DNA of 49,862 nucleotides from Venenivibrio stagnispumantis (GTDB lineage: Bacteria > Aquificota > Aquificia > Aquificales > Hydrogenothermaceae): assembly GCF_900182795.1 (NCBI RefSeq), contig NZ_FXTX01000012.1:1-49862 (forward strand). The letters are read 5' to 3'. The notes under the pieces are model-generated. The model saw nothing but the letters and a program-made list of their open reading frames with translations, searched no databases and was not told the DNA's origin. Both the position numbers and the translations under genes were made by a program. How positions within the stretch are numbered: position 1 is the first letter of the stretch; each line of letters begins with the position of its first letter. Shown piece after piece: positions 1 to 49,862 of the stretch.

Positions 1-294
1 AAGGATATATATAAAAAGGAGAGATACAAAATAGAGCAGTTAATAGGGAATATCAAGAATGAATTTAAAGATAGAGATAATTTAAAGGATTTAGATATGG
101 CGAGATTACATGTGATAGCCAGATTTATAATTTATAACATAATAGTTCTTGCGAAAATTATTTTTTTCCTTATTTTTTGGTTATTTTTAAAGTCAGTTTT
201 AGAAACAAGGAAAATCAACTATTTGGGATTTTTCAAACAGCCTCATTTTACCTATTTGCAAAAAGCAGGTAATTATTATATAATAATAACTTAG
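1..294 (+). mobile_element. 3' end of a DDE-type transposase gene (insertion sequence remnant, cut by window edge)
   Basis: The reading frame is open from the first base to a TAA at 292-294. The visible part starts with a basic stretch followed by YKIEQLIGNIKNEF, the arrangement seen around the last catalytic Glu (Y-x-x-E-x-x-x-x-x-x-K type) of IS4/IS5-superfamily transposases, and continues into a hydrophobic helix. A second, decayed copy lies at 19312-19430. The two copies stop resembling each other after 239 and 19430 respectively (both end TTTTTCAAACA), so the element's right end is probably near 239 and the last ~18 codons are read-out into host DNA. That tail also overlaps the tRNA promoter. 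The IS family is not assigned, and whether the full element is active cannot be judged from this fragment. Confidence 0.7.
256..284 (+). promoter_or_regulatory. Promoter of tRNA-Leu / rubredoxin
   Basis: TTGCAA (256-261), 17 bp spacer, TATAAT (279-284). A start near 291 would leave a leader of about 18 nt before the tRNA at 309. The boxes lie inside the tail of the transposase reading frame, but beyond the inferred end of the mobile element at 239. Sigma-70-type spacing is seen directly; use in vivo is inferred. Confidence 0.65.
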
Positions 295-308
295 TAATAT
301 CAACCAAT

Positions 309-392
309 GCCGAAGTGGCGGAATTGGCAGACGCAGGGGACTCAAAATCCCCCGCTCGCAAGGGCGTGCGGGTTCGACTCCCGCCTTCGGCA
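309..392 (+). tRNA. tRNA-Leu (anticodon CAA)
   Basis: An 84-nt cloverleaf with acceptor stem GCCGAAG/CTTCGGC and discriminator A at 392. The anticodon stem is GGGGA/TCCCC around loop CTCAAAA, with anticodon CAA at 343-345 (reads UUG). There is a long variable arm (CGCTCGCAAGGGCGTG region), as expected for class II tRNA-Leu, and a T loop GTTCGACTC. CCA is not encoded; the next bases are TCT. Rubredoxin begins 19 nt downstream with no terminator visible, so co-transcription is likely. Confidence 0.97.
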
Positions 393-411
393 TCTAAATA
401 AAGGTTAAAAT

Positions 412-606
412 ATGGTCAAAGTTATTGTAAAAGATATATTTAGTGATAAATATAGATGCAGGGTTTGTGGATATATTTATGACCCGCAAAAAGGAGATGA
501 AAAGAGAGCCATATCTCCCGGTATCTCTTTTGAAGATTTACCGGACAATTGGCATTGTCCTGTTTGTAAATATCCCAAGAGAGAATTTAGAAAGATAGTT
601 AAGTAG
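412..606 (+). CDS. Rubredoxin
   Basis: A small iron protein of 64 residues, cytoplasmic one-electron carrier. The two Fe-binding knuckles are visible: CRVCG (Cys16, Cys19) and CPVC (Cys49, Cys52). The rubredoxin signature YxYDPxxGD follows the first knuckle and the DLPDNWHCP stretch precedes the second. It has a short N-terminal extension of about 10 residues relative to the minimal 52-54-residue rubredoxins. SD-like AAAGGT lies 7 nt before the ATG. It probably shares the promoter of the upstream tRNA-Leu. Its last 8 bases overlap the convergent argJ stop. In thermophiles rubredoxins commonly serve oxygen or superoxide detoxification; the partner here is not identifiable from neighbours. Confidence 0.93.
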
Positions 607-1759
607 TATATTCTGCATTGATTTCTACATATTTATATCCAAGGTCGCAGGTGTAAAAACTCCAGTCTTCTTCTCCTTGATTAAGATATAAATCTATATT
701 AATTTCTTTGTTATTTTTCATATATTCAACGATTTCATCTTTATTAAAATCTATTGGTTCGCCGGCATATATGAGATAATTGCCTATATATAATTTTACT
801 TTACTAAAATCTATATTGTGATGCAGTTGTCCTACTGCTGCAAGTATTCTTCCCCAATTCGGGTCATTTCCAAACATTGCTGTTTTAAATAGATTTGATG
901 TAGCTATTGCTTCTGCTACTTTTTTTGCTTTTTCTTTTGTATCCGCACCGAATATGTTTATCTCAATTAATTTTGTGGCTCCTTCTCCATCTTTCACTAT
1001 CATTTTTGCAAGTTTTAGGGCAACTTCATAAATCTTTTTTGCAAAATATACTTTATTTGAATCATCTATTTCTATATCATTTTCTCCGGTTGCTACTATT
1101 ACAAAGCTATCATTCGTGCTTTCGCAACCATCTACCGATATAGAGTTGAATGTTCTTTCTACAACAAGTTTCATAACTTTATCAAGAAGTGGCTTTTCTA
1201 TTTTTACATCTGTAAAGATATAAGCAAGCATTGTTGCCATATTTGGATGTATCATTCCGGCACCTTTTGCTATGCCTTTGATATGAAATATTTTTCCATC
1301 AATTTCTCCGGTTGTTTCATAATATTTATAAAATGCATCTGTTGTTGATATAGCTCTTGCAGATAGTTCTAAATCAAAATCTTGAAGATTTTTTGTTGCT
1401 TCTTTTATGCCGTTTTCTACTTTATCCATCGGAAGTTGAACGCCTATTACACCGGTAGAGAAAACAAGAACTTCTTCTTTTTCAATTCCGAGATTTTCTG
1501 CTGTTATTTGAGCCATTTTTTCTGCATTTTCAAATCCTTTTTGTCCTGTGGCTGCATTGGCATTTCCACTATTTACAACAATTGCAGATATTTTATCCTG
1601 AATAGAGCAGACCAATTTATCGTATATTACCGGTGCTGCTGCTAAGCTGTTTTGTGTAAATACTGCTGAATAAACAGAAGGATTAAATCTTAATACAAGA
1701 ATATCATAATCTCCGGATGGCTTAATACCTGCTTTTGCTACTCCCATTTTAATCTGCAT
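599..1759 (-). CDS. argJ: Bifunctional glutamate N-acetyltransferase/ornithine acetyltransferase ArgJ
   Basis: 386 residues, close to the usual 390-410. It transfers the acetyl group of N-acetylornithine to glutamate in the cyclic arginine pathway, in the cytoplasm. The family's autoproteolysis site is visible as [14 protein letters not shown], where Thr of MATML becomes the nucleophile of the beta chain. [14 protein letters not shown] near residue 290-300 and the C-terminal [16 protein letters not shown] are also typical. Start ATG at 1759 overlaps the nuoG-like stop by 11 nt, with AGGAG 9 nt upstream. An in-frame ATG at 1747, one base after that stop, is an alternative. The N-terminus is shorter than in many ArgJ proteins. 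The gene sits alone, without other arg genes, as is common in scattered Aquificota operons. Confidence 0.95.
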
Positions 1760-3635
1760 CTTCCAACACTCCTATGTTTTTCATTTTCCAGTTTAAAAGA
1801 TTATTTGACCTTTTTCCTACATAACCAAAATCCCATATTTTGATTTCCGGTTTAACTATATAATCTGTATCATAAAATCTAATGCTGTAATCAATTTGTG
1901 GCTTTTCTTTTTTTATTATTAGATTATTCAATCTTTGCAAAATTGTTTTTTCTTCAAAAATATTTTTTATAGATTTTTTGGTTTTTACTTTTCCGAAAAT
2001 GCTATCTATATATCCTTCTTCTTCAAACCATAAAGATATAGGTATTGCTATATTACTTATCAAAGTTAATCCATCTTCAAAGGGAGAAAATACAATAAGA
2101 TTTTCAACTTTTTGGAATATATATTTTAATTTTTCTTCTTCTATATAATCTGTTATCTCTTCTCCTATGATTATCAGATTTTTGATTTTTCCTTCTTCTA
2201 TATCTTTTAATATATCCGGAAGATAATAAAGATTTTCAAATCTATTTATCAGTCCGTAACTGTTTCTTTCAAAAGGAATAATTAAGATATTGCAATTTTT
2301 CTCTTTTTTTAATCTTCCGAGAGTTTTTCCCATTTCATAACTTTGCTGTGCTATATCGGAAGTAGTGCTATAAATAATTAATGAGTTTTCTGGAATATCT
2401 TCAATATTTAACTTTTCTTCTATCCTTGGGAAGAATTTTTTTATTCTGTTTGCATTTTTTCCAATATAGGTGATATTTTTCCCGTTTAACATATAAGATA
2501 AAACAGGTGTTGTATCTGCTATATCATCGCCTATTATAAATACATCTTTAAATTCTTTTATAAGGCTTAAATCAATTGTATAATCTTCCTCTGCTGTTTC
2601 TTTATATCCTACTAAAACCGGTATTGTGTTTATTGTTGATAAAGAAGTTGCTTTTATACCGGATTTTTCAATAATTTCTTTATAAATATCAAGGGATTCA
2701 TTATTGCTATAAGAGGATAATATTATTGCTGTTTCTTCATTATTTATTATATCTGCTACTTTTTGCAGAGCTTCATCAATGGTTTTAACTTGATTTTGAA
2801 TTAATGGATATTTTAATCTGTTTTCTTTATATACATCATAACCAAGATATGCTCCGGCACATATATTTAAATCTGCTGTGCTTCTTATTCTACGAATATC
2901 TTTCCCATCGTGGTCTATAACTACCGGACAGTTTAGGCTACACATTCCACAATGGGAAAATGTTTCTTTTAAAAGCCAAGGTCTTGCATTAAATTTAAAT
3001 GGTTTAAATAAAATTGCTCCAACTGGACATATATCAACACAAAGCCCACACATCTCACAACTGCTTGTATCCATAGGCTTTGTTACCGGAGATATTAATG
3101 TTTCAAATCCTCTTTCAAGCTGATATAAAGCATTTGCACCTACAATATTGCTACATACCGACACACATTTTATGCAAAGGACACATCTATTTGATACAAA
3201 CTCAAGATAATCACTTTCCCAATCATCTTCCAGTCTTACTTTCTCAAAAGGTGTTATAGGAAGTAAATTTTGTTGAGGTCCCCAATATGTTCCCCAGTTT
3301 TGTAAATCACATTCACCGGCTTTATCACATATCGGACAATCAAGAGGATGCCGGCTAAAAAGCATCTGTAATATAAATTTTCTATCTTCTTTTACTTTTT
3401 CATTTTCAGTTTCTATCTCCATTCCATCATAAACATAACTTCCACAGGCTATAATAGAGCGTCTTGCTTTAACATCCCAAACAAGACATATACGGCAACC
3501 ACCAAATATAGGTAGTTTTTCATGATAACAAAATGTAGGTATTAATTTATTTAATCTTTTTGCTGCTTCCAATACGGTTATTCCTTTCTCTACTTCTATC
3601 TCCTGATTATCTATCTTAATTTTAACCTTTTCCAT
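1749..3635 (-). CDS. nuoG: NuoG-like NADH-quinone oxidoreductase subunit G / iron-sulfur protein
   Basis: 628 residues from ATG 3635. A frame-extending TTG at 3647 is possible, but GGGG 7 nt before the ATG favours the latter. Domains in order: a [2Fe-2S] ferredoxin fold with Cys36, Cys47, Cys50 and Cys64; the HxxxCxxCxxxGxC cluster site (HPLDCPICDKAGEC, ~95-110); two [4Fe-4S] motifs CVLCIKCVSVC and CEMCGLCVDICP; then a molybdopterin-type Fe-S motif CGMCSLNCP near residue 230, followed by a weakly conserved truncated molybdopterin-like region. This is the architecture of the complex I electron-input arm. It is shorter than E. coli NuoG (about 900 residues). No other nuo genes are in the window, and the downstream partner is argJ. 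It could instead be the Fe-S subunit of another NAD(P)-linked dehydrogenase. Confidence 0.82.
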   Translation of the reverse strand: MEKVKIKIDNQEIEVEKGITVLEAAKRLNKLIPTFCYHEKLPIFGGCRICLVWDVKARRSIIACGSYVYDGMEIETENEKVKEDRKFILQMLFSRHPLDCPICDKAGECDLQNWGTYWGPQQNLLPITPFEKVRLEDDWESDYLEFVSNRCVLCIKCVSVCSNIVGANALYQLERGFETLISPVTKPMDTSSCEMCGLCVDICPVGAILFKPFKFNARPWLLKETFSHCGMCSLNCPVVIDHDGKDIRRIRSTADLNICAGAYLGYDVYKENRLKYPLIQNQVKTIDEALQKVADIINNEETAIILSSYSNNESLDIYKEIIEKSGIKATSLSTINTIPVLVGYKETAEEDYTIDLSLIKEFKDVFIIGDDIADTTPVLSYMLNGKNITYIGKNANRIKKFFPRIEEKLNIEDIPENSLIIYSTTSDIAQQSYEMGKTLGRLKKEKNCNILIIPFERNSYGLINRFENLYYLPDILKDIEEGKIKNLIIIGEEITDYIEEEKLKYIFQKVENLIVFSPFEDGLTLISNIAIPISLWFEEEGYIDSIFGKVKTKKSIKNIFEEKTILQRLNNLIIKKEKPQIDYSIRFYDTDYIVKPEIKIWDFGYVGKRSNNLLNWKMKNIGVLEDAD

Positions 3636-3676
3636 ATTTAGCCCCAAAAAGAGATTTAAAAAATTTTATCACATTA

Positions 3677-3705
3677 TTGACGCAAAACTTAAGCTAACAT
3701 ATAAT
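3677..3705 (+). promoter_or_regulatory. Strong sigma-70-type promoter for recN-truA
   Basis: TTGACG (3677-3682), exactly 17 bp, then perfect TATAAT (3700-3705). This is among the best consensus matches seen in the window. It lies in the divergent nuoG/recN intergenic region, and the predicted start near 3712 gives a leader of about 34 nt to the recN ATG. No LexA-like palindrome was recognised around it. Confidence 0.75.
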
Positions 3706-3745
3706 AAATTTTATAACTTCAGATTATAGGTGATAGTTAATAAAA

Positions 3746-5338
3746 ATGCTTTCTCAGATAACTATAAAAAAATTTCTGTATCTTACGGATATTAAGTTAG
3801 ATTTGGTAGATGGAGTTAATGTTTTTACCGGTGAAACCGGGGTCGGTAAATCGCTTATTGTTGATGCAATAGCATTTGTTCTTGGTGAAAGAGGAAACTA
3901 TCCGGAAGATAGCTATGTAGAGCTTGTTTTTGAGAATATACAAAATGATTACTCAGAAGAAGGATTATTAATAGTATCAAGACAGATAAAAAACGGAAAA
4001 AGTATATATTACCTTAACGGCAAAAGAGCCACCCTTTCCACAATAAAAGAAGCAACAGAAGATTTAGTAGAAATATACTCCCAGCATCAATACCAAAAAT
4101 TATTTTCAAAAGACAACCAAAGAAAGATATTTGATAGTTTCTGTCAAATAGAAGATTTGCTTGAAGAATACCAAAAGCTATACAAAGAATTTAAAGAAAA
4201 AGAAAAAGAGTATAATCAATTAATACAAGCCCAGTCAGAGAGATTAAGAGAACTTGATTTTTTAAAATATCAATTAAATGAGCTAAATAATGCAAATATA
4301 AAATCAGGTGAAAAAGAAGCCCTTGAAGAAAGATATTCATATCTATCTAATATCCAAACAATAAAAGAGATTGTAAGCATAACCGAATATAGCTTATCCG
4401 AAGAAATATTTGAAAAATTGTCGGTTATAATAAAAAATTTATCAAAAATAGCCGGTTATGATAAAAATATACAAAAAGCATTAAATCAGATAGAAGAAGC
4501 CTATAATATCTTAAAAGATGCCGGTTATCAGCTAAGTAAAATAGAGCTTGATATTGATGAAAAAGAGATAAATCTCATTGAAGAAAGATTAAATCTTATA
4601 AACCATTTAGAAAGAAAATATAACACAGATGAAAAAGGATTGATAGAGCTAAAAAATAAAATAGAAGAAAAAATCCAAGAGCTTGAAAACAGCCAGATAC
4701 AAATACCAAATCTACAAAAAGATATAAATATATTAAAAGAAAAGATAAACCAACTTGCAGAAATTATATCTCAAAAGAGAAAAGAAAAAGCAAAAATATT
4801 TGATGAAATCGTAAAAAAACATTTATCAGAGCTTGCCCTTGAATCGGCTACATTTATAACAGATATACAGGAAAAACAACCGGATAGATACGGCAAAGAT
4901 GAAGTTAGATTTTTATTTTCTGCTAATAAAGGATTAAAGCCATCTTTTTTAGAAGATACTGCTTCCGGTGGTGAGTTATCAAGATTATCATTGGTTTTAA
5001 GATTACTTACACAAAAATCTGCAAAAACATTGATATTAGACGAAATAGATACAGGCATTGGCGGAAAAACAGCTTTAAATTTATCAAAAAAATTAAAAGA
5101 TTTATCAAAAAATTTTCAGCTTATAATAATTACCCATTTGCCACAGATAGCATCTATTTCTGATAAGCATTTTTATATAGAAAAATATAATCTTCCGGAT
5201 ACAACAAAAGCAGTAATAAAAGAGATTGAAGATATAGAAAAAGAAAAAGAGATTGCCAGAATGCTATCCGGCATTATAGATGAAAAAAGTATCCAGCTTG
5301 CAAAAAATCTTATAAATAGCTTCGCAAAAAATGGATAA
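3746..5338 (+). CDS. recN: DNA repair protein RecN
   Basis: 530 residues (E. coli about 550). An SMC-like ATPase that acts early in double-strand break repair on nucleoid DNA. Visible parts: Walker A GETGVGKS near residues 28-35; a long coiled-coil region of charged heptads from about 140 to 350; the ABC signature SGGELSRLSLVL near 412; Walker B TLILDEIDTGIGG near 430; and the switch His in ITHLPQIA. The start is preceded by AGGTGAT about 12 nt upstream. The 3' end overlaps truA by 8 nt, so the two form an operon under the 3677-3705 promoter. Confidence 0.96.
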   Translation: MLSQITIKKFLYLTDIKLDLVDGVNVFTGETGVGKSLIVDAIAFVLGERGNYPEDSYVELVFENIQNDYSEEGLLIVSRQIKNGKSIYYLNGKRATLSTIKEATEDLVEIYSQHQYQKLFSKDNQRKIFDSFCQIEDLLEEYQKLYKEFKEKEKEYNQLIQAQSERLRELDFLKYQLNELNNANIKSGEKEALEERYSYLSNIQTIKEIVSITEYSLSEEIFEKLSVIIKNLSKIAGYDKNIQKALNQIEEAYNILKDAGYQLSKIELDIDEKEINLIEERLNLINHLERKYNTDEKGLIELKNKIEEKIQELENSQIQIPNLQKDINILKEKINQLAEIISQKRKEKAKIFDEIVKKHLSELALESATFITDIQEKQPDRYGKDEVRFLFSANKGLKPSFLEDTASGGELSRLSLVLRLLTQKSAKTLILDEIDTGIGGKTALNLSKKLKDLSKNFQLIIITHLPQIASISDKHFYIEKYNLPDTTKAVIKEIEDIEKEKEIARMLSGIIDEKSIQLAKNLINSFAKNG

Positions 5339-6065
5339 AAGATATAACTATAAATTAACCATAGCATATATAGGAACAAATTATCACGGCTGGCAAAAAC
5401 AAAAAAATGCAATCACAATACAGGAAATTATTGAAAATCTTTTGATAGATTTATTTAAAGAAAAAATAACATTAATAGGAGCCGGTAGAACCGATGCCGG
5501 AGTCCATGCCCTCGGTCAGGTAGCAAATTTTAAAACAAATATCTACAAAGAGCCAAAATTGTTATATAAATATCTAAATGCAAAACTTCCAAGGGATATA
5601 TCTATTTTAAAAGTAGAAGAAGTTGATATAAATTTTAATGCAAGATTTTCTGCGAAAGGGAAAACATATATATACAAGATATATACAAAGCCAAATCCAT
5701 TTTTATACGGGCTTGCCTGGTATATAGATAAACCTCTTGATATAAAAAAAATGGTAGATGGTTTAAATCTTCTTAAAAATTATAAAGATTTTACAAGCCT
5801 TGCAAAGAAAGAAAATTATTTAAGAAAAGAGATAGATTTAAGAGAAGTATATCTTCATTACGATGGAGAGATTATAACAATTACCATAACAGCCTCACAT
5901 TTTCTGAGAAATTTAGTAAGAAGAATTGTTGGACATATTGTAAAAATAGGAACTAAAGAGCTGACCATTGAAGAATTTAAAGAAATTATAAAAGCAAAAG
6001 ACCCTTCAAAAGGAAGATTTATAGCACCGGCTTGTGGATTATATCTAAAAGAAATATATTACTGA
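5331..6065 (+). CDS. truA: tRNA pseudouridine(38-40) synthase TruA
   Basis: 244 residues, full length for bacterial TruA. It isomerises U38-U40 in the anticodon arm of tRNAs. The catalytic motif GAGRTDAGVHALGQ places the nucleophilic Asp at residue 55. The N-terminal YKLTIAYIGTNYHGWQKQ and the later ASHFLRNLVRRIVG motif are typical. Start ATG 5331 overlaps the recN stop by 8 nt, implying translational coupling. TruA next to recN is simply an operon neighbour; no functional tie is implied. Confidence 0.96.
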   Translation: MDKRYNYKLTIAYIGTNYHGWQKQKNAITIQEIIENLLIDLFKEKITLIGAGRTDAGVHALGQVANFKTNIYKEPKLLYKYLNAKLPRDISILKVEEVDINFNARFSAKGKTYIYKIYTKPNPFLYGLAWYIDKPLDIKKMVDGLNLLKNYKDFTSLAKKENYLRKEIDLREVYLHYDGEIITITITASHFLRNLVRRIVGHIVKIGTKELTIEEFKEIIKAKDPSKGRFIAPACGLYLKEIYY

Positions 6066-6066
6066 T

Positions 6067-6115
6067 ATTTGTCATTGAGAATATATATAAGTAGTATATT
6101 GTTTATATGACAAAT
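6067..6115. promoter_or_regulatory. Promoter region with flanking 9-bp inverted repeat upstream of the sulfur cluster
   Basis: ATTTGTCAT (6067-6075) and its exact reverse complement ATGACAAAT (6107-6115) are separated by 31 nt. Between them sit TTGAGA (6075-6080) and TATTGT (6097-6102), 16 bp apart, a plausible -35/-10 pair. The arrangement suits a dimeric repressor binding both sides of the promoter or a long hairpin in the leader. No known operator (IscR, Fur, CymR type) was recognised with certainty. It precedes iscU at 6137. Confidence 0.45.
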
Positions 6116-6136
6116 TTATCGTAGGAGGTTTTGGAG

Positions 6137-6598
6137 ATGTTTGAATATACAGAAAAAGTTATGGATCATTTTATGAATCCAAGAAATATTGGAGAAATAC
6201 CAAATCCGGATGGATACGGACAATGTGGTAATCCATCTTGTGGTGATGCAATGCTCTTTACTATAAAAGTTGATAAAGATACAGATATAATTACCGATGT
6301 TAAATTTAAAACATTCGGTTGTGGTTCTGCAATAGCTGTTTCTTCTGTGCTTACAGAAATGGTAAAAGGAAAACCAATAGATTATGCATTAAATCTCACA
6401 TACAAGGAGATTTTTGAGGAGCTTGGAGGACTTCCACCTCAAAAAATACATTGCACAAATCTTGGACTTGAAACTCTTCATGTTGCTATAAAAGATTATC
6501 TTTTAAAGCAAGGAAGAATAGAAGAAGCAAACAAAATACCTGACTGCATAGAAGAAGAACACGAAGAAGAATCAGTATCTTTGGAACATATAGGATAA
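6137..6598 (+). CDS. iscU: IscU/NifU-type iron-sulfur cluster assembly scaffold
   Basis: 153 residues from ATG 6137, chosen because AGGAGGT at 6123-6129 is 7 nt upstream; a TTG at 6131 is too close to that site. The cluster ligands of the IscU fold are all visible: Cys35 and Asp37 (SCGD), Cys62 (FGCGSA), and His105/Cys106 (IHC). An acidic Glu-rich tail with one extra Cys follows residue 140. It builds transient [2Fe-2S]/[4Fe-4S] clusters in the cytoplasm with a cysteine desulfurase, which is not encoded in this window. It is the first gene of a five-gene sulfur-handling run and ends 1 nt before the next ATG. Confidence 0.95.
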   Translation: MFEYTEKVMDHFMNPRNIGEIPNPDGYGQCGNPSCGDAMLFTIKVDKDTDIITDVKFKTFGCGSAIAVSSVLTEMVKGKPIDYALNLTYKEIFEELGGLPPQKIHCTNLGLETLHVAIKDYLLKQGRIEEANKIPDCIEEEHEEESVSLEHIG

Positions 6599-6599
6599 T

Positions 6600-7664
6600 A
6601 TGAAAGCAAAAGCAGTAGCTTTATATTCAGGTGGGCTTGATAGCACATTGGCTATCAGGCTCATTCAAAAACAAGGAATAGATGTATTAGCTTTACATTT
6701 TTATACCGGTTTTTGTATAACAGAAACAAAAAGAAGGAGAGGAGAAAAGAAACCGGATGGCTCTTATTATATGAATCCGGCTTTAAAGTATGCTGCAAAA
6801 TATGGTTTTAAACTTGAAATAGTAGATATATCCGATGGTTATTTTGATGTAATTACAAATCCAAAATATGGATATGGTAGCAATGTTAATCCTTGTATAG
6901 ATTGCAGAGCTTATATGTTTAAAAAAGCAAAAGAGATAATGGAAGATATAGGAGCCGATTTTGTTATATCCGGTGAAGTTCTTGGACAAAGACCTATGAG
7001 CCAAAGGGCAAATGTGATGAAACTTATAGAAAAAGAAGCCGGATTGGAAGGATTGATAGTAAGACCATTATCTGCAAAACTTTTACCACCAACTATTCCT
7101 GAAATAAAAGGAATAATAGATAGAGATAAATTAGAAGCTATTTACGGCAGAAGTAGAAAAAGACATTTCCAACTTGCAAAAGAGCTTGGTATAGATGAGT
7201 TTGAATCTCCCGGTGGAGGTTGCTGTTATCTTACAGATGAAAATTATGCAGTAAAATTTAAAGAAGCTTTATTAAAAGAAGGTAAATTAACAAAAGATGA
7301 TTTAGTTCTTTTTACCGTAGGAAGACATTTTAGATTAGATTCAGGAACAAAGGTTATAATATCAAGGAATGAAGGAGAAGGAAACTTTTTAAGAGGGTTT
7401 AAAAATAGATATGATTATTTTGAGCCTGTTGGAAAAGGAGCAGTAGCAATAGCAAAACCCATAGGACAGGAAGATTTGCCTGAAGAAGATATTTATATAA
7501 TAGCCAATATGATAGCAAGATACTCCAAAACAGATGAAAATGGTAAAATAGATGTGCTATATCACAATAAAAATGGTAAAATATTAGATATTACCGGATA
7601 TAAAATAGATGATGAATTATTAGAAGGTTGGAGGATTAAAGAATGGATGTTAAACCAGACATAA
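6600..7664 (+). CDS. PP-loop ATP pyrophosphatase, tRNA-thiolation (MnmA/ThiI-like) family, with C-terminal NFACT-R-like region
   Basis: 354 residues. The N-terminal PP-loop SGGLDS (residues 10-15) binds ATP to adenylate a substrate. A CxxC pair (Cys99, Cys102 in NPCIDC) and the Cys208-Cys209 pair (GGGCCYLT) are spaced like the two catalytic cysteines of MnmA. The stretch around ADFVISGEVLGQRPMSQR resembles archaeal/Aquificota proteins annotated as tRNA sulfurtransferases. The C-terminal ~100 residues (LFTVGRHFRLDSGTKVIISR onward) resemble the NFACT-R2-type RNA-binding module known to accompany such PP-loop proteins. It is flanked by iscU and tusA, so sulfur probably arrives by a relay. The tRNA position modified, or whether the substrate is tRNA at all, is not determined. 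It overlaps tusA by 22 nt. Confidence 0.8.
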   Translation: MKAKAVALYSGGLDSTLAIRLIQKQGIDVLALHFYTGFCITETKRRRGEKKPDGSYYMNPALKYAAKYGFKLEIVDISDGYFDVITNPKYGYGSNVNPCIDCRAYMFKKAKEIMEDIGADFVISGEVLGQRPMSQRANVMKLIEKEAGLEGLIVRPLSAKLLPPTIPEIKGIIDRDKLEAIYGRSRKRHFQLAKELGIDEFESPGGGCCYLTDENYAVKFKEALLKEGKLTKDDLVLFTVGRHFRLDSGTKVIISRNEGEGNFLRGFKNRYDYFEPVGKGAVAIAKPIGQEDLPEEDIYIIANMIARYSKTDENGKIDVLYHNKNGKILDITGYKIDDELLEGWRIKEWMLNQT

Positions 7665-7882
7665 CCCATGATGCAACCGGAACCTATTGCCCGATACCGA
7701 TTACAGAACTTGCCAAAGTGATGAAAAAAGTAGAAGTAGGAACCATTGTAGAACTGCTTGCAGATGATGAAGGAGCTATCCAAGATGTGCCTGCTTGGTG
7801 TCAAACCACCGGAAATGAATTCCTCGGATATAAAGAAGAAGATGGAATTTTACATTTTTATGTAAGGAAAACTCAAGGATGA
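7643..7882 (+). CDS. TusA-family sulfur carrier protein
   Basis: 79 residues. The family signature CPxP is present as CPIPITELAK with the persulfide-accepting Cys at residue 16. The rest shows the two-layer alpha/beta pattern ending in a G-NEFLGYKEEDG turn and a final beta strand. A second Cys near residue 53 is unusual for simple TusA. TusA-type proteins pass sulfane sulfur between a desulfurase or rhodanese and an acceptor enzyme. The start is supported by GGAGG at 7630-7634, 8 nt upstream, even though it lies 22 nt inside the preceding gene. Tight coupling to a PP-loop enzyme suggests it is that enzyme's sulfur donor. It is not necessarily TusA of the 2-thiouridine pathway, so no symbol is assigned. 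Confidence 0.9.
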   Translation: MDVKPDITHDATGTYCPIPITELAKVMKKVEVGTIVELLADDEGAIQDVPAWCQTTGNEFLGYKEEDGILHFYVRKTQG

Positions 7883-8127
7883 GGCTTCCAATAGAGATGA
7901 AAATACAACAACTTATACAGGAATATCCGGAAGTTGAAGCTCTTTTTAAAGAATATTTTAAATATTTTTATGATGAAAAATTAGATGAAATTTTATTTAA
8001 AAGATTATCTGTAAAAGGAGCATTAAATATTATTGAACTTGACGAAGCAAAAAAAGAAGAATTTTTAGAAAAATTTAATAAAATAGTTACTATTAAGAAA
8101 GAGGTCAGCAATAATGGTAAAAACTAA
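7879..8127 (+). CDS. DUF1858-like small protein
   Basis: 82 residues, charged and predicted all-helical, with no signal peptide or Cys. The N-terminal MKIQQLIQEYPEVEALFKEY resembles the DUF1858 domain, which in other proteins sits at the N-terminus of the ScdA/RIC iron-sulfur repair family and next to TusA and redox proteins. It overlaps the tusA stop by 4 nt (ATGA) and the next gene by 14 nt, so it is embedded in the sulfur cluster. The typical DUF1858 Cys-containing motif is missing, so assignment is tentative. A protein-protein docking or adaptor role is inferred from context only. Confidence 0.55.
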   Translation: MRLPIEMKIQQLIQEYPEVEALFKEYFKYFYDEKLDEILFKRLSVKGALNIIELDEAKKEEFLEKFNKIVTIKKEVSNNGKN

Positions 8128-8365
8128 GGAATTAGAAGTAGAAGAAGTCTTAGAAAAAATAAGACCTGCTCTTGCTCAGGATGCAGGAAATATAGGGCTT
8201 GTAAAAATTGAAGATTCAGACGTTTATCTAAAACTTTTCGGAACATGTAGCTCCTGTCCGGTAGCAGATATTACAATGAAAGATATGATAGTTTATACAA
8301 TTAAAGAATCTTTACCTTGGGTTAAATCTGTTATAATAGGGCAGGAAAAATATATAATAGAATGA
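8114..8365 (+). CDS. NifU C-terminal-domain (Nfu-type) iron-sulfur carrier
   Basis: 83 residues consisting of a stand-alone NifU C-terminal domain: an N-terminal helix with VEEVLEKIRPALAQDAGN, a beta sheet, and the cluster motif CSSCPVAD (CxxC) followed by a helix that ends in LPWVKSV. Nfu proteins bind a [4Fe-4S] cluster between two subunits and deliver it to apo-enzymes. The gene overlaps its neighbours on both sides (14 nt and 4 nt), closing the sulfur cluster begun by iscU. SD AGAAAGAGGTCAG lies upstream of the ATG. Confidence 0.93.
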   Translation: MVKTKELEVEEVLEKIRPALAQDAGNIGLVKIEDSDVYLKLFGTCSSCPVADITMKDMIVYTIKESLPWVKSVIIGQEKYIIE

Positions 8366-9201
8366 TTATAAATGGTGAAACTTCTGTCTATGGTATTATA
8401 GGTTATCCTGTAAAACATTCCAAATCTCCAATCTTTCAAACAAAAGCATTTGAATATCTTGGGATAAATGCTGTTTATATTCCTTTTGAAGTAAAACCTG
8501 AGAATTTAGAATCTGCAATAAAAGGTCTAAAAGCTTTATCTGTAAAAGGTGTAAATGTCACTATCCCCCATAAAGAGGAAGTGATTAAATATATAAATGA
8601 AATTTCTCAGGAAGCTAAAATTATCAAAGCAGTAAATACCTTAAAAATAATAGATGGATATATAATAGGATATAATACAGATGCTTACGGATTTATAACC
8701 GGTTTGAAAGAAGTTGAGCCGGATTTATCAGGTAAAACTGCATTGGTTTTAGGTGCTGGCGGTGCATCAAGGGCTGTTATATATAGCTTAATCACAGAAG
8801 GTGTAAAAATATATATAGCTAACAGAACAAAAGCAAAAGTAGAACAAATAATTGATGATTTTAAAACTTTAACTAAATATATAACAGATTTTATCCAATA
8901 TATAGAATTTTATAGGATAGAAGAGATATTAAAAGAAGTGGATATTATAATAAATACAACATCAGTAGGGCTAAAAGATGAAGACCCTGAACTTTTTGAT
9001 TATTCAAGGATAGAAAAAAAACATATTGTTGTTGATATTATATATAAAGAAACAAAATTATTAAAAAAGGCTAAGGAAATAGGATGTAAATATCAGGACG
9101 GATTGCCGATGCTGATATATCAAGGTGCAAAATCCTTTGAGATATGGACTGGTAAAAAAGCACCAATAGAAATAATGAAAAATTCAATATCTATGTATTA
9201 A
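8362..9201 (+). CDS. aroE: Shikimate dehydrogenase (NADP+) AroE
   Basis: 279 residues, normal length. It reduces 3-dehydroshikimate to shikimate in aromatic amino acid synthesis. The substrate site is visible as YPVKHSKSP and GVNVTIPHK (catalytic Lys), with the paired Asp in NTDAYGF. The nucleotide-binding glycine loop is VLGAGGASRAVIYSL, and NTTSVGL and QDGLPMLIYQGAKSFEIWTG follow. It overlaps the NifU-C gene by 4 nt, so it shares the sulfur-cluster transcript although its function is unrelated. It converges with upp, overlapping by 11 nt. Confidence 0.96.
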   Translation: MIINGETSVYGIIGYPVKHSKSPIFQTKAFEYLGINAVYIPFEVKPENLESAIKGLKALSVKGVNVTIPHKEEVIKYINEISQEAKIIKAVNTLKIIDGYIIGYNTDAYGFITGLKEVEPDLSGKTALVLGAGGASRAVIYSLITEGVKIYIANRTKAKVEQIIDDFKTLTKYITDFIQYIEFYRIEEILKEVDIIINTTSVGLKDEDPELFDYSRIEKKHIVVDIIYKETKLLKKAKEIGCKYQDGLPMLIYQGAKSFEIWTGKKAPIEIMKNSISMY

Positions 9202-9805
9202 ACAGTCTATCTCCGGCATCTCCTATGCCAGGAATAATATAGCCTTTATCATTTAATTTTTCATCTATTTGGGCTATATACATAACAAAATCTTTTGTTT
9301 TTAATCTCTCTAATCCTTCAGGTGCTGCTATTATATTTAAAGATATTATTTTTTCAGGATTTTCTTCTTTTAAAATATCTATGGCAAGGGATAAAGAACC
9401 ACCGGTTGCAACCATAGGGTCTAATATTACTGCTATTTTATTTTTCAAATCCGGTAATCTTTTATAATAAATTTTACTTTCTAAGGTTTCTTCATCTCTT
9501 TTTATTGCTAAAAAACCGGCTTTTGAATTGGGCAAAATTTCTAATGCTCCATCAAGCATAGGAAGTCCTGCCCTCAAAATAGGGATAAATACATATCTAT
9601 CTTCTTCTAAAAATGGCTGTTCTAATTTACCTATCCATGTTTCTATCTCTTTATAAACCAGATTTTCATCTTCTAAAAATTTTATTAACAAAATTTTTGA
9701 TATATCTGATATATATTTTCTAAAAAGAAAACTATCTGTATTTTTATCTCTAATTTTTGAGATAAGATGCTTTAATAAATTGTTTTCTACTTTTATAATT
9801 TTCAT
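9191..9805 (-). CDS. upp: Uracil phosphoribosyltransferase
   Basis: 204 residues (usual about 208). It salvages uracil with PRPP to give UMP. The PRPP-binding loop reads [19 protein letters not shown], the flexible-loop region [15 protein letters not shown] is conserved, and the uracil-binding C-terminal motif is [13 protein letters not shown]. It overlaps the upstream gpsA stop by 4 nt and is the last gene of uvrA-gpsA-upp. Confidence 0.95.
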
Positions 9806-10791
9806 AAAAACTCCTTTTTAAGCTCTCTATTCATTAATAAATCTACTGCTTTTTTTATATTTAGTTTTTCATAAATAACTTTATAAACCATTTCAGAAAT
9901 TGGAAGTTCTAAATTATATTTTTCAGATAGTTGTTTTATTGCTTTTACTGTTTCTATACCTTCTATTGTTTGATTTATCTTTTTAATTGCCTCTTCTACC
10001 GAATATCCTTCTCCTATCAACAAGCCAAATCTTCTATTTCTTGATAAATCTCCGGTTGCTGTTAAAACTAAATCTCCAAGTCCGGATAATCCGTAAATTG
10101 TTTGTGGATTTGCATTAAATATAGGGACAAATTTTGTCATTTCATAAAGTCCTCTGGTTATTAAAGAAGCTCTTGCATTATTTCCAAGTTTTAAACCATC
10201 ACTTGCACCACAGGCGATAGCAATAACATTTTTTACTGCTCCGCCTATTTCTACTCCCTTTATATCTTCTGATATATAAATTCTAAATGTTTTTGTGTTT
10301 AAAAGCTGTTGTAATTTTTCTGCTTTTTGTATATCTTTACCGGCTAATGTTAAAGCTGTAGGTAATTCTTTTGCTACCTCTTTTGCAAAAGATGGACCGG
10401 ATAAAGCAAAAATATTCTCTTCCGGTATATCCAAACTTTCTTTTATAACATCAGAAGGAAGTTTTAAACTCCCTATTTCTATTCCTTTTGATGCAGATAT
10501 TATCATTTTTTCTTCTTTCAGTTTTATATTTGATATAGTTTCCCTTATATGTTGCATAGGAATGGCTATTATAATAATATCTTGCCGGAAGATTTCTTCT
10601 AAATCTATCGTTGCTGATATATTTGAATTTAATAGAATATCCGGTAGATATTTATCATTTTTATGGTTTTGGTTTATATTTTCTGCTACATCTTTATCTC
10701 TTGCCCATAAGATTACACTCTGGAAATTTTTAGATAAAATGTGGGCTAATGCTGTTGCCCAGCTTCCTGCTCCTACAATACCGAGTTTCAA
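9802..10791 (-). CDS. gpsA: Glycerol-3-phosphate dehydrogenase [NAD(P)+] GpsA
   Basis: 329 residues, full length. It makes sn-glycerol 3-phosphate from dihydroxyacetone phosphate for phospholipid synthesis. The dinucleotide motif [10 protein letters not shown] is at the N-terminus. [17 protein letters not shown], the catalytic Lys region [21 protein letters not shown], and the substrate loop [20 protein letters not shown] are all present. It begins 1 nt after the uvrA stop and overlaps upp by 4 nt. Confidence 0.96.
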
Positions 10792-13569
10792 TTATCTTTC
10801 CTCTAAGTATTTTTTTAGAAATTGTCCTGTGTAGGATTTTTTATTACGAATAATCTGCTCCGGCGTCCCTACTGCTACTATTTCTCCACCTTTATCTCCA
10901 CCTTCTGGTCCAAGGTCTATTATCCAGTCTGCAGATTTTATAACATCAAGATTATGTTCTATAACAACAACGGTGTTTCCTTTATCTACAAGTTTATTTA
11001 AAACATTTATCAATTTTTGAACATCATGGAAATGAAGTCCTGTTGTAGGCTCATCTAATAAATAAAGGGTTGAGCCTGTATCCCTTTTGGATAATTCTCT
11101 TGATAGCTTAATTCTTTGAGCTTCTCCACCGGACAATGTGGTTGCCGGTTGTCCGAGCTTTATATAATCAAGTCCAACATCATGAAGTATTTTTAATTTA
11201 TTTCTGATAGATGGAACATTTTCAAAAAATTCAAGGGCTTCTGCTACTGTCATATCAAGAACATCTGCTATATTTTTGCCTTTGTATGTGATAGACAAAG
11301 TTTCTTTATTATATCTTTTCCCCTGACATACATCACAGGTTACATATATATCCGGTAAGAAATGCATCTCAATTTTTACAACACCTTCTCCCTGACAGGC
11401 TTCACATCTTCCACCTTTTACATTAAAAGAAAATCTCCCTGCATCATATCCTCTAACTTTTGCCTCCGGTAGTTGTGCAAAAAGATTTCTTATTAAATCA
11501 AAAACTTTTGTATATGTTGCCGGATTAGAACGGGGAGTTCTTCCTATCGGCGATTGGTCAACATTTATCACTTTATCTATATACTCTAAACCTTCTATTC
11601 TGTCATGTTTTCCTACAGGCTCTTTTGATGAATAAAATCTATTTTTTGCTGCTTGCCATAAGATATCATATATTAATGTGGATTTTCCACTACCGGATAC
11701 ACCGGTTATAACAACAAACAATCCAAGGGGTATCTCTACATCTATATTTTTTAAATTATGTTCTTTTGCTCCTACTATTTTTATAAATTTATCTTTTAAC
11801 TGCCTTCTTTTTTTCGGGACAGGAATAGTTAATTTTTTACTTAAATATTTGCCGGTTAATGAGTTTGGATTTTCTTTTATTTGTTCCGGTGTTCCTACTG
11901 CTGTGATATAACCACCATAAACTCCACTTCCGGGACCTATATCTATTATATAATCTGCTTCTTCTATGGTTTCTTGGTCATGTTCTACTACAATAACCGT
12001 ATTTCCAAGGTCTCTTAACTCTTTTAATGTGTTTATTAATTTTGCAGTATCCCTTGGATGAAGTCCTATGGATGGCTCATCTAATACATATAAAACTCCT
12101 GTTAGTTTTGAACCTATCTGGGTAGCAAGTCTTATTCTTTGAGCTTCTCCACCGGATAATGTTATTGCCGACCTTTCTATTGTAAGATAATCTACCCCAA
12201 CATCTATCAAAAATTTTAATCTATCTTTTATCTCTTTTATAACCTTAGAAGATATAATTCTTTCTTTTTCTGACATTTCATTATTTTTTTCTAAATCTTC
12301 AAAAAATTGATAACAATCTCTTATATTCATTTTAGCTATATCATATATATTTTTACCACCTACATAAACAGATAGGGCTTCTTGCTTTAATCTTGAACCC
12401 TGACAGGTAGGACATACAATCTCAACAATATATTTCCCTATCTCTTCTCTATATTTTTCTACATCTGTTTCTAAATATTTTCTTTCAAGATGATTAATAA
12501 TACCTTCAAAGTAAGGTGGCAATCCTTTGCCGTATAAGATAGCTTCTTTTTGTTCTTTTGTTAAATCTTTAAATTTCTTTAATCTGCTTATTCCAATGTA
12601 TGATAAATACTCTCCTACCATTGGTTTAATATATTTAAATGATATATTTTCTGCTATTCTAAAAGCATCGGTTATATATCTATCTTCATCTATCAAAAGT
12701 TCCGTATCTATTTTATGGATTACACCAAGACCTTTACAGGTAGGACAGGCTCCATAAGGGCTGTTAAAAGAGAATAATCTTGGTGAAAGTTCTGATATTG
12801 AAAATCCGTGCTCCGGACAGGCAAATTTTTCACTATATATATTTTCAGTATTGTCAGAAAGATTTTGGATTATAACTAATCCATCTGATAATTTAAATGC
12901 CTGTTCTATAGAATCATTTAACCTTGTTCTTATATCCGGTTTTATCACAACCCTATCTACTACAATCTCAATATCATGTTTTTTATTTTTTTCAAGTTTT
13001 GGAACTTCATCTATTGTGTATATCTCTTTATCTATTCTTACCCGGGAATATCCCATTTTTTTGATTTTTTCAATAATATCTTTATGCTCTCCTTTTTGTC
13101 CTCTTATTATGGGAGCTAAAATCTGTAATTTAGTTCCTTCCGGTAAGGTTATTAATCTACCTGATATATCTTCCGGTGTTTGGGAAGCTATCAATCTTCC
13201 ACATTCAGGACAATGGGGCTTTCCTACCCTTGCGAAAAGAACCCTTAAATAATCATATATTTCTGTTATTGTCCCTACCGTTGAGCGTGGATTTTTAGAT
13301 GTGGTTTTTTGGTCTATTGCTATAGCCGGTGATAACCCTTCTATACTATCTACATCCGGTTTTTCCATTATACCGAGAAATTGCCTTGCATAAGCAGAAA
13401 GACTTTCTACATATCTTCTTTGTCCTTCTGCATATATAGTATCAAAAGCTAAGGAAGATTTCCCTGAGCCTGATGGACCGGTTATAACAACTAACTTATT
13501 CTTAGGGATTTCCAAATCTATATTTTTTAAATTATGTTGTCTTGCTCCGTGTATAATTATCTTATCCAA
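10792..13569 (-). CDS. uvrA: Excinuclease ABC subunit A
   Basis: About 925 residues, full length. It is the damage-recognition ATPase of nucleotide excision repair. Two ABC halves are visible: Walker [15 protein letters not shown] and [13 protein letters not shown]; signatures [14 protein letters not shown] and [14 protein letters not shown]; and zinc modules CPECG, CPTCKG and CEACQG/CDVCQG. Start chosen at TTG 13569, because it yields the family's usual MDKI N-terminus with AAGGTG a few bases upstream. A GTG at 13575 adds two residues but has no properly spaced site. It is the first gene of uvrA-gpsA-upp and is divergent from the M16 peptidase. Confidence 0.97.
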
Positions 13570-13649
13570 TTTCACCTTCTACATATAAATTTTTGATATA
13601 TATTATAATATATTGCCGATTTAAAATTTTTAGAGGTTTTTGGAAGAAA

Positions 13650-14945
13650 ATGCTTAGAATATTAATTTTATTTATAATGGGGTGTGTTATGACAGTAGCC
13701 GCGAAAGAAGAGATTTATATAAAAAAATTGCCAAATGGTGTAAAAGCAATTATTAAAGAAAGACCGGATACAAAAGCAGTAGCCGTTCAAGTATGGTTTG
13801 GGGTTGGTTCTATTTATGAAAATGACCAAGAAAGAGGATTGTCCCATTTCTTAGAGCATATGCTATTTAACGGCACAAAATATACAAAACCCGGAGAAAT
13901 TGAGTTTGAGATAGAGAAAAAAGGCGGGCATATAAATGCAGCAACAAGTTTTGATTTTACATATTATCATATAGAAATTGCAGATATTTTTTGGAAAACT
14001 GCATTAAAATATCTTTATTATATGACAACTGCTCCATCTTTATCTGACGATATGGTTAAAAAAGAAAAACCTATCGTTTTAGAGGAGTTAAACAGACATC
14101 TTGACGACCCAAAAAATCTTTTATGGGATGAATATTATAAATTAGCTTATAAAAAAACAAATTATAAACATCCGGTAATAGGATACAGGGAAACTATTGA
14201 AAATTATACTCCTGAGCTTGTTAGAAATTATTTTTACTCCCATTATACACCTAATAATACAACCGTTGTTGTGGTAGGAAATATAAATAAAGATGAAGTT
14301 TTAAATGAGATAGAAAAAACTTTCGGAACCGTAAAAGGCAAAAAATACACTCCACCACAGGTAGAACTTGAAGACCCACAAACAGATATAAGAACTGCTG
14401 TTATAAAGAAAAAACAGATAACCAGAGGTTATGTTGTAATTGGCTGGCAAGCTCCATCAATAAGAGATAAAAAATCCTTTACTGCACAGATTTTAGAAGA
14501 AATATTAGCTAACGGAAAAAGCTCAGTAATTTACCAAGAATTAAAAGAAAAAGGTTATGTCCAATCAATCTTCGGTGGTTATATGGCACATGCCGGCACT
14601 TCCCAATTTATCTTTTATATGATAACCGACCCTGACAAGATAGATAAGGCAAAAGAAAAATTATTTGAGATAATAAAAGATTATGCAAAAAATGGATTTG
14701 ATAAAGAAGCTGTTGAAAATGCAAAAAGAAGAATTATAAATAGGGAAACATTTGCAAGAGAAGAAGTAGATGATGAAGCTGACTCTATTGGTTATGCTGT
14801 AACCGTTGCAAGGGATATAAATTATGATATTAAATATCTTGAAAATATAAAAAAGGTTTCAAAAGAAGATGTAGATAATTTTGTAAGAGAATTTTTAAAG
14901 GATAACAATTATACAGAAGTAAGATTGTTACCGGAAGATAAATAA
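13650..14945 (+). CDS. Secreted M16 family zinc metallopeptidase
   Basis: 431 residues from ATG 13650 (TGGAAG 4 nt upstream), which places a hydrophobic signal segment at the very N-terminus ending near TVAAKEE. The frame is open back to 13593 but that adds only non-typical residues. The inverted zinc motif HxxEH is HFLEHMLFNGT (His66, Glu69, His70), with the distal Glu in KPIVLEELNRH. The second half (RGYVVIGWQAPSI onward) is the structural M16_C domain. M16B peptidases of this size usually work as dimers or with an inactive partner, and none is adjacent here. The IMGC sequence in the leader could be a weak lipobox, so membrane anchoring is possible. Periplasmic location is inferred. Confidence 0.92.
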   Translation: MLRILILFIMGCVMTVAAKEEIYIKKLPNGVKAIIKERPDTKAVAVQVWFGVGSIYENDQERGLSHFLEHMLFNGTKYTKPGEIEFEIEKKGGHINAATSFDFTYYHIEIADIFWKTALKYLYYMTTAPSLSDDMVKKEKPIVLEELNRHLDDPKNLLWDEYYKLAYKKTNYKHPVIGYRETIENYTPELVRNYFYSHYTPNNTTVVVVGNINKDEVLNEIEKTFGTVKGKKYTPPQVELEDPQTDIRTAVIKKKQITRGYVVIGWQAPSIRDKKSFTAQILEEILANGKSSVIYQELKEKGYVQSIFGGYMAHAGTSQFIFYMITDPDKIDKAKEKLFEIIKDYAKNGFDKEAVENAKRRIINRETFAREEVDDEADSIGYAVTVARDINYDIKYLENIKKVSKEDVDNFVREFLKDNNYTEVRLLPEDK

Positions 14946-14968
14946 TACCAAAATCGGTATAAAGGATT

Positions 14969-15172
14969 ATGCGAATAAAATATGATAAAAACACCGATAT
15001 ACTTACTATAAGATTTACTGATAAAAAACCTGTTGATAGTGAGCATTTTGTAGAACAAGGAATTGTTGTAGACTACGACGAGAAAGATAATATAATAGGA
15101 TTGGAAATTTTTGATTGGAGCGAAAAAGAAAATATAGAGTTACCTTTTAAAACAGAACTTGCTACAATATAA
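14969..15172 (+). CDS. DUF2283 domain protein
   Basis: 67 residues, a single compact beta-rich domain. The motif YDKNTDILTIRF at the start and GIVVDYDEKDNIIGLEIFD in the middle are the DUF2283 signature. Biochemical function is unknown; in other genomes these genes are common near toxin-like DUF4258 genes and mobile DNA. AAAGGATT supplies the ribosome site, and a short inverted repeat ATACC/GGTAT lies between it and the peptidase gene 23 nt upstream. No partner gene is recognisable in the 91 nt downstream. Confidence 0.8.
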   Translation: MRIKYDKNTDILTIRFTDKKPVDSEHFVEQGIVVDYDEKDNIIGLEIFDWSEKENIELPFKTELATI

Positions 15173-15263
15173 ATTTATAGGGTATCCTGAATTAATTAAT
15201 GATTTCAATGATAGAGAAATAGAAAATAGGAAATTTAAAATGTTTTTGAAAAATGAACTATTA

Positions 15264-17660
15264 TTACTTTTCGGTATTGATATAAGATATAAGCTTTTCA
15301 AGTAGATTTAAAGAGGCTTCTTTATCAAGGTATTCATTGGCGTTGCCACATTTTGGCGAAAAGATACAGGAAGGGCAACCGGTTAGGCATTTACAATTTT
15401 TTATACTTTTATATGTTGCCTGAATAATCTCATCAAATCTTTCAAAACCTACTTTTGCATAACCTATACCACCTTCATATCCATCATATATAAATATTGT
15501 AGCTTTTCCGGTTGTTTGGTGAAAAGGAGTTGACATTCCCCCAATATCCCATCTATCATTCATAGCAAATAAAGGATATATACCTATCATAGCGTGCTCT
15601 GTGCCATGCAAAGCTCCAACAAAATATTTATCTTCTTCATAAAATTTATTTGCAATCTCATTAATCTGTTCTTTCTTCTTTTTGTCCTCTATATAATTAT
15701 TTACCAAGCTATCTAAGATTGTTCTAAATTTGGATTTATCATCAGAATACATTACAAGAAGCTGTATATAATCTTTTAAAATATCTGACTCTAATAAAAG
15801 ATTTACCAATTTATCAAGATAACTTTTTTTAGTTTTGTCAAAAGTATTTTTTTCAATATCATTTGGTAATGTAAACCAAAATGCTTCTGTGATAAATCTT
15901 TTTTCTAAGTATTCATCAAAAAATATATCATTGATTTTTTTATCTGTTCCAATATCAATTTTAGAATATCCTATAACTTTACTTAAAACTTCAACCTCTC
16001 CCACAAAAAGCTGTATATTGTTTATATCTTTTGAGCCGGTAATATTTATAATGTTTATTTCCGTATCTTTTATAGGATATGTTATATAATTTCCTATATC
16101 GTATTTTCTAACATAAACTACTTTTTCTTTATAATCTACATTTTCAACAATATATCTTTCTCCATTATGTAGATATATAGCTTTTGGATGGGCTTCATAT
16201 ATTATATTTTCTTCATTTAATGTGCCTATTTTTCTGTTCTCATCATAAATGGTAAATTGCTCTCCTGCTGACCTTATACTGAAATTTATATACTGATTGC
16301 TGTATAATTTGCCGTTTATATATCTTAACTTTCCTTCTTTTAATAAATTATTTACAATTTTTATATGGGGTTTATCCAATTCTTTTAAATCTATCGGTAA
16401 TTCTCTTGCCATAGAGAGTATATGCTTGGATAATATTTTTTCATTTTCCGGATTGATTATTACTTCTTCCACATCTCTTTTAAAAAATTCCTGTGGATTT
16501 TTTACAAAATATTTATCAAGAACATCATTTTTGGGAATATAAATATAATATGCTTCTTTATCTCTTCTACCGGCTCTTCCAAATCTTTGCCATAGAGCAG
16601 ATAATGTCCCCGGATAACCATAAACTATACTACAATCAAGCTCCCCTATATCTATACCGGCTTCTAATGCATTGGTAGATATAACAAGTTTGAGCTTTCC
16701 TTTTTGAAGTTTATTTTCTATCTCTTCCCTTTCTTCCGGTGTATATCCGGAGCGATATGGAGATACAAGATTGATAATTTTTCTATCTTCTGTAATTATT
16801 CTTTTATATAAAATTTCTGTATCTTTTCTATTATTTACAAAAATTATTGAAGATAATTTATTTTTTACAAGCTTTATCAATAATTTAACTAAATCTTCCG
16901 AATGAAGATTATTCATTATTATAAATTTTTTAAGTGGTGAAGGAGCTCCCGATTTTGATATTAATTTTATATCTGTTTCACCGGTTAATTTTTGTGCAAA
17001 AGATACCGGATTATGAACCGTTGCAGAATTCATAATAAATATAGGCTTTTTCCGGTTGTAATAATTTATAATTCTTTTTAATCTTCTTAAAACATTTGCA
17101 ATATGGGAGCCAAAAACACCTTTATAATAATGTATCTCATCTATCATAATAAACTCTAAATTTTTAAAAAAATCACTCCAACTTCTATGATTAGGCAAAA
17201 TTCCCTGATTTAACATATCCGGAGTAGTTATTAAAAAAGTCGGTGGATTTTCTTTTATTCTACTTCTTTCTTGTTTTGAAGTATCTCCATCGTAAATTTC
17301 TACTGTTGCATCTGAGTTTATATTTTGAATGAAATCCAGTATCTTCTTTTTCTGGTCTTTTGATAATGCCTTTAAAGGAAATATAAGTAATGCTTTTGTA
17401 GATGGATTTTTATAAAATCTATCAAGAATAGAAAGCAAATATATAAATGATTTACCGGAAGCAGTAGGAGTAGTAATTACAACATTATTACCTTTCTTTA
17501 TAAGTTTAATGGCTTCTACTTGATGGGTATATAATTTTTTATCTCTTAAAAATAGGTTTATATTTGGATTATCAAAAATAAATTCTGAAAATTCAGCCGG
17601 TTTTTCATCTATATACTCTATTTTTACAACTTTGTTTTCTAAATTCTTTATAAATTTCAT
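15264..17660 (-). CDS. MrfA/YprA-like superfamily 2 DNA helicase with C-terminal DUF1998 region
   Basis: 798 residues (B. subtilis MrfA about 750). A 3'-5' SF2 helicase of the type that removes mitomycin-like lesions in a UvrA-independent way. Motifs: Q-motif/Walker A TPTASGKSFIYLL near residue 63, motif II MIDEIHYYKG, motif III MNSATVHNP, motif VI QRFGRAGRRDKEAYY. The C-terminal half carries the DUF1998 zinc region: YDGYEGGIGYAKVGFERF then CKCLTGCPSCIFSPKCG, four cysteines that ligate Zn in this family. MrfA usually partners MrfB (an exonuclease), which is not adjacent here. It appears to be transcribed alone. Confidence 0.88.
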   Translation of the reverse strand: MKFIKNLENKVVKIEYIDEKPAEFSEFIFDNPNINLFLRDKKLYTHQVEAIKLIKKGNNVVITTPTASGKSFIYLLSILDRFYKNPSTKALLIFPLKALSKDQKKKILDFIQNINSDATVEIYDGDTSKQERSRIKENPPTFLITTPDMLNQGILPNHRSWSDFFKNLEFIMIDEIHYYKGVFGSHIANVLRRLKRIINYYNRKKPIFIMNSATVHNPVSFAQKLTGETDIKLISKSGAPSPLKKFIIMNNLHSEDLVKLLIKLVKNKLSSIIFVNNRKDTEILYKRIITEDRKIINLVSPYRSGYTPEEREEIENKLQKGKLKLVISTNALEAGIDIGELDCSIVYGYPGTLSALWQRFGRAGRRDKEAYYIYIPKNDVLDKYFVKNPQEFFKRDVEEVIINPENEKILSKHILSMARELPIDLKELDKPHIKIVNNLLKEGKLRYINGKLYSNQYINFSIRSAGEQFTIYDENRKIGTLNEENIIYEAHPKAIYLHNGERYIVENVDYKEKVVYVRKYDIGNYITYPIKDTEINIINITGSKDINNIQLFVGEVEVLSKVIGYSKIDIGTDKKINDIFFDEYLEKRFITEAFWFTLPNDIEKNTFDKTKKSYLDKLVNLLLESDILKDYIQLLVMYSDDKSKFRTILDSLVNNYIEDKKKKEQINEIANKFYEEDKYFVGALHGTEHAMIGIYPLFAMNDRWDIGGMSTPFHQTTGKATIFIYDGYEGGIGYAKVGFERFDEIIQATYKSIKNCKCLTGCPSCIFSPKCGNANEYLDKEASLNLLEKLISYINTEK

Positions 17661-17720
17661 AAAAATATTTTAGTTTAGGAAAACAGGTAAATCAATAGTA
17701 AATAGATAATATTTAGTTAA

Positions 17721-17748
17721 AAAAATCTGCTGCAAATATGCAGCAGAG
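17721..17748 (-). terminator. Rho-independent terminator of the phytase-like gene
   Basis: Perfect 8-bp stem TCTGCTGC/GCAGCAGA with a 6-nt loop (17727-17748). Read on the minus strand it is followed immediately by TTTTTT (17726-17721). It lies 23 nt past the stop of the lipoprotein gene that ends at 17771. Confidence 0.88.
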
Positions 17749-17770
17749 TAAGTGTTATTTAAAAAAGTGT

Positions 17771-19099
17771 TTATTTTAAATTAATTATTTTTATTACTGT
17801 ATCTTCTCCTCTTATTCCAAAATCATTATCATTAATAAGTATAAGTTTTCCATTTCCAAGAGAAGTCATTCCTTCAATTTTACTTGGAAATTCGCCATCA
17901 TTATAGTTATCCGTTGTAAATATTAATGTTTTAGATAAAGGAGTTATTCCAGTAGCATCTGTTTCAAGAGTTGCAGATTTATCAGCTGGAACTGGTACAG
18001 CATTATTAAAATCTACTTTATATAATTTTGTTGTTTTAGTAATACGTTCTAATACTATTACATCTCCATTTTCAAGAACAGTCATTTCTGATATTTTTAC
18101 ATCCTTCTGTTTAGGAGGATTTGTTGTATTTTTATTGTCTTGAATAAAAGTATCTGGAGTATCTAATTGATAAGCATATTCTTTTATATCGTTGTAATCT
18201 GTTAAAGACATTTTATACATACGAACATATCTACTTTTGGAATAAGCTTTCGAATCTGGATTATCTAAAGGGCTTTGAAGAGTGAAGTATAAATATTTTT
18301 CGTCTGGACTAATCGCTACTCCTTCTATACCTCTATTTGGATGTCTTTTTGCTATTATTGAAGGCAAGACTCCTTTAACAACATAATTAGCATTAGCTAA
18401 TTCAGTTTCTAATCCTTTTGGAACAAGCCTTTCTATTATTTTTCCATCTTTGGACACATGAACTAAACTTGGTGCATACTCTTCACCAATCCAAAAACTA
18501 CCATCTTTCATAATAGCAAGTGCTTCAGTATCAAGACCGTTTGGATTATAATTTAATTGATTTCCATCTTTGTCAAAAGGTATTTCTTGAAAATTTGATA
18601 ACGGATTTGAAAGTCCAGTTATGAGATTTCCATCTTTATCTTTTAAAGGAATAACATCTACTACATATACACTTTTCCCATCATCAGATAACCTTAATTT
18701 AAAAATAGTTGGTGGAGGTGTAAATGTAGGAAATGGAAAAATTACTCCCGAAGCTCCATTACATATATCAATTCCGATAATGTCTTTAGCATCTTTGCAA
18801 TCAATATTAACTCCTCTATCAGTCATAGTATAAAAGGTTTTTTCGTCATCTCCTTGTCTATGAGCTGCTGCACTTCCTATTCCCCATGTAAAATTTAAAA
18901 CTTTTCCATTTTTAAATTCAACACTCCCGAATTGCAAGTTAGGTAGGTGAGGGGTAATAATTTCTCCCATCTGAGAGACATTTGATTGATTACTACTACC
19001 ACTATCATCGCCGCCACAACCAGTTAATAATAAAGATGAACTTGCAACTATACTACCAAAAAGAACAGCAGAAAATAAAAATTTAGTTCTACTTTTCAT
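17771..19099 (-). CDS. Phytase-like (esterase-like activity of phytase, PF13449-type) lipoprotein
   Basis: 442 residues. The N-terminus is a lipoprotein signal: basic MKSRTKFL, hydrophobic core, lipobox LTGC with Cys at 28, then a Gly/Asp/Ser linker. The body is a beta-propeller type with NGLDTEALAIMKDGSFWIGEE and NRGIEGVAISPDEKYLYFTL, characteristic of the phytase-like esterase family. Targeting is likely to the outer-membrane inner leaflet or surface. The gene is flanked downstream by a strong terminator and upstream by AAAAGGAG, and stands as its own transcription unit. It contains no CCGG tetranucleotide although neighbours have many, and Gly/Pro codon context differs, so recent acquisition is likely. 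The actual substrate (phytate or another phosphate or ester) is unknown. Confidence 0.82.
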   Translation of the reverse strand: MKSRTKFLFSAVLFGSIVASSSLLLTGCGGDDSGSSNQSNVSQMGEIITPHLPNLQFGSVEFKNGKVLNFTWGIGSAAAHRQGDDEKTFYTMTDRGVNIDCKDAKDIIGIDICNGASGVIFPFPTFTPPPTIFKLRLSDDGKSVYVVDVIPLKDKDGNLITGLSNPLSNFQEIPFDKDGNQLNYNPNGLDTEALAIMKDGSFWIGEEYAPSLVHVSKDGKIIERLVPKGLETELANANYVVKGVLPSIIAKRHPNRGIEGVAISPDEKYLYFTLQSPLDNPDSKAYSKSRYVRMYKMSLTDYNDIKEYAYQLDTPDTFIQDNKNTTNPPKQKDVKISEMTVLENGDVIVLERITKTTKLYKVDFNNAVPVPADKSATLETDATGITPLSKTLIFTTDNYNDGEFPSKIEGMTSLGNGKLILINDNDFGIRGEDTVIKIINLK

Positions 19100-19551
19100 T
19101 AAAAAAATTCTCCTTTTTAAATTTTTAAATTTATTAAATTGTACTTTATTAGTTTTAAAATTTTATTAAATTTTCATTAAAAAATTTTTATAAATTTTAA
19201 TTAACTTTAAAATTCCCAAAAATTCCAAACAATTTTCTAGTTAAAGTTAAAAAGTAGATAAGAAATTTTCTTGAAACAAAAACTAAATCCACCTTGAAAT
19301 TTTAAATTTATTTAAAAATTGGATTTATGGATAGAGGTGATTTAAAGGATTTAGATATGGCAAGATTACATTAGCCAGATTTATCATTTATAATATAAAG
19401 AAAAATCAATTGCTTTGGATTTTTCAAACACTTTGTAGGAGTATTTGAAATTTTGATGAAAAGTCTTATAATTAGAAGTAATGAGGTTCCACACACAGAA
19501 TGTTAACTTTTTAAAAGGGAACCATTCCATTAGAATATATAATTAATAAAG
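19100..19551. other. 452-bp AT-rich intergenic region containing an IS remnant
   Basis: The part next to the lipoprotein gene (19135-19210) is almost pure A/T, with ATTAAA elements 11 bp apart (19165 and 19176). It must contain the minus-strand promoter, but no convincing -35 was found. The middle (19312-19430) is a decayed transposase copy. The right part (19431-19551) has GGTTCC/GGAACC arms (19485-19490, 19518-19523) but no gene that I can support. Confidence 0.5.
19312..19430 (+). pseudogene. Decayed transposase 3' fragment, second copy of the element at 1-239
   Basis: Bases around 19338-19372 nearly match 76-112 (GATTTAAAGGATTTAGATAT followed by GGCRAGATTACAT), and 19402-19430 match 211-239 with few changes. 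Relative to the first copy the frame is interrupted by a TAG (LH-stop), and about 65 nt are deleted between the two blocks. Both copies lose similarity after TTTTTCAAACA. This is an old insertion sequence footprint at the upstream border of the CCGG-free segment. No left end or terminal inverted repeat was found. Confidence 0.7.
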
Positions 19552-19557
19552 GTGTCA

Positions 19558-19947
19558 ATGATTACATACTTCTGTCCTGCATGCTGGAATGTTATATCCC
19601 AAGATGACATAATATGTCCTTACTGCGGTTATGACTTGAGAGATTTTCAACAGATGCCCTACGAACGTAAACTGCTTATGGGATTAAACCATCCTGTTAC
19701 GGAGATGAAGTTGAATGTGCTACATGTAATAGGTATGAAGAACTTAAAGGAAGCTATTCCTTATATTGAAAATATGATTAATAAAGAGACTAATCCTGTA
19801 GTGCTAATGCAGATAGTAGATACCCTTGCAATGATGAGTCATCCTGAAGCCCTTGAGCTTTTGCACAAATTGACAATGCATAGATATCCAACCGTAAGCT
19901 CAAAAGCAAAGCAAGCTCTCAAAAAATTATTAAAATTGAGAGGCTGA
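19558..19947 (+). CDS. Zinc-ribbon protein with HEAT-repeat-like helices
   Basis: 129 residues from ATG 19558 (AAAGG 5 nt before; an in-frame GTG at 19552 overlaps that site). The N-terminal zinc ribbon is CPACWNVISQDDIICPYCGYD (two CxxC knuckles about 14 residues apart). The rest is helical with two or three HEAT/PBS-lyase-like units: NVLHVIGMKNLKEAIPYIENM, then NPVVLMQIVDTLAMMSHPEALELL, then RYPTVSSKAKQALKKLL. Such proteins act as adaptors or scaffolds; a specific function is not recognised. No CCGG occurs in the gene, as in the neighbouring lipoprotein gene. It precedes another zinc-ribbon gene at 20030 but that gene has its own promoter. Confidence 0.8.
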   Translation: MITYFCPACWNVISQDDIICPYCGYDLRDFQQMPYERKLLMGLNHPVTEMKLNVLHVIGMKNLKEAIPYIENMINKETNPVVLMQIVDTLAMMSHPEALELLHKLTMHRYPTVSSKAKQALKKLLKLRG

Positions 19948-19968
19948 TGATGTCAACTTTAATTATAA

Positions 19969-19997
19969 TTGACTTTAATTTATTGATCTGGTAAGAT
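19969..19997 (+). promoter_or_regulatory. Promoter for the 313-residue zinc-ribbon gene
   Basis: TTGACT (19969-19974), 17 bp, TAAGAT (19992-19997). The -35 hexamer forms half of a short inverted repeat GTCAA/TTGAC (19952-19956 and 19969-19973), which could be an operator. The predicted leader to ATG 20030 is about 25 nt. Confidence 0.6.
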
Positions 19998-20029
19998 AAA
20001 ACAATCAATTTAAAAAAAGGATATTTAAG

Positions 20030-20971
20030 ATGAATTGGTGGGAAGAAATCAATGAATTTGCAAAAAGAATGGTGTCAAAATATCCAAACATCATTGATAT
20101 AGAAATATTTGATGCATCTTACAACAAAAGAACAAAAGAATATACGGTTAAAATCGGAGTTTATCCTTACGGTGTGTTTTTTGCAGAAGGAACACTTGAA
20201 GAACTGGAAGAGGTAATAAAGTCTATCAACGAATTCGTTGTAAAAGAAAGATATAAATGTCCGTTTTGCTATACCGGATTTTCAGATGCAGATATATTTG
20301 GTGGAAAACATAGATGTAAAAAATGCAATGCTAATATTTTAGTTGCAGGAATAACTTCATCAGATATTCACGATAATGATGCATTTGCAGAAATAATCTT
20401 AGCCGTAAAAGAAAAATACGGAGACGAGCAGGGAAAATTTGTTGAAAAGATGATAACAGAATACGGATATAAGGTAGAAGATGTATTTGAAAATGTAGAT
20501 TTCTTCCAAATAGGAAGAACTCCTGCTTATGCAATACAAGGAGAATACCCCGTCATAAAACCAATAGAAAGTGTATTAAGAGAAGATTTGCTTAAATGGC
20601 ATTTAATCTCCGAAGAATGGAATCTTACATACATAAACAGAAAATATGACGAAGAAATATGGGAGAAAAAAGGTAAAAAAATAGGAATTTCCGGAGATGA
20701 TGTGGTTATTGAATGTGATTTCTTTGTAGATGCAATGGAATTTGAAGAGGAAACAGGAGAAGAATTTTGGGGTGTATACTTTTATGAGTTTGAAGAATAC
20801 CCTGATATGCTTATCGGCAAATTCCCCTATGGAGAATACATAACAGGAATGCAATATAAAAAAAATGAAATTATTGAAAAATTAAAAACAACTTCATTAG
20901 CAAAAATTATTGAAGATGCTAACAATGAGTTTAAAAACAGGCAAGAAGAGATTTTAAAGAAGTATAGATAG
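20030..20971 (+). CDS. Hypothetical protein with internal zinc ribbon
   Basis: 313 residues, cytoplasmic, strongly acidic, with no signal or membrane segment. I do not recognise a family. Residues ~1-72 form an alpha/beta region (NWWEEINEFAKRM... FFAEGTLEELEEVIK). Residues ~76-105 carry a zinc ribbon with CPFC and CKKC 17 residues apart. Residues ~115-190 are helical and mention no motif. Residues ~195-290 contain an aromatic, acidic stretch (EFEEETGEEFWGVYFYEFEEYP). AAAGGAT supplies the ribosome site. The gene contains only two CCGG sites. Its last 14 bases run into a HEPN gene fragment, so the 3' junction may be a recombination point. It might be a nucleic-acid or stress-related accessory protein; that is a guess. 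Confidence 0.7.
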   Translation: MNWWEEINEFAKRMVSKYPNIIDIEIFDASYNKRTKEYTVKIGVYPYGVFFAEGTLEELEEVIKSINEFVVKERYKCPFCYTGFSDADIFGGKHRCKKCNANILVAGITSSDIHDNDAFAEIILAVKEKYGDEQGKFVEKMITEYGYKVEDVFENVDFFQIGRTPAYAIQGEYPVIKPIESVLREDLLKWHLISEEWNLTYINRKYDEEIWEKKGKKIGISGDDVVIECDFFVDAMEFEEETGEEFWGVYFYEFEEYPDMLIGKFPYGEYITGMQYKKNEIIEKLKTTSLAKIIEDANNEFKNRQEEILKKYR

Positions 20972-21116
20972 CAATAAATGGCTTGAATTAAGGGAATTGA
21001 GAAATATTATAGTCCATGAGTATGAAGATGAAAAATCAAAAATAGCAAAAACTTTAAATGAAATCTATGATAATCTATGTTTTTTAGAGAAATTATTAAA
21101 TAATTTAAGCAGTTAA
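20958..21116 (+). pseudogene. 3' fragment of a HEPN-domain (HepT/MNT-type toxin-like) gene
   Basis: A frame open from 20958 to a TAA at 21114-21116 encodes ~52 residues with no in-frame ATG. It includes KWLELRELRNIIVHEYEDE, the conserved HEPN helix with the Rx4H motif (RNIIVH), followed by the usual terminal helix (TLNEIYDNLCFLEKLLNNL). In intact genes this motif lies in the second half of a ~130-150 residue protein. The 5' part is missing and is replaced by the end of the 20030-20971 gene, and no nucleotidyltransferase (MNT) antitoxin partner is adjacent. It is read as a deletion relic of a toxin-antitoxin locus. Confidence 0.65.
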
Positions 21117-21138
21117 AACCTATGATATAATAAGGTTT
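21116..21138 (+). promoter_or_regulatory. Extended -10 promoter within a dyad, upstream of the zinc-uptake genes
   Basis: The 13-mer CCTATGATATAAT (21119-21131) contains an extended -10 element TGATATAAT. It is embedded between AAACCT (21116-21121) and AGGTTT (21133-21138), an exact inverted repeat with an 11-nt spacer, as expected for a repressor (a Zur-like regulator would fit) covering the promoter. The start would be at or next to the ATG at 21139, so the first gene may be leaderless. The same 14-mer, with the preceding A, occurs upstream of the GH57 gene at 32159-32172. Confidence 0.55.
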
Positions 21139-21462
21139 ATGTTAAAATTAAATTATCCTTCAACCTTCAAAATAAGATTTTCAAAGAGATTTTTGTATAT
21201 TCTATCTTCTGTAATTATTTTATTTTCTAATTTTATTACCATAACCCACCACCACGAAGATGGAAAGCCCCATTATGATTGTCCGGTTTGTGTTCTATCA
21301 ATAAATCAACAATCTAATAATCCGGAAGAACTTATAAATGATTTTAAAATATATGTTGAAAAACCTATTTATGAGTATAATTATAACTCTCCTATATTAC
21401 AACTTATATTAAATATTCCTATTAATCCAAGGGCTCCTCCGGTATCTCCTTTATATATTTAA
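21139..21462 (+). CDS. Small membrane-anchored His/Cys protein, zinc-chaperone-like (DUF2946-like)
   Basis: 107 residues. One hydrophobic segment (about residues 19-36, FLYILSSVIILFSNFITI) is followed directly by a metal-ligand cluster THHHEDGKPHYDCPVC (three consecutive His, another His, two Cys). The C-terminus ends NPRAPPVSPLYI, reminiscent of the RAPP/RGPP ending of DUF2946-type proteins, some of which are annotated as zinc chaperones of ABC uptake systems. It is the first gene of a run with a porin and ZnuA/ZnuB-like proteins, supporting a periplasmic zinc-binding role. The ATG is only 8 nt past a perfect -10 box. No classical SD is present, consistent with leaderless translation. Confidence 0.65.
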   Translation: MLKLNYPSTFKIRFSKRFLYILSSVIILFSNFITITHHHEDGKPHYDCPVCVLSINQQSNNPEELINDFKIYVEKPIYEYNYNSPILQLILNIPINPRAPPVSPLYI

Positions 21463-21501
21463 CTTTAGCTTGAAAAATTTTTAAAAAGGAGGTATCGGAG
21501 T

Positions 21502-22911
21502 ATGAAAAAATTATTAATTACTACTTTATTATCTACTTCTGTTGCTTTTGCATCTGAAACAGAAGATATAAAAGAGTTAAAGAAGCAACTTGAATTACAA
21601 AAAGAGCTAATCCAGCAATTACAACAAAGATTACAACAACTTGAAGAAAAACAGGAAAAAAGTGCAAAGATAGAAAAGGAAGCAGAAAGAAGAATATCAG
21701 AAATTGATAAATTATCTAATCCTTTTTCACAGGCAAAATTTGTGCCGGATATTTCATTTATAGCAGATTTTTCTTATGTTAATAGAAATATAAGAGATGA
21801 AACTTATAAAGCCCTTGAAATACCGGCTTTTGTCCATAGCCATCCGGAAGACAATGAGGGATTAACAGACCTAAATAAAGATAGAGGATTTAATCTAAAC
21901 TACGGAGAGCTTTATGTAGCTTCACCGGTTGACCCTTATTTTGATTTAGTCGGAATATTCCACCTTTCGGAAGATAGCTTTGAGATAGAAGAGGCTTATA
22001 TAAATACAAAAACATTACCTTTTGGATTAAAAATAGGTAAATTTAAAAGTTCGTTTGGAAGGTTAAATCAACAACATCCACATAGTTGGGATTTTGCAGA
22101 CCAACCACTTGTTTATAATGCAATATTTGGAGCAGATAACCTACTTGAAAAAGGAGTTCAGCTTAACTGGGTTGCACCAACTCCATTTTATCTACAAATT
22201 GGCACAGAGTTATTACAGGGCGAAAATGAGTTAAGCTTTGGCACAAAAGGATTTAGTGTAAATACAAAGAAAGATGGAAGTGGCGATAATATCAATGTAC
22301 CGGATACTCAAAAACCAAATCTTTATACATTATTTGCTAAAACATCTTTTGATATTACAGACAATTTAACCACTTTATTTGGATTATCTTATGCAGAAGG
22401 TAAAACAAGAATAGACCATTTAGAAGATGCTGATAACCCCCATGCTTTTGCCGGCAGAACAAAGATATACGGAACTGATTTAACATTAAGATACAATATA
22501 GATTCTTACAGATATATCTCATGGCAATCTGAATATATATACAGAAATATGGATGGAACAAGATATGGATATAATGATAATGATAATCTCGTAATGCCAC
22601 ATTTAGAAAAAAAACAATCCGGACTTTATTCCCAAATTGTGTATAGATTTAATCAAAGATGGAGAACAGGTTTTAGATATGACCTTTTAAATAAAAATGA
22701 CGTTTATATAAACGGAATAAATCAAAATCAACCGGATAATCTTTATAAATATGCTTTTATGATAGATTATTCACCTACTGAGTTTTCAAAAATAAGATTA
22801 CAATTTAATCAAGATAGGTCAAAGTTTTTTGAAGGCAGTAGAAAAACTATAAATGAAGTTATATTACAATTTAATATGGCAATCGGGGCACATGGAGCCC
22901 ATCCATTTTAA
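21502..22911 (+). CDS. Outer membrane porin-like protein, probably zinc-uptake associated
   Basis: 469 residues. A cleavable signal peptide (MKKLLITTLLSTSVAFA) is followed by a coiled coil rich in Leu/Gln/Glu (residues ~22-70), as in periplasmic stalks of trimeric or peptidoglycan-associated porins. From about residue 78 alternating hydrophobic/aromatic beta strands run to the end (e.g. FDLVGIFHLSEDSFEIEEAY, KSGLYSQIVYRF-like strands). The last residues, LQFNMAIGAHGAHPF, are a terminal beta strand with final Phe, the usual BAM recognition signal. It is not a TonB receptor, as no TonB box or plug is seen. It lies between the small His-rich gene and a ZnuA-like gene, so passage of zinc or its complex is inferred. 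AAGGAGGT lies 8 nt before the ATG. Confidence 0.8.
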   Translation: MKKLLITTLLSTSVAFASETEDIKELKKQLELQKELIQQLQQRLQQLEEKQEKSAKIEKEAERRISEIDKLSNPFSQAKFVPDISFIADFSYVNRNIRDETYKALEIPAFVHSHPEDNEGLTDLNKDRGFNLNYGELYVASPVDPYFDLVGIFHLSEDSFEIEEAYINTKTLPFGLKIGKFKSSFGRLNQQHPHSWDFADQPLVYNAIFGADNLLEKGVQLNWVAPTPFYLQIGTELLQGENELSFGTKGFSVNTKKDGSGDNINVPDTQKPNLYTLFAKTSFDITDNLTTLFGLSYAEGKTRIDHLEDADNPHAFAGRTKIYGTDLTLRYNIDSYRYISWQSEYIYRNMDGTRYGYNDNDNLVMPHLEKKQSGLYSQIVYRFNQRWRTGFRYDLLNKNDVYINGINQNQPDNLYKYAFMIDYSPTEFSKIRLQFNQDRSKFFEGSRKTINEVILQFNMAIGAHGAHPF

Positions 22912-22934
22912 AAAAATTACAGGAGGTGTGAAAA

Positions 22935-23813
22935 ATGCTTAGATATATATTTCCATTAATTTTATTTATTTTTTCTTTCTCTTTTGCAAAGATAAAAGTT
23001 GCTACAACTTATCCTTATATAGCTGATATTACTCAAAAAATAGCAAAAGATAAAGCCAATGTAATTTCTCTTGCTAATGGAAATCTTGACCCTCATTTTA
23101 TTACACCAAAGCCATCTTTAATAGTAAAATTAAGAGATGCAGATTTGCTTATAATAAACGGAGCTTCTTTGGAGATTGGATGGCTTCCACCACTTATAAG
23201 ACAGGCTAATAATCCAAAAATAAATCCAAATACTAATGGATTTTTAGATTTATCTAATTTTGTGGAGCTAATACAAAAACCGGAAAATGTATCAAGAGCA
23301 GGTGGTGATGTACATCCGGAAGGAAATCCTCATTTTTATCTAAATCCAAACAATATCCCTATCTTAGCAGATGCAATAACCCAAAGATTATGTGAAATAG
23401 ATAGTGGAAATTGTAGCTTTTATAAACAAAATCTAAATGATTTTAAAAAGCAGTTTTCAGAAAAAAAGAAAGTATGGGATGAAAAGATGAAATCTTTAAA
23501 AGGTTCCAAAGTTTATGAATACCACAGACTTTATGATTATTTCTTAACAAATTACCAAATTATAGTAGCCGGAACCTTAGAACCACTTCCTGGAATACCA
23601 CCAACCTCAAAACATCTTCAAAATCTTATTGAAAATTCAAAAGATGTTAAATTTATTCTTCAAGACGTTTATCATAGCCAAGATGCAGCTAAATTTGTAT
23701 CTTCTAAAACCGGTATTCCTGTAATTATATTGCCTCATGATGTTGGAGCTATTCCTGAGGCTAAGGATATATTCTCTTTGTTTGATATTATTGTGGAGAG
23801 ATTAACAAAATGA
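22935..23813 (+). CDS. Zinc/manganese-type ABC transporter substrate-binding protein (ZnuA/TroA family)
   Basis: 292 residues with an N-terminal signal peptide (hydrophobic FPLILFIFSFSFAK). Family features: KVATTYPYIADITQKIAKD at the mature N-terminus; LDPHFITPKPS with the first metal-binding His; GNPHFYLNPNN with the second; YEYHRLYDYFL with the third; and QDVYHSQDAAK and GAIPEAKDIFSLFD in the C-terminal lobe. It lacks the long His-rich loop of many ZnuA proteins. Zn versus Mn cannot be decided from sequence, but the upstream His-rich protein argues for Zn. AGGAGGTG is 6 nt upstream. The stop overlaps the permease gene by 4 nt. Confidence 0.9.
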   Translation: MLRYIFPLILFIFSFSFAKIKVATTYPYIADITQKIAKDKANVISLANGNLDPHFITPKPSLIVKLRDADLLIINGASLEIGWLPPLIRQANNPKINPNTNGFLDLSNFVELIQKPENVSRAGGDVHPEGNPHFYLNPNNIPILADAITQRLCEIDSGNCSFYKQNLNDFKKQFSEKKKVWDEKMKSLKGSKVYEYHRLYDYFLTNYQIIVAGTLEPLPGIPPTSKHLQNLIENSKDVKFILQDVYHSQDAAKFVSSKTGIPVIILPHDVGAIPEAKDIFSLFDIIVERLTK

Positions 23814-24541
23814 TAGATATTTTATTTACTGCATTTTTACTGATTATTGTTTTGCTTGGTATCCATTCATTTTTTGGAGTTGAAATAATCCGGAGGGGGA
23901 TTATATTTACAGACCTTGCAGTCGGGCAGATGGCAGCGGTGGGAGCTGCTGTCTCCCTTTATTTTTTTAATGGTGAGTTTTTGTATCCAATAGCTGTTTT
24001 ATTTGCAGTAATTACCGGATTAATTATATCTTTTGCCTCTAAATTTGATAAAGAGATAGAAGCGTTTATAGGACTTATTTATGCTTTTGGTATATCTACC
24101 GTTTTTATTATCTTTTCAAAATATCCTCACGGAATGGAAGATTTTCAAAATCTTATGGCTACCGATATTTTATTTGTATCCTTAGATACGGTTTTAAAAG
24201 TAGCTATTTTATACATATTTGTAGGAATAGCTTTATATTTTCTGAAAAATAAAGATATAGCTTTTTTTGTTTTGTTTTCTCTTACAGTTGCAAGCTCTGT
24301 AAAAGTTGCCGGTGTATTGATTGTTTTTTCTATCTTAATAGCCCCTGCTTATATTGCTATCAAACTTTTTAATAAGCATCTTTTTATATATGCATGGATT
24401 ATAGGATTTTTTATAAATGCCTTTGCTGTTTATATATCTTACCAGTTTGATTTTCCAACCGGATATACGGTTGTATTTTTTAATGCATTTTCCGGTATAT
24501 TGGTAGCTATTTATAAAATTATAAAGGAATTTCAATTATAA
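23810..24541 (+). CDS. Metal ABC transporter permease (ZnuB/TroC family)
   Basis: 243 residues with about seven hydrophobic segments spread over the whole length. The ABC-3 family pattern is visible: RRGIIFTDLAVGQMAAVGAA near residue 25-45 and SSVKVAGVLIVFSILIAPAY near 160-180. It starts 4 nt inside the substrate-binding protein gene. The operon ends here: the next gene is convergent and overlaps by 23 nt. No ATPase (ZnuC) gene is present in the window, so the complex must borrow an ATPase encoded elsewhere. Confidence 0.88.
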   Translation: MIDILFTAFLLIIVLLGIHSFFGVEIIRRGIIFTDLAVGQMAAVGAAVSLYFFNGEFLYPIAVLFAVITGLIISFASKFDKEIEAFIGLIYAFGISTVFIIFSKYPHGMEDFQNLMATDILFVSLDTVLKVAILYIFVGIALYFLKNKDIAFFVLFSLTVASSVKVAGVLIVFSILIAPAYIAIKLFNKHLFIYAWIIGFFINAFAVYISYQFDFPTGYTVVFFNAFSGILVAIYKIIKEFQL

Positions 24542-25511
24542 ACACAGTTTTATTATCCTGCCTGTAATATTTTAAATCTCCATTTAACATTAATTTTAAT
24601 CTTGTTCTTAAATTGGAAAGCCCTGTCCCTTCTTTTATTTTTTGAAAATATATTCCATCATCAATAACTTTTATAACCACTTTATTATCTGATTTTTTTG
24701 CTTCTATCCATATATTTCCTTTTGATTTAACGCCGTGGATTATAGCATTTTCAACAAGAATCTGTATAGATAATTTTGGAATGTTAATATTTAAAACTGA
24801 GTTATCTATATCAAAATAAAAATTTATATTTGGAAATCTTAATTTTTGTATAAAAATATAATGTTTTACTATCTCTATCTCTTTTTCAATACTGATTAAA
24901 CTTTCTTCATCAATTATTTCTCTTAAATACTTAGAAAGAGATATAACTGCTTTTTCTGCAAGATTTGGATTTATATGGATTAATTCTAAGATTGTGTTTA
25001 ATGTATTAAATAAAAAATGCGGATTTATCTGGTATTCAAGGGCTTTTAGTTTGGATGTTATTAGGGATTTTTGAAGTTCTGCTTCTATCTTTCTTAAATT
25101 TACTATTTTATAAAGCAGATTTGCTATCAATGCAGTCAAAAATCCTACAAATAAAAATCCAACATAAAGTATATTTTTTGGTAAGTTTATATGGATTAAA
25201 TTTAAATAAAAAATTATGTAATATCCGGTAATACTTCCTAAGAAACCAGATGAAAATGAAAAAAATAAGCTAACAGGCTCCCAATATTTTTCATCTATTT
25301 TAGTTAAGATATATTTATTTGAAAAATTTATCAAAATAAAAGAGTAGATAAAAATTGATAACCCAAAAATCATACCTGCCAAAAATCCATAAAAAAAACC
25401 GGATAATCCGATTAATACTGATATAAATGCTCCAAGTATTCCTCCGAATGTTAAACCAAAAAATAAAACAATAAGCCAATCATTAAAAGATATATTTATA
25501 AAATATTTCAC
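24519..25511 (-). CDS. LytS-type sensor histidine kinase
   Basis: 330 residues. Residues 1-135 contain about four membrane-spanning segments with very short loops, so the stimulus is probably sensed in the membrane or through a small ligand. A short coiled linker leads to the His_kinase (PF06580) box QINPHFLFNTLN with the phospho-acceptor His165. The HATPase part has the N box LVENAIIHGVKSKG and the G box GTGLSNLRTRL. It shares an operon with the LytTR regulator at 27353-28090, the expected partner. It overlaps the upstream oxidoreductase gene by 29 nt and converges with the metal permease. Confidence 0.92.
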   Translation of the reverse strand: MKYFINISFNDWLIVLFFGLTFGGILGAFISVLIGLSGFFYGFLAGMIFGLSIFIYSFILINFSNKYILTKIDEKYWEPVSLFFSFSSGFLGSITGYYIIFYLNLIHINLPKNILYVGFLFVGFLTALIANLLYKIVNLRKIEAELQKSLITSKLKALEYQINPHFLFNTLNTILELIHINPNLAEKAVISLSKYLREIIDEESLISIEKEIEIVKHYIFIQKLRFPNINFYFDIDNSVLNINIPKLSIQILVENAIIHGVKSKGNIWIEAKKSDNKVVIKVIDDGIYFQKIKEGTGLSNLRTRLKLMLNGDLKYYRQDNKTVFIIEIPL

Positions 25512-26976
25512 TAAAATCCCTCTCTATAAGGCTGATAATATTAAAAACTCCAAGTATAACCCCCGGAAATCCCTGTCCGGGGAAAACAGAATCTCCAACA
25601 ATATATAAACCATTTATCGGAGTTATTCCAGATGGATAATTTAGCATAGTATATTCCATTAATAATGGAATACCACCAACTGTTCCCTTATATCTTTCTG
25701 TATATCTTTTAAATGTTCTTGGAGTTCCTACCATAATATTTTTTATCTCTAAATTTTTAAAAAATGGAAGTTTTTCATATAATTTTTCCAATATAAAATC
25801 TTTAAGCATCTCTTTTTTTTCTTTATACTCCTCGGCAGTTAAATTTTCCCATAAATCTATTTTACAATGGGTTGATATTGTTATGCTTCTAAATCCATCT
25901 TTATTCATTATATTATCATCTTTGTCCGATACAGAAAGAAAAAATGAATAACTTCCGGTATAAGGATTTTTCTCATGAATTATCTGATAATGATGTTCAT
26001 TTAAAATATTTTTATCATCTTTTACATTAAAATATAAAGTAGCAGAAGACCATATTTTGTTGTATTTTTTTATATTTTTTTCACAGATGCTATCTTTTAA
26101 TTGATTATCTAAAATTTCACAAAAATCCCATATTGTTTTATTTAATAAAACCTTTTTTGAGTAATACTCACCGGATTTTGATAAAACTTTAAAAATATCT
26201 TTATCTTTGGATATTTTTATAACTTTATCTTTTCTTTTTATATTTTTTTCATCTTTTACCATAATTTCAAGAATTTGATTTATACCGCCAAAAACATAAT
26301 AATTATCAAGATTTGGATAAGTAAGTCCCATAGATGCTATGGAAAAACTAACTTCATCCCAATATCCCTGTGATGTCATAAGTATCTGACTATTTAAAAA
26401 ATCTATATAATCTTTTGAAATATCCGGCACATAACTTTTTATAACATCTTTTGCAGAAAAAACAAGTTTTAATCCATTTTTACAAAAATATCCACAATTT
26501 AAAAAGAATTTTTTAACAATATCAATTTTATCATTTGGATTAAAAGGAATTAATTTATATAAATTTTCCCAGTTAATATCAGCTGTTTTATATATTTTAT
26601 CCCACAAAATTTTATTATTTTTATGGTAAAAACTTTTATTTATTTCTTCAAAAGCTTTCTGTTTATCTTTATATCTTTTTATAACTTTATCTTTGACAAA
26701 AACAATTATTGATGGGTCTATCGGTTTTACAGGCAGTTCTTTTTTATCTTTTTGTGCTATTTTTAGTAATATATTAAGTGGCATGTTATCTTTTAGTCCA
26801 ACAAGAGTAGAAGCACCTACATTATATAGATAACCATCTTTTTCAAATGTTCCGGCACATCCACCAAGATAATCCAATTTTTCAAAAAGTAATACATTTT
26901 TACCAATACTTTTCAGTAAAATATAAGAAGCAACACCACCAATGCCACCACCGACAATTATATAATCGTAAATCAT
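25483..26976 (-). CDS. FAD-dependent oxidoreductase of the carotenoid isomerase/desaturase (CrtISO/CrtD-like) family
   Basis: 497 residues. The N-terminal FAD-binding motif is YDYIIVGGGIGGVASYILL, followed by LLFEKLDYLGGCAGTFEKDGY and NVGASTLVGL, very like the CrtISO/CrtI N-terminus. The C-terminal FAD motif is NGLYIVGDSVFPGQGFPGVILG. Members isomerise or desaturate carotenoids (poly-cis lycopene and relatives); some act on other polyisoprenoids or retinoids. No phytoene synthase or other carotenoid gene lies in the window, so the substrate is open. It is sandwiched between the LytT and LytS genes, 1 nt after the 98-residue gene and overlapping lytS by 29 nt. This argues that the two-component system controls or senses its product. 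Confidence 0.82.
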   Translation of the reverse strand: MIYDYIIVGGGIGGVASYILLKSIGKNVLLFEKLDYLGGCAGTFEKDGYLYNVGASTLVGLKDNMPLNILLKIAQKDKKELPVKPIDPSIIVFVKDKVIKRYKDKQKAFEEINKSFYHKNNKILWDKIYKTADINWENLYKLIPFNPNDKIDIVKKFFLNCGYFCKNGLKLVFSAKDVIKSYVPDISKDYIDFLNSQILMTSQGYWDEVSFSIASMGLTYPNLDNYYVFGGINQILEIMVKDEKNIKRKDKVIKISKDKDIFKVLSKSGEYYSKKVLLNKTIWDFCEILDNQLKDSICEKNIKKYNKIWSSATLYFNVKDDKNILNEHHYQIIHEKNPYTGSYSFFLSVSDKDDNIMNKDGFRSITISTHCKIDLWENLTAEEYKEKKEMLKDFILEKLYEKLPFFKNLEIKNIMVGTPRTFKRYTERYKGTVGGIPLLMEYTMLNYPSGITPINGLYIVGDSVFPGQGFPGVILGVFNIISLIERDFSEIFYKYIF

Positions 26977-26977
26977 C

Positions 26978-27274
26978 TTAATTTAGATTAAACCCTTTTA
27001 TATTAAATTTGTTTGTATTTCTGACAACTATCTTTATATCTGATTTTGCATCAACAACTTTTATTTTTATAACCTTACTTGAAGTTCTATAAGTAAGTAA
27101 TCCATCAGCAACGAACCCCGTTTTGCAAGTCTCTGTCGGGTTAATCTCTATGCTAAAATCTTTATCAGATATAAATGAAAATTTTAATTTATCACCTTCT
27201 AAATTGCGAATTTCTAAAAAATCTCCATTTTTTACATAAAAAATTTGGATTGCATAATCTAAAAAGATAACCAT
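26978..27274 (-). CDS. Hypothetical 98-residue protein
   Basis: No family recognised. It is predicted almost entirely beta strands (alternating hydrophobic pattern in KLKFSFISDKDFSIEIN, SSKVIKIKVVDAKSDIKIVV), with a single Cys (TETCKTGF) and no signal peptide. A small beta-sandwich or barrel is plausible. AAGGAGC 5 nt before the ATG supports the start. It is separated by 1 nt from the oxidoreductase gene downstream and by 78 nt from the response regulator gene upstream, so it is co-expressed with both. Confidence 0.75.
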   Translation of the reverse strand: MVIFLDYAIQIFYVKNGDFLEIRNLEGDKLKFSFISDKDFSIEINPTETCKTGFVADGLLTYRTSSKVIKIKVVDAKSDIKIVVRNTNKFNIKGFNLN

Positions 27275-27352
27275 AATAAGCTCCTTTTTGGAATTTTTTG
27301 TATCTTTAATATAAGGATTGAAGAATGAAAATTAAACTAAAAATTTTACTGA

Positions 27353-28090
27353 TTATATATCAAGATAATCTCTTAATTTTTTTGCACCTTCTCTGCTTGT
27401 TTTGATTGTATCCGGTATATCTTTAAAAGATATTAAAAATTTAGATTGTTCAACAATTTTCATCTCTTTAATCTTTGTAAGATTTACAATATAACTTTTA
27501 TGAACTTTAAAAAATCCTTTATGAGATAAAAGCTCTTCAAATTCATATAGCTTTCTTTTAGATAAATAATCTTTATCTTTTGTTCTGATTAATGTTTCAG
27601 ATAGCTCTGCTTTTATGTAATAAATATCATCCGGTCTAAGTAATACTACCTTATTTAATGTTTTTGCAGGTATTAAAAAATCTTGGTCTGTTGCTATAAC
27701 TTTTGCCACATTTACAAAATTTCTTTCTTTTTCTTCTAAATTTTTAACTTTTTCAATAGCTTTTTCCAAATCTTCAAACTCATAAGGTTTTAAAAGATAA
27801 TCCACAGAATTTAATTTAAATGCTTCTAAGGCATAATCTCCATAAGCAGTTGCAAATATTATGTAAGGTTTAGTTCCTTTCTCTATTATCTCTTTTGCTA
27901 CTTCTAAACCGGTTCCATCAGGAAGTTTTATATCAAGAATAACTATATCCGGTTCAGTTTCAATAATTTTCTGTACTGCCTCTTTTTTAGTTTCTGCTTC
28001 TCCTACAACCTCAACATCTTTTATATCCTTTAAAAATCTTTTTAATCTTTCTCTTGCTATATATTCATCATCAACTATAAAAACTTGCAT
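27353..28090 (-). CDS. LytTR-family response regulator
   Basis: 245 residues. The receiver domain has acidic pocket Asp7/Asp8, phospho-acceptor Asp53 (VILDIKLPDGTG) and the conserved Lys in DYLLKPYEFEDL. From about residue 145 a LytTR DNA-binding domain follows, with DIYYIKAELSETLIRTKDKDYL and the terminal GFFKVHKSYIVNLTKIKEM typical of the family. It is partnered with the LytS kinase three genes downstream. LytTR proteins bind paired ~9-bp direct repeats. I could not identify a clear pair in the adjacent 28254-28438 intergenic region, although ACATTT-like elements occur there. Confidence 0.93.
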   Translation of the reverse strand: MQVFIVDDEYIARERLKRFLKDIKDVEVVGEAETKKEAVQKIIETEPDIVILDIKLPDGTGLEVAKEIIEKGTKPYIIFATAYGDYALEAFKLNSVDYLLKPYEFEDLEKAIEKVKNLEEKERNFVNVAKVIATDQDFLIPAKTLNKVVLLRPDDIYYIKAELSETLIRTKDKDYLSKRKLYEFEELLSHKGFFKVHKSYIVNLTKIKEMKIVEQSKFLISFKDIPDTIKTSREGAKKLRDYLDI

Positions 28091-28113
28091 CTCTGGCTCC
28101 TTTTTTTAAAATA

Positions 28114-28129
28114 GCCGGCAAAAGCCGGC
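28114..28129 (-). terminator. Terminator-like hairpin after the 35-residue peptide gene
   Basis: GCCGGC (28114-28119), AAAA, GCCGGC (28124-28129): a 6-bp all-GC stem with a 4-nt loop, followed on the minus strand by TATTTT. It lies 16 nt past the small gene's stop and just before the LytTR gene's ribosome site, so it may attenuate read-through into the two-component operon. Confidence 0.6.
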
Positions 28130-28145
28130 ATTAAACATTATAATT

Positions 28146-28253
28146 TTAACCTTTTCCCAAGAGATAGCCAATATAACACACCACTGAAATACCAATAAGA
28201 TGGACTATCCACCATCCTATTCTCAAAAATCTGAATGGTTCTGGTAAATTCAT
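28146..28253 (-). CDS. 35-residue single-span membrane peptide
   Basis: ATG at 28251-28253, stop TAA at 28146-28148. Start well supported by GGGAGGT 8 nt upstream. The product is amphipathic at the N-terminus (MNLPEPFRFLRIGW), then a hydrophobic helix (WIVHLIGISVVCYIGYLLGKG), so one membrane span with a Cys and a His in or near it. Such peptides often stabilise oxidase complexes or regulate membrane sensors. I recognise no family. It has a candidate promoter (TTTATG-17-TATAAT on the minus strand in 28300-28350) and its own terminator, so it appears deliberately expressed. It is divergent from the photolyase and directly upstream of the LytT gene. Confidence 0.75.
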   Translation of the reverse strand: MNLPEPFRFLRIGWWIVHLIGISVVCYIGYLLGKG

Positions 28254-28376
28254 GGCTATTACCTCCCTTTTAAAGTTGTATTATAAATCTAAATGTTTTC
28301 TTATATTCTTTAAATCTTCTTTTATGCAGATTATAGCTTAAAAATTACATTTCATAAAATTAACAAAATTTAACAT

Positions 28377-28405
28377 TTTACATGCAAAAATTACATATTT
28401 ATAGT
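28377..28405 (+). promoter_or_regulatory. Promoter for the photolyase operon
   Basis: TTTACA (28377-28382), 17 bp, TATAGT (28400-28405). Leader of about 27 nt to ATG 28439. The surrounding 28254-28438 region is very AT-rich, with ACAT-containing elements at 28347, 28373, 28380 and 28393 that might bind a regulator. Confidence 0.5.
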
Positions 28406-28438
28406 ATTTTATGAAAAATAGCATTTATAATATACAAT

Positions 28439-29797
28439 ATGAGAAAAGAAAGAATAAACCAGCTTAATGATAAGGATTTTAATTTTTCCGGAAAATATGT
28501 TTTATATTGTATGGAAAATGCCCAAAGGGAAGATTATAATCACGCCCTTGAATTTGCCATACAGATAGCAAATCAGTATACAAAACCGGTAGTTGTAGCA
28601 TTTTTTATAACAGATAAATATAAATATTCTAATCAAAGATATTACAGATTTATGCTTGAAGGAATTATAAAAACTAAAAACCAGATACAAAAAAGAGGAA
28701 TAAATTTTGTTATAAAAAAAGATGATTTTGTAAATGGTTGTTTGTCTTTAAGTAAAGATGCTTTTTGTATAGTTTTTGATAAAAGTTATCTTAAAACCCA
28801 AAGAAATTGGAGGTACAAAGTAGCAGAAAAATCAGATGTTAAAATCTTTGAAGTTGAAACAGATGTTATTGTTCCGATAGAAGTTGTTTCAAAAGATATG
28901 GTTCCTTATGCCTATATATACAGAAAAAAACTTGAAAATTTATTCTTTGAATTTTTATACGATTATCAAAAATTAGAACCAAAAATAAAAACAGAAATTG
29001 ATTTAGAAAGCCTAAATTTTGAAGAGCCACAAAACTATCTTGATATTTTGAATATAGATAAATCTATATCTACTGTAGAAAAATATTATAAAGGTGGATT
29101 TGATGAAGCTGAAAATAGATTAAAAGATTTTATAGAAAGAAAATTAAGCTACTATAAAGAGTTTAGGTCAGACCCAAGTAAAGATTATCAATCAAATTTA
29201 AGCCCGTATCTACATTTTGGTCAGATTTCTTCTCAAAAAATTATGGTAGAGATATTAAAGCATTACGATTTTCAAGATGAAAATATCCAATCATTTTATA
29301 ATGAAGCTGTGGTTTGGCGGGAGCTTGCAAGAAATTTTTGTTATTATAACTCTTTTTACAACTATTATGAAGGTATTCCGGAATGGGCTAAAAAAACATT
29401 GGAAGAGCATTTATCAGACAAAAGAGAATATATATATGATATAGATATACTTGAAAATGCAAAAACCCATGATATATATTGGAATGCAGCACAAAAAGAG
29501 CTTTTAATTACAGGAAAGATGCATAATTACATGAGAATGTATTGGGCAAAAAAATTAATAGAATGGACAGACCACCCACAAAAAGCCTTTGATATAGCCT
29601 GTTATCTAAATGATAAATATGAACTTGATGGAAGAGACCCAAATGGCTATGCAGGAATATCTTGGTGCTTTGGAACCCACGATAGACCTTGGACTGAAAG
29701 AAAAATTTTCGGAAAAATAAGATATATGAATGATAAAGGCTTAGAAAGAAAATTTGATATACATAAATATGTGAAAAAATGGATTACAACTTTATAA
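28439..29797 (+). CDS. phr: Class II deoxyribodipyrimidine photolyase
   Basis: 452 residues, normal for class II CPD photolyases. It uses blue/near-UV light and FADH- to split cyclobutane pyrimidine dimers. The N-terminal antenna domain begins YVLYCMENAQREDYNHALEF. The FAD-binding helical domain shows LSPYLHFGQISSQ and WRELARNFCYYN, and the C-terminus has MHNYMRMYWAKKLIEW, ACYLNDKYELDGRDPNGYAGI and WCFGTHDRPWTERKIFGKIRYM, all hallmark class II motifs. No SD is visible before the ATG. It overlaps the next gene by 19 nt. A photolyase in a presumed hot-spring or vent chemolithotroph indicates exposure to sunlight. Confidence 0.96.
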   Translation: MRKERINQLNDKDFNFSGKYVLYCMENAQREDYNHALEFAIQIANQYTKPVVVAFFITDKYKYSNQRYYRFMLEGIIKTKNQIQKRGINFVIKKDDFVNGCLSLSKDAFCIVFDKSYLKTQRNWRYKVAEKSDVKIFEVETDVIVPIEVVSKDMVPYAYIYRKKLENLFFEFLYDYQKLEPKIKTEIDLESLNFEEPQNYLDILNIDKSISTVEKYYKGGFDEAENRLKDFIERKLSYYKEFRSDPSKDYQSNLSPYLHFGQISSQKIMVEILKHYDFQDENIQSFYNEAVVWRELARNFCYYNSFYNYYEGIPEWAKKTLEEHLSDKREYIYDIDILENAKTHDIYWNAAQKELLITGKMHNYMRMYWAKKLIEWTDHPQKAFDIACYLNDKYELDGRDPNGYAGISWCFGTHDRPWTERKIFGKIRYMNDKGLERKFDIHKYVKKWITTL

Positions 29798-30225
29798 AGT
29801 TTTTACATATAATAGGTATATTGATATGGGCATCTTCTGCATCTTCCTTAGGTTTGTTTATGCTATATTCTGCTTACCGGAAAAAAGAGATTGCTTATAA
29901 TGAAGATATAAGAAAATTTTATAGAATTATGACTAATATTGAGATTGTAGGATTTTTATTTGCAATTATGATGGGCTTTCTGATGCTTCATCTTTTAAAA
30001 TTTAGTTTTAATATTATTTGGCTAAATATAAAGATTTTTTTAGTTTTTTCTGTTTTGGTTTTACTTGAAATTATAAATTTTTATTTTGTTAATCTGTATA
30101 TTCCAAATAGTGAAAATAAGATATATGCTTATAAAAAATATGATAAATTTGTGATGATAATAACTTTGCCACTTATTTTTGTATCTTTGTTTATAATTTT
30201 TCTTGCAACTAATAAACCATTTTAA
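29779..30225 (+). CDS. Four-span membrane protein, DUF2269/HemJ-like
   Basis: 148 residues with four predicted membrane helices (about 5-27, 50-72, 78-102, 125-145). The opening FIKFLHIIGILIWASSASS with a His in the first helix resembles DUF2269 and the HemJ/CopD-like superfamily, where membrane His residues bind heme or metal. The exact family is uncertain. It overlaps the photolyase gene by 19 nt and is 12 nt before the DUF523/DUF1722 gene, so the three form one operon. A redox or heme-linked function supporting flavin reduction is only speculation. Confidence 0.7.
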   Translation: MDYNFIKFLHIIGILIWASSASSLGLFMLYSAYRKKEIAYNEDIRKFYRIMTNIEIVGFLFAIMMGFLMLHLLKFSFNIIWLNIKIFLVFSVLVLLEIINFYFVNLYIPNSENKIYAYKKYDKFVMIITLPLIFVSLFIIFLATNKPF

Positions 30226-30237
30226 AAAGGAGCAAAA

Positions 30238-31185
30238 ATGAAGCCTAATATTGTTATAAGTGAATGCATAAATTTAAAGCCGGTTAGATATAATGGTGGG
30301 ATTGTGAATGATGAATTTGCAAAAAAGCTATCCGAATATGTAAATTATATACCGGTTTGTCCGGAAGTTGCAATAGGAATGGGTGTTCCGAGAAATCCGG
30401 TTATATTGATTGAAAAAGATAATGATATAAAAATGATAGACCCACAAACCCAAAAAGATTATACAGACCAGATAATACAATTTTCGCAGGATTTTTTAAA
30501 AAATCTGAAAGATATTGATGGATTTTTATTAAAATCTAAATCTCCAAGCTGTGGAGTAAAATCTGCAAAAAAATATATACAAAATAATAAAGTGGCTGTT
30601 GGAAAAACAAACGGATTATTTGCCCAAAAAGTTATAGAAAATTTTCCGGATATTCCGGTGGAAGATGAAGGAAGATTAAAAGATAACAACATAAGAAGAA
30701 ATTTTTTAGTTAAGATATTTTCTTTTTCAGATTTAAGATACACATTGCAAAATACAAAAGATATAAACCAACTTATAGATTTCCATAAAAGATATAAATA
30801 TCTCCTAATGCTTTATCATCAAACTAATCTTAAAAAATTAGGTCAGATTGTTGCAAATTGGAAAAAAATAGGTTTAGAGGAAACAAAAATCCAGTATGAA
30901 ACTATATTTAAAAAATCATTTCATAAAACCCCATCTGTAAGGTCTCATATAAATGTTTTACAGCATATATACGGTCATTTTTCTAAAAATCTTTCTAAGA
31001 AAGAAAAAGAATATATCCAAAATTTATTTGAAAAAGCAATAAATAAAAAAATAGATATTTCGGTGGTTATTGAGTATATCAAGGGATTTGCATTTAGATT
31101 TGAGAATGAGTATCTTATGGTTCAAAAATATTTTGAGCCTTATCCACATGATTTAAATTTAACCTTTTCCGAGGATAAATTTTGA
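30238..31185 (+). CDS. DUF523 + DUF1722 (YbgA-like) protein
   Basis: 315 residues. N-terminal DUF523: ISECINLKPVRYNGG (normally SxCLLGxxVRYDGG), then VPVCPE-like IPVCPEVAIGMGVPR, then LLKSKSPSCGV, together three conserved Cys. C-terminal DUF1722 (~170-305) carries HKRYKYLLMLYHQ and NVLQHIYGHFSKNLSKKEK. In enterobacteria the DUF1722 gene ybgA is next to photolyase phrB, and the same neighbourhood here with a class II enzyme supports a functional link. A role of the conserved Cys in metal or cluster binding or thiolation is inferred, not shown. AAAAGGAGC lies before the ATG. It converges with holA (27 nt overlap). Confidence 0.9.
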   Translation: MKPNIVISECINLKPVRYNGGIVNDEFAKKLSEYVNYIPVCPEVAIGMGVPRNPVILIEKDNDIKMIDPQTQKDYTDQIIQFSQDFLKNLKDIDGFLLKSKSPSCGVKSAKKYIQNNKVAVGKTNGLFAQKVIENFPDIPVEDEGRLKDNNIRRNFLVKIFSFSDLRYTLQNTKDINQLIDFHKRYKYLLMLYHQTNLKKLGQIVANWKKIGLEETKIQYETIFKKSFHKTPSVRSHINVLQHIYGHFSKNLSKKEKEYIQNLFEKAINKKIDISVVIEYIKGFAFRFENEYLMVQKYFEPYPHDLNLTFSEDKF

Positions 31186-32151
31186 TACAAATAAAATTGA
31201 TTGTTTTTCCGGGTCTTCGTAAAATACTTTTTGGCTGATTTCTGTTTTATATAAAGATTTTACTGCATTTATTAAATCCTGAGTAGATACATTTTTTGAT
31301 AATTTTTGGATAGAGCTTTTTTGGAATGGGTGGGTAATATTTAGCTGTTTAAATATCTCTTCCGGTGGTTTTATATTTTGCAATGTTTTGTAGATTAATA
31401 ATTTATTCAAATAATTAAGTATAAGTGATTGAAGTTCAAAAGGATGGGAAGTTTGCAATAAATTTTTATACATTAAAACTGCCTGTTTATCTTTTGCAAA
31501 AAATTTATCTAAGAACACAAAAACATTTTCTTGAAATTTTGGAACAATGATTTTATCTATATCTTCCTTTGTTATTTCTTCTTTATCTGCACAATATAAA
31601 ATTAATTTTTCAATTTCATGCTTTGCATAATATAAATCATTATCTAATTTTGAAACTAAATATTTTAAGGTTTCATCATCTATTTTTTTTCCTTCTCTTG
31701 TTATTTTATTTTTTATTGAACTTTCAAAAGCAGAAGGAGTGAGAGGCTTGCTTGATATTATATCTGCAATAGTTATAATTGTTTTATAAGGTTCTTTTTC
31801 GGTTAATTTTTCTTTATTGGAAGTTAGGATTAATCTGTTTGGAAGTTTTATATTTTTTAAAAAATGTAGAAAATTATTTTGTTTTTCTTTGGATAATTTA
31901 CTAAAAAATACATCTATATCAATTAAGATAACCGTATTTCCGGTAGAAAATAATCCGGAAGAAGATAATTTATCGTAAATCTGATAATCATCTACCTCAT
32001 CACCCCAAAAAAGATAGCTGTCTTCTTTTTCTTTAAATTTATCAATAATCAATCTTTTTAAATATTCTTCTTGACCATATAACAAAACAACCGGCTTAAA
32101 GCTGTTTATATCAAACTCTTTTATTAGTTTCTGAGCTAATTTCTCTTCCAT
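31159..32151 (-). CDS. holA: DNA polymerase III subunit delta
   Basis: 330 residues from ATG 32151. AGGTGAT upstream favours this over GTG 32160, which overlaps the ribosome site. It is the clamp-loader subunit that opens the beta clamp. The N-terminal domain shows PVVLLYGQEEYLKRLIIDKF, the middle DLYYAKHEIEKLILYC with the delta-typical DNDLYYAKxExEKL motif, and the C-terminal collar helices include FELQSLILNYLNKLL. Its 5' leader overlaps the promoter of the divergent GH57 operon; its 3' end overlaps the DUF523/DUF1722 gene. Confidence 0.9.
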   Translation of the reverse strand: MEEKLAQKLIKEFDINSFKPVVLLYGQEEYLKRLIIDKFKEKEDSYLFWGDEVDDYQIYDKLSSSGLFSTGNTVILIDIDVFFSKLSKEKQNNFLHFLKNIKLPNRLILTSNKEKLTEKEPYKTIITIADIISSKPLTPSAFESSIKNKITREGKKIDDETLKYLVSKLDNDLYYAKHEIEKLILYCADKEEITKEDIDKIIVPKFQENVFVFLDKFFAKDKQAVLMYKNLLQTSHPFELQSLILNYLNKLLIYKTLQNIKPPEEIFKQLNITHPFQKSSIQKLSKNVSTQDLINAVKSLYKTEISQKVFYEDPEKQSILFVSKFILGKG

Positions 32152-32158
32152 TATTATC

Positions 32159-32172
32159 ACCTATGATATAAT
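32159..32172 (+). promoter_or_regulatory. Extended -10 promoter of the alpha-glucan operon
   Basis: ACCTATGATATAAT contains TG-A-TATAAT (TATAAT at 32167-32172). The -35 region is poor, so the extended -10 should carry recognition. The same 14 bases occur at 21118-21131 ahead of the zinc-uptake genes. A start near 32179 leaves a leader of about 27 nt. On the other strand the same bases contain the holA ribosome site. Confidence 0.6.
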
Positions 32173-32205
32173 TTTATCAAAATTTTATAACAAAAGGGAG
32201 AGATT

Positions 32206-34155
32206 GTGGAATTACTTTTTGGGATACATTGCCACCAGCCGGTTGATAATTTTCACAATGTTGTAGATGAAGCTATAAATAAAGCTTATAAACCATTTTT
32301 CAAAGTGATATCAGGATATAAAGATTTTAAATTTTCTGTCCATTATAGTGGTTGGCTTTTGGAATATATAAAATATAAAGATGAAGAATTATTTGAAATG
32401 ATGAAAAAATCAGCTGATAATGGGCAGATAGAGTTTTTTACAAGTGGATATTATGAGCCGGTTCTTGCATCTATACCATCTGATTATAGAAAAAAACAGA
32501 TAGAAAAATTAAACAGATTTATAAAGGAAAATTTCGGGCAAACACCAACCGGAGTTTGGCTAACTGAAAGGGTATGGAGTGATAATATAGTTCCGGATTT
32601 GGTAGAAATGGGAATAGAGTATGTTGTGGTAGATGATTATCATTTTCTCTCTTCCGGATTTAAAAAAGAAAATCTTTATGGATTTTACAATACAGAAGTA
32701 GATGGATATAAAATAAAATTATTCCCGATAGACAAAACCCTCAGGTATATAATACCATTTAAGCCCATAGATGATGTTATAAATTATTTAAGCAGTATTA
32801 AAGAAAATAAAGCCGGAATTATATTTGATGATGGTGAAAAATTCGGTATATGGCCTAACACTTATTGGTGGGTTTATGAAAATAGATGGCTTGAAGATTT
32901 TATAAATGCTGTTTTATCCTCAAAAAATATCAAAACATCTTTATTTAAAGAGTATTCAGATAATCATAAACCGGAAGGAATTGCATATTTACCTATCACA
33001 TCTTATCAAGAAATGGGAGAATGGAGCTGTTTTGCAGATGATTATATTGAGATACTCTCTTTGAAAGAAATCATAGGAGAAGAAAGATTTGAAAAATATG
33101 TAAAAGGAAATATATGGAAAAATTTCTTTGTAAAATATCCGGAAAGTAATAGATTACACAAAAGAATGCTTGAAGTAGCAAAATATAGCAAAAATGAAGA
33201 AGCAATAATGAAAGCCCAATGCAATGATGTATATTGGCACGGAATATTTGGAGGTTTATATCTTCCAAATCTAAGAGATAATGCTTATAGATATATAATC
33301 CAAGCGGATAAAGAAAATACAGAAACAAAAATAGAAGATATAAATTTTGATGGATATGAAGAAATAAAAATAAATAATGAAAAAATAATAACAATATTTG
33401 ATACAAAAGGCGGACAATTAACAGAACTATCTTTAAAAGATGTTGAGTTTAACTTTCAAAATACATTAACAAGAAGAAAAGAAGGATACCATCAATTATT
33501 TTTTATTAAAAAAGAAGAAAAAGAAACAAAAGGAATATCTACAATTCATGAAATAGATTTATCACAAGATATTGAAAAATTAAAAGATTTACTTATTTAT
33601 GATTGGTATGATAAAAACTCATTTATAGACCATATAGTTGATAACAGTATAAATCTAAATAGCTTTTATAGATGCAGTTTTAAAGAGTATTCAGATTTCA
33701 CAAAAGAAACTTTTGAGATAAAAGATTTTTCAAACAATAAATTTGCCCTTTACAGAAAAGGAAATATATATATTGGTGATTCTATATTACCAGCATATAT
33801 AGAAAAAAATATTGTAGTTGAAGATAGCAGCATAAAAGCAGATATTAATTTTGATATAAAAGCAGATTTATTATATTTAGTTGAATTTAATTTTCATTTT
33901 GCAAATCTACAAGATATAACAATACAGGGTAGAGAAGATATATTTTTTGAAGATTTTTCAAAAGAGTTTAAAATTTATGATAGTTATACAAAAAAAGAGA
34001 TAATATTTTCTTTTGATAAAGATATGAAAATTTTTGTATATCCTATAAATACAATAACCCAATCAGAAAAAGGCATAGATACAATTAATCAAGGATTATC
34101 TATTGGTTTTATTTGCAATATACAAAATTTATCTTTAAATTTAAAAATTATATAA
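32206..34155 (+). CDS. GH57 family alpha-glucan enzyme (4-alpha-glucanotransferase/alpha-amylase type)
   Basis: 649 residues, close to the Thermococcus 4-alpha-glucanotransferase length (~660). Starts at GTG 32206 after GGGAGAGATT. Family motifs: FGIHCHQPV (GH57 motif 1); GYYEPVLASIP; GVWLTERVWS with the nucleophile Glu121; GIIFDDGEKFGIWP with acid/base Asp208/209; and EMGEWSC. The C-terminal half (from ~350) corresponds to the DUF1925/DUF1926 beta-sandwich domains (NVYWHGIFGGLYLP-like, NDVYWHGIFGG; DNAYRYIIQAD). No signal peptide, so it acts on cytoplasmic glycogen-like glucan. It is the first gene of an operon with glgA, making glycogen trimming or maltodextrin transfer the likely role. Confidence 0.92.
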   Translation: MELLFGIHCHQPVDNFHNVVDEAINKAYKPFFKVISGYKDFKFSVHYSGWLLEYIKYKDEELFEMMKKSADNGQIEFFTSGYYEPVLASIPSDYRKKQIEKLNRFIKENFGQTPTGVWLTERVWSDNIVPDLVEMGIEYVVVDDYHFLSSGFKKENLYGFYNTEVDGYKIKLFPIDKTLRYIIPFKPIDDVINYLSSIKENKAGIIFDDGEKFGIWPNTYWWVYENRWLEDFINAVLSSKNIKTSLFKEYSDNHKPEGIAYLPITSYQEMGEWSCFADDYIEILSLKEIIGEERFEKYVKGNIWKNFFVKYPESNRLHKRMLEVAKYSKNEEAIMKAQCNDVYWHGIFGGLYLPNLRDNAYRYIIQADKENTETKIEDINFDGYEEIKINNEKIITIFDTKGGQLTELSLKDVEFNFQNTLTRRKEGYHQLFFIKKEEKETKGISTIHEIDLSQDIEKLKDLLIYDWYDKNSFIDHIVDNSINLNSFYRCSFKEYSDFTKETFEIKDFSNNKFALYRKGNIYIGDSILPAYIEKNIVVEDSSIKADINFDIKADLLYLVEFNFHFANLQDITIQGREDIFFEDFSKEFKIYDSYTKKEIIFSFDKDMKIFVYPINTITQSEKGIDTINQGLSIGFICNIQNLSLNLKII

Positions 34156-34168
34156 GAGAGGTTATAAG

Positions 34169-35200
34169 ATGTCTGAAATTAGGTATAACAGGCTTAAAAA
34201 CAAATGGGTGATTATATCTATTGAAAGGTCAAGAAGACCTCATGATTATCCTGTTTCTGTTTATGAAGAAAGTTCTGATGTATCAAAATGTCCTTTTGAA
34301 TATGGAAATGAAGATAAAACTCCACCTGAAATTTTTGCGATAAGACCTGATGGTTCTTTACCTAATACTCCCGGTTGGAAGGTAAGGGTAGTTCCAAATA
34401 AATATCCGGCTTTAAGAATAGAAAATAGTAATTTACCTGAGTCAGAAGGAATATATGATAAATATGGTGGATTTGGAGCCCATGAAGTAATAATAGAAAC
34501 ACCGGAGCATTTTAAGCATATTCAAGATTTTAGTATAGAAGAATACAAAAATATGTATTTTACTTTTAGGGAAAGAATGAGGGCTTTATATCAGGATATT
34601 AGAATAAAATATGTCCATATATTTAAAAATCACGGGAAAGAAGCCGGAAAATCCCTCGTTCATTCCCATTCACAACTAATAGCCACTCCAATCATTCCTA
34701 CACTTCCTGATACACAGATAAATCAATCCAGAATTTATTTTCAAGAAAAAGAAAGATGTCTTTTATGTGATGAGATAAAAGAAGAAATTAAATCATATAA
34801 TAGAGTTGTTTATGAAAATGATTTATTTATAGCCTATTGTCCTTATGCAAGTTTATATCCTTTTGAGGTAAGAATTGCCCCAAAATATCATTCCCATGAT
34901 TTTTCTATGATAGATGAAAATCAGTTATTAAAATTATCAGAAATATCCCAAGTAGTAATAAAAAAATTACATAAAGCCCTTGTAAATCCACCTTTTAATA
35001 TGATACTTCATACATCTCCACCGATAAGGGATTATCCTGCAAAACCACTTTATTATAATGGTATAGATAGATTTTATCATTGGTTTATAGAAATATTACC
35101 AAGAATAACTACCCTTGCAGGTTTTGAGCTTGGGACTGATATTTATATAAACCCGACAATTCCGGAAGATGCGGCTAAGTTTTTAAGGGAGGTTATATAA
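34169..35200 (+). CDS. Galactose-1-phosphate uridylyltransferase-like nucleotidyltransferase (HIT superfamily)
   Basis: 343 residues. The active-site motif reads HSHSQ (His165-Ser-His167) instead of the HPH of classical GalT. The first zinc site has CPFE (Cys41) instead of CxxC, while a later CLLC (197-200) is intact. NKYPAL and [12 protein letters not shown] are GalT-like. In the catalytic cycle His167 would carry the nucleotidyl group. It sits between a GH57 enzyme and glycogen synthase, with no galK or galE nearby. An HSHSQ variant in GalT-like proteins is, as I recall, found in ADP-glucose phosphorylase. A role on glucose-1-phosphate/ADP-glucose is therefore as likely as galactose metabolism. 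The gene starts 13 nt after the GH57 stop (SD GAGAGG). Confidence 0.85.
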
Positions 35201-35201
35201 A

Positions 35202-36617
35202 ATGAAAGTTGCTATTGTGGCAAGTGAGATATATCCATTTGCAAAAACCGGTGGTCTTGCAGATATGACAGGGGCATTAACAAAAGAGATAGCAAACAAA
35301 GGTATAAGAACATTTGCATTTATGCCCCTTTATAAATCGGTTGATAAAGAAAAATTTGGTATAAAATCCATAGATAAATATATAAAAGTATATCTGAATA
35401 ATAGGGAATATATTTTTGAGATTTATAAATATACAGACCACGCAACATATTTTTTCTTTAAAAATGATGAGCTATTTGGAAGAGATTTTCTATATTCTAC
35501 TCCTGAAGGAGATTATCCTGATAATGATATTAGATTTGGAGCATTTAATCTTGCAGTTCTTGAATTTGTAAAATCTGAAAATATAAGTATTGATATATTT
35601 CATATACATGATTGGCAAACTTCTTTATTAGCTGTTTATCTTAAAGAAAAATATCCTGATGTGAAATCCAAAACTATATTAACAATACATAATTTAGCAT
35701 ATCAAGGAATATTTGATAAATTTACAATAGAAAGGTTAAATCTTGGATGGCATCTGTTTCATATGGAAGCCCTTGAATTTTGGGATAAAGTAAATTTTCT
35801 AAAAGGTGGTATTGTTTTTAGTGATATTATAACTACCGTAAGTCCAACTTATGCAAAAGAAATATTGACACCGGAATACGGATATGGTCTTGATGGTGTT
35901 TTAAGAAAATATTCTTATAAATTATTTGGCATCATAAATGGTATTGATTATGATGTCTGGAATCCGGAAACGGATGAATATATATATCATAAATATTGCT
36001 GGAGAACTTTTGAACAATATAAACCTTTAAACAAAAAAGAATTTTTAAAAGAATATAATCTAAAAGATGAAAATAAACCTTTATTTATATTTATCGGAAG
36101 ATTTGCAAAACAAAAAGGTGTTGATTTAATAATAGAGAATATAGAGAATTTAGCTTCAAGAAATATTAATCTTGCAATACTTGGTTCCGGAGATAAAGGA
36201 TATAACGATTTTTTCAGTTCTATAATCAGTAAATATCCAAATATTTATATAGAAGTTGGATATGATGAACCACTTAGTAGGAAGATGTATGCTTCGGCAG
36301 ATTTCCTTCTTATGCCTTCTTTATTTGAACCTTGCGGTTTAAACCAGATGATAGCTATGAGATATGGGACATTGGTAGTAGCCCATAAAACAGGAGGTCT
36401 TGCAGATACAATTATAGATATATCAGAGCCAAACGGCTATGGTATCTTATTTGAAAATCTATCTGATTTTATAAATGCTGTTGATAGGGCTATTTTACTT
36501 TATAATGATAAAGAAAGAATGAAAAAATTAATAAAAGAAGTTATGCAACTTGATTTCTCCTTAGAAAAAACTGCATCATCTTATATAAGACTTTATCAGA
36601 ATCTAATTTATGGATAA
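35202..36617 (+). CDS. glgA: Glycogen synthase (ADP-glucose type) GlgA
   Basis: 471 residues, the standard bacterial GT5 size. The N-terminal nucleotide-sugar site reads [12 protein letters not shown] (KTGGL). [19 protein letters not shown], and the C-terminal [28 protein letters not shown] motif are conserved. It adds glucose from ADP-glucose to growing alpha-1,4-glucan in the cytoplasm. Start ATG is 1 nt after the preceding stop, with AGGGAGG upstream. It is followed after 15 nt by the DUF4912 gene, so all are in one operon. No glgB or glgC is in the window. Confidence 0.96.
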
Positions 36618-36632
36618 GGGAGGCATAAGGCT

Positions 36633-37370
36633 ATGGAAACAAACCTATTTTGTCCAAAATGTTTTTCGGATAAAATTGTTAAATACGGGAAACAAAGAGG
36701 AAAACAGAGATATAAATGTAAAATGTGCGGTAAAACGTTTATGGAAAAAATGGAAATAAAAGAAAAGAAAAAGAAGATAAAATCAAAAATTAAGCTAATC
36801 AAAGAAAGTTTAAAAGAAGATAAAGTTTCATCTCATATTGGGTATATATCGGACGAAGTGGCAAAAGAAAGTTTTATAAAAGAAGATTATCAGATACCGG
36901 AAAATTATAATATAAATAGGATTGTTTTATTACCTGTAAATCCTTCTAAGCATTTTTGTTATTTTGAAGTTGAAGACAGATATAAAAATGAAAACTTTGC
37001 TCTAAAGCTGTTTGTTGAAAATGAAGAGATATTAGATATTGATATAGATATAAATTGGGGTAAATATTATATAAATTATCATGCTCCGTTTAAAAGATTG
37101 TATGTTGTTTTTGGTATAAAGAAAGATGGTAAATTTATTCCTTTTTTAAAATCTAATGAGATAACAGCTCCATCAGATGAAATCTCAGAAATACCGGAAG
37201 AAAGTTTATGGATATCTAAATTAAAAGGTTGGAGAGAAATTATAAAAAAATCTTATGATAAAACATTTATTTCTGAAGAAAAATGTGGATATGAAAAGAA
37301 GCTAAAAAAAAGAAAATGCGAACATGAAAGTAAGCTAAAAAAGAAAAATTTGGATATGAAAGGAAGTTAA
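36633..37370 (+). CDS. Zinc-ribbon plus DUF4912 protein
   Basis: 245 residues. The N-terminal ribbon CPKC...YKCKMCGKTF (Cys7, Cys10, Cys29, Cys32, with the GKQRGKQRYKC stretch) is the type normally found at the front of IS1-like transposases. A charged coil follows (~38-65). The central domain (residues ~85-185, RIVLLPVNPSKHFCYFEV... HAPFKRLYVVFGIKKDG) matches DUF4912, a predicted carbohydrate-binding or beta-sandwich-like domain often found beside glycogen enzymes. The Lys-rich C-terminal tail (EKKLKKRKCEHESKLKKKN) is made by a tandem repeat described separately, and ends by a frame change in the last copy. It could link a nucleic-acid-binding ribbon to glucan sensing, but this is inference. 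Confidence 0.85.
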   Translation: METNLFCPKCFSDKIVKYGKQRGKQRYKCKMCGKTFMEKMEIKEKKKKIKSKIKLIKESLKEDKVSSHIGYISDEVAKESFIKEDYQIPENYNINRIVLLPVNPSKHFCYFEVEDRYKNENFALKLFVENEEILDIDIDINWGKYYINYHAPFKRLYVVFGIKKDGKFIPFLKSNEITAPSDEISEIPEESLWISKLKGWREIIKKSYDKTFISEEKCGYEKKLKKRKCEHESKLKKKNLDMKGS

Positions 37371-37378
37371 AAAGATGC
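37281..37378 (+). repeat. Degenerate tandem repeat, three copies of ~33 bp
   Basis: Copies at 37281-37313, 37314-37345 and 37346-37378, recognised by AAATG/AAATT...ATGAAA...AAG-TAAAAA. Start-to-start spacing is 33 then 32 bp. Copies 1 and 3 match at about 27 of 33 positions. The first two encode K-C-x-x-E-x-K-L-K-K; the 32-bp step shifts the third out of frame so it provides the stop codon TAA (37368-37370), the ribosome site (AAGGA) and the ATG (37375) of the next gene. Confidence 0.7.
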
Positions 37379-37791
37379 TTAAAATTAGAAAGGAAATTTT
37401 AGAAAAGATAAAAGAAGAAGCTAAGAAAGGGTATCCTTTTGAGATATGCGGATTTTTAATAGGGAATATAGATTATCAAAACAATTTAAGAGAAGTTATT
37501 TTATCTTATCAGGTAGAAAATCAAAATAAAGAAAGGGCAAATGATAGATTTGAAATATCTCCGAGAGATTATCTAAAAGTAGAAAATTTTGCAGAAGAGA
37601 AAAATTTACTAATAGTAGGGATATATCATTCGCATCCTGACCATCCTTCAAGACCTTCCCAAACAGATTTAATGTTTGCCCAGCCGGATTTATCTTATAT
37701 TATAATATCAGCCAGTAAAGATAAAATAAATTCTATACAGAGCTGGTATTTAGAAGGAGATAGATTTCAGGAAGAAGAGATAATCTTATAG
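37375..37791 (+). CDS. JAMM/MPN+ domain metalloprotease
   Basis: 138 residues, a stand-alone JAB1/MPN+ domain. The catalytic set is complete: Glu23 (PFEICGFLIG), His85 and His87 (HSHP), Ser95, and Asp98 (SQTD). Zn-dependent isopeptidases of this type cleave C-terminal tails off ubiquitin-like or sulfur-carrier proteins (for example Mec with CysO). No ubiquitin-like/ThiS or E1-like gene is adjacent. The ATG follows the DUF4912 gene after 4 nt and its ribosome site comes from the tandem repeat, so expression depends on that operon. It converges with coaX (6-nt overlap). Confidence 0.92.
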   Translation: MLKIRKEILEKIKEEAKKGYPFEICGFLIGNIDYQNNLREVILSYQVENQNKERANDRFEISPRDYLKVENFAEEKNLLIVGIYHSHPDHPSRPSQTDLMFAQPDLSYIIISASKDKINSIQSWYLEGDRFQEEEIIL

Positions 37792-38544
37792 TAATTTCAC
37801 CGATTTTGATAGCAATTTAATACCTATGAGAGATAGATTTTTTTCCAAAATATGTTTATGGCTTAAACCGGAAGATATTATTTCACTATGACCACCGGTT
37901 AGAATTACAGAAGCTTTGTTATTTAACTTTTTTTGAAATTTTTCTATCATTCCATCTATTAGGGATACATAACCAAAATATATGCCGGATTGGATACTTT
38001 TTACTGTTGTTTTTCCTATAATATCTTCTGTTATTTTAATATCCACTTTCGGAAGTTTTGCAGTTTTTGAAAATAATGCGAATATGCTACTTTCCATACC
38101 GGGGAATATTGCACCACCTTCATACTCTCCTTTTTCATTTACAATATCAAATGTTATTGCTGTTCCAAGGTCTATTATTATTAATGGTGGCTCTGATATA
38201 TTTATACCGGCATAAGCATTTAAAACCCTATCTATGCCTACTTCTTCCGGTTTTTCATAATTTATTTTTATAGGAACTTGTATATCTTCTCCTACTGTGT
38301 AAATATTTATATTAAAACTTTTCTTTATTGCATTTTTTATTTTTTCCGTTAAATTAGGAACAACAGAAGATATAAATCCTGCTTTAACTTCATTTTTCTC
38401 AATATTTTTAATCAAGATAAAATCTAAAAACCAGTCATCAATGGTTTTACTTAAATCGGAAGATAATTTATAACTTTTTATAAAATTTTCTTCTACAAAT
38501 CCTATCTCAACAGTTGTATTACCTATATCTATTGCTAAAATCAA
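37786..38544 (-). CDS. coaX: Type III pantothenate kinase
   Basis: 252 residues, normal length. It phosphorylates pantothenate as the first step of coenzyme A synthesis. The ASKHA fold phosphate motifs are MILAIDIGNTTVEIGF at the N-terminus and IIDLGTAITFDIVN; the substrate region GIDRVLNAYAG and EGGAIFPGMESS are also conserved. The gene overlaps the upstream amidase gene by 4 nt. CoaX enzymes use ATP with high Km and typically require monovalent cations. Confidence 0.95.
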   Translation of the reverse strand: MILAIDIGNTTVEIGFVEENFIKSYKLSSDLSKTIDDWFLDFILIKNIEKNEVKAGFISSVVPNLTEKIKNAIKKSFNINIYTVGEDIQVPIKINYEKPEEVGIDRVLNAYAGINISEPPLIIIDLGTAITFDIVNEKGEYEGGAIFPGMESSIFALFSKTAKLPKVDIKITEDIIGKTTVKSIQSGIYFGYVSLIDGMIEKFQKKLNNKASVILTGGHSEIISSGLSHKHILEKNLSLIGIKLLSKSVKLL

Positions 38545-39749
38545 TTTATGTTGCTCCCTTTGAAAACATAATTTTTATAACTAAAGAAATAGCTGGCTAT
38601 ACCTTTATAAAGATTTTTTGAGAAATTTCTTAAAAATTCTTCATCTTTTAATTTTTCTGCATCTTTTGGATTAGTTAAAAATGCAATTTCAACTAAAACA
38701 GATGGTATTCCGGGGGTTTTTAAAACAGCAAAATTTGCACTATCTATTCTTTTAAAATTTGTTTCTGCACGTAGATATTTTTCTAAGGTCTTTGCAAGAT
38801 TTAAACCTTCTGTCATTGTATTACTGATAGATAAATCTGCTACAATTTTATTTACAGTAGGGTTAGCACTGACTTTTACTATATCAAGAACTGCTTTATT
38901 TTCTCTTTCCTCAACCATTTTAGCTAATTTAGATTGGGCTCCTCTTAAATTAAGTGTGTATATATAAGTTCCGGATAAAGCCGTATTTTCCGATGCATTT
39001 GTATGAATACTTACAAATAAATCTGCCTTTTTTTCTATAGCAAAAACAGTTCTATCATATAAAGGAATAAAAGTATCATCTTCCCTTGTTAAATATACTG
39101 TAAATCTTCCATCTTTTTCAAGATAATTTTTTAGCATTTTTGCTACTTTAAGATTTATATCTTTTTCAACCAATCCGTTAGCTGTTGCTCCGGCATCTTT
39201 TCCGCCATGTCCCGGGTCAATAACTATAACTTTCTTTTTCCCTTTAAATTTTTTCTCCTTAGGTAAATCCATATCATCATCTAAATCCGATTTATTAGAT
39301 ATGGCAGAAGCTAGCATTGATAAAACAATATCTTCTTTATCATCAGTTTTGTTTGGTTTTTCTTTATTTTCCTTTTTTGCTATATTTTCATTATTCAAGT
39401 AAAAATCAACCACAACCCTATATGGCTTATCTAAGGTAAATATTTTAGGGGTTATTTTCTCCTTTAAAGAGATAATTATAATGGATTCATTTTTATAGCT
39501 GTTTTGAAATATCTCAACTGCATCTATATATTTTAGATTAAGTTTTAAATTTTTCTTTAAAAATGTCTGGGGATTTGATGAAACTCTTATAATCAAATTT
39601 TTTTCTTCACATTTTAAAAGTTGATAACCTTTATCATCCGGCTCAATAACTAACCTAAAATAGTTATCATAATTTCCTGTTCTTATATCAAAAGCATAAC
39701 TTATAGAGAAAAAAAGTAATACAAACAGCAATCTATATAACACTTGCAT
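38541..39749 (-). CDS. N-acetylmuramoyl-L-alanine amidase, AMIN + Amidase_3 (AmiC-like)
   Basis: 402 residues. The signal peptide is MQVLYRLLFVLLFFSISYA. An AMIN domain (about 22-115, KPYRVVVDFYL near its end) targets the septal envelope. A Lys/Glu-rich linker (~115-170) leads to Amidase_3: VIDPGHGGKDAGATANG (Zn His), Glu and His in LFVSIHTNAS, and the catalytic VLVEIAFLTNPKD. It cleaves peptide stems from glycan strands in the periplasm during daughter-cell separation. Coupled to coaX by a 4-nt overlap. Confidence 0.94.
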   Translation of the reverse strand: MQVLYRLLFVLLFFSISYAFDIRTGNYDNYFRLVIEPDDKGYQLLKCEEKNLIIRVSSNPQTFLKKNLKLNLKYIDAVEIFQNSYKNESIIIISLKEKITPKIFTLDKPYRVVVDFYLNNENIAKKENKEKPNKTDDKEDIVLSMLASAISNKSDLDDDMDLPKEKKFKGKKKVIVIDPGHGGKDAGATANGLVEKDINLKVAKMLKNYLEKDGRFTVYLTREDDTFIPLYDRTVFAIEKKADLFVSIHTNASENTALSGTYIYTLNLRGAQSKLAKMVEERENKAVLDIVKVSANPTVNKIVADLSISNTMTEGLNLAKTLEKYLRAETNFKRIDSANFAVLKTPGIPSVLVEIAFLTNPKDAEKLKDEEFLRNFSKNLYKGIASYFFSYKNYVFKGSNIN

Positions 39750-39828
39750 CTTACCTCTTTATTTAATTTCCACTTTTTTATCTTTTCGTATTAAAATATA
39801 TTAAACTTTAGTTAATGGAGATTGCAAA

Positions 39829-40569
39829 GTGAGACTTGGAGTAAATATAGACCATATAGCCACATTAAGGCAGGCAAGGAAGACATTTGAACCAGACCCT
39901 ATAAAAGGAGCTTTGATAGCAATAGAAGCCGGAGCAGACCAGATAACATTACATTTAAGAGAAGATAGAAGACATATTCAGGATGAAGATTTATTTAGAT
40001 TAAAATGTGAGTTTAATGAAAAAAATATAACAGTTCCAATAAATCTTGAAATGGCTCCAACAGAAGAGATGCTTAACATTGCTTTGGAAGTTCTACCAAA
40101 TACAGTAACCCTTGTTCCGGAAAAAAGAGAAGAAATAACGACAGAAGGTGGTTTAGATATTATTTCTCATAAAAATCTTTTAAAAGATTTTATAAAAAGA
40201 TTAAAAGAAAGCTCTATCAGGGTTAGTTTATTTATGGACCCGGATTTTGAGCAGATAGATGCTTCTATTGAAGTTGGAGCAGATGCAATAGAACTGCATA
40301 CAGGAGAATACGCAAATGCTTATGGCTCCCAAATACAAAAAGAATTAAACAGATTAAAAGAAGCTGCAAAATATGCTTCCCAAAAAGGAATATTAGTATT
40401 TGCCGGACATGGATTAAATTATCAAAATGTGTATGAAGTAGCAAAAATAAAAGAGATAGAAGAACTAAATATAGGACATTCCATAATTGCTAACTCTATA
40501 TTTATGGGACTTTATAATGCTGTAAAAGAGATGAAATCTATAATAAACAAAGCAAGAGGAGAAATTTAA
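39829..40569 (+). CDS. pdxJ: Pyridoxine 5'-phosphate synthase
   Basis: 246 residues. It condenses aminoacetone phosphate (3-amino-2-oxopropyl phosphate) with deoxyxylulose 5-phosphate to make vitamin B6. Family markers: [21 protein letters not shown] at the N-terminus, [45 protein letters not shown] and [10 protein letters not shown]. The start is GTG 39829 with TGGAG 9 nt before it. It ends 1 nt before glmS, so they form a two-gene operon. Confidence 0.96.
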
Positions 40570-40570
40570 A

Positions 40571-42397
40571 ATGTGCGGAATAATCGGTTATGTAGGATAT
40601 AGAAATGCAGTGCCGGTTTTATTATACGGTTTACAAAGACTTGAATATAGGGGATATGATTCTGCCGGTATTGCTGTATTAGATAGATTAAATAATAAAT
40701 TTATTATAGAAAAAAAAGTAGGAAAAATAAAAGACTTACAGGAACATTTATGGGGAAAAAATATAGAGGGACATATAGGTATAGGACATACAAGATGGGC
40801 AACCCATGGAGAACCAACAGTTGAAAATGCCCATCCCCATATAAGCCAATCAGATATAATTACATTAGTTCATAACGGTATAATAGAAAATTATGCCTAT
40901 TTAAAAGAAGAGCTTATAAAAAAAGGTTATCAATTTAAATCCCAAACAGATACAGAAGTAATAGCCCATTTAATAGAAGATGAATATAAAAATAATCCTG
41001 ATAAATCTCTTCTACAAATTGCATTAAATGTTGTAAAAAAATTAAAAGGAGCTTATGCTCTTGGTATCATATCTACAATAGAACCGGATAAAATTATTGC
41101 TGTAAGAAAAGGAAGCCCTTTAATAATAGGTGTTGGAGAAAATGAAAACTTTATAGCATCCGATATTCCGGCTGTTTTAGAATATACAAAAAAATTTATA
41201 ACCCTTGATGACGATGAAATTGCAGTTATTACAAAAGATAATATTCAGATTTACAACATACACGGAGAAAAAGTAGAAAAAAAACCTTTTAAGGTAAATT
41301 GGGATATTTCTGTTGCTGAAAAAGCCGGTTATAAGCATTTTATGCTAAAAGAGATTTATGAACAGCCAAGAACAATTACAGATACAATTACGGGCTTTCT
41401 CTCCCAAGAAAATAAAGAATTATATGAAAAGATTAAAGATATACAGATTATACATATTGTTGCTTGTGGAACATCATACCATGCAGGATTGGTAGGTAAA
41501 TTTTGGATAGAGAAATTTGCAAAAATTCCGGTAATTGTTGATTATGCCTCTGAATATAGATATAGGGATTTAGTTATAGATGATAAAACCTTAGTTATAG
41601 CAATAAGCCAATCTGGAGAAACTGCAGATACAAGATTTGCCGTCCTTGAAGCAAAAAAGAAAGGTGCAAAATTACTTTCTATTGTTAATGTTGTTGGTAG
41701 CTCTTTATCAAGGGAAAGTGATTATGTTCTTTATACATATTGCGGACCTGAGATAGGAGTAGCAGCAACTAAAACATTTACAGCACAGCTGATAACATTA
41801 TTATTATTTAGTTTAAAATCTGCCCTTTCTAAGAATCTGATTTCTGAAAAATATTTTGAAGATTTTTACCACGATTTAATAAAACTACCTTCTATTATAG
41901 AAAGAGAATTAAAAGATATAGATAAAAAAACTGAAGATATAGCATTTAAATATCACAATGCAAAAGATTTTCTATTCCTTGGAAGGGGATTAAATTATCC
42001 AATAGCATTAGAAGGTGCTTTAAAATTAAAAGAGATTTCATATATTCATGCAGAAGGTTATCCGGCAGGTGAAATGAAACATGGACCAATTGCATTAATT
42101 GATGAAAATATGCCGGTAGTATCAATAATACCAAAAGATAATCTATATGAAAAAATGCTTTCTAACATTCAGGAAGTTAAAGCAAGAAAAGGAAAGGTTA
42201 TATCTCTTATTACAAAAGGGAATAAAGAAGTGATAGAAATTTCAGACGATTTTATAGAAATTGAAGAAACAAACGAAAATTTATATCCGATTTTGACAGC
42301 AATTCCTTTACAACTTTTGGCTTATCATATAGCAACAATCCTTGGAAAAGATGTTGACCAACCAAGAAATTTAGCAAAAACAGTGACAGTGGAATGA
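40571..42397 (+). CDS. glmS: Glutamine-fructose-6-phosphate aminotransferase (isomerizing)
   Basis: 608 residues, full length. It makes glucosamine 6-phosphate, the first step toward UDP-GlcNAc; GlmU in the same window performs the last steps. The N-terminal nucleophile Cys follows Met (MCGIIGYVG), and GQ-site HTRWATHGEP and NGIIEN complete the glutaminase domain. Two SIS domains follow (VACGTSYHAG, SQSGETADT) and the C-terminal is DQPRNLAKTVTVE. No glmS ribozyme is seen upstream, because pdxJ abuts it by 1 nt. Confidence 0.97.
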   Translation: MCGIIGYVGYRNAVPVLLYGLQRLEYRGYDSAGIAVLDRLNNKFIIEKKVGKIKDLQEHLWGKNIEGHIGIGHTRWATHGEPTVENAHPHISQSDIITLVHNGIIENYAYLKEELIKKGYQFKSQTDTEVIAHLIEDEYKNNPDKSLLQIALNVVKKLKGAYALGIISTIEPDKIIAVRKGSPLIIGVGENENFIASDIPAVLEYTKKFITLDDDEIAVITKDNIQIYNIHGEKVEKKPFKVNWDISVAEKAGYKHFMLKEIYEQPRTITDTITGFLSQENKELYEKIKDIQIIHIVACGTSYHAGLVGKFWIEKFAKIPVIVDYASEYRYRDLVIDDKTLVIAISQSGETADTRFAVLEAKKKGAKLLSIVNVVGSSLSRESDYVLYTYCGPEIGVAATKTFTAQLITLLLFSLKSALSKNLISEKYFEDFYHDLIKLPSIIERELKDIDKKTEDIAFKYHNAKDFLFLGRGLNYPIALEGALKLKEISYIHAEGYPAGEMKHGPIALIDENMPVVSIIPKDNLYEKMLSNIQEVKARKGKVISLITKGNKEVIEISDDFIEIEETNENLYPILTAIPLQLLAYHIATILGKDVDQPRNLAKTVTVE

Positions 42398-42423
42398 GAT
42401 TATAGCAATTTCTCTATAATCTC
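42396..42423. terminator. Dyad between converging glmS and murF, possible bidirectional terminator
   Basis: GAGATTATAG (42396-42405) and CTATAATCTC (42414-42423) are a perfect 10-bp inverted repeat with an 8-nt loop. The left arm starts in the glmS stop codon and contains the murF stop; the right arm lies within the last murF codons. The stem is AT-rich and has no long U tract on either side, so termination strength is uncertain. Confidence 0.45.
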
Positions 42424-43692
42424 TTCCATCTTCATGCCTCTTGATGCTTTAACTAAAATTGTAGCCTCTTCTTTTATATTTTTTATAAACTCTGCAATAT
42501 CTTTTTTATTATCAAATATCCAAACATCAATTTTTCCTTTTAAAATTTCATAAGTATGGATAACTTCTTTGCCGTATAGTAAAACCATATCAATGTTTGA
42601 GTCTAATATATACTCTCCTATCTCTTTATGTAATTTTTCTGATTCTTCTCCAAGTTCAAGCATATCTCCGAATACGAAGATTTTTTTATTTTTCATTTTT
42701 GATAATGTATCAATTGCATTTTTTACAGATAAAGGATTTGCATTATAGCTATCATCTATTATGGTGAGATTATTTAATTTATATATTTCTCCTCTTTTTG
42801 ATACGGCTTTAAAATCTTTTAGGTATTTAAGATTTTTTATAGGGTCTAAATCCAAGGCATATAAAACTGCAGATACGGCTCCTATATTATGAAATAATGC
42901 TTTGTTATAAACCGGAATTGTTAAAATTATTTCTTGATTTTTGTATTTTATAATACCGGTTGTTCCTTTTTCTGTTATATCTAAGGTTCTGACTTTTATA
43001 TCTCCCTCTTCTCCAAAGGTTATATAATTTTTTAATTTATCATTATAAAATTTAACCAAATCATAAGGTAATATCTGATATTTTGTATTATTAAATATCT
43101 CTCCTTTTCCTTTTATAACATTTTCAAAACTACCGAATTTTTCAACATGTCCATATCCAACAGATACAAGAACTCCAATATCTTGATTAACAATATTATT
43201 TAAATATTCTATATCTCCTATCTTAGAAGCTCCCATCTCAAATATGCCTATCTCCGTGTTATCCGGAATATTTGCAAGGGTCAGTGGAACTCCTATCTCA
43301 TTATTATAATTTCCTTTTGTTGCATAGCTGTTATATATATTTTTTAATACGAAATGTAAAAGCTCTTTTGTTGTGGTTTTTCCACTTGTTCCGGTTATTC
43401 CTATGGTAGCTTTTAAAGATTTTCTTTTATATATTCCTATTTTTTTTAATGCTTCTATGGAATTTGTAATATATATGCTGTTTTTATATCTTAAATCTTT
43501 ATTTTCCGTAAAATGGGAAACTGCTCCATTTTTTAATGCATCTTCAATGAAAAAATGACCCTTATTAATCGGAACAAAAAAATCCCCTTCTTTTACCTCT
43601 CTGCTATCAATAACGAAATTTTCTATATTTATATCTTCTATATCTGTAAGTGGTTTTCCTTCTGTTATCTCAATTATCTTTTTAAGATGCAT
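42400..43692 (-). CDS. murF: UDP-N-acetylmuramoyl-tripeptide--D-alanyl-D-alanine ligase
   Basis: 430 residues. It adds D-Ala-D-Ala in peptidoglycan precursor synthesis, in the cytoplasm. Mur ligase ATP site [15 protein letters not shown], then [15 protein letters not shown] and [13 protein letters not shown], then the C-terminal [16 protein letters not shown], which is the MurF-specific motif. It overlaps trpD by 11 nt and is the last gene of the min operon. Confidence 0.95.
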
Positions 43693-44701
43693 TTGTGAAA
43701 TCTCTTAGTTTTTCAACAATTTCATAAGCTCTTTTAGAATATATAACTTCCTTAGATAGCTCTATTCCTTCTTTTATAGAATTAACAACTCCTACTGCTT
43801 CAATGGCAAAAGCAGAATTTAAAGCTACAAAATCAACTTTTGGTGAGTAATCTTCTCCTTTTAAAATTGATAATGCTATCTCTTTATTTTTTTCTATATC
43901 TGCTCCTTTTATATCTTGTATGGAAGCTCTTTTTAAACCAAAATCTTCCGGTTTTATCTCTTTTATCTCTATCTCATTATTTTCTACTTTTGCTACTAAT
44001 GTAGGTGCTGTTATTGATATTTCATCTAATCCTTCTAATCCATGGACAACATAAGCTTTTTTTATACCTATCATTATTAGGACTCTTGCTATTAATGGAA
44101 CTAAATTTTTATCAAATACACCGATAATTTGGTATTCTGCTTTTGCTGGATTAGATAATGGTCCGAGGATATTAAATATTGTTTTTATTCCTATTTCTCT
44201 TCTTTGTTTTATAACATTTTTCATAGCCGGATGAAACAATGGGGCAAATATAAATCCAAATCCTATATTTTGTATTGCATAAGCTACTTGCTCCGGTGTT
44301 TGTTCTAATTTTATACCAAGGGCTTCTATTAAATCTGCACTACCACATTTTGAAGATATTGACCTATTTCCATGTTTTGCAACTTTTGCTCCTGCACCTG
44401 CTATAACAAATCCGGCTATTGTTGATACATTAAATGTCCCAAGTTGGTCTCCACCGGTACCGGCAGTATCTATAACTTTTTCTTTTGATTTTATAGGGAT
44501 AGGAATAGATTTTTCCCTCATAATCTTTGCAGCAGCAGATATTTCTTCTTCTGTTTCTCCTTTCATCTTCAATGCAGTTAATACTGCTCCTATCTGTGCA
44601 TCGGTAGCATTTCCACTCATTAATATATTAAATAAATCCTTCATCTGATTTTCAGATAAATTAACCCTTTCGGTAAGCATTTTTATATATTCTCTTATCA
44701 T
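43682..44701 (-). CDS. trpD: Anthranilate phosphoribosyltransferase
   Basis: 339 residues. It joins PRPP and anthranilate in tryptophan synthesis. The glycine-rich PRPP loop is [48 protein letters not shown], and [11 protein letters not shown] are the family's conserved blocks. No other trp gene is in the window. Spaced 9 nt from the SurA-like gene and overlapping murF. Confidence 0.96.
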
Positions 44702-44710
44702 TTTTGCCCC

Positions 44711-45610
44711 TTACTTTAAGCTTTCATCTAAATACATAATAGTTGCTTTTTCTCTAAGTTTTTTTATATAAATATCAAAATCTTTTTCAAATTTTTCCAT
44801 ATCTTCTTTTTTCATCTCAAAATCCGGCACAAATTTCTTCTCTTCGCCTTTAATATACACATAATAAATAGCTTTATCTGTTTCTACCTTAAATATATCT
44901 CCTACTTTATGCTTAAAAATTTCTTCATCTAACTGAGGTATCATATCTCCTTTCTTTACTTCCATAGAGATATCTTTATAATCAGAGATTGTTTTTGCTA
45001 TTTCTGCAAAATTTTCTTTATTTAAATCTTTTAATTTTTGTAGTTTTTCTTTATATTTCTCATCTGATTTATCTATATAAATCATATCTATCTTTCTTAC
45101 TAAATCCTGTTTTCCTTCTAAAACATTTTTAGAAAGCTGTGGTCTAAGATAAAACTGCATAAATTTTGCTACCTGTATATCCCTTTGTATAAAATCCCTT
45201 AATTTTCTGTATGATACTCCCTGTTTTTCTAAACCTTTTTTAAACTCTTCTAAATTATTTATATTATTTGCTTTTGCTATTCTAAGGATAGCTTCATCTA
45301 TTTCTTGTGGAGATACAGAGATGCCTATTTTTCTTGCTTCTTGGGATAATAAAATCTCATCTATTAATCTATTGGTAGCCTTTTTTGTATCTTTTTCATT
45401 AAACCATGTTTTTGCAAATTCTATATCTGATAATAAAACTGGTTCTGAATTTACAACTAAAACAACTTTATCTGCAAGCTGGGCATCTTCTATCTTTATC
45501 GTTTCTTCTTCTTTTGTTGGTTTAGATAAAGGTTTATATTTTTTTCCACCACAGGAAGATAGGTAAGATAGTATGATTAATAACAGCAATAATTTAAAAA
45601 ATCTACTCAT
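44711..45610 (-). CDS. SurA-like periplasmic chaperone lipoprotein
   Basis: 299 residues. The N-terminal hydrophobic signal ends in LSSC with lipobox Cys at 20, followed by GGKKYKP, so it is a lipoprotein. Residues ~45-160 are a SurA N-terminal domain (VVLVVNSEPVLLSDIEFAK, then helices with IDEILLSQEARKIGISVSPQEIDEAI). Residues ~165-260 look like a reduced parvulin PPIase domain (DMIYIDKSDEKYKEKLQKL; KGDMIPQLDEEIFKHKVGDIFKV). It probably assists outer membrane protein folding. Overlaps the glmU stop by 8 nt. Parvulin activity is not certain from sequence. Confidence 0.82.
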   Translation of the reverse strand: MSRFFKLLLLLIILSYLSSCGGKKYKPLSKPTKEEETIKIEDAQLADKVVLVVNSEPVLLSDIEFAKTWFNEKDTKKATNRLIDEILLSQEARKIGISVSPQEIDEAILRIAKANNINNLEEFKKGLEKQGVSYRKLRDFIQRDIQVAKFMQFYLRPQLSKNVLEGKQDLVRKIDMIYIDKSDEKYKEKLQKLKDLNKENFAEIAKTISDYKDISMEVKKGDMIPQLDEEIFKHKVGDIFKVETDKAIYYVYIKGEEKKFVPDFEMKKEDMEKFEKDFDIYIKKLREKATIMYLDESLK

Positions 45611-47057
45611 TTTTTCCCTCTTTTCTTTTTTTTCTTATTTCTGCATAATTTTCTATTATTTTTTGCTGGGTTCTTTCTATTGCAAGGGCTTTATCCGGCA
45701 CATCTTTTGTTATAACCGAGCCTGAGCCGGTTATTGCTTCTTCACCAATTGTTATAGGAGCTACAAGCATTGTATCACTTCCGATAAATGCTCTATTTTT
45801 TATTACAGTTTTATGTTTTCTAAAGCCATCATAATTGCAAGTTATTGTGCCTGCACCAATATTTACCTCTTTTCCTATCTGAGCATCTCCAAGATAAGAT
45901 AGATGTCTTGCATTTGTTTTTTCTCCAATTTCGGAATTTTTTACCTCTACAAAATTACCAATAACTGCACCGGATTTTATTACAGAATTTTCTCTAATTC
46001 TTGCAAATGGTCCAATAACTGCATTATCTTCTATGATGGAATCTTCTATTACACAATTTTCTTTTATAACTACATTTTTTCCTATTTTTGAATTTTTTAT
46101 TACAGAATTTGCTCCTATAATAGTTCCTTCACCAATTTGGGTTTTTCCTGATAATATAACATTTTGGAAAATTTCAACATCTGGTGATAAATCTACATCA
46201 AACTCTATCCAGATTGAATCAGGATTATGGAATGTTGTGCCATTTATTGCCCAAAAATATATATAATTTCTTCGTAGTATATTTTCTACTTCTGCAAGCT
46301 GTAATCTATCATTTACTCCAAGTATTTCTCTATAATCAGGAATTTCAAGGGCATAAACTTCTTTTCCTTCTTTATTTAATAACTCTATCAAATCTGTTAA
46401 ATAATACTCTTTTTGTGCATTTTCATTGGATATTTTCTCTATTAAATCCTTTATATAAGGTGCATAAAAGAAATATATACCGGAATTTACTTCATTTATA
46501 CTTTTTTCTTCAAAAGTTGCATCTTTTTCTTCAACTATTTTTAAAACTCTATGGTTTACATCTTTTATTATTCTGCCATATCCATAAGGATTTGGAACTC
46601 TTGCAGTTAAGACAACTCCGGCAATTTTTTCATTTCTATAACCTTTTCTAAAGTTAGCTAAATTAGCTCCTTCATATCTAACAAGAGCTTTTAGATACTC
46701 TCCTGCATTGGAAAGGGTTTCTCCTTTTATAAGTGGCGTATCTCCACTTATTATAAGTAAATATCCATCAAAATCTTCCCAAAGATATTTTGTTATCTTT
46801 ACTGCATGGGCAGTGCCAAGCTGTTCTTCCTGCTCAACTATTTTGCATTTATCACAATTTATATGCTCCTTTAACTGCTCTTTTTGATGCCCGACAACAA
46901 CTATTATCTGGTCAGGATTTATCCATCTTACAGAAAATAAAACATAATCTATCATTGGTTTTCCAAGGATTGTATGTAATACCTTAGGCTTTTTAGATTT
47001 AAATCTTGTTCCTTTTCCGGCTGCAAGTATTATAGCTTTAAGTGGAAAATCAATCAT
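45603..47057 (-). CDS. glmU: Bifunctional N-acetylglucosamine-1-phosphate uridylyltransferase / glucosamine-1-phosphate acetyltransferase
   Basis: 484 residues. The N-terminal pyrophosphorylase has KAIILAAGKGTRFKSKKPKVLH and EEQLGTAHAV. After a linker helix, the left-handed beta-helix begins near residue 265 as hexapeptide repeats (IGEGTIIGANSVIK, IGKNVVIKENCVI) and ends with the acetyl-CoA region GAGTITCNYDGFRKHKTVI. It makes UDP-GlcNAc for peptidoglycan and lipopolysaccharide. Overlaps hisG and the SurA-like gene by 8 nt each. Confidence 0.97.
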   Translation of the reverse strand: MIDFPLKAIILAAGKGTRFKSKKPKVLHTILGKPMIDYVLFSVRWINPDQIIVVVGHQKEQLKEHINCDKCKIVEQEEQLGTAHAVKITKYLWEDFDGYLLIISGDTPLIKGETLSNAGEYLKALVRYEGANLANFRKGYRNEKIAGVVLTARVPNPYGYGRIIKDVNHRVLKIVEEKDATFEEKSINEVNSGIYFFYAPYIKDLIEKISNENAQKEYYLTDLIELLNKEGKEVYALEIPDYREILGVNDRLQLAEVENILRRNYIYFWAINGTTFHNPDSIWIEFDVDLSPDVEIFQNVILSGKTQIGEGTIIGANSVIKNSKIGKNVVIKENCVIEDSIIEDNAVIGPFARIRENSVIKSGAVIGNFVEVKNSEIGEKTNARHLSYLGDAQIGKEVNIGAGTITCNYDGFRKHKTVIKNRAFIGSDTMLVAPITIGEEAITGSGSVITKDVPDKALAIERTQQKIIENYAEIRKKRKEGKNE

Positions 47058-47688
47058 AAAGAGCCTCCAGATAATTTTCTAATTTTTCAATAAGATTTAA
47101 AATCTCTTTTCTTTTGGTTTTATAACTTACTCTATTTACAATCAGTTTTGCCGTTGAAGGTCTTATGTTATCTATTACAACTAAACCATTTTCTTTGAGT
47201 GTCCTTCCTGTTTCTACAATATCTACTATAAAATCTGCCATTTCAACTAATGGAGCCAATTCAACAGAGCCATAAAGCTCAAATATCTGAATTTTTATTC
47301 CTTTTTCGGAAAAAAATTTATGAGCAATTTTTGGATATTTCGTTGCTATTTTTAATGTAGAAGGATTGGAAAAATATAAATCTCTACTTTCAGGTTTTCC
47401 TGCCACCACTATATTACAATAACCTATCCCTAAATCTACCGGCTTATATAAATCAAAATCTATCTCAAGTAGAACATCATCACCGGCTATACCTATATCT
47501 GCTACTGCTTGATTTACATAAACAGGAACATCTTTTGCTCTTACCATTAAAAAGTTATAATCATTTCCGGAAATTATTAATTTTCTTGTATTTGTATCTA
47601 TTTTTTCTGTTATTAATCCAGCTTTTTCAAATAAATCTAAGGTTTGCTCAAATAATCTTCCTTTTGGAACAGCTATTGTTAAACTCAT
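47050..47688 (-). CDS. hisG: ATP phosphoribosyltransferase, short form (HisG)
   Basis: 212 residues from ATG 47688, which gives the family-typical MSLTIAVPKGRLFEQ; an upstream in-frame start at 47715 lies inside minE. First step of histidine synthesis. Motifs include VPVYVNQAVADIGIAGDDVLLE and the PRPP loop DIVETGRTLKENGL. The regulatory C-terminal ACT-like domain is absent, as in the short HisG form, which needs HisZ as partner; no hisZ is in this window. It starts 1 nt after the minE stop. Confidence 0.94.
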   Translation of the reverse strand: MSLTIAVPKGRLFEQTLDLFEKAGLITEKIDTNTRKLIISGNDYNFLMVRAKDVPVYVNQAVADIGIAGDDVLLEIDFDLYKPVDLGIGYCNIVVAGKPESRDLYFSNPSTLKIATKYPKIAHKFFSEKGIKIQIFELYGSVELAPLVEMADFIVDIVETGRTLKENGLVVIDNIRPSTAKLIVNRVSYKTKRKEILNLIEKLENYLEALYD

Positions 47689-47689
47689 T

Positions 47690-47935
47690 TTATTTTCCAT
47701 TTGCAAAAGGAACACTTATCCAAAGTTCATCTCTATTATTTTCCGATTTAACTTCCACTTCTATATCCTTTGCATTAAATTGGGGATATTTAGAAAAAAC
47801 CTGAATTAAATCCTGTTGTAAGATTTCTGCAAAATTCGGTGGTAATCCCTTCCTTTCGTAAGATAAAACCATCATTAATCTTTCTTTTGCCTTATTCGCA
47901 GAATCTTTTCTTTTAAAGATATCAAAAAAAGACAT
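47690..47935 (-). CDS. minE: Cell division topological specificity factor MinE
   Basis: 81 residues. The N-terminal membrane-targeting and MinD-stimulating part is MSFFDIFKRKDSANKAKERL, followed by YERKGLPPNFAEILQQDLIQVF and the beta-hairpin dimerisation domain ending DELWISVPFA. With MinC and MinD it restricts Z-ring formation to mid-cell. It is 2 nt after minD. Confidence 0.95.
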   Translation of the reverse strand: MSFFDIFKRKDSANKAKERLMMVLSYERKGLPPNFAEILQQDLIQVFSKYPQFNAKDIEVEVKSENNRDELWISVPFANGK

Positions 47936-47937
47936 TT

Positions 47938-48720
47938 TTACCTCCCGAATAATCTACTTAAAAATCCTTTTTTCTCTTCTAACTCTGTAAATGGAACATC
48001 AAAACCTTCCAATCTTTTTGCTATGTTTCTTAATGCTTTGGAGGCTGAATATTCTTCCGAAAGAACAATAGGTTCTCCTTTATTTGTAAAATCTACTAAT
48101 TTTTCTTCATCAGGGATTATTCCTATCTTAGGTATTTGTAAAATCTCTTCTATATCTTCTACAGATAACATCTCTCCTTTTTTAACTTGATGTAATCTTA
48201 TCCTATTTATAATTAATTTCATATCTCTTTTTTCCATTGATTCAAGTAATCCTATAATTCTGTCTGCATCTCTTACAGAAGAAACTTCCGGATTAACTAC
48301 GATAAGTGCTTCTTCTGCCGGTGCAGATGCAGTTTTAAATCCTCCTTCTATACCGGCAGGAGAATCTATAAAGATATAATCAAAATTTTCTTTAACTGAT
48401 TCTACTATTTCTATTAATTGCTCAGGTTTTACTGCATCTTTATCTTTTGTCTGGGCTGCCGGTAAAAGATATAAAGGTAAACCTCTTTTATCTCTAACAA
48501 ATGCTTTTTCCGGTGGAACTCTTTTTTCTACAACATCAACAATATCATAAACTATTCTGTTTTCCAAACCAAGTATCATATCAAGATTTCTTAGCCCTAT
48601 ATCTGCATCTATAGCTAAAACTTTTTTACCCATTGAAGCAAGGGCTGTAGATAAATTTGCAGTTATTGTTGTTTTTCCAACACCACCTTTTCCTGATGTT
48701 ACAACTATTACTCTTGCCAT
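47938..48720 (-). CDS. minD: Septum site-determining ATPase MinD
   Basis: 260 residues. The deviant Walker A is SGKGGVGKTTITANL and the switch/Walker B is YIFIDSPAGIEGG. The last residues KKGFLSRLFGR form the amphipathic membrane-targeting helix typical of MinD, so it cycles between membrane and cytosol. Located 12 nt after minC. Confidence 0.97.
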   Translation of the reverse strand: MARVIVVTSGKGGVGKTTITANLSTALASMGKKVLAIDADIGLRNLDMILGLENRIVYDIVDVVEKRVPPEKAFVRDKRGLPLYLLPAAQTKDKDAVKPEQLIEIVESVKENFDYIFIDSPAGIEGGFKTASAPAEEALIVVNPEVSSVRDADRIIGLLESMEKRDMKLIINRIRLHQVKKGEMLSVEDIEEILQIPKIGIIPDEEKLVDFTNKGEPIVLSEEYSASKALRNIAKRLEGFDVPFTELEEKKGFLSRLFGR

Positions 48721-48732
48721 TATTTTACCCCA

Positions 48733-49335
48733 CTATATTTTTTCTATAACTATCTTATTTTCTTCTATATATGCTTTTTCCGGATATTCCGGTTCTTCAT
48801 CTTTATTATCCGGAGACCTTGATATATAACTTGCTATTCTAAGTTGTTGTGGCTTTAATTTTAATGCCATTACAACTGCGGTTTCATCTCCATTTGCTCC
48901 TGCATGGACTATGCCTCTCAATGTTCCCATAACTATAATACTTCCCGATGCTATAACATAAGCATCTTGATTTACATCTCCAAGTATTACAACATCAGAA
49001 TCTTCCTCTACTTTTTGACCACTTCTTAATGTTTTATTTATTATTTTTAATGATTTCTTAGGTGTTATATTTTGTATTAAATCTTTTTTTTCTGTTTTTT
49101 CTATACCGGTTAATCCAAGTAATTTTGTATTATACTCTTGAAGGATTTTATCTATTTTTTCTCTTTCTTCATCTGTAATTTTTAATCCGTTGAAATCTAT
49201 AACTGCAAGTGAACCTTTAAAAAAGGTAGATGAGAGTTTTTGTTCAAGCTCTTGTATATTTTCCTCTAAGGACAAATTTTTATCAAGCTTTATAAGTAAA
49301 GCAGGTATTGTAGAGCCTTTAATCTCTATAGGCAT
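48733..49335 (-). CDS. minC: Septum site-determining inhibitor MinC
   Basis: 200 residues. N-terminal domain (~1-90) with IKGSTIPALLIKLDKNLSLEENIQ; C-terminal beta-helix domain begins at TLRSGQKVEEDSDVVILGDVNQDA and has GSIIVMGTLRGIVHAGANGDETAVV and QQLRIASYISRSP, the MinD-interaction face. It blocks FtsZ polymerisation at the poles. First gene of the eight-gene minus-strand operon running down to murF. Confidence 0.95.
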   Translation of the reverse strand: MPIEIKGSTIPALLIKLDKNLSLEENIQELEQKLSSTFFKGSLAVIDFNGLKITDEEREKIDKILQEYNTKLLGLTGIEKTEKKDLIQNITPKKSLKIINKTLRSGQKVEEDSDVVILGDVNQDAYVIASGSIIVMGTLRGIVHAGANGDETAVVMALKLKPQQLRIASYISRSPDNKDEEPEYPEKAYIEENKIVIEKI

Positions 49336-49365
49336 TTTATCCTCTATTAAATTTTTTAATTAAAA

Positions 49366-49394
49366 ATTATACAAAATTTTTAAATTATTTACAA
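49366..49394 (-). promoter_or_regulatory. Promoter of the min-hisG-glmU-surA-trpD-murF operon
   Basis: On the minus strand, TTGTAA (49394-49389), 17 bp, TATAAT (49371-49366). The predicted start near 49359 leaves a leader of about 24 nt to the minC ATG. Genes downstream are spaced -11 to +12 nt, so this single promoter could serve all eight. Confidence 0.65.
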
Positions 49395-49399
49395 AATTA

Positions 49400-49618
49400 T
49401 TACATTATATCCTTTAAAAGTTCCTCCTCTGTATCCGGTTCTATTTGAACTTTATACTTTCCAAGTAAATCTAAAAATTCAACACGGGATATACCTAAAA
49501 GTTTTGCAGCTTTGCCTGAAGATATTTTCCCAAGTTCATATAATTTAGCTAACGCAGCTATTTTTACTTCATCTTCTCTTAAATTTAGTTCATCAGGAAA
49601 CTCCATTATAAGTTTCAT
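49400..49618 (-). CDS. UPF0175 family protein (antitoxin-like)
   Basis: 72 residues. The body carries a compact helical domain LREDEVKIAALAKLYELGKISSGKAAKLLGISRVEFLDLLGKY, which is UPF0175 and contains a helix-turn-helix-like SGKAAKLLGISRVEFL segment. These proteins are often antitoxins encoded beside PIN-type toxins. Here no partner follows: the next gene downstream is minC after 64 nt. GAGGTG 6 nt before the ATG supports the start. It appears as an orphan antitoxin or a stand-alone regulator. Confidence 0.8.
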   Translation of the reverse strand: MKLIMEFPDELNLREDEVKIAALAKLYELGKISSGKAAKLLGISRVEFLDLLGKYKVQIEPDTEEELLKDIM

Positions 49619-49669
49619 AATAACACCTCAAAAATAAACTATACTTAAACTTATAAAAATTATCTTTTT

Positions 49670-49813
49670 CTATCCAGATTTATAATATAAAAAAGCCATA
49701 ACTACAAATAAAATAATAGCAGTTAAACCTAAAACAAATGGTAAAGCTTTTTGGTAAATATTAAATAATACCTTGAGTGAAAAATAAAAATATGTTAAAA
49801 ATAAACCTCCCAA
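49670..49813 (-). CDS. Possible small hydrophobic ORF or 3' relic
   Basis: A minus-strand frame open from beyond 49813 to a TAG at 49672-49670 encodes a strongly hydrophobic C-terminus (ALPFVLGLTAIILFVVMAFL then YYKSG), consistent with one or two membrane helices. The only plausible start is TTG at 49813-49811 inside the hairpin arm, with no ribosome site upstream, giving 47 residues. It could equally be a decayed end of a membrane protein gene or chance. Confidence 0.25.
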   Translation of the reverse strand: MGGLFLTYFYFSLKVLFNIYQKALPFVLGLTAIILFVVMAFLYYKSG

Positions 49814-49828
49814 AAAACATTGGGAGGT
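49805..49828 (+). promoter_or_regulatory. Hairpin sequestering the ribosome binding site of the right-edge gene
   Basis: ACCTCCCAA (49805-49813), 6-nt loop, TTGGGAGGT (49820-49828): a perfect 9-bp stem whose 3' arm contains the whole Shine-Dalgarno GGGAGGT. The ATG is at 49835, spacing 6 nt. Read on the minus strand the same stem is followed by TTTATTTTT and could act as a terminator for a minus-strand gene off the right edge, so both uses are possible. Confidence 0.6.
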
Positions 49829-49834
49829 AAATAA

Positions 49835-49862
49835 ATGACACCAATTTTAAAAATTTTCTATA
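49835..49862 (+). CDS. Start of a plus-strand gene cut by the window edge
   Basis: ATG at 49835 follows GGGAGGT by 6 nt. Nine codons are visible (MTPILKIFY), too few to identify. It is the best-supplied ribosome site in the region but lies inside a stable stem. Confidence 0.45.

What the first reader, a model, noticed from the sequence alone, without database searches (positions are those of the whole stretch)
24519..31185. LytS/LytT pair enclosing a carotenoid-isomerase-like enzyme, divergent from a photolyase operon
The two-component genes are split by a 98-residue beta protein and a CrtISO/CrtD-like FAD enzyme, all overlapping. A 35-residue membrane peptide and a class II photolyase operon with a membrane protein and a DUF523/DUF1722 protein face outward from the same intergenic region. 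The set could be a light or redox response: a membrane sensor reading a pigment or quinone state and controlling DNA repair and pigment chemistry. I know of no described system with this makeup.
Basis: inference. Interest (0 to 1): 0.55.

Follow-up and report, generated by a model that had tools for sequence, protein, structure and literature searches.

The report
Light-damage gene island in hot-spring bacteria
A two-component sensor pair, a DNA-repair photolyase, a tRNA light-sensitiser eraser, tiny membrane proteins and a pigment-enzyme look-alike travel together among bacteria that cannot make pigments of that pathway, most likely as one undescribed sunlight-damage response.

Summary
In 61 relatives the LytTR regulator and the CrtISO-like enzyme occur in 17 genomes each, 16 shared. 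All 17 CrtISO-like genomes also have a photolyase; 42 genomes have neither. The photolyase may be class II or, in Aquificaceae, class I, in the same cluster. A 35-residue membrane peptide occurs in 24 of 136 genomes of the phylum and lies within 1.5 kb of module genes in 24 of 24. Between two families five module proteins are 79-88% identical where UvrA is 69%, so the set moved together. The DUF523/DUF1722 protein has every tested RudS residue; RudS erases photosensitive tRNA 4-thiouridine and often sits in light operons. No phytoene/squalene synthase was found in 61 relatives, so the enzyme is not a CrtISO of a home-made carotenoid. Best reading: a light or photo-oxidative damage regulon run by a LytS/LytT-type pair instead of LitR/CarH. 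Conservation is shown; light control, sensor and substrate are inferred. I found no description in nine full-text searches.

The parts
24519..25511 (-). LytS-type sensor histidine kinase: hydrophobic multi-span N-terminus (about residues 1-135), then His_kinase + HATPase_c
   Evidence: Pfam PF06580 85 bits and PF02518 28.1 bits; NPHFLFN motif at residue 163, LVENA 252, DDG 284, GTGL 295; hydropathy
25483..26976 (-). CrtISO/CrtD-like FAD oxidoreductase of unknown substrate; overlaps the kinase by 29 bp
   Evidence: TIGR02730 172.9 bits, cut-off 586.9; PDB profile match 4rep; relatives 38-65% identical; 24-row clade
26978..27274 (-). 98-aa fast-evolving beta protein directly upstream of the enzyme
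   Evidence: positional homologues in 8 relatives, rank 1 of 399, E=0.03; beta-sandwich/jelly-roll model, pLDDT 82.9
27353..28090 (-). LytTR response regulator (D53 phospho-acceptor; T81, K101)
   Evidence: PF00072 86.7 bits, PF04397 82.8 bits; residues; 51-68% identical in 15 of the other 16 genomes with a match, 47% in G058
28114..28129 (-). terminator-like hairpin between the 35-aa gene and the regulator gene
   Evidence: GCCGGC stem, TTTT loop
28146..28253 (-). 35-aa single-span membrane peptide p35 (core LPE..RF...GWW.VH..GI)
   Evidence: pN/pS 0.16
28254..28438 (.). shared divergent promoter region; three TTACAT words at 28345, 28378, 28391 (candidate regulator sites, unproven)
   Evidence: relatives' footprint not recognised here
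28439..29797 (+). class II-type DNA photolyase
   Evidence: TIGR00591 487 bits, E 7.4e-146, cut-off 550.05; PF00875 43.8 bits
29779..30225 (+). 4-helix membrane protein of the DUF2269/HemJ-like kind
   Evidence: PF10027 28.2 bits, cut-off 28; 4 helices, pLDDT 86.3; invariant K7, H10, W17, R45, E55, W81, K85, E97, D122 in 13 sequences
30238..31185 (+). RudS-like protein (TudS/DUF523 + DUF1722), predicted tRNA 4-thiouridine desulfidase
   Evidence: PF04463 127.2 bits, PF08349 113.7 bits; C10, C41, C105, E43, R52, S102, S104 present compared with RudS

Best explanation
A light-damage (photo-oxidative/UV) response island. SHOWN: the genes are conserved, clustered, arranged in shared runs, and co-transferred. 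INFERRED: the membrane kinase, helped by p35 and possibly the DUF2269 protein, senses illumination or its membrane consequences (photo-oxidised lipid or quinone, excited porphyrin) and phosphorylates the LytTR regulator; the regulator activates its own p35-led operon and the divergent photolyase operon. Output: photolyase repairs pyrimidine dimers; RudS removes photosensitive 4-thiouridine from tRNA so near-UV does not stall translation; the CrtISO-like flavoenzyme alters a membrane isoprenoid or polyene that is not a carotenoid made by the cell, either as photoprotection or to set the lipid/quinone state the kinase reads (its gene overlaps the kinase gene in every locus with both). It works like the LitR/CarH and LdrP light operons but with a LytS/LytT-type pair as regulator.
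For: RR and CrtISO-like: 17 of 61 genomes each, 16 shared; 17 of 17 CrtISO-like genomes have photolyase, 42 of 61 have neither, Fisher 3e-13, 4e-4 by genus (relatedness not removed in the first). Photolyase swapped class II to class I in the same cluster. Single run p35-RR-CrtISO-HK-photolyase-flavin reductase in L096/L113. p35 24 of 24 with module genes. Family-to-family transfer, 79-88% versus UvrA 69%. Distance matrices CrtISO/RR/HK correlate 0.89-0.91. Joint decay in G037 and G058. CrtISO-photolyase pair in a Leptospiraceae MAG without HK/RR nearby. RudS residues; RudS in light operons. Footprint upstream of p35/RR found as top hit in held-out L098 and L101, second in L099. No PSY in 61 genomes.
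Against: No expression or light data. No known photoreceptor domain in the proteins scanned. The footprint is not recognised in the window (best rank 48), and repeat spacing tests were weak. RudS and the DUF2269 gene sit now in one operon, now the other, or elsewhere in the genome. Hydrogenobaculum loci carry the enzyme without the pair; G041 has photolyase without the module. RudS occurs in 24 of 61 at strong scores, including genomes without photolyase. All ties to light come from gene content.
Confidence: 0.6

Rival explanations
1. Redox or oxidant response, not light: the kinase reads quinone or lipid oxidation caused by oxygen or sulfur chemistry; the photolyase and RudS are induced as general stress tools.
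For: The kinase has no photoreceptor domain; a Flavin_Reduct protein belongs to the module in most relatives and fits redox chemistry; the kinase N-terminus is almost all membrane.
Against: Photolyase works only in light, and all 17 CrtISO-like genomes have one; RudS is tied to near-UV.
Confidence: 0.2
2. True photoreceptor: the CrtISO-like enzyme or p35/DUF2269 supplies or binds a chromophore (scavenged carotenoid, porphyrin or the enzyme's own flavin) for the membrane kinase.
For: Enzyme gene overlaps kinase gene in 16 of 16 loci; p35 has invariant W, W, H and was never found without the module; DUF2269 protein keeps an invariant His and is weakly HemJ-like.
Against: No carotenoid source in the genomes; no invariant Lys, Cys or His in the kinase membrane region; nothing shows pigment binding.
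Confidence: 0.13
3. A mobile UV-repair island in which the pair regulates something else and adjacency is incidental.
For: The set moved between families; order varies among genomes.
Against: Independent rearrangements keep the same genes together; class I photolyase stands in for class II inside the cluster; joint decay in G037 and G058.
Confidence: 0.07

Closest known systems
LitR/CarH light operons (Pseudomonas: phrB, litR, rudS)
   Same: Photolyase with RudS, and in P. mendocina an FAD oxidoreductase, in one light-controlled set (passages)
   Different: Regulator there is a B12-dependent MerR protein (with short LOV in some); here a LytS/LytT-type two-component pair, a CrtISO-like enzyme, p35 and a DUF2269 protein
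Thermus LdrP light-inducible megaplasmid cluster
   Same: Light-inducible cluster in a thermophile (title in the reference list; RudS_TT from T. thermophilus); photolyase and carotenoid genes there are recalled
   Different: CRP/FNR regulator and real carotenoid synthesis (recalled); neither is in the present cluster
RudS (TudS-DUF1722)
   Same: Domain order, three cysteines, Glu, Arg and two Ser of the active site
   Different: None seen in sequence; activity untested
CrtISO / CrtD carotenoid isomerase and desaturase
   Same: Best full-length matches TIGR02730 and TIGR02733; PDB 4rep
   Different: 172.9 and 170.9 bits against cut-offs 586.9 and 549.7; no phytoene synthase in 61 relatives
BtsS/BtsR and LytS/LytT two-component pairs
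   Same: His_kinase + LytTR architecture; BtsR model 159.2 bits
   Different: BtsR cut-off 246 not met; no Pfam sensor domain found

Membership tests
RudS tRNA s4U desulfidase | TudS (DUF523) fused to DUF1722 | tested here: met
   PF04463 5-144 and PF08349 187-303, both over cut-off
RudS tRNA s4U desulfidase | three Fe-S cysteines and catalytic Glu, Arg, Ser, Ser | tested here: met
   C10, C41, C105, E43, R52, S102, S104 at the spacing of RudS_KT
RudS tRNA s4U desulfidase | removes sulfur from tRNA s4U | not testable with these tools
   needs enzyme assay
Class II CPD photolyase | TIGR00591 full-length match | tested here: inconclusive
   487 bits over residues 2-448, E 7.4e-146, but under the curated 550.05; PF00875 over cut-off
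Carotenoid isomerase CrtISO | TIGR02730 equivalog cut-off | tested here: not met
   172.9 against 586.9 bits
Carotenoid isomerase CrtISO | acts in a carotenoid pathway (phytoene synthase present) | tested here: not met
   PF00494 in 0 of 61 genomes, control 7 of 14
LytTR-type two-component system | receiver + LytTR regulator; PF06580 kinase | tested here: met
BtsS/BtsR | BtsR NCBIfam cut-off | tested here: not met
   159.2 against 246 bits
HemJ protoporphyrinogen oxidase | TIGR00701 cut-off | tested here: not met
   20.6 against 138.05 bits
LitR/CarH light operon | MerR/B12-binding regulator in the locus | tested here: not met
   none among the 10 proteins scanned, 23810-32160
LitR/CarH light operon | light-induced photolyase | not testable with these tools
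   needs expression data

The most novel reading that the evidence does not exclude
A new kind of bacterial light sensor: a membrane LytS-type kinase with no photoreceptor domain, working with a 35-residue membrane peptide and a HemJ-like 4-helix protein, and coupled to a flavoenzyme recruited from carotenoid metabolism into cells that make no carotenoid, which senses light through a membrane isoprenoid, porphyrin or flavin and controls DNA and tRNA photodamage repair.
Probability: 0.2. Interest if true: 0.85.

Novelty: new variant of a known kind. Interest (0 to 1): 0.5.

Why it matters
Light-controlled photolyase operons are known mainly under LitR/CarH, LOV or sigma-factor control (recalled). 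A transferable module with a LytS/LytT-type pair would add a regulator class, a conserved membrane peptide with no assigned role, and a CrtISO-like enzyme whose substrate cannot be a home-made carotenoid. It makes the question of how non-phototrophic chemolithotrophs notice sunlight directly testable.

Tried and rejected
CrtISO of a home-made carotenoid: rejected, PF00494 absent in 61 of 61. In the genomes of 44 of the 80 named enzyme loci (the only ones given), PF00494 was in 0 of 11 of the module clade, 2 of 4 Nitrospirae and 21 of 29 others; so more distant relatives mostly do live with carotenoid or squalene synthesis, and 8 of 29 do not.

HemJ: rejected by cut-off; Foldseek against PDB found nothing at E<=0.001. 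The 98-aa fold: many unrelated jelly-rolls and beta-sandwiches tie at Z 8-9.5, best Foldseek E 7e-4; no function read from it.

LytTR direct repeats by spacing: highest z 2.7 at 26 bp and 2.3 at 21 bp among 25 spacings tried, not taken as evidence. The footprint blocks for one search were chosen by eye from five upstream regions, so their own leave-one-out ranks (1, 32, 1, 1, 1) are partly circular; only L098, L099 and L101 are independent. Of the other loci not used in building, L094, L100, L104, L108, L109 and the window gave no convincing site.

A cross-phylum case (L124, titled Acidobacteria J001) was dropped: its module scores equal those of locus L220 of G133, which the tool places in the window's order; likely mislabelled. 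Plasmid search for p35: no match.

Literature: nine searches listed no paper describing this set, judged from the listings; only open-licence PMC papers are held, so this is weak. Passages were read in three papers: PMC11417400, PMC9758184, PMC5459899 (nothing of use). One search was too broad to be useful.

Habitat links (hot springs against deep-sea vents) rest on recall and are not used as evidence.

Full report
OBSERVATION. On the minus strand in transcription order: p35 (28253-28146), LytTR regulator (28090-27353), 98-aa protein (27274-26978), CrtISO-like enzyme (26976-25483), kinase (25511-24519). On the plus strand: photolyase (28439-29797), DUF2269/HemJ-like protein (29779-30225), DUF523/DUF1722 protein (30238-31185). 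The divergent promoter region is 185 bp. The minus-strand genes do not all overlap: gaps are 55, 78 and 1 bp, then a 29-bp overlap. A terminator-like hairpin lies between p35 and the regulator. The kinase has NPHFLFN and ATP-binding motifs and the regulator D53, T81 and K101, so both look active.

CONSERVATION. In 61 genomes (own plus 60 relatives) a strong match to the enzyme (39-65% identity outside the window's own, E<=1e-110) is in 17 genomes, the regulator at E<=1e-20 in 17, 16 shared; exceptions are G057 (enzyme only) and G058 (decayed regulator). Photolyase (PF00875) is in 19: all 17 enzyme genomes plus G041 and G058; 42 have neither. G015 has in addition a C-terminal class II remnant found only by protein search. 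Fisher tests: 3e-13 by genome, 4e-4 by genus; the first ignores relatedness. DUF1722 is in 26 (24 strongly; two are weak), more widely than the module. p35 is in 14 of 61, 14 of the 16; the two without it are G006, which keeps only the end of the DUF2269 gene, and G037.

ARRANGEMENT. Neighbourhoods and 80 named loci show a reshuffled but constant set: p35, DUF2269 protein, regulator, RudS-like protein, 98-aa protein, enzyme, kinase, photolyase, and a Flavin_Reduct protein (not seen in the window by profile). In L096/L113 (titled Hydrogenobacter sp. KUB_Bin01) p35-regulator-enzyme-kinase-photolyase-flavin reductase run in one direction. In Aquificaceae (L104, L105, L108, L122, L125, L126, L168, L185) the photolyase is class I (PF03441 in L104; the others by profile) and DUF454 is added. 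Of the 80 named loci 14 have the kinase nearby (L112-L119, L122, L124-L126, L168, L185); 66 do not, most of them distant relatives of the enzyme or short contigs. L120, titled Leptospiraceae SKW199, has the enzyme followed directly by a class II-type photolyase and no kinase or regulator; the Hydrogenobaculum loci L121 and L123 have the enzyme alone.

UNITY. The enzyme, kinase and regulator distance matrices correlate at 0.89-0.91, photolyase with them 0.67-0.80, the RudS-like protein only 0.40-0.54. The enzyme tree gives a 24-row clade (SH-aLRT 98) with Nitrospirota as sister; support was by quick search and one row has a long branch. G037 (stop in the regulator, truncated kinase, split flavin reductase) and G058 (photolyase in two frames, enzyme and kinase absent from the locus, truncated regulator) decay jointly. 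p35 in 24 of 136 phylum genomes is within 1.5 kb of module genes in 24 of 24, with pN/pS 0.16 over 276 pairs.

FUNCTION OF PARTS. The DUF523/DUF1722 protein carries the three cysteines and the Glu, Arg and two Ser of RudS; the RudS paper (passages read) says these genes are often in light operons with photolyase and links s4U to near-UV growth delay. The enzyme is CrtISO-like but not CrtISO: low scores, no PF00494 in 61 genomes although the control rings in 7 of 14; in genomes of named loci 0 of 11 module-clade, 2 of 4 Nitrospirae, 21 of 29 others (44 of 80 loci given). The kinase N-terminus has 17 invariant residues among 15 sequences, none Cys, Lys or His, so a covalent chromophore there is unlikely. 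The DUF2269 protein is a 4-helix model (pLDDT 86) with no PDB match at E<=0.001; its His10 is invariant in 13 sequences. The 98-aa protein is a beta-sandwich/jelly-roll model without informative match.

REGULATION. Upstream of p35/regulator a footprint of the form ACTTACAAAAnnnACCTATGAAACGnAAT was seen by eye in five relatives; a matrix from these finds, as top hit in the locus, the region upstream of the regulator in L098 and upstream of p35 in L101, and second in L099, none of which was used to build it. The window's own region ranks only 48th, so the window has no recognisable copy; it has three TTACAT words in 46 bp instead. This suggests but does not show regulator control.

MECHANISM AND VERDICT. 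The best account is a light or photo-oxidative damage regulon under a LytS/LytT-type pair (0.6). The light signal is inferred from the company of photolyase and RudS. The enzyme's substrate may be a membrane isoprenoid such as a quinone tail (inference), or a scavenged pigment. Rivals: redox sensing (0.2), a true chromophore sensor (0.13), an incidental island (0.07). The set is not described in the papers I could search. I rate it a new variant of a known kind, with a possible new sensor inside it.

Noticed in passing
21139-24541: A small His-rich protein, a 469-aa outer-membrane-type protein, a ZnuA-like binding protein and an ABC-3 permease form a likely zinc uptake operon that converges on the kinase gene (23-bp overlap of ends).
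   Followed up: no
L107 (G008): The enzyme gene is interrupted by in-frame stops while the kinase, regulator, p35 and photolyase genes are intact; other loci (L103, L110) show wider decay of the module.
   Followed up: partly
L124: Record titled Acidobacteria bacterium J001 carries most of the class I version; its scores equal those of G133 in the window's order, so the title looks wrong.
   Followed up: partly
L120:12866-13780: A 304-aa protein without Pfam match directly follows the CrtISO-like and photolyase genes in a Leptospiraceae MAG.
   Followed up: no
29779-30225: The window's DUF2269 protein is closer to the Aquificaceae class I cluster copies (52-59% identity) than to those of the p35 operon in Sulfurihydrogenibium (33-39%), so the island is mosaic.
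   Followed up: partly
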